Source: a virus
Strand: one strand, 5' to 3'
DNA: 52,939 nt
IMG/VR virus record: IMGVR_UViG_3300028361_000037
Location: 1-52,939 of that record
The position numbers and the translations under genes are program-made. The notes under the pieces are model-generated. The model had not been told where the DNA came from, searched no databases, and saw nothing but the letters and a program-made list of their open reading frames with translations. Position 1 is the stretch's first letter, and every line of letters begins with the position of its first letter. Of this stretch, positions 1-52,939 are shown in pieces.

Positions 1-809
1 TTATTAAAATTTTTAGAAGTGAAATAAGTCTTTAATAGTTTGTCTTCTGTATTTATTTTCATAAAAACAACCCCTTGATTATTTTCATTTATGTTTAATT
101 CTCTATTAAAAGTTTGGTTAGTTCTGATTAATTGAGCTAATTCAATTATTGGGTTATCATTAGCTTGTCTTATTATTTTAGTTAGATTATAATTATTATT
201 CAACTTATGACTAAATAAAACTGATTCACCACCATTTACTGGCGGTATTTGACCCCTATCACCGATAAATAAGACTACGATGGCATTCATTTTAGTTTCA
301 GTTTTTAAAATGGTGTACAACTCATTATCCAACATGGAGACTTCATCCACTAAAACAATATTATAAGATTCCACACCACTTTCACCGTAAGTAGGACTAA
401 AAATTTCTTTACCATCTTGAGTAATGACACGTTTTAGACCTAACAAAGAATGTAGTGTTATAAAATCCACATTTTCACTATCTTCGCTTATTTGAGATAA
501 CTCTTTCAATACACGAACAGCTTTGTTCGTTGGAGCTGTAATAGCTATCTTTAATTTTTTGTTTTTCCATAACATTTGTTCTATTATTTTAGAAACTAAA
601 AAGCTCTTACCAGTACCAGAGTAACCAGTTAATAAAGATTGTGAAAAAACACCTAAAGGTAGTTCTGTTATCTCATTGAAAATAAGTAGCTGTTCTTCAG
701 TTAACGTATCTATGTTAGGTTTTGTTATAATTTTCTTTTTCACAATATCTTCTTTTGTGACAAGTTCTGGTAATTTATAAAAGTTTTCTTCTAATGATAT
801 TTCGTTCAT
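1..809 (-). CDS. Dda/RecD-like SF1 DNA helicase (3' end cut by window)
   Basis: The gene starts with ATG at 809 and stays open to the window edge, so the C-terminus is missing. I translated it by hand. It shows Walker A (GYSGTGKS, about residues 63-70), a Walker B/DE-box motif (LVDEVSM) and helicase motif III (GDRGQIPPV), in the order typical of superfamily 1B helicases such as T4 Dda and bacterial RecD2. Such enzymes unwind DNA 5' to 3' using ATP, typically at replication origins or during recombination. The stop of the upstream nuclease gene (813) lies 3 nt before this start, so the two are probably co-translated. A 28-nt stretch covering motif III recurs antisense at 11440-11467. Confidence 0.88.
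   Translation of the reverse strand, partial: MNEISLEENFYKLPELVTKEDIVKKKIITKPNIDTLTEEQLLIFNEITELPLGVFSQSLLTGYSGTGKSFLVSKIIEQMLWKNKKLKIAITAPTNKAVRVLKELSQISEDSENVDFITLHSLLGLKRVITQDGKEIFSPTYGESGVESYNIVLVDEVSMLDNELYTILKTETKMNAIVVLFIGDRGQIPPVNGGESVLFSHKLNNNYNLTKIIRQANDNPIIELAQLIRTNQTFNRELNINENNQGVVFMKINTEDKLLKTYFTSKNFN
227..254 (-). repeat. 28-nt segment repeated inverted at 11440-11467
   Basis: The plus-strand bases 227-254 are the exact reverse complement of 11440-11467. Here the segment codes for the helicase motif III region (GQIPPVNGG). Identity stops sharply at both ends. Confidence 0.9.
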
Positions 810-812
810 ATG

Positions 813-1592
813 TTATCTGTTTTTAATAAGGTTATAGTGATGTAATTCAATTAATTGTTTTGCTTCTTTTTTCAAATACATAATAGGGATACGACTAAAT
901 TTTGAGGTTTCTTTTGTCCAATACCCAATTGTTATATCCCTACATTTTTTACCCGTTTCAAGCTCATACATGTAAGCATAAACACTTAATTGCAATGTGT
1001 ATATACTGTAGTGGCAAGCTTGCAAATGGTTGAAAGGTTTAAATAGTGTTTGATTTCCAAATTCGTTAAAAAAGTTAAATACTCTATTTGTTTTCCAGTC
1101 CCAAACTGAGAAAAATTCTTCATCTAAATCTATTATTAAATCGGCCATACCCGCTAGTTCATGTTCTTCGCTAAACATAATTCTTTCTGGCCACATGGCT
1201 ATACCTTCATCAATATTTAATTCACCTAAACTTTCAATTACTTTTTGTTCAAATAAACCATTTTCAGTATCATCTGGGAAATACCATTTATTAGCTAGTA
1301 AGTATCTTTCAACAACATCATGTACTTTCGTCCCATAGACGTTTGCATCATCATTTAATTTTTGCCAATATTCTAAAATTTGTGGTTGACTTAAACCGAT
1401 ATAACGTTCTTGCTTAGATGAATTCGATTGTTTTGCGATAGCCGAGGCTACTGATTCAGAATCAAAGTGTGGTTCGATAGATGATAGAGTGGTAGTAACT
1501 GATTTATATATTTTACCAGTAACTCTATGGTGGTACTTGTGTTCAATTGGTTCTAAATAACATGGACCTACCCATAATTTTGCTTTACTCAT
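813..1592 (-). CDS. PD-(D/E)XK nuclease, RecB/Cas4/lambda-Exo-like
   Basis: This 259-residue protein carries the motifs of the RecB-type PD-(D/E)XK nuclease family: His91 in GTKVHDVVE, Glu145, Asp151 in GMADLI, Asp165-x-Lys167 in VWDWKT, and a QxxxY motif (Gln201-Tyr205) in an amphipathic helix. Members cut single- or double-stranded DNA with Mg2+ in recombination and end processing. It lies directly upstream of the SF1 helicase, and a nuclease plus helicase pair suggests a phage DNA-end-processing function, though that is inferred. The start at 1592 follows an A-rich leader about 14 nt downstream of a TACTTTTG box. Confidence 0.85.
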   Translation of the reverse strand: MSKAKLWVGPCYLEPIEHKYHHRVTGKIYKSVTTTLSSIEPHFDSESVASAIAKQSNSSKQERYIGLSQPQILEYWQKLNDDANVYGTKVHDVVERYLLANKWYFPDDTENGLFEQKVIESLGELNIDEGIAMWPERIMFSEEHELAGMADLIIDLDEEFFSVWDWKTNRVFNFFNEFGNQTLFKPFNHLQACHYSIYTLQLSVYAYMYELETGKKCRDITIGYWTKETSKFSRIPIMYLKKEAKQLIELHHYNLIKNR

Positions 1593-1606
1593 TTTATCTT
1601 TTTTTA

Positions 1607-1614
1607 CAAAAGTA
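1607..1614 (-). promoter_or_regulatory. Candidate Bacteroidota -7 box (TACTTTTG)
   Basis: Read on the minus strand this is TACTTTTG, fitting TAnnTTTG, 14 nt upstream of the nuclease start. No convincing -33 TTG was seen at the right distance, so this is a partial match only. Confidence 0.4.
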
Positions 1615-1640
1615 CTATTTTTTAATCGCTATTAAAGCTT

Positions 1641-1648
1641 TATTTTTG
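1641..1648 (+). promoter_or_regulatory. Candidate Bacteroidota -7 box for the rightward gene (TATTTTTG)
   Basis: TATTTTTG fits TAnnTTTG and lies 30 nt upstream of the rightward ATG at 1679. It is one of the few places where transcription must run rightward. No clear -33 element is visible. Confidence 0.35.
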
Positions 1649-1678
1649 AAATAGACTATTTATTATCAAAATAAACTT

Positions 1679-2185
1679 ATGAAAGAAGAGATAAAAAAAT
1701 TGCTAAAAGAATTAGTTGCAACAAATGACAGAAAAGATGAATACGCTTATTGGGTTAACAATAAAGTAATTACCGAAAATAATCGAATAGATGTATCACA
1801 TTCAGAAGAACTGGATGAAGATTTGCAAGAAGTTTTAGGTGGTATAAACATATATGAAAGTATGTGTTTCCATAATGCGTTATCAATTTTAAAAACACTT
1901 ATCGTAAAAGCACCAGAACTTAAGGTAGAAGTCGTTCTTGGGATGATTGGAATAGGAAAAACGTATTGTGGTCATGCTTGGAATACTATCAACGGAGTTA
2001 ATTTTGACTTGACTGCTGAATATTTAGCTGCCGATGATTTTAAATATTATCCAGCTGCATATTTTAACCAACCAGCTTCATTTAGTAGACAAGGAGTTTT
2101 TACACCAACTGGAAATTGTGAGAACGAAACTTTTGACGTTAATGGAGATTGTAGTGTGTATGTTTATTTTATCGACAATCTTTAA
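1679..2185 (+). CDS. Unknown protein with papain/transglutaminase-like Cys-His-Asp pattern
   Basis: I do not recognise a named family. The 168-residue protein is soluble with no signal peptide. It shows Cys63 at the start of a predicted helix (CFHNAL), then His99 in GHAWN and Asp110 in NFDLT. That order and the following strand resemble the Cys-His-Asp triad of papain-fold and transglutaminase-like enzymes; this is an inference from pattern only. It is one of only two complete rightward genes here and converges with the primase gene, sharing 4 nt at the stops (2182-2185). Its orientation and own promoter-like box suggest a separately acquired accessory gene, possibly acting on the host. Confidence 0.7.
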   Translation: MKEEIKKLLKELVATNDRKDEYAYWVNNKVITENNRIDVSHSEELDEDLQEVLGGINIYESMCFHNALSILKTLIVKAPELKVEVVLGMIGIGKTYCGHAWNTINGVNFDLTAEYLAADDFKYYPAAYFNQPASFSRQGVFTPTGNCENETFDVNGDCSVYVYFIDNL

Positions 2186-3135
2186 TAATCTCCTTCATTT
2201 AATTTTTTACTGGTACGTAATAAATTAATAATACCTTTACTACCTTCTTTTTCATATATAAGGCTAGGGTCATATTCTTTTGGTGTTTCTATTATACGAA
2301 TTCTATGTCTTAAATTCCCAAAATTTAATTTCCAATATAATAATTTAGCGTCTAGATATGCATCACCATCTAGACAAATAACTATTAAACCATTTGACTT
2401 ATCATGTAAGAAAGATAATAGGTTTACTGATAGAACTTTACCTAAAAGAGGTATTGAATTTGGTATAATTATATGTTCCATAACACCCTCTACAATGTAG
2501 ATTGTTGCATCTAGATTTAATAACCCTTCGTTAAAAATATTTTCTTGTTTTTCCGCATCTGGGTTTAGGTATTTTAGGTTTGTTTTTTGTTTGTCAAACC
2601 ATCTAGCAATAAAATAATTTAATACCCCATCAGAATCGTATGACGGAATTATTATTCTATTAAAAAAATCACCCTTATAAGTATAACCAATGTCAAATTC
2701 ATCGATTATTTCATCAGTAATCCCTCTTTTTTTTAAATAACTTAAAGCTATGTCTGATTTAAAATCTTCTTTAGTGCAATCAGTTAATCTTTTATAACCA
2801 ATCGGTAATTTTAATATGGGTCTTTCTCTATAAACACCAACAAAGCTATCAGCATCTGGTTTAACAAGTAGATAGTCACGTATATTTTTAGGTGTAGCAT
2901 ATTTTTTTAATAGCTTCATTATTGAACCCTTCATGTTGTTTGTGTCACCACATACCCAACATTTAAAGACGTTACGATGATAATTGATTTCTAAGTTTCC
3001 CTTACCATCACCTTCGACCATACCTTTTTCATGAGAACATGCTGGACAATCAAATTGAATTTGTCCAGTTTCTTCGTTTAATTTTCTATTATCCCCTAGA
3101 AAACTCTCTAATACATTTACTATAAAAAAATCCAT
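2182..3135 (-). CDS. DNA primase (zinc-binding + Toprim), DnaG/gp61-type
   Basis: This 317-residue primase would make RNA primers for the replisome alongside the gp41-type helicase encoded at 32921-35806. An N-terminal zinc ribbon uses Cys30, Cys33, Cys59 and Cys62 (CPAC and CWVC). A Toprim catalytic core follows, with Glu216 in IVEGVME and Asp256/Asp258 in LDGDA. It is about the length of a compact phage primase and has no helicase domain, so it must act with the separate helicase. The start at 3135 lies exactly 5 nt after a TACCTTTG promoter box, implying a leaderless mRNA. It converges on the rightward gene at 1679-2185. Confidence 0.9.
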   Translation of the reverse strand: MDFFIVNVLESFLGDNRKLNEETGQIQFDCPACSHEKGMVEGDGKGNLEINYHRNVFKCWVCGDTNNMKGSIMKLLKKYATPKNIRDYLLVKPDADSFVGVYRERPILKLPIGYKRLTDCTKEDFKSDIALSYLKKRGITDEIIDEFDIGYTYKGDFFNRIIIPSYDSDGVLNYFIARWFDKQKTNLKYLNPDAEKQENIFNEGLLNLDATIYIVEGVMEHIIIPNSIPLLGKVLSVNLLSFLHDKSNGLIVICLDGDAYLDAKLLYWKLNFGNLRHRIRIIETPKEYDPSLIYEKEGSKGIINLLRTSKKLNEGDY

Positions 3136-3139
3136 ACCG

Positions 3140-3147
3140 CAAAGGTA
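3140..3147 (-). promoter_or_regulatory. Bacteroidota -7 box TACCTTTG placed for a leaderless primase mRNA
   Basis: The minus strand reads TACCTTTGCGGT and then the ATG of the primase gene. The A of ATG is 5 nt after the box, where Bacteroidota transcription normally begins. No -33 TTG is visible, so promoter strength is uncertain. The same geometry recurs at 41672-41679. Confidence 0.5.
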
Positions 3148-3153
3148 CTGATT

Positions 3154-3807
3154 TTAATTGATTAAATTTAATTTTCTCATGTTAAAAAAAGCCAACCCAA
3201 CAGCATAACTATCTGTCATGTCAAAGTTTTCTTTCTTAAGTTTATTGTATTTATCATAAAACCACATTATTTGTGGTTCTAAATCACACACTTTTTCGAA
3301 AATAACATATTTTTTATCTACATTAAATGGGTAACCACCAAATAACACAGGGGTGTTTTTAGCTATTTGTTTTTCAGTTAGAGGTGTTCCATCCTTTTTA
3401 GCGATTCTAACCCCCATAAGTTCTGGAAATGCGTATTTACGTGCATCGTAAGAAGAAATGAAATCTGGTACTACCCCTAAAACATCATAAATTGATTTTG
3501 AGATGATTCCATTAAATTTTAATAAGGTAGCAACCGTATAAATATTATTTGATTGTAATAAAGGTTCTTCGATTATTACTCTAGTTATACCGAAATCTTT
3601 ATAATTTAATAAAAATTCTTTTTCAAATAATTCAACTTTTAAAAATAACTCTTCTAGTTTTGTTTTTGGTTTCGGTTTTACTTTAGGTGATACATGGTGT
3701 AATAGTTTAATTACCCCTTTACTACCTAAGTCTTCAAAAATAGAAATACCTATTGTTGTTGATGATACATCTAATGCTAGGATATACTCTTTTTTATTTG
3801 GTTCCAT
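3154..3807 (-). CDS. RuvC-like Holliday-junction resolvase (RNase H fold)
   Basis: The 217-residue protein begins with an RNase H-fold strand, ALDVSSTTIG, with Asp13. It continues with VIIEEPL (Glu80/Glu81) and ends with an acidic helix, MTDSYAVGLAF (Asp196 or Asp199). This D-E-D order matches RuvC-type nucleases, which resolve branched DNA. In T4-like phages branched concatemers are cleaned before packaging by gp49 endonuclease VII; a RuvC-like enzyme could fill that role here. It sits 18 nt upstream of the primase gene, in the same direction. The resolvase activity is inferred from motifs; another RNase H-fold nuclease is possible. Confidence 0.75.
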   Translation of the reverse strand: MEPNKKEYILALDVSSTTIGISIFEDLGSKGVIKLLHHVSPKVKPKPKTKLEELFLKVELFEKEFLLNYKDFGITRVIIEEPLLQSNNIYTVATLLKFNGIISKSIYDVLGVVPDFISSYDARKYAFPELMGVRIAKKDGTPLTEKQIAKNTPVLFGGYPFNVDKKYVIFEKVCDLEPQIMWFYDKYNKLKKENFDMTDSYAVGLAFFNMRKLNLIN

Positions 3808-3858
3808 TTGTGTTGTAAATTTTTATTAATGTTAACATTTTATTTTAAAAAATAAAGA

Positions 3859-5052
3859 TTAAACTACAATTTTAACACCAATCGCTAAAAATTCGTTTAT
3901 GTTTTTAATAACATGTCTGTCGGGTTTAGCAATCGCAATTAAGTTATCTAACTCATCATATAACCCAACCTCACTAATTCTAGGTGTGTCACCTAAATTG
4001 AATGTTCTATTGTTTGATAATCCAAATTCACCTCTATCTGCAATACATATAATGTTTTGGTTAATATTAGTTGATACACTATTAAATTCAATTGTGGTTC
4101 CATTTGCGGTTGAAATATCAAAATGGTTAACAATTACTTGGTTGGTAATAACAACGAAGCCTTTATCTAAGTAAACTACACCCACCGATTCATCCACAAC
4201 AACACCCAAATTTGGTAATGATTGGAAATTATAACTTTTTTTATTATTTTGTGAGAACGGTTTCGTATTACCATATCCAGTCGCCCAACTCATATCAGCA
4301 TTGCCACTAGGTTTTTTTATTGCATCACAAAATAACATTGCTACGTTATCTCCTTGATTTTTAGTTTGTGGTGATGTATCAGCGATTAACGCATCCATCT
4401 TGTTTGGTGTGTTTACCCCAGATTGGAAAGTAGAATAAATCGTATATGTTCCAGCTGATGTTGGTATATCTATCTTCACAGTTTTACCATCAATACATTC
4501 ACCATATTCTGAGTTATTAATTCCAATAACTAAAATTTTAGAAACACCTAAACCACTCAAAGCGGTGTCACCAAAACCACCTTGTCTATTTAATCTTGTT
4601 GTATAGTTAAAATCTTCTGTAGCATTCAAAGGTAAACCGAAAGTATAGTATAAATTAACAAGACTATCTGTCGTAGAAGACCTATCGATTACGTCTTGTC
4701 TTAATAGTCCAGAACCAATAATATTTACACCATTTGAAACCACTTCCGATGAAACGTCAATACTATTATTTGAAATTGGTTTCATAGAAATACCATTAGA
4801 GTTTAAGATTAACTTTGATTTAATGTTAATAGTTTGTGTTGTACTATTACTTATTGTTGAGTTTGTCCCTATGTTTCCAGCGGAACTAGGTATATCACCA
4901 CTAGTAAGTACTTCTGGTATGTTGTAATTTGCGTCAGAATCACCCAAGACGAATGAATTTATTTTTCCCGTACCAGACATCATTCTACTTCTACCTAAAG
5001 GTGTTAGTTTAGCTGTTAAGGTAATATTTGGTGTTAAGCTATTGTATCCCAT
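3859..5052 (-). CDS. Tail/fibre structural protein, paralogue of the 7081-7248 + 5112-7100 pair
   Basis: I do not recognise a named family. The 397-residue protein begins with a domain containing KLTPLGRSRMM and SFVLGDSDANYN, and ends with a segment containing ISEVGLYDELDN. Both ends match the neighbouring locus: the N-terminal domain matches the small ORF at 7081-7248 and the C-terminal ISEVG-YD segment matches the end of the 662-residue protein. The middle is rich in Asn, Ser, Thr and Gly with short strands, as in fibre-like virion proteins. It is the last gene of a long leftward structural block. Receptor binding or tail decoration is plausible but not shown. Confidence 0.6.
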   Translation of the reverse strand: MGYNSLTPNITLTAKLTPLGRSRMMSGTGKINSFVLGDSDANYNIPEVLTSGDIPSSAGNIGTNSTISNSTTQTINIKSKLILNSNGISMKPISNNSIDVSSEVVSNGVNIIGSGLLRQDVIDRSSTTDSLVNLYYTFGLPLNATEDFNYTTRLNRQGGFGDTALSGLGVSKILVIGINNSEYGECIDGKTVKIDIPTSAGTYTIYSTFQSGVNTPNKMDALIADTSPQTKNQGDNVAMLFCDAIKKPSGNADMSWATGYGNTKPFSQNNKKSYNFQSLPNLGVVVDESVGVVYLDKGFVVITNQVIVNHFDISTANGTTIEFNSVSTNINQNIICIADRGEFGLSNNRTFNLGDTPRISEVGLYDELDNLIAIAKPDRHVIKNINEFLAIGVKIVV

Positions 5053-5111
5053 ATTAAAAATCTATTATTATTATATAAATATATTGTATTTACCGTTTTG
5101 GTTAATTATTG

Positions 5112-7100
5112 TTAAAAGTCCATACTAATTTCAAGCATTATTGTGTTGTTACCAATTAACGAAACTGGGTTTGATAGTTTACCAATACAAACAAGTGTAT
5201 TAGTAGAATCATAAACCCCTACTTCCGATATTTTAATATTCGGTGGGTTTGTCAAAGGGTTTTTACTCCTAGTTGGATTACTAGTTGTATTGAATTCACT
5301 TCCATTTACTCGTATATCAAAAATCGTTTTATAGATTGTGGCCCCAATATGTGTTGTTAAATTCCCGTAAAAGAATTTTTCATCACCAAATTGTAAATAA
5401 TCTGGTTCTGTGTTTGGTGGTAAGTTTAGTTTTTCAATAATACTAAATGGAATGGCTGTATCATTCTTGGTAGAATCTAAAACAAATCCAGTAATTAACG
5501 GGTTTTGATTCTCTAATAATATAGGGTCAATAAATTCTCCAGCCCCAACAGTTATTGCATTAGAAGTGAAATCAACTTCACTCCATTGCGTAGGGTCTGG
5601 TCTATCATTAGCATTTTGAACAATTTGATAAATAAATTTGAATTTATTTGCATAGAAACCTAAACCGTCTGATGATGTTTCTTTTTTACGCATATATGGT
5701 AACAAATCAATTTCACTAATTTTAAATGAAACGTTCTTACTTGATGCGGTGTTGTTAGTTACTTTAGTGTATTTTTGACAAGGCATTGCTGTCAATAAAC
5801 CAGAATTATCTGAATTTTCTAAAATATATGTCATATACATTGTTTGAGTACTGCCAAGAACACCAGTATTTATCCCAGTTGATGGAGATTCTAAATTTGC
5901 ACTCAATTCTGGTAATGTCCAATTTCTATTTGATTTATATGAATTGGCCATAACGATTTCATCATCATGAATTACACAAGTTTTAAGTTGTGGGTAAATT
6001 CGACCAATAACCAAAGGTGTAGCCGATGTTGGAATAAGTGATGGTTTTTCTATTAAATCGATGTACTCAATATCAGAATTAGGTATCAATTTAGTTGGAC
6101 CAGTAGCAACGAAGGTCATTCCCATCGTAGTACCTGTGCTTCCAATAGCTCTGTGGTACATTAGGGTTGGCATATATAAACTCAAATATTTACCGTTTGG
6201 TACGTCAGTATAGAAAAATTCACCATATAAATTAGAAATCGAATTATTAGTATAATGTATTATAGAAATCGATTTATTTGTATTATCTAAATAACTACTA
6301 GTGGTTAAATCACAATTAGTAGGTGTTGAAGAATCTTCTGTAGAACTAGCGAAATATTCCAAATACGGTCTTTTAGTCCCTAAGTATTTATAAGAACCAA
6401 ACTTAGTGAAATCTTCAAATAAATTTGTTGACGTTAAACCCGTAACACCAGCTAAGTTTTCACTCCATACATTATTCATATTCCAAACTGGAATATCGCT
6501 ACAATTAATATTGATATTTGAATTAAAAGACAATGTTCCAGAATCCCATTGTGCTGTTGTTGTTTCACTATTTGATACTTCATGGACTTCACCACCTTTA
6601 TAGAAAACCAATACTGACTCTGCTGTATCGTTCTCCATATTTGGTAGGTTTCTATCAAGCCCAATTGTTAACTCTCCACCACTAGTTGATGTTGATTGTA
6701 CTTTAAACCAAAGATTTGGTAAAGCTCTTAAGTTTTCTAATGTGTTAACATTACCTGTTGTTTCGTTACCCAATTTTAATAGCAATAAATCACCAGTGTT
6801 AATTGTGTTTCCAGCCGTTACTGGAAATACAATATTCATAGTTCCATCGATGGTCGAATTATTTACTATAATTGAATCTTGGTAATAATCAATTACCGTT
6901 AAAGTGCTAACATCTAAATCACCAACTCGAATAAAGAACCCTCTTTCCTTTGCTTGGTTGTTTACCACCGCTTTAACTACACTCATCACTGAACTATTAA
7001 TTTCTTGAAACGGTACGGATGTACCTCTAGTTATAAATGATTTGATGTTCGGTTGTCTATCAAAAGGTTTTAACACCATACTAGAACCTAACATTCCCAT
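5112..7100 (-). CDS. Large tail/fibre structural protein, possibly the main part of a frameshifted gene
   Basis: The 662-residue product has no recognisable enzyme motif. It is rich in Asn, Ser, Thr and Gly, and its C-terminal segment (KISEVGVYDSTN) is homologous to the end of the 397-residue protein at 3859-5052. It lacks the N-terminal domain that the paralogue has; that domain is encoded just upstream in another frame (7081-7248), overlapping by 20 nt. An in-frame TAG precedes the ATG at 7100 directly, so this ORF cannot extend upstream. Either a +1 frameshift makes a joined protein or two coupled proteins are made. Alternative explanation: a one-base assembly error at the GGG at 7096-7098. 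Confidence 0.6.
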   Translation of the reverse strand: MGMLGSSMVLKPFDRQPNIKSFITRGTSVPFQEINSSVMSVVKAVVNNQAKERGFFIRVGDLDVSTLTVIDYYQDSIIVNNSTIDGTMNIVFPVTAGNTINTGDLLLLKLGNETTGNVNTLENLRALPNLWFKVQSTSTSGGELTIGLDRNLPNMENDTAESVLVFYKGGEVHEVSNSETTTAQWDSGTLSFNSNININCSDIPVWNMNNVWSENLAGVTGLTSTNLFEDFTKFGSYKYLGTKRPYLEYFASSTEDSSTPTNCDLTTSSYLDNTNKSISIIHYTNNSISNLYGEFFYTDVPNGKYLSLYMPTLMYHRAIGSTGTTMGMTFVATGPTKLIPNSDIEYIDLIEKPSLIPTSATPLVIGRIYPQLKTCVIHDDEIVMANSYKSNRNWTLPELSANLESPSTGINTGVLGSTQTMYMTYILENSDNSGLLTAMPCQKYTKVTNNTASSKNVSFKISEIDLLPYMRKKETSSDGLGFYANKFKFIYQIVQNANDRPDPTQWSEVDFTSNAITVGAGEFIDPILLENQNPLITGFVLDSTKNDTAIPFSIIEKLNLPPNTEPDYLQFGDEKFFYGNLTTHIGATIYKTIFDIRVNGSEFNTTSNPTRSKNPLTNPPNIKISEVGVYDSTNTLVCIGKLSNPVSLIGNNTIMLEISMDF

Positions 7101-7248
7101 CTATAATCGATTCTCTACTGTAGTTAATTTCAGAATCACCAATAACCCAAGATTTAAAATTTAAATTTCCTAAAGCTAATTTTTCACGACCCTTTTCTGT
7201 TAGTTTTATACTAACGAACGGTGATGTTGATTTAATAATATATGACAT
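7081..7248 (-). CDS. 55-residue ORF encoding the missing N-terminal domain of the 5112-7100 protein
   Basis: Hand translation from ATG at 7248 to TAG at 7081 gives a product containing KLTEKGREKLALGNLNF and SWVIGDSEINYS. This aligns with the N-terminus of the 397-residue protein (KLTPLGRSRMM and SFVLGDSDANYN). The ORF overlaps the following ORF by 20 nt in the +1 frame. Slippage of the GGG codon at 7098-7096 to GGA would fuse the two. Whether it acts alone or as part of a fusion cannot be told from sequence. Confidence 0.65.
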   Translation of the reverse strand: MSYIIKSTSPFVSIKLTEKGREKLALGNLNFKSWVIGDSEINYSRESIIDGNVRF

Positions 7249-7286
7249 AATTTTGTTTGTTTTAATTTATTTTTATAAGACCTTTT

Positions 7287-7313
7287 GGTTATCATGGTTA
7301 TCATGGTTATCAT
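7287..7313. repeat. Three tandem 9-bp repeats (GGTTATCAT)
   Basis: Three perfect copies of GGTTATCAT lie in the 93-nt gap between the 472-residue gene and the small ORF at 7081-7248. They sit 39-65 nt upstream of its start. Role unknown; iterated 9-mers could bind a protein or vary in copy number. Confidence 0.85.
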
Positions 7314-7341
7314 AGTCATAAATATTCAATAGTAAATAATT

Positions 7342-8760
7342 TTAATATGAATTTATCGAATTAGTGGCAATAACTATTGAAATAATCTCACTCACGATTG
7401 AATCGTCAATTATTTCACCACAAATCGTTTCATATCTTTTATTGTTAATTACTCTATAATATAACTTGGTACCAAATTGCCCTTGAAGGTCAAAAACATG
7501 ACTATAATAATTTGAACCGATAACATACTCAGTTTCCCCACTATAATGTATGTTAGAAAATTCTTTGTCTAACGCTACTTCAAGTATAAAAAAACCATTA
7601 ATTTTTGATGGTGCTTTATCTATTTTCCACGTTATTTCTGGTGTCCTAGTAGACAAACCCATTGACACGCCAGTATTAGGGTAATAAATCATCGTAACTA
7701 TATCACCAAAAAGTAAATCCCCATTAAAAATTAGTCTATTTGGGTTTGTTATTGATTTATAGTAATCTAAGTTTTCAGCTAGCGTAACACCATTCAAAAT
7801 CACCATTACGCTACCGTTTGAATTAATTGATGTATATATTTCATATTTTTCACTAGTAGTGTTGAAATATACTAACTCAAATCCTTGATTATCCGTAATA
7901 CCACTCAATATTGGTGACTCAATAACTATGGAATCACTAACTAGTTTAATTCCACCTACTGATGAATAGACAATTGAGATAATATCATCTGGGTATGTTG
8001 GTTCATTCAGTGTAATCAAGTTGTCGCTATAGCTATAATCATAACCTAAAGATAAAACCAACCCATTTAATGTAACTATAAATTGACTACTAAGACCAGT
8101 TTGACTTAAAAATTGTGTTTGACCATCCGTTGGGATGAAAACTTGTTGGGTTAATCCACCAATTTGCGGTGAATCACTATTATTTTGCGTAAATAGTGGT
8201 ATTTGAGCTTGATTTATTGCCGCAAAATAGTAATCGTATTCGCTGTTATAAATTCCGTACTCTTTTCCATGTATATAGCTTCTTGTATCAACAGTTTTAC
8301 CTATTTTTTTCAGAAAATCAGTGTGATTTTCAAAACGATAATAACCTTTTATTAGATATTCTCCATCGATACCTAATTTATCAATGGGGATATCATCGGA
8401 TAGTGTATTTAGCGAGGTAAAAGAGTCTTGTTCAAACTCAATTGATTTATAAACTGGTGTTGCAGAAAATTCATTTAATAAATCTGAATACTTGTAGACC
8501 TCATACCTAAACTTAGCGTTTGTATCAATAATACTATCGAAATTGTTTGTTATATTAAAATTAATGGAGATTGTAGTTAAAGTAGGGTTTAATATGTGAA
8601 TACCACCCGTAACACTACCACCACAATTAATTTTAATTGCGTTGTCCATATTATAGATAGGTGTTTCGAATATATACATATCCGAACTCATATTTACGTT
8701 TGATGTAGTTCTATTTGTATAAATACCACTATTGGTATATATTGGTTCTTGATATCTCAT
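7342..8760 (-). CDS. Tail/fibre protein with two repeated beta domains
   Basis: The 472-residue protein contains two copies of a beta-rich phage fibre-type module. The first has FIPTDGQTQFL, then VTLNGLVLSLGYDYS and ITLNEP with DDIISIVYS. The second, more diverged, has MVILNGVTL with DYYKS and GDIVTMIYYPN. The motif order (LNG, DYS, I-Y-S) is common in tail-fibre and neck-type proteins. A C-terminal part contains ITWKIDKAPSKINGFFILEVALD. Start and stop codons overlap the next upstream gene by 1 nt at 8760, indicating translational coupling. Exact position in the particle is unknown. Confidence 0.6.
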   Translation of the reverse strand: MRYQEPIYTNSGIYTNRTTSNVNMSSDMYIFETPIYNMDNAIKINCGGSVTGGIHILNPTLTTISINFNITNNFDSIIDTNAKFRYEVYKYSDLLNEFSATPVYKSIEFEQDSFTSLNTLSDDIPIDKLGIDGEYLIKGYYRFENHTDFLKKIGKTVDTRSYIHGKEYGIYNSEYDYYFAAINQAQIPLFTQNNSDSPQIGGLTQQVFIPTDGQTQFLSQTGLSSQFIVTLNGLVLSLGYDYSYSDNLITLNEPTYPDDIISIVYSSVGGIKLVSDSIVIESPILSGITDNQGFELVYFNTTSEKYEIYTSINSNGSVMVILNGVTLAENLDYYKSITNPNRLIFNGDLLFGDIVTMIYYPNTGVSMGLSTRTPEITWKIDKAPSKINGFFILEVALDKEFSNIHYSGETEYVIGSNYYSHVFDLQGQFGTKLYYRVINNKRYETICGEIIDDSIVSEIISIVIATNSINSY

Positions 8761-9002
8761 TAGTAATTCATTTCAATTATTATCATCTCTAAGTTCTTTT
8801 CGTTCGGTAAACCGAAAATTACAGGTGTATTAATCGCACTAGTTTTTTCAGTATTTCTTAGGTCTTGTAAAACACCCATAAAACCAGAAATGTTGATGAG
8901 GATACCATCTTGTAACTCCCCAGTAATACCTGTTAAATAATTTGTGTTCGTAACCACATGATTTAAAATATTACCCTCTATTCTATTAACTAATTTAGCC
9001 AT
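8760..9002 (-). CDS. Small protein of unknown function (80 aa)
   Basis: This is an unrecognised 80-residue protein with no signal peptide, zinc site or strong membrane segment. It contains a hydrophobic glycine-bearing stretch, GILINISGFMGVLQDL. Its start at 9002 follows an A/T-rich leader, and its stop overlaps the ATG of the next structural gene by one base. Its tight packing between tail genes suggests a minor virion or assembly protein. Nothing more specific can be supported. Confidence 0.5.
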   Translation of the reverse strand: MAKLVNRIEGNILNHVVTNTNYLTGITGELQDGILINISGFMGVLQDLRNTEKTSAINTPVIFGLPNEKNLEMIIIEMNY

Positions 9003-9023
9003 TATACTTATTTTTTTTATGTT

Positions 9024-9626
<603 letters not shown>

Positions 9627-11378
9627 CTACGGACATTCGTCTATAAAAGTATCTAATAAATTACCTAAACATTCATTTACTAAATTTAAATTATTTAACA
9701 CTAGATTACAACCACTACTAGGTCTAGCTTCAACACAAGAAAATAAAGTACTTTGTTTATAAGTAAATTTTTGTTGGTCAAAAATAGTGTTACCGTAAAT
9801 TTTAACACTACCCCAAATTGTCGTTGATGGAATAACTTGTTCTATTAAGTCCACCCAATAGTCACCCATTAGTTTAGCAAACTCTTCTATTGTATAATAA
9901 TTAAAACCAGAAGTAATTACACCACATTCGTTGTTGTTATTATACCTATCGTAAAGTGTTCTTAGTGTTGCATAAGAATTAATTGTTTGCCTATTTTTTA
10001 CATCAATCAATTCTTTACTAAAAAATTCTCTTATTTTACTAAGACTTTGTTCTTCGTCAAAGTTAATAGAAACTAAATTGTTAAAGTCAACGTAATCACC
10101 ACAACCCTTGTTAGAAACCTCATTGTTACAAGTATCTGTACTAATTTCTGGATTTAAAATACATGGGTTATTTAAAATGGATTTCCATACATCATACTCA
10201 ATTGCTTTCGCAATGTTAATATCTAAATCAATTTCCTTTGAGTTAATAATTAACCTATCGTCTGGAACCACATAATCAGTTATTCTAATAACTTCAGTAT
10301 TGTTTACATTTTTAATCTCAAATTCTCTATCATCCGAACTACCGTCTACCCAAGATTTCTTGTTGTCAATTACCCTAGTTAAATTAAATCCAGGTGATTC
10401 TGTAATCAAAATATCTTCACGCTCAACTTGAACACATTCTTTATTAATTGAAATGTTATCAATCAAAACACAAAATTCGCCATAACTATCATTTAACGTT
10501 AAGGATAATTTAATTTTCTTATTTTCTATCCTACGAATAACCGCTTGGTCAGTAATTAAAGTACTATGGTTCAACCAAGTAGACCCCATTATTGTAGATG
10601 CTAATGATTTATTAAAAACTGATTCACCGTTTGATTGAGTAACTAACCCAGATTCATCAAATAATTCTCGTAATATGATTAGTTTTACTACCGAACAAAC
10701 ATTTGGGTTTGAGTCCTCAATAGTAGTTTCGCCAGTAAATGTTAATTCATTAAAAATAATAGATTGCGTACTATTGGTTGGTGAAATAAAAAAACCACTA
10801 TTATTAGGGTGAATCGTAAGGTAATCATACATGTTACCAGAACCAATTTTGCTAAAAACAGAACTTGAGTCAACTGAAACTAAATCATCGTTTTCTATAA
10901 TCTCAAGCGACATTGTTAAGTTTATTGATTCTAATATACGTAATATTGACCTAGGGAGTGATTGATTACGAACTAAATTATTTAAACTTTCACATTTTAA
11001 TTTAAATAAGTAATCAAAATCAATTCTCAATGAACAGTTATCGTTAATATCAGATGAATACAATGTTCCATCTTCCTCTTTTGTGTTTAATATTATTTTA
11101 ATTTGTTCTGGAACAGCACATTCTACTTCTGGTTCTTCTTTTGTTTTCCACATACACGTTTGTGCATCTAAATCGTAATGGAGCACACCTTTGACAAGTT
11201 CTGAACCATTTAAGAATAAACAACATTCTTCGGAAACAACTCTAGGTGTTAATATACCATCACCATTTGGTAAATAAATTGATATCGACCCATTTGGGTT
11301 ATAAACCAAATACTCACCACGGTTTTCCATAACAGTAGACCATAAATCATCACACCAATTTTTTCCCCCTTCAATCAT
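9627..11378 (-). CDS. Cysteine-rich tail-associated protein (583 aa)
   Basis: I cannot name the family. The protein is cysteine-rich for an intracellular virion protein (for example EECCLF near the N-terminus and NNECGV and NKGCGDYVD later). Its C-terminal part contains WVDLIEQVIPSTTIWG followed by a FDQQKFTYKQS segment, which I associate loosely with tail-fibre-related proteins. It lies directly downstream of the very large adhesin-repeat tail gene and may form part of the same appendage; that is inference. Its ATG at 11378 is preceded by seven TAAA tetramers on its own strand. Confidence 0.5.
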   Translation of the reverse strand: MIEGGKNWCDDLWSTVMENRGEYLVYNPNGSISIYLPNGDGILTPRVVSEECCLFLNGSELVKGVLHYDLDAQTCMWKTKEEPEVECAVPEQIKIILNTKEEDGTLYSSDINDNCSLRIDFDYLFKLKCESLNNLVRNQSLPRSILRILESINLTMSLEIIENDDLVSVDSSSVFSKIGSGNMYDYLTIHPNNSGFFISPTNSTQSIIFNELTFTGETTIEDSNPNVCSVVKLIILRELFDESGLVTQSNGESVFNKSLASTIMGSTWLNHSTLITDQAVIRRIENKKIKLSLTLNDSYGEFCVLIDNISINKECVQVEREDILITESPGFNLTRVIDNKKSWVDGSSDDREFEIKNVNNTEVIRITDYVVPDDRLIINSKEIDLDINIAKAIEYDVWKSILNNPCILNPEISTDTCNNEVSNKGCGDYVDFNNLVSINFDEEQSLSKIREFFSKELIDVKNRQTINSYATLRTLYDRYNNNNECGVITSGFNYYTIEEFAKLMGDYWVDLIEQVIPSTTIWGSVKIYGNTIFDQQKFTYKQSTLFSCVEARPSSGCNLVLNNLNLVNECLGNLLDTFIDECP

Positions 11379-11406
11379 TTTATTTATTTATTTATTTATT
11401 TATTTA
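11379..11406. repeat. Tetranucleotide microsatellite (TTTA)7
   Basis: Seven perfect TTTA units abut the ATG of the 583-residue gene, giving a (TAAA)7 leader on the transcribed strand. This is the second simple-sequence repeat placed directly at a start codon in this operon. Confidence 0.95.
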
Positions 11407-11411
11407 TTTTA

Positions 11412-11468
11412 TTATGGTGCACAATAATAATTACCATTAGGTCAAATACCGCCAGTAAATGGTGGTGG
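11412..11468 (-). pseudogene. Silent, in-frame spare C-terminus after the large tail gene
   Basis: After the TAA at 11469, the same frame continues with PPPFTGGI, a TGA (11442-11444), then PNGNYYCAP and TAA (11412). This parallels the real C-terminus, PPPRGCEGPNGDFDISHCLE. At nucleotide level both share CCACCACCA and GACCTAATGGT, and the TGA could be a single-base change from the GGA found in the active copy. It looks like a duplicated, disabled alternative end for the protein. Confidence 0.6.
11440..11467 (+). repeat. 28-nt perfect inverted match to helicase gene (227-254)
   Basis: GGTCAAATACCGCCAGTAAA plus the next 8 bases match the helicase coding strand exactly over 28 nt. The tail mRNA is transcribed from the other strand here, so its 3' region is perfectly complementary to the helicase mRNA. 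Confidence 0.9.
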
Positions 11469-14400
11469 TTATTCTAGACAATGGCTTATATCAAAATCAC
11501 CATTAGGTCCCTCACAACCTCTTGGTGGTGGTTCTGTTTCTGTACAACAATTGTTAGTATTTACTTCTATTGTTCCATTACCGTTAGGCTCATCTATTGT
11601 TCCATTACCGTTACGCTCATCTAATGCTATCGCAACACCTTGTGGACGAGCTGATACACAAACAGTTTCATCAAGTAAAACAAATATAGATTCCGCTACA
11701 TCCTGTCCACATCTATAGACAGTAAATCTAGTCCCAAAAGGTTGTGTTTGGGTTGGGTCTGCTATTGGAATAGAAGTTAAATCGTAACATACACAATTTG
11801 GTTCTACTGGTTGTGTTCCTGTTACTTCCCAAGCACAAGTTGTATCGTTAAAGCTTCTAGTTTCCCAACTGTCTAATGCAGTTGTTGGTTCTACTGGTTG
11901 TGTTCCTGTTACTTCCCAAGCACAAGTTGTATCGTTAAACCCTCTAGTTTCCCAACATTCTAATGCAGTTGTTGGTTCTACTGGTTGTGTTCCTGTTACT
12001 TCCCAAGCACAAGTTGTATTATTGAATATTGCTGTTTCGTAACAAGCTGTTGTTGGTTCTACTGGTTGAGCTTGCTCTGTAACGGTTACTGTTGCCGTTG
12101 CATTTACACAAGGAGCGACTCCAGTGACTGTATAGGTATAAACCAATCCAACATTACTCCACGTGCCACCAGATGCTGGTGTTCCTAACAATGCTGCAAA
12201 TAAATCTGCATTTGTTGGGGTAGTTCCTACACAAACTACCCCAACTGTTAGTGTTCCGTTTGTCCCTGCATTTGGTTGGACCACACAACCAATTTCTGGG
12301 TCTGGTATTACTATACAACAATTGTTAATACTTAGTCCTATCTCTGCACCACCATTAACACTAATAACTGGTGACGATAAACAAACATTAATACTTTGAC
12401 CAAATTCAATAGCCATAACCTCCGCTACATCCTCTCCACATCTAGTGAAAGTAAATATTCTACCAGAAATTAGTGGTTCGTCCTGACCCTCAGTCGGAGT
12501 TAAAGTGTAACATAAACAACTTGGTTCTACTGGTTGAGGTGGTTGAAAAGTAAAATCACAACAATCAGTTGAACGCCTTCTAATTTCGTATTCGGTTCTT
12601 AATAAGTCAATATTTTCAGTAAAACCATCAGATGGTATAATTATTCTACACCCAATACCTATAACTCCAGTAGTTGGGTCGGTTACACCAGACTCTGCAA
12701 CAGACCATAATGGTGGACAAAATGAATTATTAGGCACAAGAATTGTCTCAATTCTAAACCCAGAATTATCTACAATATCAGTTATAAAAATTAAAAATTC
12801 GCTACCTATATTTATTTCATCAGAAAGTAACCACCCACATTGACAACCTGTTACTTGTGGTGGTTGAAAAGTAAAATCACAACAATCAGGTAAACTACTT
12901 CGTCTTTCGTATTCGATTCTTAATAAGGCAATATTTTCAGTAAAACCATCAGATGGTATAGTTATTCGACAAGCAATACCTGTAAATCCAGTGCTTGGTT
13001 CGGTTACATCAACTTCCGCATTAGACCATAATAGTGGACAAAATGAATTATTAGGTACAAGAATTGTCTCAATCCCAGAATTATCTACGAAAACTAAAAA
13101 GTCGTTATACGTATTTATTTTATCAGAAAGTAACCAACCACATTTACAATCCACTTGAACGTTACAGTTTGGTCCAGTGCAACAAATGTAGCCGTTTATT
13201 CTTTCATCGGTTACTTGATTATAATATTCAACTAATGTGGGTAAACCACCCAAAAATTCACAACACGCTCTATCAATGAAATTAGTTACGAACGGGACTA
13301 CAGCACCATTAACCATAAAAATAGACCCATCAGAATTGTATTGATATTTTTCAAAAACATACATGTCCGTATCGGTATTATTTGTTGGGGGGCTAACTAA
13401 GTTATCACAAAGTAAGGTTGGTTCAACAAGCCTAAGTGTCGCTTTGATACAAATACTTAAAGCGTCATCACTAAGACCAGTAGGGCAGCCACATAAGTCC
13501 AAATTCTCCTCTGATATTGGGTCGGAAACTATTTCTATAATAACCTCCGTACAATCAGTTAACTCACTTCCATCAACGTTAACAACATTGACAAACGTTT
13601 CGCCACTATATCCAGTTATCTCACCCATAGAATAATTCAAGAATAAATTAGTTGTTTCCGTTGAAGATGTTTCACCACTAATCGTAACAGCCGAAAAATT
13701 AGGTATTAAATTTTTTAATTGATTAATGTATGTACTCCCACCATCGTAAGGACCTGAATGTGGGTTATTACCAGATGAAATATCTATAGTAGAACCACTA
13801 CCGCCAGTTTCTCTATACCATAAACCTTTATTCTGAAAATATAAGTCTGGTGTATTACTTGAAAAGAAAGGAAAGCCTTCAGAATCAATAGGATAAAAAC
13901 TTAACTCTGTATCTAACCCATTTAATTCTAAGACTTTACTAAAAATTTCTAAATCTAATGGTTTATCTACAACATAGACATATTCGTTAAATTCGATTAA
14001 TCCTTGCGGTGCTCCAATAAATTTTAATAGAAATTCAATTGTTTTTCTAGTACCTTTTGATTTCCAAATCCAAGGCGTATTTAATATAATCCTTCTCCAA
14101 AGTTCAATGTCTGCATCTACTGGTGATAAGCCAACTGATTCACCCCCGTATTGTTTGTCTGATGTCGCAATATAGTTAGTCAGTAAGTTATTATCTAATA
14201 CAGGTGCAACCAATTCCCACCCTAAAACCTTTGCTAGGGTCTTTAAGTATTTATCTGGTGTATTATCTAATTTATTATAAGTTACTGTATTAGCAAATGA
14301 AATACCAGTAATAAATTTATTTATTTCATCAAAACTAACCCCATATATTTGTAGCGTTTTATTAACTTTTTGTCCTGAAGTATCAATGTGTTCTTCAGCT

Positions 14401-15473
14401 AAATGAACGGGTACCGTGTCAAAAGCTGATATAGATTCTGACACTAAAAACCTAGTCATTAAATTACTATTAATTGAATCACTATTTTCTGCAATATTAA
14501 ATAATTTTGAAGCGAAAGAAATGTACTCAGTACTATCGTAATCAATATTATACCCATCGGTAACTGGCCATGTTAAAGATTCATTAGAATAAATAACCAA
14601 ACCACTATCGGTTCTCTTTGGGGTATTAAAGTAAGATTTATATTTTGGAAACGAATATCTATTTAATAAATAGCCATTAAATTCACTTAAATCGTTGTAA
14701 AATAACCCTTCAATTAATTTATTAGGTTTTATATGGTAACTAATTTTAGTGCTTTTGTCCTTCAATACATCACCTTTTACTGTTAAAGACAAAAAATCTG
14801 AAGAAACATTATTTGAACCAACAAACCCAATAATGGGAAATTCAACACCATTAACCAGTATCACATAAGACCTATAATTACTTACTAAATTCCTTAAATC
14901 ATTAGTCTCACTAAATGTTTCGACAATAGACCCACTTTTTAAGTAATTTATTATAAATTTATTTGTTATTAAATTAGTATTTACTAAAAAAGTAGAAGTA
15001 TCGGTGATGTTATCATACAAATAGTCACCCATAGTATCTAGATTCTCAACTAAACCAAGAGTGTTTGTATTTAAAGAAGTTACATATAATGAAGCTGGCC
15101 ATTTAGTGATTACTTCTTCTAAATTCACTCTAATAAATTCAGTTAAAGAACCAAATAAAGCATAATATTTTAATTTAGTTTTATCTAAGTTTAAATAAGT
15201 TCCAGTATTATTAGCCAGTAACATTTTTGTCTGTTCTTCAGTTACGTCTAATGTAGATAAAGAATAAAAATCAGAAAATTTATCCACATTAAAAATTTTC
15301 GTATTTTTAGCTTCCATGTTTGTGGTAATAGAAAAATTACCCATAGTAAACAATGGGGTACCACCATCACTAGTTAGTTGTAAACCAACTAAGTCTGGTG
15401 TAAAATTTCTATATTCAATGTTACCGTTATATACATGTTTTTTTACATACCCAACAGCTTTAAATTTCTCCAT
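11469..15473 (-). CDS. P2 gpI-like tail protein fused to adhesin-type repeats
   Basis: The 1334-residue protein has, around residues 460-500, a segment (WRRIILNTPWIWKSKGTRKT, then EFLLKFIGA) typical of the P2 gpI/tail-protein-I family, which attaches fibres at the baseplate. The second half is a cysteine-rich repeat region. It contains two roughly 100-residue units starting CGWLLSD and ending CCDFTFQPPQ; a unit with NAGTNGTLTVGVVCVGTTPT; and tandem 29-residue units with NDTTCAWEVTGTQPVEPTTA. The last two types resemble repeats I know from flavobacterial surface adhesins. The repeat part looks imported from a host cell-surface gene. A likely role is distal fibre or host contact. Confidence 0.72.
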   Translation of the reverse strand: MEKFKAVGYVKKHVYNGNIEYRNFTPDLVGLQLTSDGGTPLFTMGNFSITTNMEAKNTKIFNVDKFSDFYSLSTLDVTEEQTKMLLANNTGTYLNLDKTKLKYYALFGSLTEFIRVNLEEVITKWPASLYVTSLNTNTLGLVENLDTMGDYLYDNITDTSTFLVNTNLITNKFIINYLKSGSIVETFSETNDLRNLVSNYRSYVILVNGVEFPIIGFVGSNNVSSDFLSLTVKGDVLKDKSTKISYHIKPNKLIEGLFYNDLSEFNGYLLNRYSFPKYKSYFNTPKRTDSGLVIYSNESLTWPVTDGYNIDYDSTEYISFASKLFNIAENSDSINSNLMTRFLVSESISAFDTVPVHLAEEHIDTSGQKVNKTLQIYGVSFDEINKFITGISFANTVTYNKLDNTPDKYLKTLAKVLGWELVAPVLDNNLLTNYIATSDKQYGGESVGLSPVDADIELWRRIILNTPWIWKSKGTRKTIEFLLKFIGAPQGLIEFNEYVYVVDKPLDLEIFSKVLELNGLDTELSFYPIDSEGFPFFSSNTPDLYFQNKGLWYRETGGSGSTIDISSGNNPHSGPYDGGSTYINQLKNLIPNFSAVTISGETSSTETTNLFLNYSMGEITGYSGETFVNVVNVDGSELTDCTEVIIEIVSDPISEENLDLCGCPTGLSDDALSICIKATLRLVEPTLLCDNLVSPPTNNTDTDMYVFEKYQYNSDGSIFMVNGAVVPFVTNFIDRACCEFLGGLPTLVEYYNQVTDERINGYICCTGPNCNVQVDCKCGWLLSDKINTYNDFLVFVDNSGIETILVPNNSFCPLLWSNAEVDVTEPSTGFTGIACRITIPSDGFTENIALLRIEYERRSSLPDCCDFTFQPPQVTGCQCGWLLSDEINIGSEFLIFITDIVDNSGFRIETILVPNNSFCPPLWSVAESGVTDPTTGVIGIGCRIIIPSDGFTENIDLLRTEYEIRRRSTDCCDFTFQPPQPVEPSCLCYTLTPTEGQDEPLISGRIFTFTRCGEDVAEVMAIEFGQSINVCLSSPVISVNGGAEIGLSINNCCIVIPDPEIGCVVQPNAGTNGTLTVGVVCVGTTPTNADLFAALLGTPASGGTWSNVGLVYTYTVTGVAPCVNATATVTVTEQAQPVEPTTACYETAIFNNTTCAWEVTGTQPVEPTTALECWETRGFNDTTCAWEVTGTQPVEPTTALDSWETRSFNDTTCAWEVTGTQPVEPNCVCYDLTSIPIADPTQTQPFGTRFTVYRCGQDVAESIFVLLDETVCVSARPQGVAIALDERNGNGTIDEPNGNGTIEVNTNNCCTETEPPPRGCEGPNGDFDISHCLE
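11801..12072 (-). repeat. Tandem 87-bp coding repeat (29-residue adhesin-like unit)
   Basis: The string GTTCTACTGGTTG starts at 11801, 11888, 11975 and 12056, giving spacings of 87, 87 and 81. Units encode ETRxFNDTTCAWEVTGTQPV-type repeats. Near-identical nucleotide sequence implies recent expansion or homogenisation. Confidence 0.9.
12537..13150 (-). repeat. Two ~300-bp direct coding repeats (CGWLLSD...FTFQPPQ units)
   Basis: Two adjacent units share long identical stretches, including GGTGGTTGAAAAGTAAAATC, AAACCATCAGATGGTATA and GGACAAAATGAATTATTAGG. They encode the two cysteine-bearing modules of the large tail protein. The first-translated unit (higher coordinates) is shorter by a small internal deletion. 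Confidence 0.85.
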
Positions 15474-15479
15474 TTATTT

Positions 15480-16406
15480 TTATATATTAGTAACATTATT
15501 AAATGTTTTAGTAAAATCAATTCCAGTTCTTTCTTCTCTAACTTCGAACAATGGTTTACCAGTAAATCTATCTTTTATTTCATACAAATTAAATTGCTTA
15601 TAAATATCATTATTAAAATTGTATATAGTATAAATACCATCATCAAGGCTTTTTGTTTGATTTCCTAATAAAGCATACGCTAAAGTTTCAATATCGTGTT
15701 CAACCATCTCAACCTCAATCATTATTGGATTAAATAATGTGTTGGTTAAAATTATTTGTTGGTCAGGTTGACCAATAAATGGTAAAGCGTTTGGTCTTAC
15801 ATTAGACGCAGACGCTGGTGATACAGTACAAAAGGAAAGTGAAGAACTATCATTAAAACGATACCTAATCGCTTTTTGCATTACGTTACTTAAATTCTGG
15901 TTTACTGGTTCCGCTCTGTTATTCGAGGTTATTACTCTAAATAACCCGTTTAATTTAGCATCTGAAGTACTATTGGGGTTATCGCTTTTCAAATATTCTA
16001 TTCTATAACCAACTAAACCATCATTTTCGAATTTACTGAGAAATTGTGCTGGTAAATTAGAGATGTCAAAAACAAGTCCTTTTATATCTGGATATGCTGA
16101 TAATACACCAACGTCAACTATTTTTGTTCTGATTTCAACAGGTTTAATAATTATTGAATAAAAACCTTTAGCACCAAATGTTGCTACTGGTAATTTTAAA
16201 GTATACATACCACCAAATACCTCAAAACCAGTAACAGTTTTGTTTGGGTGGTCAATTTTAATTAATACCTCTGATGGTACTAATCTATTTAAAGTTGTTT
16301 CTCCTTGAGAATCCCTAGAAGGGCTGTAGTGATAAAATATCTCAACATCTTCTGGAGATATATCTGCTGGTCTTACTACGCCATAATTTCCTGTTGCAAA
16401 ATACAT
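15480..16406 (-). CDS. Unknown tail/baseplate-region protein (308 aa)
   Basis: No family recognised. The 308-residue protein begins YFATGNYGVVRPADIS and is predicted mostly beta, with regularly spaced hydrophobic strands (IIIKPVEIRTKIVDVGVL). It has no signal peptide or membrane segment. It lies 6 nt upstream of the gpI-like tail gene in the same direction, so the two are probably co-translated and may form one appendage. Its own start is preceded by a 14-bp hairpin (16435-16470) in the gap after the previous gene. Confidence 0.5.
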   Translation of the reverse strand: MYFATGNYGVVRPADISPEDVEIFYHYSPSRDSQGETTLNRLVPSEVLIKIDHPNKTVTGFEVFGGMYTLKLPVATFGAKGFYSIIIKPVEIRTKIVDVGVLSAYPDIKGLVFDISNLPAQFLSKFENDGLVGYRIEYLKSDNPNSTSDAKLNGLFRVITSNNRAEPVNQNLSNVMQKAIRYRFNDSSSLSFCTVSPASASNVRPNALPFIGQPDQQIILTNTLFNPIMIEVEMVEHDIETLAYALLGNQTKSLDDGIYTIYNFNNDIYKQFNLYEIKDRFTGKPLFEVREERTGIDFTKTFNNVTNI

Positions 16407-16434
16407 GTTTGTTTCTGTTTTTATTTAACATAAC

Positions 16435-16470
16435 TCTTTTTAATTAAAAATACATGTTTAATTAAAAAGA
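16435..16470. terminator. 14-bp AT-rich hairpin between structural genes
   Basis: Arms 16435-16448 and 16457-16470 are perfect reverse complements with an 8-nt loop. Each strand ends the stem in a run of A/T, as in weak intrinsic terminators or RNA-processing sites. It separates the 286- and 308-residue genes. Confidence 0.5.
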
Positions 16471-16482
16471 TTCATTTGTTGT

Positions 16483-17343
16483 TTATTTATTTATATTATA
16501 ATAACCATTACCGTATCTAACTAGTTCTGAGATGTTTCCTATTTCTGCTAATCTTAAATGTGGTCCTAAAAGGTTTATTGCCCCTCTATCTATAAAGATA
16601 TCGTTTTTTATTTCTGGCGTAGAAATAATGCCAAATAAATAATTTTTTTTAATTAATGCAGATAATGAAGTATTCGTCATATTCCAACCTTCATTAACAA
16701 ACATAAAAGTACTATAGGGGATATTTCTGTTCGTATTGGGATTTTGAGGTTCACTATAAAAATCCATGTATTGAATACCGTTAGTTTGCTCTAAAGTACC
16801 TATTTTATCGTCATCTACTGTATCAAATACATATATTTTAGGTTCATTCATTGAAATAATCCTATTTACACCTATAACACTTAAATCCTTATAGTTAACA
16901 TAGGTTTCACTCCCTACGTTAAAATTTGTTCTAAATGGGTCTGATGTTTTATATGTTCTTAAGTCCTCTAATTTACTATCAGTCGTCCCGCTTAATCTTT
17001 TATTTAAAGTTGAGTAGTAAGACGTTTCGTCAATACTTGGGACCCTTAAAGTCACTTTTTCTGTTTCACTTAGATTAATTGGGTATCTAGTTGGTACACT
17101 CATAAATGGAAACGTTAAATTTGATTCATTTAGTTTTGAAACCAAAATAGAATAGTCTGGGATTTCATTTACCTTGTTTTTAGGAATAAAATCAATATCG
17201 GTAAATAAACCCATATCATCTATATTTTGAGTCAACATAACTTTAATATAGAATGTAGTTGCTGTTAAAGTTCCCCAATTTTCACTTCCTGCTTCTCTAT
17301 TTATGCTAGACTCCAAATGTATTTTTCTTTTAATTGTTTCCAT
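16483..17343 (-). CDS. Unknown structural-block protein (286 aa)
   Basis: I do not recognise this protein. It begins with METIKRKIHLESSINREAGS, is rich in Asn, Asp and Thr and looks mostly beta. It shares one base with the stop of the preceding 282-residue gene (position 17343), a sign of coupled translation and probably equimolar products. The position between putative baseplate and tail genes suggests a baseplate-wedge or peripheral component. No catalytic or binding motif is visible. Confidence 0.5.
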   Translation of the reverse strand: METIKRKIHLESSINREAGSENWGTLTATTFYIKVMLTQNIDDMGLFTDIDFIPKNKVNEIPDYSILVSKLNESNLTFPFMSVPTRYPINLSETEKVTLRVPSIDETSYYSTLNKRLSGTTDSKLEDLRTYKTSDPFRTNFNVGSETYVNYKDLSVIGVNRIISMNEPKIYVFDTVDDDKIGTLEQTNGIQYMDFYSEPQNPNTNRNIPYSTFMFVNEGWNMTNTSLSALIKKNYLFGIISTPEIKNDIFIDRGAINLLGPHLRLAEIGNISELVRYGNGYYNINK

Positions 17344-18191
17344 TATAATGCATTTATTTGATATAAATTTATTATTGTATTTTTAGTCGTGTGTTCAACA
17401 TTAGTGAACGCACCAACACTAAGATTACCTTGATAAGTAGAATCAACTTCGTAAAAGTATCCCTTACTAGTTCTAGTCAATATAAATCTAGTATAAAGTT
17501 CGTGTAATAATTTATCTATAAATTGTGGTGTGTTTTTAACCATTAAGTTAGTTGACTTACCTGTTTTAGCATTTTTAAAACCAGCTCTCATGTAAAGATA
17601 TTTTTCTTCACCTATTTTTAAACTATCTTTATAATCGTATAAATAATAACCTTCTGCGAAACCTCTTGGTGAAGTTAATGGGTTGTCCAATATAAAATTT
17701 ATTGGTATATTTGATACGTCTTTTGGTTGTCCTGAACTTGAGATAGATTGACTAGATGGTAAAAAATCTCCAGTGTTTAAATTAGCATACAAACTTGCAT
17801 TGGTTACTATATTTTGAGTCATTGGATTATCACTATCATAAAAAAGTAAACTTAAAAATGTTTGTTTAAATGAACTTTTTCTGAATTTAATATCTTCGTT
17901 ATCGAAACCAATAAGACCAAATGTATCCACATATTGTCCTTCATTTAACATATTAATTTTATAGATAATTTTATCTAAAGGTCTACCACTTGAATTTATT
18001 GGTGAAAACCTAGTTCTATCATAATCTAATATCGAATTAATCGCTTTTTCAACTTCAACTTCAACAAATTCTTTTTCAATTAACTCAGAATTATCAACTA
18101 CTTGATATTCCATTGGTATCGTGAAATTTATTGTTGTCGCTGAGACCCCATTAAATGAAGATAGAGGTATCTTAAATTTATTAACATTCAT
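17343..18191 (-). CDS. Unknown structural-block protein (282 aa)
   Basis: The 282-residue product has no recognised family. It contains a long polar middle and a C-terminal region with YEVDSTYQGNLSVGAF. Overlaps are tight at both ends: 11 nt with the upstream gene (18181-18191) and 1 nt with the next gene, so four consecutive genes from 24197 to 16483 are translationally linked. That organisation usually marks subunits of one assembly, here probably the outer baseplate, but this is inference from position. Confidence 0.5.
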   Translation of the reverse strand: MNVNKFKIPLSSFNGVSATTINFTIPMEYQVVDNSELIEKEFVEVEVEKAINSILDYDRTRFSPINSSGRPLDKIIYKINMLNEGQYVDTFGLIGFDNEDIKFRKSSFKQTFLSLLFYDSDNPMTQNIVTNASLYANLNTGDFLPSSQSISSSGQPKDVSNIPINFILDNPLTSPRGFAEGYYLYDYKDSLKIGEEKYLYMRAGFKNAKTGKSTNLMVKNTPQFIDKLLHELYTRFILTRTSKGYFYEVDSTYQGNLSVGAFTNVEHTTKNTIINLYQINAL

Positions 18192-19974
18192 CTGCTGTAC
18201 TTTCTGTATTAATTGAAAATCTATCTGTTATTCTATCACCAGTAGGGTCGGCTGGGAATTTACTGTAGTAAAGTTTCCATAACCCAAATTGGTCTTGTCT
18301 TGTTAATGCAAAGGTTTGACTATTATATAAATAGTGAACACCATTTAAAAATGGGTAATCAATCGATTGAGAATCCGTTTCGTTAAAACCAATATCTAAT
18401 AAATCCCTCCATAAAATTCTACCATCATCCATTTCTTTAGCATATAATGGAATCCCATCCGTATCCGAATCACCCTCTTCTATGTAATTGGAAAACTCCC
18501 TAATTTTTATTTTATGATGCGGTTGATAAAAATATCCTTCTTGTCTTGGTCCTAGGTTTATTTGTTCGTTAGTGTTAGATAACTTATTTTTTAAGTAGGT
18601 GATAGGTGATGACGATTCTCTATTTATTGTGTTAAATCTATGTGAAATAACAGCTAAAATAGTTTCATCCAATAATGTTTCATTGTACTCCACTAAATCC
18701 CCATAAAATTCGTTATTATTCGTAAACCCATTATTATTATCTATCATAACGTTATTTTCAAATGGTGTATGTGATTTAAAAGGAATAGAACCACCATTAT
18801 GAATTTTGTTTATAACTGGAACTGATTGTAAATACTCATGAAACCCACTATCGTTTAATCTTTCTAAAAAGGGTGTTTCAATCCCAGAAGATACATTCGT
18901 AAATAAACCATTACTAGAGGTTTTTATAGTAGTAACGTAAATCTCGCTAATAGGTCTACCTAGATTATCGGTTAAACCATTAACATCAATATCTTCATTT
19001 AAAACATATTGAACTATTTGGTCATTAAAGATATTTTGACTAAAACCTAATTGATAAGATTCATAATCATCTGATTCCATATATTCCGACAATCTAGTTT
19101 TTATTTTTGAAAATTTTCTAAAATAATATTCAGATTCTGATTCGTTTACTATTTTTTTAAACCTAGATGAATTACTTATCGCACCTGTATTTGGAGCATT
19201 AATTGTAAAATAATAATTTTTGTAATCACCATTATCTAAACCAACTGAAACCACTTCGTGAATACCATTATACCCACTAGTTCCAGTAATTTTAACGGTA
19301 TCCCCAATAGTTAAATTATGGTTACAAGCTATCCCAAATGCAGTCATTTCTTTTGTTGAAACAGTTACTGTTTTAGTTTCAATAATTAGAAGACCACCGT
19401 TAACCATTGGGTGTGCTCTATCAGCCGATTTTGGATATGTTATCACAATTTCCCAGTTTTTTACTGGAGTATTTTCTGATGTTTTTATTAGTGGGTTATT
19501 GTCTGGTAGAAACGAAAATCTACTTCTTTTTGGCTCCATATCATTAAAACCACAAACCCCCTTTATATTTTTGTTTGGTTCGTAATAACCGAACCAACCA
19601 TCTTTTTCTTTTAGATTATTAGTAATGGATTCATTAAAATATAAATCGTTACTATCCATTATGCTGTTATTTTTAGGTAATGTTTTATCTAAAAATTCAA
19701 TTTTATTAAACCCAGCTATGGTGTTTTTATCTAATAAAATTGAATTAGTTAAATTAAACAATGGGTTAGAAACCAATGGGTTTATTGTTCCAATTAAACG
19801 ATAGAAACTACATCTTTGTCTTTCAGTATTAAACCTATCTGCAAGATTTACTATTCGATTTATCTCGTTAGTTGGTAGAAGTTTATTTTTACCACTAATA
19901 TTTAAATTTAATAAAACATCTTTATTAACGGAATCTTTTGATTTCTCATTATTTAATCTTTGTTGAATTCTCAT
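18181..19974 (-). CDS. Large baseplate-region protein of unknown function (597 aa)
   Basis: No family is recognised with certainty. The N-terminus is basic and helical (MRIQQRLNNEKSKDSVNKDV). The middle contains a small beta domain with HNLTIGDTVKITGTSGYNG and HEVVSVG, resembling the short barrel-like modules seen in tail proteins. It overlaps the 1408-residue gene by 4 nt (ATGA-type) and the next gene by 11 nt. Its order after genes 25 and 6 and the 1408-residue gene makes a T4 gp7/gp8-like wedge role possible by synteny, but I see no sequence motif that proves it. Confidence 0.5.
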   Translation of the reverse strand: MRIQQRLNNEKSKDSVNKDVLLNLNISGKNKLLPTNEINRIVNLADRFNTERQRCSFYRLIGTINPLVSNPLFNLTNSILLDKNTIAGFNKIEFLDKTLPKNNSIMDSNDLYFNESITNNLKEKDGWFGYYEPNKNIKGVCGFNDMEPKRSRFSFLPDNNPLIKTSENTPVKNWEIVITYPKSADRAHPMVNGGLLIIETKTVTVSTKEMTAFGIACNHNLTIGDTVKITGTSGYNGIHEVVSVGLDNGDYKNYYFTINAPNTGAISNSSRFKKIVNESESEYYFRKFSKIKTRLSEYMESDDYESYQLGFSQNIFNDQIVQYVLNEDIDVNGLTDNLGRPISEIYVTTIKTSSNGLFTNVSSGIETPFLERLNDSGFHEYLQSVPVINKIHNGGSIPFKSHTPFENNVMIDNNNGFTNNNEFYGDLVEYNETLLDETILAVISHRFNTINRESSSPITYLKNKLSNTNEQINLGPRQEGYFYQPHHKIKIREFSNYIEEGDSDTDGIPLYAKEMDDGRILWRDLLDIGFNETDSQSIDYPFLNGVHYLYNSQTFALTRQDQFGLWKLYYSKFPADPTGDRITDRFSINTESTADEC

Positions 19975-22900
19975 TGTGGTAGGGTTATGTTAATGGATAT
20001 GGTATTTGAAACACAACCCTTATTATCTATTACTCTTACTTTTACTGTACAGTTAGTGGCGTTTTGACCATTAACTTGTGCAACGTTTCCAGTAATTAAT
20101 TGTTCGTTAGTAATCATTGTTGTTGTTTGTTCAGAACCAATAACTTGACTAGGTGTTTGACCACCAATTAGTCTTCTTGCTGTTACTTGATATTTCACCT
20201 CGTAAGGTCCTCTATTTACTTCATTTGACAATAAATGACTAATATTAAATTTAAACTTAACTGTTGAATTTGAAAGTTGTATAACTTGGTTACCCGCAAC
20301 TATCATTAATGGAACTAATGGGAGTATCATTTCTGAAGTATCAATTTCTATTATTTCACTAAAGCATGTATATTCAATGTTGGCCATCCTTAGTTCCATA
20401 CCACCAAACGGGAGTTTAGTTCTTGGTATGTTAAAGGTTAAAACACTATCACTATCAATGTAACCATTAACAGTTATTCGTTTCCAATCTTCAGAAGAAT
20501 TTAATGAATACTGAATATAAACTTGTGACCCACTGTAAGGTGAAGTAACTTTAAATTTAATAACATACTCAGTTGCACTACATTGACGAGCTAGTGTAGT
20601 CTCATCTGCTTTTTCTATTTCCATAAATGGTGTAATACTGATAATTTCTATCTCTTCTTGTACAGTCGTATTAAAATTATCAGTAACCTTAATGGTGTAT
20701 CGACCATTTGCTAAATTTTGATTAGACAAATCAAAATTCTCGTAACCATTATCAGCAGTCACATAGGTAACAAACGGTCGTTGACCACCTACTATTAAAG
20801 TGTTTATTATACCGATTGTATCACCAAAACAAAGATTATCCTGTTTAGTGAGTGCTAACGTAAATAATGATGCACCTGAAACAACTAAACCCGTAATTAT
20901 TATCGACCCACCAACTGAATCAAAAACAATTAATCTATAATCATCTTGGGGTAAATCACGTATAGTTATAGGTGACACATAGAGTTCATTAGTAATTATA
21001 TTATCACCACTACTATTTTTTAAAGTATAAGTATATGGGGAAGTACCACCACCAATATTAGATAAACTAATTTCTCCATCGGGAGATAAAACACTTGTAC
21101 TATTTTTATTAACACTTGCGTCAGCAAATAAACTAAGTGGGTTACTAATAGTAAACGATTGATTTACAGGTACACCGTTTGAATCACTAGAAGATATTGT
21201 ATATATTCCTATAGTTAAACCAGTAATTGTTACAGTTGATTCAGTTGAACCACTAAAACTATACCCATTCGGGCCACTTAAAACAAAAGTATAGTTTGGT
21301 GAACCACCAACAAATGTTATTACAACTGTACCATCTAATGTCCCGATTGCCGAAACCGCAGTAGTTGAAATTAAAATATTGAATTCAGAGACAATTGTTG
21401 GGTCACAATAATTAAAAAATGATTGTTTCAATTTACCTAAACTATTTTTTCTTGGAGATAAACCAAAATAAAAATAATATGAGTTTTCGTATTGTCCAAA
21501 GTTCTTATCACCCACAATCACACCACCTTTTCTGTAGTTTCTAAAATCAATATATTCAAAACCGTTTACCTTTTCTCCAGTTACTTGATTTACAGCTGTG
21601 AAATCATAAATAGAGTCATTTAAAAGGTTAAAATTTGTGTTAAAACCACTTCCATATAATTCTTCAAGTTTCCATTTTTTTCGGTCTTTATTTAATGCAT
21701 AAAAAGCGTCTCTAAACCATTTTACTCTTGAACCATCAGTTACGTCAATGTCGTCAATACCAATGTTTGTATCAGCTTTGCTACCACCTTCATCTTCTCT
21801 ATTTTTGTCATTTTCAACTCCGTATTCGCATATATGTCTCATATTTAGACATTGTCTATAGTCGCTTCGTAAACCAAAACAGTCTATGTTGAAAAATAAA
21901 CTTCTATCTTCTCCGTTACCAACTTTGACTTGACCAGTCTCACTTACTTTATCATTTTCAATTAAATTTATGTCTGGTGGTAGTTTATATGTTGTTGAAA
22001 CTAAATCATTAACTAAGTTTGGAACACCTTGCCAATCGCATTCAAATACTGACCCCAATAAAATAATATCAGTGGCAAATAATTTCAAACTACCATCGTG
22101 CGTTGACCCAGCATAAAAGAATTCATCGTTTTTCTTTTTAACTAAACCTTCCCTTATTGATGACGATTGTTCAGCCTCTTCAGAACGTTTACCACCAGAA
22201 AAACAACTATCCACTAACCTATTATTAAAACATTTATTGTCAGGGATACCATCTTCATTGTTGTCAACTCCACCAGCACTTATACCAAAATCTCGACAAT
22301 CATACTCGCAGAATAGTTCACGTCCTTTATTTCTTTTTGATTTTGAAATAACAAATGAATATAAAGAACCATTAATCCAATCATTATAAAAATCGAATTT
22401 AAATAACTCTAAAGATTTAGCCATTTCAAAAGCGACACAATCAGATAAACCACATAAATCAAATATGTCATTAGTGCCATGACATATATCATCAACACCT
22501 TCCAAAGTACTTAACGTAGTTTTACCTAAACCTATTGGTATGCGTCCTCCTAAACAACCAGGTGCATAAATCCTAGCATTTTCGCCACAAGTAGCATGTA
22601 GACAAGGAACATACTTTAATGGGGTTATTGGTTTAAAACACAGAATCTTAAGCAACCTAATGATTCTAGCAGCACGACATAAGCTACCAGTAATAAGGTT
22701 TATAATACGAATTATCGTAATATTTAATGTGTAAATCAACGTATTAATAATAGTGATTATTGCTGAGTTGATTATAAACATTATATAACCAACAATTTGG
22801 ATTAATAGACAGATAATGAAAAACAAAGCAGTAAATTTTACGTTCACTTTATTATACGGGAACGGTGTTTTATCTCCTATGCAATCATCCACATTCTTTA

Positions 22901-24197
22901 TTCCAGTTATTTGTCTTCCACCACCTGAAAACCCACTAGTTTGGAACCTTGAAATATAATTTGATACCGAATATATTTTATTCCAATATAAATCCCTAAA
23001 ACTAGTTTCTTTTGTTAATACACCAAACTCATAATCTACTTCATCTGATTTTGTTGGGTTATTCGGAACTAAATATTTAGCTCTAGCGTTCTGATTAGGA
23101 TTAATAGAATCATCCATACTAATTTTAAATCTAACCGAAGCCTTGGTAGGGATACCCTTATTTGGGTCGTCAGAAAGCGTAAGTTCGCCAAATTCATCAG
23201 TAATCACATAATCTAAATTCATTGGTACTTGATAAGCCCAAGAACCATTTTCATCAATAAGTTGTCCACCGTTTACTGTAAATTCTTCAATCTCACCATT
23301 AATTGTTTTACGAATCATATCAATAGTCCCTTCACTACTTATTTGACGACACAAAATACCTAATCCTTTTCTAGGTGTACAACTTTGAGTTACTGCTGCT
23401 TGTTCTTGGTCCCCAAATATACTACCCATAAAGATAGCTGATGGTTGTATGGTGTAATTTAAATCTAAATCAACTCTTGTTATACCTATCTCGCAATTGT
23501 CTATATCACCCCAAAAAGGTTGTACGTTAACACCAATATTAGCTGATTTTACCTGAACTAATTTATCTAAATTGGTCCCACCCTTAAATTTTGTTGTTGT
23601 TTCGAATAAGTTAACTTGTGCTCCTTGAGAAATACTATCATAAGGTCTTTGAGATGCTATACCAATATCTGATATATCAGCATCTACATGAATTGTATGG
23701 TTACCAACTGGTACACCAAAAATCATGAAATCTCCAGCGTAATTTGTTGTTGTGGTAAATTTATAATATTTTGAATAAATTTCAAATGTTTCTGGGTTAT
23801 CTAAAATTTCTCTTTTTGATGGGAAAGTACCAATTGGTGTAAAACAAGGGTTTCCGTTGTCTGAATTGGTTGGAAGTAAATTATATCTAACCCCAAAAAA
23901 ATCCTTGTCACTAACTATGTCATAAGGATAAAGGTTTTTAATTTCTGAATTTTCATTATCGATTTCATCTATTGGTATAAAAACACTAACCTTGGCGTTT
24001 GGAACACCAAAACCACTATTCATTATCACCCTACCAGTAACAACACCGTAATCAGAACAAAAGTTTCTATACGCATCTTCTTGTGATATTTTTAGTGAAA
24101 GAATCTCAATAAAATCAAAATCTTGTTCTAGTTTTACCTTTAAATATTTATCCCCTCCATTAGGCTTAGTCCTAATCCTAACAGTGTTGTTAGACAT
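19971..24197 (-). CDS. Giant baseplate-region protein with CarboxypepD-like and SprB-like domains
   Basis: The 1408-residue protein starts with a polar region and, around residues 50-185, a carboxypeptidase-regulatory-like beta fold (VVTGRVIMNSGFGVPNAKVS, then NYAGDFMIFGVPVGNHTIHV). Around 449-505 lies a long hydrophobic stretch (FFIICLLIQIVGYIMFIINS followed by similar Ile-rich sequence) that could form two membrane helices, odd for a baseplate protein. Around 945-1190 are three SprB-like repeats (GTLDGTVVITFVGGSPNYTF; GIYTISSSDSNG). SprB repeats are known from the gliding adhesin of flavobacteria. It may bridge baseplate and host surface or insert into the envelope; both are inferences. Confidence 0.65.
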   Translation of the reverse strand: MSNNTVRIRTKPNGGDKYLKVKLEQDFDFIEILSLKISQEDAYRNFCSDYGVVTGRVIMNSGFGVPNAKVSVFIPIDEIDNENSEIKNLYPYDIVSDKDFFGVRYNLLPTNSDNGNPCFTPIGTFPSKREILDNPETFEIYSKYYKFTTTTNYAGDFMIFGVPVGNHTIHVDADISDIGIASQRPYDSISQGAQVNLFETTTKFKGGTNLDKLVQVKSANIGVNVQPFWGDIDNCEIGITRVDLDLNYTIQPSAIFMGSIFGDQEQAAVTQSCTPRKGLGILCRQISSEGTIDMIRKTINGEIEEFTVNGGQLIDENGSWAYQVPMNLDYVITDEFGELTLSDDPNKGIPTKASVRFKISMDDSINPNQNARAKYLVPNNPTKSDEVDYEFGVLTKETSFRDLYWNKIYSVSNYISRFQTSGFSGGGRQITGIKNVDDCIGDKTPFPYNKVNVKFTALFFIICLLIQIVGYIMFIINSAIITIINTLIYTLNITIIRIINLITGSLCRAARIIRLLKILCFKPITPLKYVPCLHATCGENARIYAPGCLGGRIPIGLGKTTLSTLEGVDDICHGTNDIFDLCGLSDCVAFEMAKSLELFKFDFYNDWINGSLYSFVISKSKRNKGRELFCEYDCRDFGISAGGVDNNEDGIPDNKCFNNRLVDSCFSGGKRSEEAEQSSSIREGLVKKKNDEFFYAGSTHDGSLKLFATDIILLGSVFECDWQGVPNLVNDLVSTTYKLPPDINLIENDKVSETGQVKVGNGEDRSLFFNIDCFGLRSDYRQCLNMRHICEYGVENDKNREDEGGSKADTNIGIDDIDVTDGSRVKWFRDAFYALNKDRKKWKLEELYGSGFNTNFNLLNDSIYDFTAVNQVTGEKVNGFEYIDFRNYRKGGVIVGDKNFGQYENSYYFYFGLSPRKNSLGKLKQSFFNYCDPTIVSEFNILISTTAVSAIGTLDGTVVITFVGGSPNYTFVLSGPNGYSFSGSTESTVTITGLTIGIYTISSSDSNGVPVNQSFTISNPLSLFADASVNKNSTSVLSPDGEISLSNIGGGTSPYTYTLKNSSGDNIITNELYVSPITIRDLPQDDYRLIVFDSVGGSIIITGLVVSGASLFTLALTKQDNLCFGDTIGIINTLIVGGQRPFVTYVTADNGYENFDLSNQNLANGRYTIKVTDNFNTTVQEEIEIISITPFMEIEKADETTLARQCSATEYVIKFKVTSPYSGSQVYIQYSLNSSEDWKRITVNGYIDSDSVLTFNIPRTKLPFGGMELRMANIEYTCFSEIIEIDTSEMILPLVPLMIVAGNQVIQLSNSTVKFKFNISHLLSNEVNRGPYEVKYQVTARRLIGGQTPSQVIGSEQTTTMITNEQLITGNVAQVNGQNATNCTVKVRVIDNKGCVSNTISINITLPQ

Positions 24198-24209
24198 ATT
24201 TTGTTTTTT

Positions 24210-24548
24210 TTATTTATTCGTTATATCCTCAACGTTTAACATTAAATATTCGTCATCGTCATCATCTTCGTCATCGTAATAATCGTCTTCGTTATTTTTA
24301 TCTTTTTTATTATAAAGTTTTTTCCATTTATTAATACTTTGAACGAAATCAACTTTTTTATTTAAAACAATCACATCAAACATAAACCATATAACCGCCA
24401 ACATTATTATCGGTAATAACATTAAACCAATCAAAAATCCGATAAATTTAATAATATATTTAATTATATTGGAGTCATCCCCCCTCATTTTTTTATCCGA
24501 CACTACAAGATTATCACTAATAGTATCACTTTTACATCCACAACCCAT
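24210..24548 (-). CDS. Small membrane protein with Cys-rich N-terminus and acidic tail
   Basis: The 112-residue protein begins MGCGCKS and has one long hydrophobic segment (about residues 28-58, FIGFLIGLMLLPIIMLAVIW). It ends with a run of Asp, Glu and Tyr (YYDDEDDDDDEY) and a short tail. It lies 12 nt upstream of the 1408-residue gene, which itself has a hydrophobic segment, so the two could interact in the membrane. A role as a DNA-ejection channel component or an assembly scaffold at the membrane is possible but unsupported by motif. The family is not one I can name. Confidence 0.6.
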   Translation of the reverse strand: MGCGCKSDTISDNLVVSDKKMRGDDSNIIKYIIKFIGFLIGLMLLPIIMLAVIWFMFDVIVLNKKVDFVQSINKWKKLYNKKDKNNEDDYYDDEDDDDDEYLMLNVEDITNK

Positions 24549-24593
24549 ATTTTTTTTTATTAAATATAATGTTTATTTTACAAAAGGAAAATA

Positions 24594-26411
24594 TTACCTA
24601 ACACGAATTTGAATATCTTTTGATGGGTTCTTAATTTCAAACATTGTTGTTGGTTCGCCAAATACAGTAGCGTCACTAGATAAAGATATTTCTCTAGTCT
24701 GCTGGTCAATATATTCTTGAGAAATTTCATTTAAACTATACTCACCTCCAACCTTATTTATTACTCTAATATCCATAACGTTTAACACACCACCAACATT
24801 GTTAATTAGTTCTATTAATTGAGACATATATATATTATCACCCATTTGAAATTTATTTATATCCATATAATTTCTAATCTCAGTTATGACTTGACTCATA
24901 ATTTGAGCTTGTGGGAATTGTTTGTCGATGTATAAATCAACCTCAAAAGCTAAATTAACAATTCTACCATTACTAACCTGAATATAATCATTAAGCATTT
25001 TATAGTCAGCTAAATAGGTTACAATATTTTCATTTAGAACACTAGTAGAATTATTTGATAATTTACCGTTACTATCTAGACCTAAAATATATATTTTTAT
25101 TTTATTTTGTTCTTCTAACACACCGCATCTAAAGGGTATACCGAATTTTCCTGGCATTTTAGATATTCTGGTCTGGTAATCTTTAATTGTAACCGCTCTA
25201 TTTTGAGAAGCAAAATTATAACGTACCATGTGTTTTATTTCATCTACACTTGGTGCATCTTTACCACCTAAAGCTGGAAATAAATTGTTTACCTTTAATG
25301 AATCCCTTACAGCTTTATTTTTTGCTTGGTCAACACCGTTAATGATTAGATTTAAAATACCTAGACTATTAATTATGTTTGGACCTAAATTAGTGTTAGC
25401 ACCACCACCTACTCTGTATCTAATAAACATAGTATTGTTAGCACTCGGAACGGTACCCAATGACAAATTATTAATAAAATTACCAATTTGATTCACTAAA
25501 GCCGCATTTGAATCGAATTCATTTAAACTACTAGTATCTTGCGTACCAGCACCGAATATTAACTTTGTAAAACCTAAATCAGTGTATTCACTGATGAATT
25601 TTTTTGTGACTGAAATCCATTTTCCTGGTCTTGCCATAGAAGCGTCAGATATTTTAGTTATATCTTCTACAAATATTTTATCTTCAGCCAACGCATCTAC
25701 TTCATACCATCTATTGTTAGCATCAACAAATTTATCTATTGTTGGTTCTGAACTAAAACTAGTGCCTTGTAAGGTAATAACTGAATCAATTGATAGAACA
25801 TTGTCCTCTGGTAATATTATCTCAAGAAAAGGTCTCACATCACCTTGCGTTAACACTCTTTTTAAAATTCTAGTATAACCGTTAGTTACTATTTCTCTTT
25901 TTATTAAAGTATAGTTAATTAAATTACCATTTGAATTAAAATTTGGTATTATTAATCTGTTTGGAATACCACCAAGTGTAAATGGATTAGAAAAATCAAT
26001 GTCTGATGTGGTTTCAAATACTTTACCACCACCAGAAACTTGAGCACCACTTTTAATTATTGGTGTGTATGATAGGTCAAAAGTATCACCGTTTATTGGA
26101 ACAGTTATGTTAAAATCAACAATAGTAACACTAGGTCTTTTTCCAGGTATCTTTAACCCAAAAGTTCTAGCCATTGACAAAACTGACTTTCTTTCTCTAG
26201 CATAGTCTATTTGCGTTTCTTGGAACATCCTATCAGTATTTACCGATAACATATCTCCAACGGCAGCGTTTAATTCTAAAAGCATCATACCTACTGATGC
26301 ATCATTAAAATCGTTAAAAATATCTGGATAATATTGTCTAACCATACTTACTAATTCAGTACGTATATCTGCGAAATTTCTTGCCGTATAACCGATTCCC
26401 TTATTTGCCAT
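24594..26411 (-). CDS. 6: Baseplate wedge protein gp6 (baseplate J family)
   Basis: The 605-residue protein matches the T4 gp6/P2 gpJ baseplate family. The N-terminus has ARNFADIRTELVSMVRQYYP and then FNDFNDASVGMMLLELNAAV and MFQETQIDYARERKSVLSMA, which are hallmark segments. Later, AVTIKDYQTRISKMPGKFG and the C-terminal YIDKQFPQAQIMSQVITEIR are also typical. In T4, gp6 forms the inner iris of the baseplate by dimerising with gp53, gp7 and gp25. Its neighbour gene 25 is separated from it only by an inserted rightward endonuclease gene. The length is close to T4 gp6. Confidence 0.92.
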   Translation of the reverse strand: MANKGIGYTARNFADIRTELVSMVRQYYPDIFNDFNDASVGMMLLELNAAVGDMLSVNTDRMFQETQIDYARERKSVLSMARTFGLKIPGKRPSVTIVDFNITVPINGDTFDLSYTPIIKSGAQVSGGGKVFETTSDIDFSNPFTLGGIPNRLIIPNFNSNGNLINYTLIKREIVTNGYTRILKRVLTQGDVRPFLEIILPEDNVLSIDSVITLQGTSFSSEPTIDKFVDANNRWYEVDALAEDKIFVEDITKISDASMARPGKWISVTKKFISEYTDLGFTKLIFGAGTQDTSSLNEFDSNAALVNQIGNFINNLSLGTVPSANNTMFIRYRVGGGANTNLGPNIINSLGILNLIINGVDQAKNKAVRDSLKVNNLFPALGGKDAPSVDEIKHMVRYNFASQNRAVTIKDYQTRISKMPGKFGIPFRCGVLEEQNKIKIYILGLDSNGKLSNNSTSVLNENIVTYLADYKMLNDYIQVSNGRIVNLAFEVDLYIDKQFPQAQIMSQVITEIRNYMDINKFQMGDNIYMSQLIELINNVGGVLNVMDIRVINKVGGEYSLNEISQEYIDQQTREISLSSDATVFGEPTTMFEIKNPSKDIQIRVR

Positions 26412-26446
26412 CTTAATTATTTATAAATAAATATAATCATTTAACT

Positions 26447-26478
26447 TTATTTGTAAATAATTGTTTATTTACAAATAA
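26447..26478. promoter_or_regulatory. 14-bp perfect dyad between divergent gp6 and endonuclease genes
   Basis: Arms 26447-26460 (TTATTTGTAAATAA) and 26465-26478 are perfect reverse complements around a 4-nt loop. The dyad lies between two divergent start codons (26411 and 26529) and could be an operator or a hairpin in either leader. Confidence 0.6.
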
Positions 26479-26493
26479 TTAATTATTTTTTCG

Positions 26494-26501
26494 TACATTT
26501 G
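26494..26501 (+). promoter_or_regulatory. Bacteroidota -7 box (TACATTTG) for the homing endonuclease gene
   Basis: TACATTTG followed by C fits TAnnTTTG. It lies 27 nt upstream of the ATG at 26529. No -33 TTG at the usual spacing was seen. It argues for the ATG at 26529 rather than the upstream TTG at 26499, which overlaps the box. Confidence 0.45.
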
Positions 26502-26528
26502 CGTAGTTATAATAAAGAAACAATAAGT

Positions 26529-28211
26529 ATGAAAAAAAAGACAATAGAAGATTTTATTTTAGAATCAAATAAAATACATAACAGTAAATATGATTATACT
26601 AATTCAGTTTATATAGATAATAACACTAAACTTAAGATAATATGTAGTGAGCATGGTGAATTTGAACAGAAACCTAATAAACACATTTGTAATAAACAAG
26701 GTTGTCCAAAATGTGGTTCAAGTAAAACTAGTGATAAACAGAAGAACACAATCGAATTCTTTATTCAAAAGGCTAATGAGGTACATAGTGATAAATATGA
26801 TTACTCAAAGGTTATATATAAGAACACTAAAACTAAGGTTATAATAATTTGTCCTATCCATGGTGAATTCGAACAAACGCCAGATAATCATTTATCTGGT
26901 AGAGGATGTATGTACTGTGGTGGTACAATTAAAATGGATGGAAAGTTATTTATATCTAAAGCTCAAAAAATACATAACAATAAATACGATTATTCAAAAG
27001 TTGTTTATACTAATTCTAGAACTAAAGTCACTATAATTTGTGCTATTCATGGTGAATTCGAACAAACACCAAATAACCATCTATCCAAAGAGCAAGGTTG
27101 TTTTGAATGTTTAGGTAAAATATACAATACCGACACTTTTAAAACTATATGTAGTATAGTTCATAATAATAAATATGATTACTCAAAAGTAATCTACAAT
27201 AACTCTCAGGGTGAAGTCGAAATAATTTGTCCTATTCATGGTGAATTTAATCAAAGGGTTGATTCACATAGACAAGGAAATGGTTGTATTAAATGTTCAA
27301 ATAATGGTACATCGTCTCATGAAATTGAAATAAAGACTTTTATAAAATCACTTGACGTTAAAATTATAGAGAATACTAGAAAAATAATAAAATCATTTGA
27401 ATTAGATATTTATTTACCAGACCATAAAATAGCTATTGAATATAATGGGTTATATTGGCATTCCGAAATATATAAAGATAAAAATTACCACCTCAATAAA
27501 ACACAATTATGTTCAGAACAAGATATTCAATTAATACACATATTTGAGGATGAATGGTTAAATAAACAAGATATTGTTAAATCTAGACTTAAAAATATTC
27601 TTGGTTTAACACAAAAAAGAGTTTATGGTAGAAAATGTGAAATAAAAGAGGTATCAACAAAACAAGTCAGAGAATTTTTAATTAATAATCATTTACAAGG
27701 ATATAGTAATTCAAGTATTAGGTTAGGGTTATATTATGAAAACAAGTTAGTTTCTTTAATGACTTTTGGTAATTTAAGAAAGATTTTAGGTCAAAATAAA
27801 AAAGAAAACTCATATGAATTACTTAGATTTGTCAATGAGTTAGATACGAGTGTAATTGGTGGGGCCGATAAATTATTTAAATATTTTATAAAAAATTATA
27901 ACCCAAAAGAAGTTATTAGTTATGCCGATAAACGATGGAGTGTTGGTAATTTATATGAAAAATTAGGTTTTGAATTTATTCATGACTCGAAACCTAGCTA
28001 TTTTTATATTATAAATAAAGAAAGGAAATATAGGTTTAATTACCGAAAAGATTTGTTAGTTAAAGATGGTTATGATAAAACCAAGTCAGAACATGACATA
28101 ATGTTAGAAAGAGGTATTTATCGAATTTATGACTCTGGTAATAAAAAATATATTTTAAAATTTTTTACTATTTTGTTTATATGTTTACAACAATCATATC
28201 TGATGTTGTAA
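26529..28211 (+). CDS. Free-standing Vsr-type homing endonuclease with four zinc-finger-like repeats
   Basis: This rightward 560-residue protein opens with four ~60-residue repeats of the pattern IHNNKYDYSKVxYxN, then IICPIHGEFEQ and GCxxC, probably zinc-binding DNA-recognition units. A Vsr-like nuclease core follows (FELDIYLPDHKIAIEYNGLY, with WHSE and IHIFEDEW), related to PD-(D/E)XK and very-short-patch-repair enzymes. A C-terminal domain (RFVNELDTSVIGGADKLF; YADKRWSVGNLYEKLGFEF) is common to phage enzymes of this type. It interrupts the gp25-gp6 pair on the opposite strand, a typical homing insertion. Its last ~12 residues run antisense into gene 25. The start at ATG 26529 fits the promoter box. 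Confidence 0.85.
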   Translation: MKKKTIEDFILESNKIHNSKYDYTNSVYIDNNTKLKIICSEHGEFEQKPNKHICNKQGCPKCGSSKTSDKQKNTIEFFIQKANEVHSDKYDYSKVIYKNTKTKVIIICPIHGEFEQTPDNHLSGRGCMYCGGTIKMDGKLFISKAQKIHNNKYDYSKVVYTNSRTKVTIICAIHGEFEQTPNNHLSKEQGCFECLGKIYNTDTFKTICSIVHNNKYDYSKVIYNNSQGEVEIICPIHGEFNQRVDSHRQGNGCIKCSNNGTSSHEIEIKTFIKSLDVKIIENTRKIIKSFELDIYLPDHKIAIEYNGLYWHSEIYKDKNYHLNKTQLCSEQDIQLIHIFEDEWLNKQDIVKSRLKNILGLTQKRVYGRKCEIKEVSTKQVREFLINNHLQGYSNSSIRLGLYYENKLVSLMTFGNLRKILGQNKKENSYELLRFVNELDTSVIGGADKLFKYFIKNYNPKEVISYADKRWSVGNLYEKLGFEFIHDSKPSYFYIINKERKYRFNYRKDLLVKDGYDKTKSEHDIMLERGIYRIYDSGNKKYILKFFTILFICLQQSYLML

Positions 28212-28557
28212 ATACATCGTCTGTTATTGAATATCTTATTGTTAGTGTTGCCGCATGGTCACTTTCTTCTGATTCAACAATTGAAAGTTCATCAATTGTC
28301 AATTGGGGGAAATATGCTTTTATTACGTTGTGGATTTCTTCTTTAATTCCGCTCATTGTTAATTCGTCATTTGGTTCGAATATAAACTTCATTAAATCTG
28401 TACCAAAATCTGGTTTATAAAGTCTTTGACCTCTTCTAGTAAGAATTAGATGTAGTAGGTCAGCTTTTACTGCTTGGGTATCATTATCATTCAAAGCCAA
28501 AAAATGTCCTTTATCGCTATCTTTAAACGGGTAGTTTATATTTATAAATCTTGCCAT
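28177..28557 (-). CDS. 25: Baseplate wedge protein gp25 (lysozyme-like wedge family)
   Basis: The 126-residue protein is a full-length gp25/W-family wedge subunit. It shows ALNDNDTQAVKADLLHLILT followed by RRGQRLYKPDFGTDL and FIFEPND, the conserved core of this family. Despite the family's lysozyme-like name it is structural: in T4 it binds gp6 and gp53 in the inner baseplate. Its 3' end overlaps the convergent endonuclease gene by 35 nt. The start at 28557 follows an A/T-rich leader, and a terminator for the upstream nrd operon lies at 28617-28644. Confidence 0.92.
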   Translation of the reverse strand: MARFININYPFKDSDKGHFLALNDNDTQAVKADLLHLILTRRGQRLYKPDFGTDLMKFIFEPNDELTMSGIKEEIHNVIKAYFPQLTIDELSIVESEESDHAATLTIRYSITDDVFTTSDMIVVNI

Positions 28558-28616
28558 ATTATTCTTTAATTTATAAATATAATAACATTTAATTTTTATA
28601 AGTAAATATAGGAATT

Positions 28617-28644
28617 AAAAAAGGGAGCCAATTGGTTCCCTTTT
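28617..28644 (-). terminator. Intrinsic terminator after the nrd genes
   Basis: The minus strand reads AAAAGGGAACC, loop AATT, GGCTCCCTTTTTT: an 11-bp stem with one G-T pair and a T run. It follows the stop of the last nrdA piece (28660) and separates metabolism from baseplate genes. Confidence 0.85.
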
Positions 28645-28659
28645 ACTTTTTGTTTTATT

Positions 28660-29277
28660 TTACGTAGAACAACCTTCACACTCAAATTGACTTTCTGTCG
28701 GTTTTTCTGGTTGTTTTACTTTACTCATGTCAATAGCTAAGTGTTTAGCTTTCATTTCAACTGGTTGACTTCTTAAATAGTATTGTCCAGTTTTTAACCC
28801 TAATCTCCAAGCTAGAAAATGTGCTGTTGTTAATTTACCTACCGTTGGAGTAGCGAAGAATAAATTTAAACTCTGTGATTGGTCAATAAATGGACCTCTT
28901 TCAGCTGACATTTCTATTAAAGATTTTTGTGACAACTCCCAAACTGTTTTGTAAATGTCTTTTAAATCTTGACTAATTGCTGAAATATTTTGAACACTTC
29001 CTTCACTTTTAATTAATTCTTGTAAAATATCTCTATTCCATAATCCTTCAGCTTCTAAGTCCCTTACTAGATGTTTATTTACCATCGCAAATTCACCACC
29101 AGTTACTTTTCTAACATAAAGATTTGACGTAAATGGTTCAAATGCTTCGTTTGCCCCAATTACTCTAGCTGAGTTATGACTAACACAACCGTTTTCCATT
29201 ATATAATGATTTACATTAGGTACTTCAATATCCCATGTTGGTTTTACTTCTCCTTTAGATATTTTTTTTATTTTCAT
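28660..29277 (-). CDS. nrdA: NrdA piece 3: C-intein plus C-terminal part of ribonucleotide reductase large subunit
   Basis: Residues 1-35 are a split C-intein ending ENGCVSHN; Ser36 is the +1 splice nucleophile. Residues 36-205 are the NrdA C-terminus, eukaryote-like class Ia: ARVIGANEAFEPFTSNLYVR, MSAERGPFIDQSQSLN and LKTGQYYLRSQPVE. It ends with a CEGC redox pair (CxxC) that would be reduced by thioredoxin or glutaredoxin. It must be trans-spliced to piece 2 (29331-30314) to give an active enzyme. There is a 53-nt gap from piece 2, with no endonuclease gene in it. The ORF starts with its own ATG and is not a pseudogene. Confidence 0.93.
   Translation of the reverse strand: MKIKKISKGEVKPTWDIEVPNVNHYIMENGCVSHNSARVIGANEAFEPFTSNLYVRKVTGGEFAMVNKHLVRDLEAEGLWNRDILQELIKSEGSVQNISAISQDLKDIYKTVWELSQKSLIEMSAERGPFIDQSQSLNLFFATPTVGKLTTAHFLAWRLGLKTGQYYLRSQPVEMKAKHLAIDMSKVKQPEKPTESQFECEGCST
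29173..29277 (-). other. Split C-intein 'NrdA-b' (35 residues)
   Basis: This short C-terminal half contains the block-F-like TWDIEVPNVNHYIMEN and the block G ending CVSHN, with penultimate His and terminal Asn before Ser+1. Its partner N-half is at 29334-29672. Confidence 0.9.
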
Positions 29278-29330
29278 TTTTTTTTTCTTAATTTATTAAT
29301 ATTTTTTATTTGATAACAAAACATCGAGGG

Positions 29331-30314
29331 TTATTCGAAAATATTTAAAATATCGTCATCTAATAAGAGGTCTTTAACTTCAACCCAAGTTTCTTGACCA
29401 TCTCTATTTACCTTAAACTTATGGTTTGGTGTTGCCTCAAAAATAGAACCATCTTCCATTTCTATTTTGTACACTTCTGAATACGCATTGTATTTAATTT
29501 TATCAACTTCTTCGTAACCATTAGTGGTTTTTACATTAAAAGGTTTTAATGGTAACCATTGTTGTAAATTGTTGTCCTCTAAAGCTGACCAATCGATATT
29601 ATTTTCTTCCAATATATCTTTAAAGGATTTAACACCGTTTTCGGTTTGTATTCTAGTTCCAATAACTTGACAACTAGCAGTTGGTGGTGCTGTTGTTACT
29701 AAAGAATTTCTAACACCATATTTAATTATGTCTTCTCTTAATTGTTTCCAATCATGAAGACCAGATAAATCTTCTTCATTTATTCCCCACATTTCCCATT
29801 GGAAAACACCCTCAGAAATAGGTGAACCTTCATACCCATGATATTTTAAACCACTTGATTTAGCTAAATTACAAGATTCCTTAAGTGCATTATAATAAAT
29901 GGTTTCAAAAATGTTTTTATTTAATTTCCTTGCACTTTCTGAAGTAAAAGGAAGTTTTAATATCGCATATGTGTCGGCTAATCCTTGAATACCAATTCCT
30001 AATGCTCTTTGCTCTAAACCACCTTTTCTACCTTCTTTTGTAGAATATTCATTGACCTCAATTGCGATATTAAGTGATTTAGTTATTGAACGAGCAACCC
30101 TTCCTAACTCAATAAAGTCATATTTACCATCTTTAATAAATTTATGTACTGGGATACTTGTAAGCGTACAAATCGCAGTTGTCTGATAATCAGTCGATTC
30201 CATAATTTCTGCACAATTATGTACTAAGATACCGTTCCCAAAGAAATTACTATTACCTTCAACTGTAATGTCATACACCTTTTTATTTTCTTTTAATTTT
30301 TCTATTTTTATCAT
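29331..30314 (-). CDS. nrdA: NrdA piece 2: C-intein, middle of ribonucleotide reductase large subunit, N-intein
   Basis: The 327-residue protein has three parts. Residues 1-33 are a C-intein ending GNGILVHN. Residues 34-214 are NrdA middle sequence starting at the thiyl-radical cysteine (CAEIMESTDY) and including GLEQRALGIGIQGLADTYAI and ending TTAPPTAS. Residues 215-327 are a second, different N-intein starting CQVIGTRIQT. The piece therefore needs two trans-splicing reactions, one at each end. It starts 1 nt after the stop of piece 1 (TAA-A-ATG), which favours coupled synthesis. NrdA reduces ribonucleoside diphosphates for phage DNA synthesis. Confidence 0.93.
   Translation of the reverse strand: MIKIEKLKENKKVYDITVEGNSNFFGNGILVHNCAEIMESTDYQTTAICTLTSIPVHKFIKDGKYDFIELGRVARSITKSLNIAIEVNEYSTKEGRKGGLEQRALGIGIQGLADTYAILKLPFTSESARKLNKNIFETIYYNALKESCNLAKSSGLKYHGYEGSPISEGVFQWEMWGINEEDLSGLHDWKQLREDIIKYGVRNSLVTTAPPTASCQVIGTRIQTENGVKSFKDILEENNIDWSALEDNNLQQWLPLKPFNVKTTNGYEEVDKIKYNAYSEVYKIEMEDGSIFEATPNHKFKVNRDGQETWVEVKDLLLDDDILNIFE
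29334..29672 (-). other. Split N-intein 'NrdA-b' (113 residues)
   Basis: It begins with Cys1 (CQVIGTRIQT) and carries block B as TPNH within SIFEATPNHKF. There is no endonuclease domain. It is inserted after the conserved PTAS of NrdA. Confidence 0.9.
30216..30314 (-). other. Split C-intein 'NrdA-a' (33 residues)
   Basis: The half-intein spans KKVYDITVEGNSNFFGNGIL and ends VHN, with Cys+1. That Cys+1 is also the catalytic cysteine of NrdA. Its partner is at 30319-30645. Confidence 0.9.
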
Positions 30315-30315
30315 T

Positions 30316-31902
30316 TTACGTTTTTGTATTTAATATTTCTAATACATCAGTCTCAACTAAATCTTTAGCTAACACATATCCTCTATTTTTTGTGAATATT
30401 TGGTGTTCTGGTGTGCAAATAATATGTTTACCAGTTTCCTCATCAGTTATCTTTAAAACATCAGCTGACTCATTCATTAAGGCAGCATTTGTTATCTTTT
30501 TATATTCTGGTTTATTTGTTTCAATATTATAACTTAATACTTCTATACCGTGTTCTACATTAAAATCGTTAACAACATCGGAAATATTAAAATCAACTTC
30601 CTTACCATGATATTTTGTTTTAATAATTGTTTCACCATCAACACACAAATTACTTGAATGAATCATACCAACGTTTTTTTGGTTCGATTTTTTATTAGCA
30701 TGGTCTTTGTGACACATGTAAGGCATACCAGTCTCAATTTGGGCTTCTAATATTTTTAACCATAAATCATAAGCTTTTATCTTGGTTCCAATACCTAAAG
30801 CCACAGCTTTGTCGTATTCTTCTTCAAATTCAACACCATATATTTCATAAAATGGTTTTAGACCAGCTTCTTTTATGTCATCTGGGCAAAATAGATACCA
30901 ATCTCCTCCAGATTCAACTGCTCTCATGAAATTATCTGTATTCCATAAGGCCGAAAATAAATCTCTGGCCCTCATTGTTTCATCACCTGTTTTTTTTCTA
31001 ATATCTAAAACATCAAATACATCTTTATGCCATGGTTCGATGTAGATTGCACAGGAACCTGGTCGTTTACCACGTTGATTCCAAAACCTAAGTGTTTCAT
31101 TAACAATTTTTAAATATTTCAAAATACCACCAGCTTTTCCGTTAGATTTACCAACGTTACTTTCTTTAGAACGCATGTTAGAAACAGCTAATCCGATACC
31201 CTCTGCCTTTGACGATGAAATTGCAATTCTAGATAAAATATTTAATAAACCATCAGTTGAATCCTCTGGAATTATTGATAAGTTACATGATGCAATTTGT
31301 CCAATTGTGGTACCAATGTTAATTTTTAAAGGTGTTGCTGGACTTTCTTTTTGAAAGCTTAAATCATCATACTTCTCTAAAAAGTCTTCTGGTGTTCCCG
31401 TTATCATTAAAGCAACCCTAACATATAAGTGTTGTGGTCGTTCAACGATTGAACCGTTTTTCAATTTTAGAAGATAAATATCTTTTAAAGAACACCACCC
31501 AAAATAATCAAAATGAAAATCTCTTTTATAATCAATTGCTGACTCAATTAATTCGATATTATCTTTTACTTTATTGAAGTAAACCTCACTTAATAGACCA
31601 GCGTTATACATCTTTTTAGTCGCTTTCATAAACGATTCCTCAGTTTCCTTATGAAGTTTAGTTATTGAAATATTAGCGGCTAATATTGAGTAATCTGGAT
31701 GATTCATTGCTAAAGATTCGGCCACAACAGAAATTAAGTCATCTAATTGATTAGTTGTCATTAAATCCGCAATACCTTGTGTTACTTTAATAAATACATC
31801 ATCCGCATTTACTTTTAATCCTTCTGATTGTTTTTTAATTCTTGTTAGAATTTTATTCGGGTTAAAATCAATCTTATTCCCGTTTCTTTTAATTACTTGC
31901 AT
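30316..31902 (-). CDS. nrdA: NrdA piece 1: ATP cone and N-terminal catalytic region plus N-intein
   Basis: The 528-residue protein starts with an ATP-cone regulatory domain (MQVIKRNGNKIDFNPNKILT) of class Ia reductases. The catalytic barrel follows, with IGQIASCNLS (redox cysteine), GRGKRPGS-like RGKRPGSCAIYIEPWH and MPYMCHKDHANKKS, ending at residue 419 in MIHSSNL. From Cys420 it is a 109-residue split N-intein (CVDGETIIKT; block B CTPEH). After trans-splicing with pieces 2 and 3 the mature NrdA would be 419 + 181 + 170 = 770 residues, a normal length. It lies 11 nt downstream of nrdB in one operon. Confidence 0.93.
   Translation of the reverse strand: MQVIKRNGNKIDFNPNKILTRIKKQSEGLKVNADDVFIKVTQGIADLMTTNQLDDLISVVAESLAMNHPDYSILAANISITKLHKETEESFMKATKKMYNAGLLSEVYFNKVKDNIELIESAIDYKRDFHFDYFGWCSLKDIYLLKLKNGSIVERPQHLYVRVALMITGTPEDFLEKYDDLSFQKESPATPLKINIGTTIGQIASCNLSIIPEDSTDGLLNILSRIAISSSKAEGIGLAVSNMRSKESNVGKSNGKAGGILKYLKIVNETLRFWNQRGKRPGSCAIYIEPWHKDVFDVLDIRKKTGDETMRARDLFSALWNTDNFMRAVESGGDWYLFCPDDIKEAGLKPFYEIYGVEFEEEYDKAVALGIGTKIKAYDLWLKILEAQIETGMPYMCHKDHANKKSNQKNVGMIHSSNLCVDGETIIKTKYHGKEVDFNISDVVNDFNVEHGIEVLSYNIETNKPEYKKITNAALMNESADVLKITDEETGKHIICTPEHQIFTKNRGYVLAKDLVETDVLEILNTKT
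30319..30645 (-). other. Split N-intein 'NrdA-a' (109 residues)
   Basis: It starts at Cys420 of piece 1 (CVDGETIIKT), with GIEVLSYNIETNKPEY and block B HIICTPEHQIF, and stops without an endonuclease domain. It is inserted between Leu and the radical Cys of the SSNLC motif. Confidence 0.9.
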
Positions 31903-31913
31903 ATTTTTTTTTA

Positions 31914-32891
31914 TTAAATTTCTTCATCAAATGAAATAGGTCCACTTAAATCAGCTGATTTGTACTCTGTTGAACGACCTTCAAAAAAGTTTTGTTTTGT
32001 TTTTAAAGCAATTTGGTTCATAAATTCAAATGGGTTTTTAGTGTTAAAAACTTTGTCGCATTCAAGTTGAACCAATAAACCATCAACAACAAATTCTAAA
32101 TATCTTTTCATTAATTCAGAATTCATACCAATAAGAGAAACTGGTAAAGATTCGGTAATAAACTCTTTTTCAATTTCTAATGCTGACAAGAAAATTTCTT
32201 TAATTCTTTCGTTAGATGGTTTGTTTACGATGTGATTATTCAATAAGTGAATAGCAAAATCACAATGTAGTGCTTCATCTCTTGAAATGAATGCGTTGCT
32301 ATCACATAATCCAGGCATCAAACCTCTTGATTTCAAATAAAATATACTACAAAAAGAACCACTGAAAAATATTCCTTCAACAGCAGCAAAAGCCACCAAT
32401 CTTTCAGCAAATGATTCGGATTCAATCCATTTTAAAGCCCAATCAGCCTTCTTCTTGACTGGTTCCATATATTCTATCGCCTTAAAGCATTCATTTCGCT
32501 CTTTGGTGTCTTTGATGTACGTATCAATCAATAGTGAATACATATTACTGTGTATATTTTCCATCATAATTTGAAAACCATAAAAGAATGATGCTTCAGT
32601 ATACTGAACTTCTTTTAAAAAATTTTCTGCCAAGTTTTCATTTACGATACCATCTGAGGCAGCAAAAAAAGCTAATACGTTTTTAATGAAAAACCTTTCA
32701 TTTTCAGTTAATTTATTATTCCAATCGTCAATATCTTTAGATAAATCAACTTCTTTTACCGTCCACATTGATTCTAAAGATATTTCATAATATTTCCAAA
32801 TATCTTCATGTTCAATTGGGAAAATAACAAAACGGTCCGAATTTTTAACTAAGATTGGTTCTATTTCTTCTACTCCACTAATATTACTCAT
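31914..32891 (-). CDS. nrdB: Ribonucleotide reductase small subunit NrdB (class Ia)
   Basis: The 325-residue ferritin-like protein supplies the tyrosyl radical to NrdA. It shows the di-metal ligands in order: Asp in [13 protein letters not shown], Glu and His in [11 protein letters not shown], Glu in AVEGIFFSG, and Glu/His in DEALHCDF. The Tyr four residues after the His of ENIH fits the radical tyrosine (Tyr122 in E. coli). It is eukaryote-like, matching NrdA. The C-terminal tail ([10 protein letters not shown]) would dock on NrdA. No intein interrupts it, unlike NrdA. The leader holds GTTT/TTTA repeats. Confidence 0.95.
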
Positions 32892-32896
32892 TTTTT

Positions 32897-32912
32897 GTTT
32901 GTTTGTTTGTTT
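32897..32912. repeat. (GTTT)4 repeat in nrdB leader
   Basis: Four GTTT units (AAAC on the transcribed strand) lie 5 nt before the nrdB ATG at 32891, followed further upstream by TTTA units. No Shine-Dalgarno sequence is visible; the A-rich repeat may serve initiation. Confidence 0.8.
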
Positions 32913-32920
32913 TTATTTAT

Positions 32921-33421
32921 TTATACTGGGACTATTAACCCCTCCATTACTTCGGTCTTTGTTTTTTGTGCCTTAGCCGCTGCAAATAATGTATTAACTC
33001 TTAATTGCTGTTTTACACTTTTATCTTCAGTATGCTCTTTTTTTGTCCTAGCACCTTTACTTTCACCCATATCGATTTGAATCCTTGAATTATCAAATTT
33101 AATATCCTGAAATATAACACCATCTTTACCAAAACGAGATTTAAGTATTGCCATAGTTGCTGTACCATCATCTTTTTGGTCTAAAGTTTTAGCGATTGAC
33201 ACGATAAAGTGACCAATCTGACCTTTTTTAATAGAACCACCCATTTGGTTTGCTTCCACCACTTCTGCTGAAAGAGAACTATTGTGTGTATAGATATCAT
33301 TAGCGTAAAACATATGTGTTTCCTCTACTGTTATATCAATGGTGTCCTCTTCTCCGATTAATTCTATTGATTCAATTTCATCTAACTCAAAATCGTCTAA
33401 GTTTAAATTGTGTTCTATCAT
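32921..33421 (-). CDS. 41: Replicative helicase piece 2: C-intein plus C-terminal part of DnaB/gp41-type helicase
   Basis: Residues 1-47 are a split C-intein ending HMFYANDIYTHN, which from memory resembles the gp41-1 C-intein (ending LFYANDILTHN). Ser48 is the +1 residue. Residues 48-166 are the DnaB C-terminal end with the H4-type motif (SSLSAEVVEANQMGGSIKKG, then QIGHFIVSIAKT) and a late RFGKDGVIFQDIKFD strand. It must be joined to piece 1 (33485-35806). The gap between the pieces is 63 nt and holds no gene. The start at 33421 follows an A-rich leader. Confidence 0.92.
   Translation of the reverse strand: MIEHNLNLDDFELDEIESIELIGEEDTIDITVEETHMFYANDIYTHNSSLSAEVVEANQMGGSIKKGQIGHFIVSIAKTLDQKDDGTATMAILKSRFGKDGVIFQDIKFDNSRIQIDMGESKGARTKKEHTEDKSVKQQLRVNTLFAAAKAQKTKTEVMEGLIVPV
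33281..33421 (-). other. Split C-intein of the helicase (47 residues)
   Basis: It has an extra acidic N-terminal extension (EHNLNLDDFELDEIESIE) before the canonical DTIDITVEETHMFYAND and THN ending. The charged extension may help the halves associate with the basic N-half. Confidence 0.88.
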
Positions 33422-33484
33422 TTATTTTTTTTTAACTCCATAATCCTTACTAATTAAATAGTAACAGAAATAGAAATATTTACA

Positions 33485-35806
33485 CTATTTTTTAGTTAAT
33501 AATTTATCACCAACACTTAACCCAGTAGATATTGACCTTAATTTACCACATTTAACTGGGAATTCATGTTTACTAGAAACAAATATTTCCTTACCAGACT
33601 TTAATTTAATTTTATAAACTGGTTGTTTTTCTATTGGAAAAACAGTAGTAATTTTTTTATACCCATCATTTGTTAATATTTCATCACCCTCAATAACATT
33701 CTTTATTTCTGTTTTACCCAACCTAATTATTTGAACCTCAGTATCTATTCGCACGCAACGATTTCCTTGAACCGCTGTCCAACCAGCCATATCTAGTTCA
33801 GATAACAACGTCTCAAATTGTCTCATTACACTTCCTTCACCAGCGTTTATATCATCAAATTTTCTTGATGGTTCAACGCAATCTATGTAGTCTAATAAGA
33901 TTAAGTCTGGTCTAAACCCTTGTGCGATTAATTTTCGGATATATTGTCTAATCATAGGTATTGTTGTCCCATCGCTTGAAAATTTTACTAATCTTAAATC
34001 ACCTAGCTTTTGTTTTTCAGCGACAATCGTCATAACTTCATCATGATGTGACGACAAATCATTTAGAGGGATGCCTGTCCAACAAGATAAGTGTTTTCTT
34101 TGAATAACTTTTGGGTTATCTTCGAAAAATATTTGTAAAACATTATAACCATCATTAGCTCCAGTATTCGCTATTTTTGTCATCATTGTTGTATTATGTG
34201 TGACGATAAAATCGTCTGTAACATATAAATGCTCTGGGTCATCAACCATAATACATTTAGCTTCTTCATCATGTGAATATTCAATACTTTCTATGAACTT
34301 ATTGTCAGAGTGGTTATCGTTATTAACCACTCTGACTAACTTACTGTTTAATTTAAATGGAACTACACCATTTTCTTTAGGAAATGAAATAACTAATCTA
34401 TAAGTTAATTCCCCTACTTTATTAGAAACTAAACAAGAACCACCCAAAGATAGAACTAATTCTTTAACGTCATCACATAGCTGTTTAGAAACGGTATTAT
34501 ATCCAACACTACCATCTTTTCCAACACTACCATCGTTATCTAATAACCCTTGTAGAATCTCTTGTCTATTGTTAATTGAGTTATATAGATATTCTTTAGG
34601 TATAAATTTATTATTAGATGACGAATCAAATAACCCAAGTTTTTTTATTACATCGGTGATTTGATTTATGGTTACGATAACATCATCTTTATACATTTCA
34701 ACACCGTATGTTGAATCACCACTCATACTTTGTTTAATGTATTCTATCAGTTCAAAATCTTTAGTTACTATTATAGAAGACTTGAAGTATTCATCACCTA
34801 TTAATAACCCCAAAAGGTATGGGTTTAACGGTAATTCTTTTTCGTCAAAAATAACTGGTTTAACTGTTGGAATCTTATAGTTAAACTCACCTTTAGGGTC
34901 AGAATTTAACTTTTCAATAATATCACTGGTTTTCATAACAGTAAAATCATCGTTTGGGTCCAATTTAGTTTGTTGATTAACTGACCATAAGTGTTCTTTA
35001 TCACACATTGTTGATGTTCCATCATTAAACTTTACTTGGTAAATTGGTCTGATACCTTGTGGGTAAACCCCAGTAACATTTGTTTGTCTACCTAACCTAT
35101 TAATTACCCTATCACCAACTTTAATATCACCCATTAAACAATAACCACTTGGAGTATAAATTTTACTCGAAACACCTTGTGCTTTACCAACACCAAATGG
35201 TGCTAATATAACACCTAATTCACCTTTGGATAGACCACCATCCATTATTTCGTCTAACCCAGAAATACCAGTTGGTATTGGTTTCCTAAAATCAACATCT
35301 AAAACACTACTTATGTTGTCATAGACACTCATTCCTTGGTCTTTGTTATCACCAACTTCGAGTGATTTTCTTAACATAGCTTCGATTTGGTCGAAATTAT
35401 CCAATCCACCACTTTTATTTAGTTTTTCAACATTCACTAAAGTCTTCAACATGTCTTGCTGTTTACAAAACCTCATAGCCATGTCTTGGACTTTTAATGT
35501 ATCATTTAAATCGGCTTCTTGTATTTTTCTAAGTTGTGCAATGACGTATTTTTGTTGTATATCGTCTTTAACTTCTTCTAATAATCTAAATTGTAGACTA
35601 CCAATATCTGGTACTATGTTATCAATTCTATGTGCATCTTTAATTGTAGCAACAATTATTTTCAAATACGAGTCAGCAAAATAATTTGGGTCAACGATAT
35701 CTAAAATAGATTCACTAAATTTTCTATCCGTTATAAATTGTGCAATTAGTCTAATTTGATAATCGTAACCTAAATAACCAAAACTATCTCTATCTAACAC
35801 CGCCAT
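33485..35806 (-). CDS. 41: Replicative helicase piece 1: DnaB/gp41-type helicase with P-loop intein and split N-intein
   Basis: Residues 1-208 are the helicase N-domain and linker up to the Walker A lysine (LAPFGVGK). Residues 209-538 are a contiguous intein. Residues 539-683 resume with TTMMTKIANTGANDG, Walker B-like PDLILLDYIDCVEPS and end AVQGNR. Residues 684-773 are a split N-intein (CVRIDTEVQI) similar to gp41-1. After one cis and one trans splice with piece 2 the mature helicase would be 208 + 145 + 119 = 472 residues, about the length of T4 gp41 (475). It unwinds DNA ahead of the fork and should pair with the primase at 2182-3135. Confidence 0.93.
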   Translation of the reverse strand: MAVLDRDSFGYLGYDYQIRLIAQFITDRKFSESILDIVDPNYFADSYLKIIVATIKDAHRIDNIVPDIGSLQFRLLEEVKDDIQQKYVIAQLRKIQEADLNDTLKVQDMAMRFCKQQDMLKTLVNVEKLNKSGGLDNFDQIEAMLRKSLEVGDNKDQGMSVYDNISSVLDVDFRKPIPTGISGLDEIMDGGLSKGELGVILAPFGVGKAQGVSSKIYTPSGYCLMGDIKVGDRVINRLGRQTNVTGVYPQGIRPIYQVKFNDGTSTMCDKEHLWSVNQQTKLDPNDDFTVMKTSDIIEKLNSDPKGEFNYKIPTVKPVIFDEKELPLNPYLLGLLIGDEYFKSSIIVTKDFELIEYIKQSMSGDSTYGVEMYKDDVIVTINQITDVIKKLGLFDSSSNNKFIPKEYLYNSINNRQEILQGLLDNDGSVGKDGSVGYNTVSKQLCDDVKELVLSLGGSCLVSNKVGELTYRLVISFPKENGVVPFKLNSKLVRVVNNDNHSDNKFIESIEYSHDEEAKCIMVDDPEHLYVTDDFIVTHNTTMMTKIANTGANDGYNVLQIFFEDNPKVIQRKHLSCWTGIPLNDLSSHHDEVMTIVAEKQKLGDLRLVKFSSDGTTIPMIRQYIRKLIAQGFRPDLILLDYIDCVEPSRKFDDINAGEGSVMRQFETLLSELDMAGWTAVQGNRCVRIDTEVQIIRLGKTEIKNVIEGDEILTNDGYKKITTVFPIEKQPVYKIKLKSGKEIFVSSKHEFPVKCGKLRSISTGLSVGDKLLTKK
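33488..33757 (-). other. Split N-intein of the helicase (90 residues)
   Basis: It starts at Cys684. The stretch YKIKLKSGKEIFVSSKHEFP parallels the gp41-1 N-intein as I remember it. It is inserted after the QGNR of the conserved DnaB Q-x-N-R motif. No endonuclease domain. Confidence 0.9.
34193..35182 (-). mobile_element. Contiguous LAGLIDADG intein in the helicase Walker A motif (330 residues)
   Basis: It begins at Ala209 (AQGVSSKIYTPSGYCLMGDI), an Ala1-type intein, and ends YVTDDFIVTHN before Thr539. The endonuclease core has both LAGLIDADG motifs with their catalytic acidic residues: YLLGLLIGDEYF and ILQGLLDNDGSV. It splits GVGK from TT, so unspliced protein cannot bind ATP properly. Both Asp being present suggests active homing. 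Confidence 0.9.
34304..34336. repeat. 13-bp perfect hairpin inside the intein coding sequence
   Basis: GTCAGAGTGGTTA (34304-34316) and its exact reverse complement (34324-34336) flank a 7-nt loop. It codes within VRVVNNDNHSDNK. Confidence 0.85.
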
Positions 35807-35847
35807 TTATCATTTTTTTAATTATTAATTCAAACTTTGATATAAAT

Positions 35848-36321
35848 TTATCTTTTATTAGTAAATTTTCTATTACTAAAACATTCTCTAATTTCATAAA
35901 TTATTTCTGGGATTATCTCTTTTATGTTTACATTCACTTTTAATGATAAGTGAAAAAACTCATTTGGAAAGATTGATTCCCCACGAACTTCTTTATCTAA
36001 AAGAAATTGAAACTTAAACTCATCCATTTTTTTTGGTGGTGATTTATAAGTTTCTTGCGATTGGTCAATGTACGGGTTGTAATTGGACCACATATAATCA
36101 TTCGATTGTTTTTTTAAAAATGTAGGGATTATACCTAATCTACCTAAATCGTTTAAATGCATACCTGAAACTTCATCTAACATTTCTTTCATGTTTGTCA
36201 TGTTTTCATCAAAATCAAAAATATGAAAACCTCGTTGACAAACAATATTATTGTTTACATAAAGGATAAATTCAAACCTATCATTGTCGAATTTTTTAAA
36301 CGCTTCTTTGTTATTTTCCAT
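35848..36321 (-). CDS. Unknown protein between helicase and exonuclease genes (157 aa)
   Basis: I do not recognise the family. The 157-residue protein begins with FEFILYVNNNIVCQRGFHIF, a strand-rich start, and has helical and polar segments after it. There is no zinc site, membrane segment or signal peptide. It lies between the replicative helicase and the FEN-like exonuclease in a same-direction cluster of replication genes, 41 nt upstream of the helicase. That place fits a replisome accessory such as a helicase loader, but no motif supports this. Its leader contains TATAAATAATTAATAATAAAC. Confidence 0.55.
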   Translation of the reverse strand: MENNKEAFKKFDNDRFEFILYVNNNIVCQRGFHIFDFDENMTNMKEMLDEVSGMHLNDLGRLGIIPTFLKKQSNDYMWSNYNPYIDQSQETYKSPPKKMDEFKFQFLLDKEVRGESIFPNEFFHLSLKVNVNIKEIIPEIIYEIRECFSNRKFTNKR

Positions 36322-36344
36322 TTGTTTATTATTAATTATTTATA

Positions 36345-37397
36345 TTAAAATTTTATTTTTTCTCTTGCAATTAAGTTCTTAAACGGAACTAAATAATCAG
36401 GATATCTATATTCACCAATTACTATATCTAAACCATCTCTTTTCATAAAAGATAGTACGTTTTTTAATTCTCTACCACTATCATCTAATGTCCCTTCAAT
36501 CAAGGTTTCTAAATTAGCTATTCCTTTATTAGTCATCATTGGAGAACTAAGGTCAACTAATTGTTTATTTATTTCATATACCTTAGTACCTTGAACACCA
36601 TCTGTAATGGAATATAGTAAGTTTTCTAAAGCCAATAAAGGTTTCTTTTTAGTTAAAACTCTTTCATCGCTTAATATCTTAGCCTCAACTAATAACTCTT
36701 CAATAGAGAACTTTCGGTTAGTTATTTCTGGGAATAATTTTATTAGCGTTTTTTCCCCAACACCTTTTATACCTTTAATTGAATCAGAATTGTCGCCAAT
36801 TATTGTTTTCATTAGTACAGCATTGTCTCTATGGTAACAAAAGTACGAAGAAAAATTGTCTATCCCAACGTATTTTTTCAAATCTAAGAAATAAATTTTT
36901 ATTTTTTCCTTAACTAACTGAGCCATATCTCTATCGTTAGTCGCTATGGTTATTTTTTCGTTTTCTTTTTTATTTAAACAATAATAAGCGATAAAGTCAT
37001 CACCCTCTATTATATCATCCTTTAACTGTCTGATATACATTTCATTTAAATATTCCCAAACAACTTCTCTTTGTAATAGTTCGGATTCATCTATTGGTTT
37101 AGTGCCGTTGATGTAATCTTTACCTCTATCACTTTTGTATGGTTTGTATATATCATACCTTAGTTTACCACTGAAATTACCATCCCAGAAGACGTATACT
37201 CTATGATATACGTCTTCTGATAGTAACATCCTTAATATAGTAATAAATTGGTAAATACCGCCTATATGTTGCCCATTATTATTATAACTATTTTTAGCTC
37301 CAAAAAAACTAGTTTTAAACAATGCTGAACCATCTATGAGTAAAGTGTTTTGTATTTTTTTTACTACTTCACCGTTTTTTGGTGGTCTTTTATTCAA
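36345..37397 (-). CDS. rnh: FEN-like 5'-3' exonuclease (T4 RNase H-type)
   Basis: The 350-residue protein has the FEN/5'-exonuclease metal-site pattern: Asp22 in LLIDGSALFKTSFF, Asp in YVFWDGNFSGKLRYD, the cluster IEGDDFIAYY, and ATNDRDMAQL. A helix-three-turn-helix DNA-binding motif follows: GDNSDSIKGIKGVGEKTLIKLF. In T4, RNase H removes RNA primers from lagging-strand fragments. The gene sits between UvsX and the replicative helicase. It contains a perfect 13-bp hairpin in its coding sequence (37186-37219). The N-terminal ~17 residues before the first strand are slightly longer than usual. Confidence 0.88.
   Translation of the reverse strand: MNKRPPKNGEVVKKIQNTLLIDGSALFKTSFFGAKNSYNNNGQHIGGIYQFITILRMLLSEDVYHRVYVFWDGNFSGKLRYDIYKPYKSDRGKDYINGTKPIDESELLQREVVWEYLNEMYIRQLKDDIIEGDDFIAYYCLNKKENEKITIATNDRDMAQLVKEKIKIYFLDLKKYVGIDNFSSYFCYHRDNAVLMKTIIGDNSDSIKGIKGVGEKTLIKLFPEITNRKFSIEELLVEAKILSDERVLTKKKPLLALENLLYSITDGVQGTKVYEINKQLVDLSSPMMTNKGIANLETLIEGTLDDSGRELKNVLSFMKRDGLDIVIGEYRYPDYLVPFKNLIAREKIKF
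37186..37219. repeat. 13-bp perfect hairpin inside the exonuclease gene
   Basis: CAGAAGACGTATA (37186-37198) and TATACGTCTTCTG (37207-37219) are exact reverse complements with an 8-nt loop, within the codons for EDVYHRVYVFW. Confidence 0.85.
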
Positions 37398-37435
37398 AAT
37401 AAATAATTTAAAAATTAATATTCTTTTGTTTTTTT

Positions 37436-38548
37436 TTATTTACTGAAGCTTTCTTCAGGGATAGTTTCTTCCGTAACTTCGAATTCTTCAAAATTAGTAC
37501 CTAACTTAGCATTGATAAAGTCTTTATTAACTTTAACATAATTGTTTTTTTCATCTGGATTTAAAAAACCGTGTGGTGTTGAACAAATAGAACCAGAATA
37601 TTCGATTCCATTTACGTGGTTTTTAACACACTTAATATCAGTTCTGACACCAAAATTATAGCTTTGACCACCACTTACAGCATCTAATTTTTTACTTGAT
37701 GAAGTTGTCATACCACCCATGTGGAAAATTAATCTTACACCGTATTTAAATCCTTCACCACCATTATGCATAACCGTTGGTTGTCCGACCGCATTAGGTC
37801 TTAACCATATTTTTTGAACCGCAACAAATGTGTTTGTGTATAAAGAACTTTCACGTCTTGAAGCTGGTATTCTAAAATTTAATATTGATTCGAATTCTCT
37901 TTTAAGTGCTCCAGCAGTCCATTGATTGTTGTTCGTGTTTGAAACCGCACCTTGATAACAACCTATAGAACCAATTGAATCCCAAAGAAAGACTAAATTG
38001 TATGGTAACTCACCTTTTTCTTGTTTATCTAACAACTCGTTTATTAATTTTGCAACGTCTTCAACAACTGGGATATATCTTTGAGGTGTAGTTTTCATTT
38101 TAGCGTCTTTATAATCAAAGTTTTGATATAATGCTAATAAATCACTACCACCAAAATACATAAAGTCGTCACCATCGTAGTCTAAAATCTCACCCGTTTC
38201 TTCGTCTACTGTTTCATTAAAATTAAAACCAACTAGTCTGGCGTGTTCCCAATTAAAACTACCTTCAGTGTCTATGATTATACAATAGTCACCTATTTTT
38301 TGGGCACCAGCTAACGATTCATAAATTCCAGTTGATTTACCAACGTCTGAAAACCCTCTAAATTGTGATGTATAACCTCTTGGTACTCCTGGTAATCCGA
38401 CAGCGTCATGGAATGCTTTTTTGAAAGGTAACCATGTTAATTCTTTTTCCTTAACTACTTGTTCACCTAACCCAATACTTTTTTTGAAATCTTTGTTACT
38501 AAACCCAACTTTGGTTAATGGTTTCTTTTCTGGATGCTTTTTAATCAT
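37436..38548 (-). CDS. uvsX: UvsX/RecA-like recombinase
   Basis: The 370-residue protein is a RecA-fold strand-exchange protein. Walker A is GFSDVGKST (residues 65-73), IIIDTEGSFNWEHARLVGF carries the catalytic Glu region, and Walker B is NLVFLWDSIGS. Later AGALKREFESILNFRIPASR and KYGVRLIFHMGG fit phage UvsX-type proteins. It polymerises on single-stranded DNA and drives recombination-dependent replication, working with the gp32-like SSB encoded just upstream (38633-39514). No intein is present. A strong terminator separates it from the SSB gene, so it probably has separate or readthrough expression. Confidence 0.92.
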   Translation of the reverse strand: MIKKHPEKKPLTKVGFSNKDFKKSIGLGEQVVKEKELTWLPFKKAFHDAVGLPGVPRGYTSQFRGFSDVGKSTGIYESLAGAQKIGDYCIIIDTEGSFNWEHARLVGFNFNETVDEETGEILDYDGDDFMYFGGSDLLALYQNFDYKDAKMKTTPQRYIPVVEDVAKLINELLDKQEKGELPYNLVFLWDSIGSIGCYQGAVSNTNNNQWTAGALKREFESILNFRIPASRRESSLYTNTFVAVQKIWLRPNAVGQPTVMHNGGEGFKYGVRLIFHMGGMTTSSSKKLDAVSGGQSYNFGVRTDIKCVKNHVNGIEYSGSICSTPHGFLNPDEKNNYVKVNKDFINAKLGTNFEEFEVTEETIPEESFSK

Positions 38549-38581
38549 TTAACTTATTTTTAAAATTTAATTATTTTAGAT

Positions 38582-38610
38582 AAAAAAAGAGGTTATACAC
38601 CTCTTTTTTT
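38582..38610. terminator. Strong bidirectional intrinsic terminator after the SSB gene
   Basis: Seven A, GAGGT, loop TATAC, ACCTC and seven T give a 12-bp stem with T runs on both strands. It lies 23 nt past the SSB stop and insulates it from uvsX. Confidence 0.92.
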
Positions 38611-38632
38611 GTTTTATTTTATTTTAGGTTCA

Positions 38633-39514
38633 CTAAAATGGTAAATCATCATTTTCATCTACATCAACTTTATTTTCTTCTACAGCGGTAGTGGTAAGTT
38701 GCATTTTGTTTTTAACGCTTTCAATACCTGAATTAACATCTTTAGTTTCTTCTACCTTGTCTTTGGTTAAACTGTTTACGAATTTCTTTTCTTCTTTGTC
38801 CCATACAGGAATTCCACCATTTACTATAATTTCTAAATATTCGTAATTTCTTTCAGCGTAAACATCTCTCCAAGTTCTAGTATCATTTACCCACAATTCT
38901 TTAAGTGCTGGGTCTAAAGTTAATGGGGTTGGGTCCAAAGTAGCTATCCCAGATACGATTGCGATGTCTCTTGAGTTTCTAGTGATTGTTAATAATAAAT
39001 CACGACCAGTTTCTTCGTCAGTAATATCTTTTTTAATCGCATTTAAAATACCGATAACTTTATCGTAAACACCATCTTTACTGTAACTGTGATTAAATCT
39101 CCAGAATTTAACTCCATCTGCTTCGTTCTCTCTATCAATTACTTTAACAATATACATTTGTTTTTGGTTGTACTTTTTTGCATATTCTCTATCAGAATCT
39201 TTACCAGTAGCCATCAATGCTTCTCGTGCTTCACAAAATGGACACGCTTCATTATTTTCGGCTTTTAAACATGCAAATGTTTTCCATTCACCATCTACTT
39301 GAACTTTATGTCCAAAAAAATCTTGAAAAGGTGAACCACTTTCCGTAGGGATAATTCTGATTTGTTTTGTGGCTGAGTTTGTTCCTTTTGGGAGATAAGT
39401 TGTAAAGTAGTTGGCTAAATCATAAACCTTTACTTCTTTTTTCTCAAACTTTGGTGAGTTGTTTTTTTCGTACTGTGCTATCATAGCTAGTAATTTGTCT
39501 TGTCCTGTGCTCAT
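38633..39514 (-). CDS. 32: Single-stranded DNA-binding protein (T4 gp32-like)
   Basis: The 293-residue protein has the gp32 zinc site: His in FFGHKVQVDGEWKTFAC, then Cys-x8-Cys-xx-Cys (CLKAENNEACPFC), closely matching the T4 spacing His-12-Cys-9-Cys-2-Cys. The OB-fold core includes MYIVKVIDRENEADGVKFWR. The C-terminus is acidic and ends DENDDLPF, like the protein-docking tip of bacterial SSBs. It coats exposed ssDNA and coordinates UvsX, helicase and polymerase. The gene stands alone between a full Bacteroidota-type promoter (39607-39636) and a strong terminator, as expected for an abundant protein. Confidence 0.93.
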   Translation of the reverse strand: MSTGQDKLLAMIAQYEKNNSPKFEKKEVKVYDLANYFTTYLPKGTNSATKQIRIIPTESGSPFQDFFGHKVQVDGEWKTFACLKAENNEACPFCEAREALMATGKDSDREYAKKYNQKQMYIVKVIDRENEADGVKFWRFNHSYSKDGVYDKVIGILNAIKKDITDEETGRDLLLTITRNSRDIAIVSGIATLDPTPLTLDPALKELWVNDTRTWRDVYAERNYEYLEIIVNGGIPVWDKEEKKFVNSLTKDKVEETKDVNSGIESVKNKMQLTTTAVEENKVDVDENDDLPF

Positions 39515-39606
39515 GTTTTTTTGCTTTATTTGTTATGCTTATGTGTAATTACATATAAATATAATTAATTTTATTTAAAAGTAAATCGTATCGTAATAAT
39601 TACATA

Positions 39607-39636
39607 CAAAGATACTAATAAAAATATTTTTAACAA
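39607..39636 (-). promoter_or_regulatory. Full Bacteroidota-type promoter for the SSB gene
   Basis: The minus strand reads TTG (39636-39634), 19 nt, then TATCTTTG (39614-39607), matching the flavobacterial TTG-N17-23-TAnnTTTG pattern. It leaves a leader of about 90 nt before the ATG at 39514. Confidence 0.7.
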
Positions 39637-39647
39637 CTTTTTTTTAT

Positions 39648-40433
39648 TTAAAATTCGTTATCATCTTCTTCTTCGAATTTATTATCGTCAAAACCAAAAC
39701 TTTTTTTAACGTTTGGTTCACTGTAAGAATAATCTACATCACTTTTTTTAAGAACGTATTCTTTCTTTTTTATTTCTTCATTACCCATAACATCATATGC
39801 TCCTTCTTTATCTTTCCAATAGTCAGTTAATTTCTGGCTGTATGGAAATGAATCTAGTGAACGCATCTCTAGTTTTTCAACTGGTGTTGGGTTTCTTTTT
39901 ATAATTTCTTTTTCTAAATTTTCAATTTTACTTGAAACGGCATCCATTTTAGCAATTCTGTTTTCTAAATCACTTAATTTTGATAACAACATTTCTGAGT
40001 TTTTACTGGCTTCTTCTGCCGCTGATTTAGCTTCTTCTGAGCCTTGAACTAAAGAAGTAACGTCAATCTCTACTTCGTCATCAACTGGTTCTTCCATAGG
40101 TTCTCCTAATTCATCTGGAGTCTCTGGTTCTAACTCTCCTTCTGGTTCCGCTTCTGGTTCTGGGAGTTCTCCAACTGGGGCTTCTGGGTCAGCATCTAAC
40201 CCTAGTTCATCACCAATTTCACCAGCAGCTGCCATATCTATGTCGCTATCAGGTTCATTATCTGTAGGTGGTAAATCCTCATTTGTTTCTTCTTCTTCTT
40301 CAGCTTCGTATAACCCCTCATCGTACTTTGGTTCTTCTTTCCTTTCTTGGTAGAAATCATAACTTTCTAATACTTTAAAACGTTTCAATTCTTCTTTCAG
40401 TAATTCTGGGTTTAGTTTAGTTTTTTTAAACAT
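39648..40433 (-). CDS. Acidic protein with Pro/Glu-rich region and coiled coil (261 aa)
   Basis: I do not recognise a family. After a basic helical start (FKKTKLNPELLKEELKRFKV), residues ~35-125 are extremely acidic and proline-rich (AEEEEETNEDLPPTDNEPDS and PEPEAEPEGELEPE), so probably disordered. Residues ~130-180 have a heptad pattern (MLLSKLSDLENRIAKMD) predicting a coiled coil. The C-terminus is again acidic (EEEDDNEF). Scaffold, prohead-core or DNA-mimic roles would fit such composition but cannot be distinguished. Its ATG overlaps the stop of the 62-residue gene by one base (TAATG). Confidence 0.6.
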   Translation of the reverse strand: MFKKTKLNPELLKEELKRFKVLESYDFYQERKEEPKYDEGLYEAEEEEETNEDLPPTDNEPDSDIDMAAAGEIGDELGLDADPEAPVGELPEPEAEPEGELEPETPDELGEPMEEPVDDEVEIDVTSLVQGSEEAKSAAEEASKNSEMLLSKLSDLENRIAKMDAVSSKIENLEKEIIKRNPTPVEKLEMRSLDSFPYSQKLTDYWKDKEGAYDVMGNEEIKKKEYVLKKSDVDYSYSEPNVKKSFGFDDNKFEEEDDNEF

Positions 40434-40621
40434 TAGTATAATAGTTGTCTTCCGTCTTCTGTAATTATTTTTTTATTTATTCTTTCAACCAAACTTCTAT
40501 CACCTTTGATAATGCAAACACCATCAGGACAATTTGGTTTATATTCATTGGTAGTATCTAAAAATTCGTCTAAATCACTATTTAGTTGTGTTTTTTTGTT
40601 ATTTTGTTTCTTATCTTCCAT
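40433..40621 (-). CDS. Small protein of unknown function (62 aa)
   Basis: The 62-residue protein is polar with a lysine/asparagine-rich start and a CPDGVC motif (two cysteines five apart) in the middle, which could bind metal or form a disulfide. The end reads ITEDGRQLLY. It shares one base with the ATG of the 261-residue gene, so the pair is translationally coupled. No function can be assigned. Confidence 0.5.
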   Translation of the reverse strand: MEDKKQNNKKTQLNSDLDEFLDTTNEYKPNCPDGVCIIKGDRSLVERINKKIITEDGRQLLY

Positions 40622-40670
40622 ATTAAATTAATTTTTTATTTAAATTATTGTTATATATAAATATCTTAAT

Positions 40671-41075
40671 TTAATTAAAAACTCGACTTATACTTAAAAT
40701 TTTAAGTTCTTTATTACTAATTAATATTATTTTATTATTGTATTCACTCCAATTTAATTTTACTGTTTTGTTTTCAATAAAATCATAGGTGTCTGGATAT
40801 TTTTCTTTTATTAAAAGATTTAAACCATTTATTGTGTATAAAACGTTTAATCTTTTATGGATTATGATTGAATTTGGGAACATTTCTTTTATATTTATTG
40901 GTTCATCCTTCAATACGTTTACTCTAAAAGTAAAAATTAGTTTTGAGTCATCATCTATATTTTTAAATATAAAAACTTTATTTTTTTTTATATTAAAATC
41001 ATTTTCTAAATAGTTTAGAAAATAATCGATTTTATTTGGATTTATGAATGATGCTAGTAGGACTGTTTTCTTCAT
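40671..41075 (-). CDS. Unknown protein (134 aa)
   Basis: No family recognised. The protein begins MKKTVLLASFINPNKIDYFL and alternates hydrophobic strands with lysine- and asparagine-rich segments. It has no membrane helix or cysteine motif. Its first 44 nt overlap the end of the 211-residue gene in another frame, so the two are coupled. It is in a group of small unrecognised genes between DNA-replication and tail genes. Confidence 0.5.
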   Translation of the reverse strand: MKKTVLLASFINPNKIDYFLNYLENDFNIKKNKVFIFKNIDDDSKLIFTFRVNVLKDEPINIKEMFPNSIIIHKRLNVLYTINGLNLLIKEKYPDTYDFIENKTVKLNWSEYNNKIILISNKELKILSISRVFN

Positions 41076-41667
41076 TGTTTGTTATTGAAAATAAAAATGG
41101 TGTATAACGAACATTATTTTCAAGTCCAGTTATATTAGTTTTATCCTCTATAAATATGGTATCATCTGTGAAAAACACAGAACTTTTAGCCTTAATTTTA
41201 TTTTTAATCTTAGAAACATTTATACCTACAAATCTCAATAATTTTAAATCTATCCCTAGTATAATATTTTCCGCATATATATAAATCATTTGACCATTTT
41301 GATAGCTTATTTTATTCTCCATATTAAAGAATTTTTTCACTATTTTTTTAATGGTAATGTCTGAAAATTGTATTACGTCTACAAAAACATATGAAATTTT
41401 ATCAAATAATTGTGATACCACTAAATTAACAAACCATCTCAAATCTTCCTCGTATTTATCTCTTCTTTCTGTTTTTTTGAATGTCCAATATAGGTTTTCA
41501 CCCAATTTTCTCTCCAAAATATCAAAATCTGGATAATTATTGTTCACATAATAAAACCCTAAAATTAAAGTGGGTATTCCATGGATGATTTCATCCATGG
41601 AACCCACAATATTAAATGCTTTACTTACATTTACTGAATGTGTTGAGACTATATTTGCTATTTTCAT
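41032..41667 (-). CDS. Unknown protein expressed from a leaderless-type promoter (211 aa)
   Basis: I do not recognise the family. The protein has an alpha/beta look: IANIVSTHSV, GIPTLILGFYYVNN and ISYVFVDVIQF as strands, and a C-terminal IFIEDKTNITGLENN segment. Its ATG lies exactly 5 nt after the TAACTTTG box of a complete Bacteroidota promoter, so its mRNA should start at or next to the start codon. A long hairpin (41570-41607) forms in the first 100 nt of the coding region around an internal ATG. The first gene of a four-gene leftward cluster (41667 to 39648), it is probably expressed early by host RNA polymerase. Confidence 0.55.
   Translation of the reverse strand: MKIANIVSTHSVNVSKAFNIVGSMDEIIHGIPTLILGFYYVNNNYPDFDILERKLGENLYWTFKKTERRDKYEEDLRWFVNLVVSQLFDKISYVFVDVIQFSDITIKKIVKKFFNMENKISYQNGQMIYIYAENIILGIDLKLLRFVGINVSKIKNKIKAKSSVFFTDDTIFIEDKTNITGLENNVRYTPFLFSITNNEENSPTSIIHKSK
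41570..41607. promoter_or_regulatory. Long hairpin near the 5' end of the 211-residue gene
   Basis: CCATGGATGA (41579-41588) and TCATCCATGG (41591-41600) are perfect reverse complements, and GTGGGT/ACCCAC outside them also pair. The stem hides an in-frame internal ATG (Met24). Confidence 0.7.
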
Positions 41668-41671
41668 AAAG

Positions 41672-41703
41672 CAAAGTTACTAAATTATTTTAAATTATGC
41701 AAA
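41672..41703 (-). promoter_or_regulatory. Complete Bacteroidota promoter giving a leaderless mRNA
   Basis: The minus strand reads TTTG (41703-41700), 20 nt, TAACTTTG (41679-41672), then CTTT and ATG at 41667. The -33 box lies inside the last codons of the hub gene (TTTGCA, Phe-Ala). The A of ATG is 5 nt past the box. Confidence 0.75.
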
Positions 41704-44700
41704 TTGGTCCCATCTTTTAATAGCTGAATTATAAATAGCTAATTTTTGATTAAATGTAGGTGTTCCTAAATTAAAATTAGCTTTATCCGCTGGTGACCAC
41801 CATCGATTAATATATGTTGTTACCCAATCATTAGCATTATCACTATTGAATCCTTTACTTCTGACTCTATCAACCATAAATTTTAAGAAACCATCATCAT
41901 CATCAAATACAGCAAACGCTCTTGTTTTACCGCCACTATCAACTCTACAATATTGACCAGTAATCCCAGGTGAACCCCATTTACCACCATCCGTCTGAAC
42001 ACCAGAATAATTAAAACCACCAGCTGATTTGAAGCTAGTTCTTTCTGCATTTTTACTAGCTTCCGCAAACATAATAGCAAAAACAGCCTTACCTAACCCA
42101 ATATCGGATGTTATTAATTTAATTTTATTAACTGTCGTATTATAACCAATTAGTGTAGGTTCTGGGATTGGATTTTGGAATTTAAAATCATATTTTGGTG
42201 ATTTACACCCAATCGCTCCTTCTATACCATTTTGTCTATCACTGGCGTTGATTGTCTTATAATTACACCCAATGTATACCGCTTCTTTTCCATCTTTGCC
42301 TTTAGGGTTTTTAACAAATGGTTTAATTAATTCTTCTTTTATTTCAGACAATGGATTGTCAGAGGCTTTATTGCCTCCAGCACCTGGTATTGGTCTATTC
42401 CTTAACATACAAATAGCTGATTTACCATGATATTCCCAATGCCAGTGTTCTTCACCATTTACTTTACCTAATCCTTGACCATCGTTGGCCCAATATGGTT
42501 GTACGAAACCATATTTGTAAGAATTTCTATATAACCAACCAATTGCTGGGTTTTCTTCAAAATTAAAAAATTTAGCTGGGCTACCAGTGGTGAATTCATT
42601 TCTAAAAATACCTTCCGAACCATTTCGCCTAAACATTTGTAAATCAACAGCAATACCCCAACCATGTGGTGAGTTTTGTTTGGGTCTCACTCTATACATA
42701 GAGGTTATATATGCATGTATAGCGTTATCTCCAGAACCAGAAACTGGTGTGAAATCGTTTTCACTCATCCATTTACCCCAATCAGTTAACATATTAGTTA
42801 ATGGTACAGCAGCCTCAGTAAGCATTCTTTTATCTGGGTCTAATTCAAAACTAATATATTTTATTTTATCTATTTTAGTTAAAGTTATATTATTACTTTC
42901 TATTATTGAATTAAGACTACCATTTTCTATTATTGTTTGGATTATTGGTGCATAACTTCCAGTTTTAAAACTACCAGTTTCACCATCTATAACACCAGTC
43001 CCAGCATTTTCCGTATCTATTGAATCAGTAAGTGACATAAATAAATCATATGCCGTAATCAATGGTGTGTCAGAATATCTAGTCCTTGTACCAGTAAATA
43101 CTGTTGACATATAATTTGGTTTTATATTATGTTTTACTCCTGTAATCATATAAGCACCATGAAACATGGGTATGTTGTCCAATTGAAAATACATCATAGG
43201 TTGAATCATGGCGTTACCCATCATTTCAACTTGTGCTTTGTAACTTCTGACTGAATATACATTAAAAATATTTTGTCCAGCTAAAGACCTATTAGTTTGA
43301 CCACCTTTTTGTGAAATGTCCTCTTGAATTTGTAAAGACTCATCAGTTTCGATAAATTCACTTTGGTCTAATAAAATATCTTTAAATATATTTTGATTTT
43401 GTTGACCATAAGCAACTTTAAACACTGCAACTGGGTCTTCCCCATCTGATATATCGGTAGTGAAATCATTTGGTGCATCGGTAGAAACGTTTCCATCATT
43501 ACACTCAAAATCAAAACTATCATTACCATATTCTGAATTATTAAAATCTAAATGTTTTGATGGTTGTCCAGCATAAACACAAACAAAGTTAGGTCCGCAT
43601 GAACCGTTTGCTATTGCTTCTTCGTAATTTGGGTATGTCCCAAACATGGCTTTAAGGTTTTCAGGGTCTTTGTAGTTCACAAAAGTAGGTAATGCATTGA
43701 AAACAAATTTATTTGAATCCAATAACCCACTAATAGCGTCATATGCAGAAGTGTTAGGTGATTTTATTAAATAGTTATTAACAGGTATAGGGTTGATAAA
43801 TAATTTGTCGCCTATGTCTTGAAATGACCTACTGACAAATCTAAAACTATCAATAAGACTTGGTGTATCACGACCATTATTTTTGGCAAGTTCTAAATCT
43901 ACCTTACTCCTCACACTTCTACTACTACTATCACCACATTGAAAAATTAAATTCTTTGGGTCGGTAGCTCCAGCTAACCATTTATCGTTTATGTTTTTAC
44001 ATGTTGTATATAAAATAAATTTAATTACACTCTCATCTGTTGTCCCAAAAACTTGTTGTTCAATTTTTCTTTTAATTAATGTTGGTGAAAAAGAGTCAAT
44101 TTGTGTTTTTATTTCAGTAATTAGAGCCGATAAATATATGTTAAATGATGCGACAGAAACGGAGTTTATGTATCTGTTATTACCAGAGTCAGTTTCATCC
44201 CTCCATATTTTATAATTATTGTTAACGATAATAACTTCTTGTTTCATAGCATCGATTAATGCCTTAACCCCAGAATTAGTGGCATAGTTACCACCCATTT
44301 CTAAAGCTAAATAATCGTTATCCCGACTAGACACATTCGATTCATTTCTTGGGGGGCCAATAGGTGTCATTATAACATAATTTTTACTTTTAAATTTGTC
44401 ATTTATATAGTTAACAACACTTATCGTGTCGTTTTTTTCATTTACAGCGTTTTTTATGGTATTTAAAAATGAATTAAACTCAGTAGAGTTGCCTGAAAAA
44501 ATTTCTAGTTCATTTTTAAGTTCATTCCAACTTACCTTATCATCAGTTCCATTAACAAAACTGAAAAAAGAGTTTTTAAATTCTTCAATTACTTGAATAG
44601 GTAATCTTCTAAAGAGAGAATCTTTATCAATGTTTACGTAATCTTTACCTAACGATAGACCCCATTCTAGCCACTGTAACAACTCGTCCCTATCATGGTT

Positions 44701-47700
44701 GCCACCAAAAGTTACATCCCAAAGTGTTTCACCATTTTTACTCCAAAATATGGGGTCTTTAGGGTTATCGTTGGTTCTGTTTCCATCACTAACACCAGAA
44801 CCACCACCAATTAATAAACCGCCCTCAATGATTGGGTCCTCTGAAGATAATCTCCATAATATGCTCCCAACCCAAGCACACCATAGTCTTGGAGAATGAA
44901 TGAACCCAGCTTTTTGATTGAATAAATGTTTTATTTCGTTTACTTCAAAAGGTGAACCATCTGATGTATTCCAAGGTAAGTTGTTTAAAAACAAAAAGGC
45001 TTTGGAATAATTTCCACAGAAATAAATACTTCCATCTTGAGATTCAATCTTTGCTCTACTCTGACCATAATAAAATTTACTACCAAATAATGAAAAAGAA
45101 TGATTATCAGTACTACTCCTATATTCTTCAGTGCCAAAACCAGTAGTAAAACTAGTATCGAATGCTGGTTGTTCAAAATATGGGAAGGTAATTGATGTAT
45201 CACCATTAATTAACGCATTAAATAATTCTCTATTAAGCCCGATATCTTCATGTAAAACATTATCTTCATTATCTAAAAAAAATTTTTCTTTTTCTTTAGG
45301 TGTACTTCTAGTAGTCATCAGACTTTCTTTATCAAAATCATACTTTGTCTTGAGTGGTGTAATCTTATCTGCCGATAATTTTCTGCTTCTACTTAAACCT
45401 TTACTGGCTGAATTTCTGTAAAAGACGTACATTAAAGGTAGTTTTGACCCAATACTACCACCAAAATCCATTTTAACATATTCTTGAATACCCAAAGAAC
45501 CACCAAATGAATTATAGCCAGCTGTTGAATCCACTGTGTCATCTGACATTTTAGCTAAATCAAACAAACTTTCAGTTTCAATATTATCTGAGGTTGGAAA
45601 TAATTTTACGTTATTTTTAAATGAATCAACAGGGATTATTTTCATATACATACTTCCATCAATTGGTTTTTTATTTGATAATCCATCACCGTGATAGTTG
45701 GTTAAAAAGAAACTATCTGTTGCTTTATTAGCATTATTATCCCACCTAGCTTTTTCTTTTAACTCATCTGGGGAAATTAACCATTCACCACTAAAGGTAT
45801 CGCTAATTGGTATTATGCTTTCCCTTCTTTCAGCCCTTGGGTTAGCGTATATGTAGTTATTTTCGGCTTTTATTAATAAATTTTTAAAACCATCATTTTT
45901 ATCTATTTTTACATTAATATAATCTTCTAAACTTAATTGAGAAATTGACTGCAAAAGGGTTTTATTTGTGATGTTTCTTACTATCGCATCAACTTCTATT
46001 TTAGCCATTACCTCAATTTCTTTATTCTCGACATCTAAAGTGTTACTACCATTAGTATAACCTAGAAATGTTATACCTCTGTGTATAATCATACGTATCA
46101 CTTCTTCTTTAGTGGTATAAGTTGTTCTGGCATACGGTTCTTGTTCATTAAATAATTTAGTATCTAATGGGTTTACTGGGAACCAAGTTGTTTCAATCGT
46201 AGCTATTTCTGTTTCTACTTGATTGGTTAATTCTTGAGAAATTATAAATGCTTTTAATAAATCATCAATAAAGTTTAATTCATCAACTAATTGAGGGTTT
46301 TCCAAAACGCCATAATCACCAAGATATTTATCAACAAAATTACCGTCAATCTCTTTTTCTTTATAATCTGGCCAAGCAAAGAATTTATTTTTATTTATGC
46401 TATTTTTTTTAATGTCTGTAGAACTAACTAAATCGGTTGTGAATTTTTTTGCTAATTCTTCAGTTCTGGTTATATTTAGTTCTGCCGCATTAGATACAGT
46501 ATAGATAGTTTCCATCATTACCTCAATAGCTACAGTGAAAATCTCTGTTATATTTTTGACCGTTGGTTCAAAACTTAAGTTATTGCTAAAAGAATTTTTT
46601 AATTCCTCGGCCAAAACCATCTTTGTATTTTTTTCGGTTTTTTTCAGTTCGTTAACGCTGTTAGCTAACGTTTTATATATTTTAGTTAAATTATACGCAT
46701 CAAAAACTAAATCGTCACTTAAACCATTTTTATAATATTTATTCAGATAATTATTTATATTTTTTTTGTATTGTAACATACCATCAAATGACCCAATTAC
46801 CCCAGTTAAATAATCATCGGTTTCAGACCCAGATAAAGATTTTTTAGTTTCAAATACTGTTAAACCTTTGTCTATTCCAATTGTAGTTAAATCAGTAAAA
46901 TCAATTAATTTAAGGGTAACAATATTAGTTGTTAGTTTGTTAAATTTTTCTATATTTAATGAAATCATTGAAGTATAATCGTTGATGGCTTTATTAACTA
47001 TATCAGGTTTTTTATTATTAGGTTTTATAATGAAAGTAAATTCAGGTCTAGCTAACTCTGGAATAACATCTAAAGCAACACCTAGAATATTTAGATTATT
47101 TTTAATTTCATCTATTAGTTTTAATGCCTCGTTTATACTATTGAGATTTTTTGACGCATCAGAATTATTTGATATTTTTGGGATACCTTCATTTATTTTA
47201 CCAATGGCAATCATTAACTCGTTTAAATCTAAAATTTTTGAAGTTCTTTTTAAATTTATGGCGGCATATATCGATTTACCGATTTCAGTATATGGTATTG
47301 CTTTCATATACCCAATAATTAAATCCGATAACATAGCATAAGTATAACCAACAAATTGACATTGAATTTCAAAGTTACCAGTTTTTGAATTAAATTTAGC
47401 GTTAAATTTAAGCATATGAAGACAGTAAGTTACTGGCTTACCGTAATAACCTTTTATCTCCAACTCAAATAACGGGTATGGTAATTGAAAAAAAACGCCA
47501 TATTTATTCCCTGAATTATTACCAGAAATATTTTCCTCGTTTTGAAAAATAGAGCTACCTCTCACATCAACGAAATCAATACTAATCATTGGTGCCATTG
47601 ATGGATTAAAAGAAATATCGATATTTGTGATACCTAAAGTTTCACTATTTAATGTTCCTTTATCAAATACCGTAGTTAAATCAGTATACTTAGTTGTTAG

Positions 47701-47946
47701 TGATTTACCAGCTCCTGTTTCACTTCCTTCAATGAAATTAACAGATATTTTACTAGAACTTTCTACCGAACTACTTTCACCTGTTGTGCTTAATACTGTT
47801 CTAGCCTTTCTACTTGTTCTTAAAATAACAGATATGTTTAAATCCTCTAAAGGAACTGACATATTATTACTTGAATCAAACCCATCTCTATCGTTTGGGT
47901 CAACTATTGTTAACTTACCAGCACTACACCCTATTTTATTCTCCAT
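41695..47946 (-). CDS. Giant baseplate hub/tail lysin with M15 peptidase and second lytic domain
   Basis: I prefer the ATG at 47946 (MENKIGCSAGKLTIVDP), overlapping the upstream stop by 11 nt; an in-frame ATG at 47994 also exists. This gives 2083 residues. The N-terminal 250 residues look hub-like (ISFNPSMAPMISIDFVDVRG; FQLPYPLFELEIKGYYGK). Around residues 1755-1840 an M15-type D,D-peptidase site is visible: SPHGWGIAVDLQ (His-x6-Asp) and HWHWEYHG. The last ~150 residues (VFAIMFAEASKNAERTSFKS; GFNYSGVQTDGG) resemble a lysozyme/glucosaminidase-like domain. It would combine T4 gp27/gp5 roles: forming the hub and cutting peptidoglycan during injection. Confidence 0.78.
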   Translation of the reverse strand: MENKIGCSAGKLTIVDPNDRDGFDSSNNMSVPLEDLNISVILRTSRKARTVLSTTGESSSVESSSKISVNFIEGSETGAGKSLTTKYTDLTTVFDKGTLNSETLGITNIDISFNPSMAPMISIDFVDVRGSSIFQNEENISGNNSGNKYGVFFQLPYPLFELEIKGYYGKPVTYCLHMLKFNAKFNSKTGNFEIQCQFVGYTYAMLSDLIIGYMKAIPYTEIGKSIYAAINLKRTSKILDLNELMIAIGKINEGIPKISNNSDASKNLNSINEALKLIDEIKNNLNILGVALDVIPELARPEFTFIIKPNNKKPDIVNKAINDYTSMISLNIEKFNKLTTNIVTLKLIDFTDLTTIGIDKGLTVFETKKSLSGSETDDYLTGVIGSFDGMLQYKKNINNYLNKYYKNGLSDDLVFDAYNLTKIYKTLANSVNELKKTEKNTKMVLAEELKNSFSNNLSFEPTVKNITEIFTVAIEVMMETIYTVSNAAELNITRTEELAKKFTTDLVSSTDIKKNSINKNKFFAWPDYKEKEIDGNFVDKYLGDYGVLENPQLVDELNFIDDLLKAFIISQELTNQVETEIATIETTWFPVNPLDTKLFNEQEPYARTTYTTKEEVIRMIIHRGITFLGYTNGSNTLDVENKEIEVMAKIEVDAIVRNITNKTLLQSISQLSLEDYINVKIDKNDGFKNLLIKAENNYIYANPRAERRESIIPISDTFSGEWLISPDELKEKARWDNNANKATDSFFLTNYHGDGLSNKKPIDGSMYMKIIPVDSFKNNVKLFPTSDNIETESLFDLAKMSDDTVDSTAGYNSFGGSLGIQEYVKMDFGGSIGSKLPLMYVFYRNSASKGLSRSRKLSADKITPLKTKYDFDKESLMTTRSTPKEKEKFFLDNEDNVLHEDIGLNRELFNALINGDTSITFPYFEQPAFDTSFTTGFGTEEYRSSTDNHSFSLFGSKFYYGQSRAKIESQDGSIYFCGNYSKAFLFLNNLPWNTSDGSPFEVNEIKHLFNQKAGFIHSPRLWCAWVGSILWRLSSEDPIIEGGLLIGGGSGVSDGNRTNDNPKDPIFWSKNGETLWDVTFGGNHDRDELLQWLEWGLSLGKDYVNIDKDSLFRRLPIQVIEEFKNSFFSFVNGTDDKVSWNELKNELEIFSGNSTEFNSFLNTIKNAVNEKNDTISVVNYINDKFKSKNYVIMTPIGPPRNESNVSSRDNDYLALEMGGNYATNSGVKALIDAMKQEVIIVNNNYKIWRDETDSGNNRYINSVSVASFNIYLSALITEIKTQIDSFSPTLIKRKIEQQVFGTTDESVIKFILYTTCKNINDKWLAGATDPKNLIFQCGDSSSRSVRSKVDLELAKNNGRDTPSLIDSFRFVSRSFQDIGDKLFINPIPVNNYLIKSPNTSAYDAISGLLDSNKFVFNALPTFVNYKDPENLKAMFGTYPNYEEAIANGSCGPNFVCVYAGQPSKHLDFNNSEYGNDSFDFECNDGNVSTDAPNDFTTDISDGEDPVAVFKVAYGQQNQNIFKDILLDQSEFIETDESLQIQEDISQKGGQTNRSLAGQNIFNVYSVRSYKAQVEMMGNAMIQPMMYFQLDNIPMFHGAYMITGVKHNIKPNYMSTVFTGTRTRYSDTPLITAYDLFMSLTDSIDTENAGTGVIDGETGSFKTGSYAPIIQTIIENGSLNSIIESNNITLTKIDKIKYISFELDPDKRMLTEAAVPLTNMLTDWGKWMSENDFTPVSGSGDNAIHAYITSMYRVRPKQNSPHGWGIAVDLQMFRRNGSEGIFRNEFTTGSPAKFFNFEENPAIGWLYRNSYKYGFVQPYWANDGQGLGKVNGEEHWHWEYHGKSAICMLRNRPIPGAGGNKASDNPLSEIKEELIKPFVKNPKGKDGKEAVYIGCNYKTINASDRQNGIEGAIGCKSPKYDFKFQNPIPEPTLIGYNTTVNKIKLITSDIGLGKAVFAIMFAEASKNAERTSFKSAGGFNYSGVQTDGGKWGSPGITGQYCRVDSGGKTRAFAVFDDDDGFLKFMVDRVRSKGFNSDNANDWVTTYINRWWSPADKANFNLGTPTFNQKLAIYNSAIKRWDQFA

Positions 47947-48256
47947 ATAATAATTTATGATTTTTAACTTCCCCCATGTATCTATTGATTGCACTTTCGA
48001 ATGGGAAAGGAATCCTAATCATGGACATATCTGGTATGTTAAATTCTAACCCACCGTATTGTGGATTGGCTAACATGATTAGCCAACCACTATACGGATT
48101 ATTATAATACAAATTACTTAATTTGTCAAGTCTAGTTAAGCCTTGTTTATATACCATACTTTTATCTTCACCAGAAAGTGGTATTTTAATACCTGGAATT
48201 GGTGAAATATTTTCATTAATTCTAAATCTACTATATCTATCGAAATATTCGTTCAT
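47936..48256 (-). CDS. 53: gp53-like baseplate wedge protein
   Basis: The likely start is ATG 48256 (MNEYFDRYSRFRIN), which follows an AACAAATAAA leader; an upstream in-frame ATG at 48307 is less convincing. This gives 106 residues. The core, GLTRLDKLSNLYYNNPYSGW with LIMLANPQYGG and IRIPFPFE, fits the gp53/LysM-like wedge family, where the Y-x-P-xx-W-x-I-x-x-AN pattern recurs. In T4, gp53 clamps gp6, gp7 and gp25 together. Its stop overlaps the hub gene start. Assignment is by motif and neighbourhood. Confidence 0.7.
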   Translation of the reverse strand: MNEYFDRYSRFRINENISPIPGIKIPLSGEDKSMVYKQGLTRLDKLSNLYYNNPYSGWLIMLANPQYGGLEFNIPDMSMIRIPFPFESAINRYMGEVKNHKLLYGE

Positions 48257-48339
48257 TTTATTTGTTTTTTTAACATGTTGTACCAGATAAAGGACGCTTT
48301 GTCTCAAGTATCATGGATTACTTTTTTATAACCTATAAA

Positions 48340-51300
48340 TTAATTTACGAAATCAATCAAGGTCTTTGAATCACGTAAATATTTTCTATCGTAAAAAAAC
48401 TTTATATCTAATTCTGGTATTGAAATAACGAAAGTTAATTTATTACTTGGTTCAATAGCGAAATCACCTATAATAGCACCCCAATTTTTTACTTCAGATA
48501 AAAATACCGTATTGTTTTCTTCTGTAATATTTTTAAGTTTAAACGATACTAATTCTAATGAATTCATTGTTGTTACATTAGAATTTAAAGTTATTTTTAC
48601 GTCATATTCTTTTGATAATTCTTGATTAGAATCAAACCCAAATTTACCACCTAAAGTGTTAAATGTACTTATCTGAATCGTAAAATAATCTTTTTTTAAC
48701 GTTAAAAAATTTTTCAGAATATCATAATCACTAACAGTAACTTCTAAATCAGTGTTTACTGATGTCGATTGACCACTTTGTGAGACTTCCGTTTCATTTT
48801 CTTTTTCTTGATTTATATTTTCATTATCAATAATTTCCATACCGTTTTCATCTTTTTCTATTTCAGATATATCTTTTATTCCATTGTGTAAATACCATGG
48901 TCTAAATGTATTAACTATTTCGACTCCTGCTAATTCAATCCCATTAAATGGTTCATCAATTACTGGTGCTATCTCACTAACTTTAGCTGGGGCAATCATT
49001 GGTTTATCTTTTGATATGTAATCAGCTCTAGGGTCGTAAACTTGTGTGTTTGCAAAATAGTTAAACGATAACGCATTTTGTAATTTGTTAATTGGCCCCA
49101 TAAGGGTAGAACCACCAATAAATTTAAAACTCATACTAACATTGGCAATCATTGGTTGGACACCAATACCCTCTGGATTTAAATCCCAAACCAATGGCTC
49201 ATAATCAATACTAACGTTATCAATCACTATTTTAGTATTATAAAAATCACCAATTCTTAAAATACATATCGGTGGTCTACCAAATGCTAAATTTGTCGCA
49301 CCTTGTTCTTCCATAGTTGGTCCTTGTCTAGTACATTGTAATAAAAAAGTTAACCTAGAATTTAATCCTTCTGGTGTAGTCGAATGGAAAGCTGGGTGAA
49401 AATATTTTATTTTTTGTCTAAAACTATCAAACACTAATGGGTCTTCATCAGTTAATTTGTCAAAATATAAAGTTTCATTGTAATATTTACCACTTATTTT
49501 ATTATTTATTCTTCTATTGTTATTATCGTCATTAATTACTTCTTTTTTAGGTAAGTCTTCACCAGCAATGTCTTTACTGTAAATAAACGATACTTTGGCT
49601 ACCCTGTCTTGTTTACAAGCTAATGAATCGGTAGGACACTCTGCCGCTTGTCTTAATTTTGGTATTCCTTCGCAAGGAATGCAGCCAATTGATTGAATCT
49701 CTATCGTTTCACCAATAATAAACCTTTTATCAAAGTCAGCGTCAGTTAATTTAGGTGAACCAGCTTTTATTGATGGCCACCATCTTTGTTTAATGTCTTC
49801 CTTTAGATTAATTGCTCTATCTTTAGCTAATTTATTATTATAAACAATATTTCCTTGTCTACTAGCATAGCCAGTTATCGTAGCAATAAAGTTTGGTGAT
49901 ACTTCAATTAAATGTTTTGTCATTAATTCAACAAGTTTAGGGTCAAAATAACCATTTAATACTTGACTATCTGCACAAACAATTGTTGGTGAAGTTGCTG
50001 GGCTTCGTTTTTCTTCAATATTTTCAGAATAATTTAACCCAAAATTATATCTGTCTGGCCAACCTTCACCATCGGATTGGATGCTGTTGTTTCTGGCACC
50101 AGGGGTGTAATTAGCCATATAATTTCCAAGTCCTTGGTCTTCACCGTTTTCATTGACTGAATAATCTATGGGTGTTGAATCTGTTTTGTTATTAAGACCG
50201 TTTTCATATAATAATTCAATAGCTGCGTTATCGTTAGGAAAATAAACTGATATATCTGTGGGTACCACTTCTTCTTCAATAACTTTAACATCTTCATTTA
50301 TTGGTGTTGATTTAACTATATCGCTAATTTGGGATGGTGTTAATTTTTCACTAAATTTACTATCTGGGTCAATACATCCAGCCCAAAATGAAGCCATATA
50401 ACTGTCATCTGGTCCTTCTTCCCCTCTAAAACTATTTATATAACTAGGGTGGTCAACAATAATTTGAAATGATAAATTACCTGTTCTTTCAGTATTATTG
50501 TAAGTGTATATTGGTTCTCCACGCCCAATAAAATTACTTGTTTCCCAACTTAAACTACTATTTTCACTAAAGTTAATATTATATGGTGGAAACCACATGA
50601 TTCTACCTTTTTTACCAGTTAGTAGGTCTCCTGGGCCACGCTCTGACCTAGGCAATAAAGTATTACTATCAGCCCAAGCAAGGTTTTCAATAGAAAACAT
50701 ATATTGTTTTGGGTCTGTAGGTATGTCATCAGTGTAAGGTGTTATTTTTGGAATACCAAATTCACTTAATATTGACCCTTGAGTATTATTACGATATGGA
50801 ACTGTAGTATTAATTCCGTTTACTGTAGTTGCACCCTTATTATCAATACCATCGGTACCACTTCTAACTAACTTTTTAACTCTATCGTATCTATCAAGAG
50901 TGGTCCAACTTCTACAATAAGTATCATTAGCTGATATGTTCTCTTCACCTTTATATCTACCTTGTTCGTTAAATAATGAAGCTTTTAATACTGCATTACC
51001 TTTGGAAAAACCTTTACCGTTGGCTGTCTGTATTTGAGATGATTTTTTATCCATATCCCCTTTAGCTGTAATGATATTAATCATACCTTTACTGTTGAAT
51101 AGTTTTTGGGTTTTAATTAATAAAGATTTTCTATCACCTACAAGTTCATCATTTCGACCAATTATATCTTGTATAAATCTAAAATTATCTGGTAATATTA
51201 GTTCATTTATGGTATTTACAGCCTCACCATTTGTAGATGTCCAAGTAAAGTTAACATCACTTACTTTTCTGTTTTCGTATCCACTATTACCTCTTGGTCC

Positions 51301-52674
51301 AGCACCTATTTCTTCTGGGCTTAAAAATCCAGACTCTATTACTTTTTGTTCTCTATTATAACTTAAACTTGGTATAACACCACCAGTAACCCCAAACTCC
51401 ATACTACTCAATAAATTAACAAAATGTCCTTGTCCGTTACTGTAAGCATAAAGGTTTGGTGAAGATATTGCGTCTTTGGAATAATCTCCCTTATTATTTG
51501 AATAAGCTGGACTATAGCCGCTTCTAAATACACTATTTAAAGGTGAGTCTACCCCACCGTTACTAATACCATCTAAGTTGGCTTTAAAATTACTAATTAA
51601 CGCCAATGCTTGACCACTACCAGTATATTTAAGCATCTCATTTGCTCTATCAATATTCTCTGAATCCCCATTTTCTGTTTGAAAAATAGAACCAGCATCA
51701 CCTAAATAACTTCTTGGTATCGTAAAGCCTAGTATTTTGCCCGCTGTGTCCAAAATTCGTCCACCAGTAGTACTTGGTACCGTAATCTTATAAGTAGGTC
51801 TTAAACCGACTAATCCATCGCCTTTAATAAGACTTAAAATATTGTCTTTAACATTTAAAGCACCCAATAGTTCTTGTTGAACATTAAATGCTGCATTATT
51901 AGCTAAAGCTAAGGCTAATTGTTGTCCACCAACCATGCCAAGTTTGGTATCATTGATAATCCCAGTTGCACCTAGTAATCTACCAGCTATTGAAGACCTA
52001 ATATTAAAACTAGTAGTTAAACCACCACTACCAAAACCCAATCCTTGTCCACTTAAAACACTACCAATGATATTTGCTGTTTTTATCGCACCCCCACCAC
52101 CAATATTCAAACCACCTTTTTCATCTAAATAACCAGATATTTGGTTTGTAAAATTTACTTGGTCATTGACGATAAAATCAGCTACATCTAATTGTTGTGA
52201 TTCATCTTTATATAAGTTCTTTTTAAGATTTTTATTTTTTGTTTCAGCTAACTTAGTTTTAGCTAATAAACCATATTCAATAATACTTTCGTTAACACCA
52301 ATTGGATAAGATATTGGTGTATTTGGCCAATTTGAATCTGGATTTGAAGGTAAATATTGAACACCTAATAAATCATTTGCTGTTGATGCTGTATTTTGGA
52401 AAGTGTTTACGGAAATGTTGTTATCCTTGAAAATAATACCATTTGTTTCTAATGGTAAAAAATTAGGAATTACGTTAACATTATTATTTACGGTTAAATC
52501 CAATAATGGTTCACCAATCCTTGGACTACCATTTAAAGAAGTTGAAATAGTAGGATAGCTTGGGGGGAGATTTAAATTTAATAAAAAATCCCTAATCCCG
52601 TAATCAACTGTAACACCATTTATTGTATTTTTTGTTGAATATGAAGGAGATGCTGTATTATAGTAAATTGGCAT
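48340..52674 (-). CDS. Giant tail/baseplate protein with OmpA-like domain (1444 aa)
   Basis: The 1444-residue protein has a glycine-rich N-terminal third (GGLNIGGGGAIKTANIIGSV; GQGLGFGSGGLTTSF). Around residues 900-1020 is an OmpA/MotB-like peptidoglycan-binding domain (VELMTKHLIEVSPNFIATIT, GYASRQGNIVYNNKLAKDRA). The C-terminal third includes AFGRPPICILRIGDFYNTKI and PLVWDLNPEGIGVQPMIANV, typical of hub-associated tail proteins carrying LysM-like contacts. It lies upstream of the gp53-like and hub-lysin genes in the same direction. Holding peptidoglycan while the hub lysin cuts it is a reasonable inference. Start at 52674 is MPIYYNTASP. Confidence 0.7.
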   Translation of the reverse strand: MPIYYNTASPSYSTKNTINGVTVDYGIRDFLLNLNLPPSYPTISTSLNGSPRIGEPLLDLTVNNNVNVIPNFLPLETNGIIFKDNNISVNTFQNTASTANDLLGVQYLPSNPDSNWPNTPISYPIGVNESIIEYGLLAKTKLAETKNKNLKKNLYKDESQQLDVADFIVNDQVNFTNQISGYLDEKGGLNIGGGGAIKTANIIGSVLSGQGLGFGSGGLTTSFNIRSSIAGRLLGATGIINDTKLGMVGGQQLALALANNAAFNVQQELLGALNVKDNILSLIKGDGLVGLRPTYKITVPSTTGGRILDTAGKILGFTIPRSYLGDAGSIFQTENGDSENIDRANEMLKYTGSGQALALISNFKANLDGISNGGVDSPLNSVFRSGYSPAYSNNKGDYSKDAISSPNLYAYSNGQGHFVNLLSSMEFGVTGGVIPSLSYNREQKVIESGFLSPEEIGAGPRGNSGYENRKVSDVNFTWTSTNGEAVNTINELILPDNFRFIQDIIGRNDELVGDRKSLLIKTQKLFNSKGMINIITAKGDMDKKSSQIQTANGKGFSKGNAVLKASLFNEQGRYKGEENISANDTYCRSWTTLDRYDRVKKLVRSGTDGIDNKGATTVNGINTTVPYRNNTQGSILSEFGIPKITPYTDDIPTDPKQYMFSIENLAWADSNTLLPRSERGPGDLLTGKKGRIMWFPPYNINFSENSSLSWETSNFIGRGEPIYTYNNTERTGNLSFQIIVDHPSYINSFRGEEGPDDSYMASFWAGCIDPDSKFSEKLTPSQISDIVKSTPINEDVKVIEEEVVPTDISVYFPNDNAAIELLYENGLNNKTDSTPIDYSVNENGEDQGLGNYMANYTPGARNNSIQSDGEGWPDRYNFGLNYSENIEEKRSPATSPTIVCADSQVLNGYFDPKLVELMTKHLIEVSPNFIATITGYASRQGNIVYNNKLAKDRAINLKEDIKQRWWPSIKAGSPKLTDADFDKRFIIGETIEIQSIGCIPCEGIPKLRQAAECPTDSLACKQDRVAKVSFIYSKDIAGEDLPKKEVINDDNNNRRINNKISGKYYNETLYFDKLTDEDPLVFDSFRQKIKYFHPAFHSTTPEGLNSRLTFLLQCTRQGPTMEEQGATNLAFGRPPICILRIGDFYNTKIVIDNVSIDYEPLVWDLNPEGIGVQPMIANVSMSFKFIGGSTLMGPINKLQNALSFNYFANTQVYDPRADYISKDKPMIAPAKVSEIAPVIDEPFNGIELAGVEIVNTFRPWYLHNGIKDISEIEKDENGMEIIDNENINQEKENETEVSQSGQSTSVNTDLEVTVSDYDILKNFLTLKKDYFTIQISTFNTLGGKFGFDSNQELSKEYDVKITLNSNVTTMNSLELVSFKLKNITEENNTVFLSEVKNWGAIIGDFAIEPSNKLTFVISIPELDIKFFYDRKYLRDSKTLIDFVN

Positions 52675-52737
52675 AAATATTTATTTTTATATAAATAGTT
52701 ACTAATTTCATATAAAAATATATAAATTTAGTTTTTT

Positions 52738-52939
52738 TTAGTTAGAGGAACTATAAATCCCTCTATCATAAATATTAATACTTGCATTATAATCTGCATC
52801 TATTTCATATTTACAACTTGTACATTTGAAGGTCTCGCCTTGGCGAGACTTCTTATCTACATGACCGCAACTAGAACATGTTTGTGAGGTATATGCTGGT
52901 GAAACCTTCACCAGCATAATACCGTTATCCTCACATATT
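52738..52939 (-). CDS. tnpB: TnpB (IS200/IS605-type RNA-guided nuclease), C-terminal end only
   Basis: Hand translation of the last 67 codons gives LVKVSPAYTSQTCSSCGHVD, KKSRQGETFKCTSCKYEIDA and DYNASINIYDRG before TAA at 52738. This is the zinc ribbon (CSSC and CTSC) and the RuvC-III motif (D-A-D-Y-N-A-S-x-N-I) of TnpB. The 5' part lies beyond the window. Family members cut DNA guided by an RNA from the 3' end of the gene. Codons such as CTG, GTG and CGC are less AT-rich than the neighbours, suggesting recent arrival. No TnpA is visible. Confidence 0.9.
   Translation of the reverse strand, partial: ICEDNGIMLVKVSPAYTSQTCSSCGHVDKKSRQGETFKCTSCKYEIDADYNASINIYDRGIYSSSN
52832..52849. repeat. 8-bp perfect hairpin in tnpB 3' coding region
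   Basis: GTCTCGCC (52832-52839), loop TT, GGCGAGAC (52842-52849). It codes for the loop between the two zinc-binding CxxC pairs (KSRQGE). Confidence 0.85.
52892..52918. repeat. 12-bp perfect hairpin in tnpB 3' coding region
   Basis: TATGCTGGTGAA (52892-52903), loop ACC, TTCACCAGCATA (52907-52918). It lies about 150-180 nt upstream of the tnpB stop, in the zone where guide (omega/reRNA) scaffolds of TnpB elements begin. Confidence 0.88.

Follow-up and report, generated by a model that had tools for sequence, protein, structure and literature searches.

How can a working enzyme be made from a gene that lies in three pieces, and how did the gene come apart? The question is raised by a 52,939-nucleotide phage genome fragment (IMG/VR record IMGVR_UViG_3300028361_000037), referred to here in its full length as the window, in which the ribonucleotide reductase (RNR) large subunit, NrdA, is split over three consecutive ORFs on the minus strand (31902-28660). 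A preliminary description interpreted these as three proteins joined by two split inteins, and intact splice residues, low dN/dS and recurrence of the layout in phages all speak for that interpretation. On the sequence evidence, three NrdA precursors are very probably joined by two split inteins, and the inteins would be endonuclease-borne elements whose endonuclease has since been deleted.

Anatomy of the three-piece gene

ORF1 (31902-30316, 528 aa), ORF2 (30314-29331, 327 aa) and ORF3 (29277-28660, 205 aa) were assigned by Pfam and PHROG to consecutive parts of NrdA, together with Hint halves. All features described here are on the minus strand. ORF1 begins with extein 1 (30646..31902, 419 aa), which holds the ATP cone, the all-alpha domain, the start of the barrel and a cysteine at mature position 206. 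It ends with the N-half of split intein 1 (N1; 30319..30645, 109 aa), which has Cys as its first residue, CTPEH as block B and EILNTKT at its end. At fracture gap 1 (30315..30337) the ORF1 stop is followed after 1 nt by the ORF2 start (TAAAATG), and the gap overlaps a 22-nt scar discussed below. ORF2, the middle protein, carries an intein half at each end, as the preliminary description had noted: the C-half of intein 1 (C1; 30216..30314, 33 aa, MIKIEKL..GILVHN), then extein 2 (29673..30215, 181 aa), whose first residue is mature C420 and which also contains Cys 435, then the N-half of split intein 2 (N2; 29334..29672, 113 aa, CQVIGTR..LNIFE, block B ATPNH). After fracture gap 2 (29278..29330, 53 nt, without an ORF), ORF3 consists of the C-half of intein 2 (C2; 29173..29277, 35 aa, MKIKKI..GCVSHN) and extein 3 (28663..29172, 170 aa), with the YY pair 731-732 and a C-terminal CEGC. 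The gene for the small subunit, NrdB, lies in the same operon (31914..32891; PF00268, 1e-104).

The extein lengths of 419+181+170 add up to the 770 residues given for mature NrdA in the preliminary description, and its half lengths (109/33 and 113/35 residues) and ORF layout agree with the ORF coordinates, Pfam and PHROG. Intein 1 is inserted at SNL|C and intein 2 at PTAS|S. No Rfam match at or above the gathering threshold, whether to group I introns or to other known RNAs, was found at the nrdA breaks of the window, L085, L005, L189 or L011.

Splice motifs and predicted products

Both pairs have the sequence features of class 1 split inteins, namely Cys1, block B, the C-terminal motif and Hint similarity over both halves, and the splice residues are intact at both. 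The N-halves begin with Cys1 (CVDGET and CQVIGT) and contain the block B TxxH motif (TPEH and TPNH); the C-halves end with a penultimate His and a last Asn, followed by a +1 Cys or Ser (VHN|C and SHN|S). The Hint family PF14890 matches over the cut-off at 30216-30443 and below the cut-off at 30289-30594 (E 2.6e-10) and 29241-29627 (8e-9). Both pairs are recognised as Hint halves by Pfam and PHROG, and N1 is a homologue of the NrdJ-1 intein (8UBS, E=1.4e-11).

In the proposed mechanism, N1 at the end of ORF1 would pair with C1 at the start of ORF2, and N2 at the end of ORF2 with C2 at the start of ORF3. Two class-1 trans-splicing reactions would then link SSNL|CAEI and PTAS|SARV to give a 770-residue class I RNR large subunit, with NVGMIHSSNLCAEIMESTDYQTTAICTLTSIPVHK and NSLVTTAPPTASSAR as the expected junction peptides. 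We infer that the products assemble into a working enzyme.

The joined extein has the class I NrdA domains (ATP cone, all-alpha domain and barrel) and keeps C206, C420, C435, Y731-732 and C765/C768, so that the catalytic residues are divided among all three pieces. From E. coli and yeast RNR, we take C206 and C435 to be the redox pair, C420 the radical cysteine, Y731-732 the radical transfer residues and C765/C768 the C-terminal pair. C420 aligns opposite yeast cysteine 428 in an alignment to solved RNRs. The radical cysteine had been placed within the middle piece; it is in ORF2, but more precisely it is the first residue after C1, so that at junction 1 the catalytic residue would also serve as the +1 splicing nucleophile.

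Empty, singly and doubly split relatives

Six related contigs (L017-L022) encode an NrdA 79-84% identical to that of the window and uninterrupted at both sites; five of them cover NrdA essentially whole, and L021 stops at a contig end. The exteins therefore join into a continuous NrdA, and the empty sites fix the positions of the junctions. The three-piece layout itself is present in L006 and L007, which match the window at 99.99% over 16,981 bp, in L005 (92-98% identical), and in L008-L010 and L016, which rules out an assembly error. It recurs in viral contig L280 and in a cultured virus, the Klebsiella jumbo phage KP13-7. One NrdA per record was found in eight related contigs; the window is a fragment, and a second NrdA could lie in the part of this phage's genome beyond it.

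All four site combinations occur among the relatives: empty/empty, split/empty, empty/split and split/split. Named phages form a similar series, with RaK2 empty/empty, phiKp_21 empty/split and KP13-7 split/split. A RaK2 match that seemed to reach into C1 was discarded, as translation shows both sites empty. L188 and L189, which are near-isogenic phages, differ at site 2 by exactly the 818-nt split intein 2 cassette, and also by a cassette of about 1600 nt in gp41. A bacterial genome collection gave six weak matches, none of which was read as a split arrangement: five cover part of C1 only, and the sixth (L296) covers query residues 1-51, that is C1 and the 18 extein residues that follow it, with 38% identity.

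Selection and functionality

Judged by dN/dS, the exteins, C1, N2 and C2 are under purifying selection (0.05-0.26 against L189 and L010), with the exteins at 0.05-0.14 against L189 and 0.06-0.11 against L010. For N1, window against L010 gives 0.68, which says little because two different inteins at adjacent phases are being compared.

These values bear on two other explanations. The many breaks might mean that mobile elements have left a pseudogene in decay; that conclusion was reached for the nrdA of Campylobacter phage CPt10, interpreted as a degenerating gene (PMC3653736). This seems barely credible for the window, given the low extein dN/dS, the full set of catalytic residues, the intact NrdB adjoining and a layout common to diverged phages; moreover CP20, of CPt10's own species, has a clean N-half/C-half pair plus an in-frame intein. 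The pieces might instead form a working NrdA by non-covalent assembly, with no splicing, as reported for the two-piece NrdA of Aeromonas phage Aeh1, which is split by a free-standing endonuclease and stays functional without a self-splicing intron according to the passage of PMC3653736 that cites Friedrich 2007. We give this very little weight, since the Aeh1 break has no intein halves whereas both breaks in the window hold complete N- and C-halves with intact splice residues, purifying selection acts on C1, N2 and C2, and break 1 falls at the radical cysteine, where some 140 extra residues would fill the active-site loop. A spliced NrdA is the preferred reading, and the view of the preliminary description that the gene is probably functional, not decayed, is consistent with the selection values, the intact splice and catalytic residues and the layout in diverged phages. 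The nrdA genes of CPt10 and KP13-7, read as pseudogene or hypothetical, are probably functional split genes.

Candidate endonucleases in the gaps

Going beyond the preliminary description, we found homing-endonuclease-type ORFs in the same gaps of several relatives. The candidates are GIY-YIG ORFs in L005 (395 aa) and L188/L189 (261 aa) and Vsr-like endonucleases in gap 2 of L011 and L015, with a remnant in L189. The gaps of the window, 1 nt and 53 nt, have no endonuclease gene between the halves. The 22-nt scar at gap 1 corresponds to the 3' end of a GIY-YIG ORF, matching the end of the L005 ORF at 20 of 22 nt (0 of 2000 shuffles), and also codes for the last residues of N1. By this match the window has lost at least its site-1 endonuclease, leaving the scar. 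At gap 2 the best matches to an endonuclease scar were equalled by 2-36% of shuffles and are not significant; the gap-2 endonuclease was probably deleted too. Endonuclease-type ORFs do lie in the gaps of L005, L188, L011 and L015 and in gap 1 of KP13-7, and this makes the window an endonuclease-free derivative.

Each split intein would be a mobile insertion into nrdA at a conserved active-site codon, presumably brought there by the action of an endonuclease whose gene lay in the break (N-half, endonuclease, C-half), and we infer that the gap ORFs of relatives are active homing endonucleases. The split inteins would persist after endonuclease loss because only splicing can rejoin the exteins. 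N1 has moved between phages without C1. In the L010 site-1 intein, identity is low in the N-half and higher in the C-half, which first suggested that this intein is a mosaic; the idea was given up, as C-halves tend in general to be the better conserved part and the ratio in KP13-7 is the same.

Pairing of the halves

The preliminary description held that the halves differ clearly in sequence, which they do: N1 and N2 are 27% identical, and C1 and C2 39%. It also held that mispairing would delete the middle. Deletion is possible, but the picture was incomplete: with a C-half and an N-half around extein 2, the middle protein could also be cyclised. The pairs might then not be truly orthogonal, with a deletion product of ORF1-ORF3 and a cyclised middle competing, and the correct product arising mainly through local pairing of co-translated neighbouring ORFs. 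The halves are indeed homologous (z 4.7 for the N-halves, 6.1 for the C-halves) and share a net-charge pattern (N/C -8/+1 for intein 1, -11/+1 for intein 2), and essentially one N1 occurs with C1s differing at 7 of 33 positions, which suggests that pairing within a family is tolerant. This combined explanation seems unlikely to us, as the site-1 and site-2 families can be told apart in several phages (C1 VYDITV..NFFAN.ILVHN, C2 TWDIEVP..YI..NG.VSHN) and a screen identified 15 mutually orthogonal split inteins (PMC7090010). C-halves are 61-94% identical inside each site family across phages. In an AlphaFold model of the middle protein, used to probe docking of C1 on N2, the C1 end has pLDDT below 50 at residues 19-38 and is poorly placed. 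Evolved orthogonality, proposed earlier, is plausible from the sequences.

We lean towards a broader reading, natural tandem trans-splicing, in which a recurrent three-piece essential enzyme is joined by two split inteins that are mobile independently of each other and mutually orthogonal. On this reading even N1 alone, accompanied by the endonuclease start hairpin, would pass from phage to phage and pair with C-halves that are already resident there and have diverged.

Comparison with known systems

Fractured genes with split inteins were reportedly described by Dassa et al. in 2009. As in such genes, of which NrdHF from Ace Lake is an example (PMC7891396), a phage replication or RNR gene is broken by a split intein at a usual endonuclease insertion point, and near relatives hold a GIY-YIG or Vsr-like candidate between the halves. 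Unlike them, the window has two split inteins in one gene and encodes three precursors, the middle one flanked by two halves, and neither gap holds an endonuclease. N1 shares with NrdJ-1 (8UBS) both homology and the radical-cysteine site of an RNR; unlike NrdJ-1 and NrdA-2, the latter found by metagenomics according to the portion of PMC7090010 that cites it, the window intein is inserted ahead of the radical cysteine, at SNL|C. Window N1 is 37-40% identical to the L010 and KP13-7 inteins, which are inserted one codon later (SNLC|S/C).

KP13-7 NrdA (OP617745), whose pieces are annotated as hypothetical proteins, is also split at both sites by homologous inteins around a middle protein with two halves. 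It differs in its later site 1, a GIY-YIG ORF in gap 1, a weakly matching endonuclease-like ORF in gap 2 and a further HNH interruption in exon 1. Campylobacter phage CP20 (species Firehammervirus CPt10) is likewise split at site 1 and has a homologous intein at site 2, but that intein is contiguous (cis), leaving the protein in two pieces. Engineered tandem protein trans-splicing (e.g. PMC12707363) uses the same plan of three segments and two orthogonal split inteins, with a middle of C-half, extein and N-half; that system is man-made, while the arrangement in the window is natural. No natural three-piece split-intein case was found among the papers listed by literature searches on split inteins in phage or natural genes, with the Dassa 2009 gene list outside the comparison. 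The three-piece, endonuclease-free NrdA appears to be new; the fractured-gene, split-intein arrangement was already known.

The locus parallels, in nature, the engineered assembly of proteins from three segments, and it offers split-intein pairs that have been co-selected naturally. Its relatives form an almost complete natural series, with one or both sites empty, split with an endonuclease, or with the endonuclease replaced, decayed or deleted. The series shows how a gene can come apart yet stay functional, and makes the origin and persistence of split inteins directly testable.

A third split intein, which the preliminary description had missed, lies in the gp41 helicase of this phage. The N-terminal part of this gp41-type helicase (33485..35806, minus strand) contains an in-frame LAGLIDADG intein and ends with the third N-half (90 aa, net charge +7), and the third C-half (47 aa, net charge -15) precedes the gp41 C-terminal extein (SSLSAEVV..) at 32921..33421, also on the minus strand.

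An NrdA predicted to be assembled from three proteins

The 52,939-bp IMG/VR virus fragment has T4-like replication genes, and the nearest matches of its nrdAB DNA are Tenacibaculum and Cellulophaga phages, so its host is likely a member of the Bacteroidota. Directly after NrdB (32891-31914, minus strand), three minus-strand ORFs encode NrdA. ORF1 (528 aa, 31902-30316) holds the ATP cone, the all-alpha domain and the barrel start, then a 109-aa N-intein half (N1). ORF2 (327 aa, 30314-29331) begins with a 33-aa C-half (C1), continues with 181 barrel residues and ends in a 113-aa N-half (N2), and ORF3 (205 aa, 29277-28660) has a 35-aa C-half (C2) and the 170-aa remaining barrel with the C-terminal cysteines. 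The preliminary description had read this as NrdA in three pieces with two split inteins. On re-reading of the ORFs all its extein and half lengths were correct, and that reading is right in outline: the finding is real, with splicing predicted. Cys1, TxxH, the penultimate His, the terminal Asn and the +1 Cys/Ser are present in both intein pairs.

In six syntenic contigs (L017-L022), NrdA is 79-84% identical to the joined exteins and lacks an insertion at both sites; five cover NrdA essentially whole, and L021 ends at the contig end. By alignment, these intein-free relatives fix both predicted junctions. Empty site 1 reads SSNLCAEI or SSNLCSEI (L011, L015) and empty site 2 PTASSARV (L188). The window's SSNLC aligns with yeast RNR1 cysteine 428, the radical cysteine. 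Given this alignment and the junction position, the residue directly after C1 would serve both as +1 nucleophile of splicing and as catalytic cysteine. The redox pair C206 and C435 is divided between ORF1 and ORF2, and the Y731-732 tyrosine pair and CEGC both lie within ORF3; because these residues are so spread, no single piece could be an enzyme on its own.

Against L189 or L010, dN/dS is 0.05-0.14 for the exteins, 0.08-0.26 for C1, 0.09-0.25 for N2 and 0.05-0.24 for C2. N1 departs from this pattern: the inteins of the window and L010 are different ones, inserted one codon apart (dN/dS 0.68, 38% identity).

Pairing of the intein halves

Cross-pairing of N1 with C2 would link ORF1 to ORF3 and lose the middle, and the middle protein would be cyclised if its own two halves, N2 and C1 of ORF2, paired. 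Within the window, N1 and N2 are 27% identical and C1 and C2 39%, whereas within each family, in a comparison that extends to phages as remote as Klebsiella jumbo phages, C1s are 61-79% and C2s 66-94% identical, which supports, and does not prove, orthogonality of the two pairs.

The NrdJ-1 split intein (8UBS) is a homologue of N1 (E=1.4e-11). Among the best 80 relatives of N1 in viral contigs, every insertion whose context is visible in the aligned N-terminus is at SNL|C. In 71 of the 80 the reading frame stops at most 25 residues past the N-half, so this family is mostly split. The N2 family has fewer members (26 loci, of which some lie outside nrdA). Short N2-like N-half matches also occur, tentatively, in topoisomerase-like ORFs of L284-L289, with site context YHHG.

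A natural series of gain, exchange and loss

The relatives form a series. Both sites are empty in L017-L022. L188 has site 1 split with a 261-aa GIY-YIG ORF and site 2 empty; L011-L013 and L015 have site 1 empty and site 2 split with a 353-359-aa endonuclease candidate. L189 has both split, with a 261-aa GIY-YIG ORF at site 1 and, at site 2, a 90-aa internally deleted remnant of the site-2 candidate. L005 has both split, with a 395-aa GIY-YIG ORF at site 1 and no endonuclease ORF at site 2. L010 and the window have both split and no endonuclease ORF at either.

L188 and L189 are 94-98% identical over aligned blocks, and are separated by an exact 818-nt site-2 insertion (N2, remnant and C2) and by a ~1600-nt gp41 insertion (N-half, 373-aa endonuclease-type ORF and C-half). 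These insertion differences indicate that a split intein and its endonuclease gene are gained or lost as a single unit.

The low-confidence predicted fold of the L011 site-2 gap ORF has Vsr and the homing endonuclease I-Bth0305I as best PDB neighbours, in agreement with the Vsr-like endonuclease family reportedly described for fractured genes. Starts of the examined intact gap ORFs lie inside a strong hairpin of -16 to -28 kcal/mol (L005:6799-6870, L188:6313-6384, L189:6313-6384, L011:8901-8985, L015:8881-8970). They resemble the start-codon hairpins of T4 homing endonuclease genes. The layout is similar in L011, L014 and L015, and the stem sequence of L011 differs from the other two.

N1 of the window and L005 is essentially the same intein as N1 of L189, with no synonymous difference in 105 codons. 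The shared block (~390 nt, 97-100% identity) runs from the E1/N1 junction to ~30 nt inside the endonuclease ORF, and its flanks (extein 1, endonuclease, C1, extein 2) are at ~80% identity with dS around 1-2. This conversion tract (L189:6006-6390, L005:6492-6890), in an otherwise ~80% identical background, coincides exactly with the N-half plus the hairpin at the start of the endonuclease ORF. A near-identical block inside such flanks argues that N1 was exchanged without its C-half. The same N1 occurs with C-halves differing at 7/33 positions; pairing inside one site family looks tolerant, and the barrier that counts would be the one between families.

In gap 1 of the window, between N1 and C1, ATTAAATACAAAAACGTAAAAT agrees at 20/22 positions with the 3' end of the GIY-YIG ORF in L005 (0/2000 shuffles), and doubles as code for the last residues of N1 and its new stop. 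This remnant marks the window, on sequence grounds, as a derivative by loss of one endonuclease gene. No significant endonuclease remnant was found in its gap 2. The intein halves were presumably retained because they are required to rebuild NrdA, unlike the endonuclease.

Other inteins and other phages

The gp41-type helicase of the window (33485-35806 and 32921-33421) contains an in-frame LAGLIDADG-like intein and, at GNR|SSLS, a split intein whose N-half is basic and whose C-half is acidic. L188 has neither of the two, and L189 has the split one with its 373-aa endonuclease-type ORF. Net charge is +7 (N) and -15 (C), opposite to the NrdA pairs (N -8/-11, C +1/+1), and this reversal may keep it separate from them. 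In the gp41 gap (33422-33484), a mini-ORF, AAGGATT-ATG-GAG-TTA-AAA-AAA-AAA-TAA, overlaps the C-piece ATG and is a possible endonuclease remnant.

Like split-intein "fractured genes", the window nrdA is broken by split inteins; unlike typical ones, it has two, three precursors and the endonuclease gone, and we would place it as a variant within them. Middle proteins with two intein halves also occur in the contig L280 and in Klebsiella phage KP13-7. Together with its relatives, KP13-7 gives another such series: RaK2 empty at both sites, phiKp_21 empty then split, KP13-7 split at both. The +1 residue is Cys in KP13-7; the same position is Gln in RaK2 and phiKp_21. Exon 1 of KP13-7 nrdA (L085:2977-5263) is broken again after ..KSCSQG by a 128-aa HNH ORF, which is probably intron-borne; the interruption has no Rfam match.

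In nrdA of Campylobacter phage CP20 (L086:3415-7482), site 1 holds a split intein and site 2 a contiguous (cis) homologous one, which is the site-2 element in unsplit form. PMC3653736 describes nrdA of CPt10, of the same species, as a disrupted remnant. The CP20 layout contradicts this remnant or pseudogene reading, and a split-intein gene would be the better one.

Contig L211 has, in its NrdA (3769-6318), an extra large in-frame intein in exon 1 and a site-1 split intein with a 181-aa gap ORF. The window also encodes a free-standing phrog_559-type endonuclease that has zinc-finger repeats (26499-28211, plus strand). Its ORF is on the opposite strand and sits between baseplate genes, and its residues 381-513 give a sub-threshold match to the Mom family.
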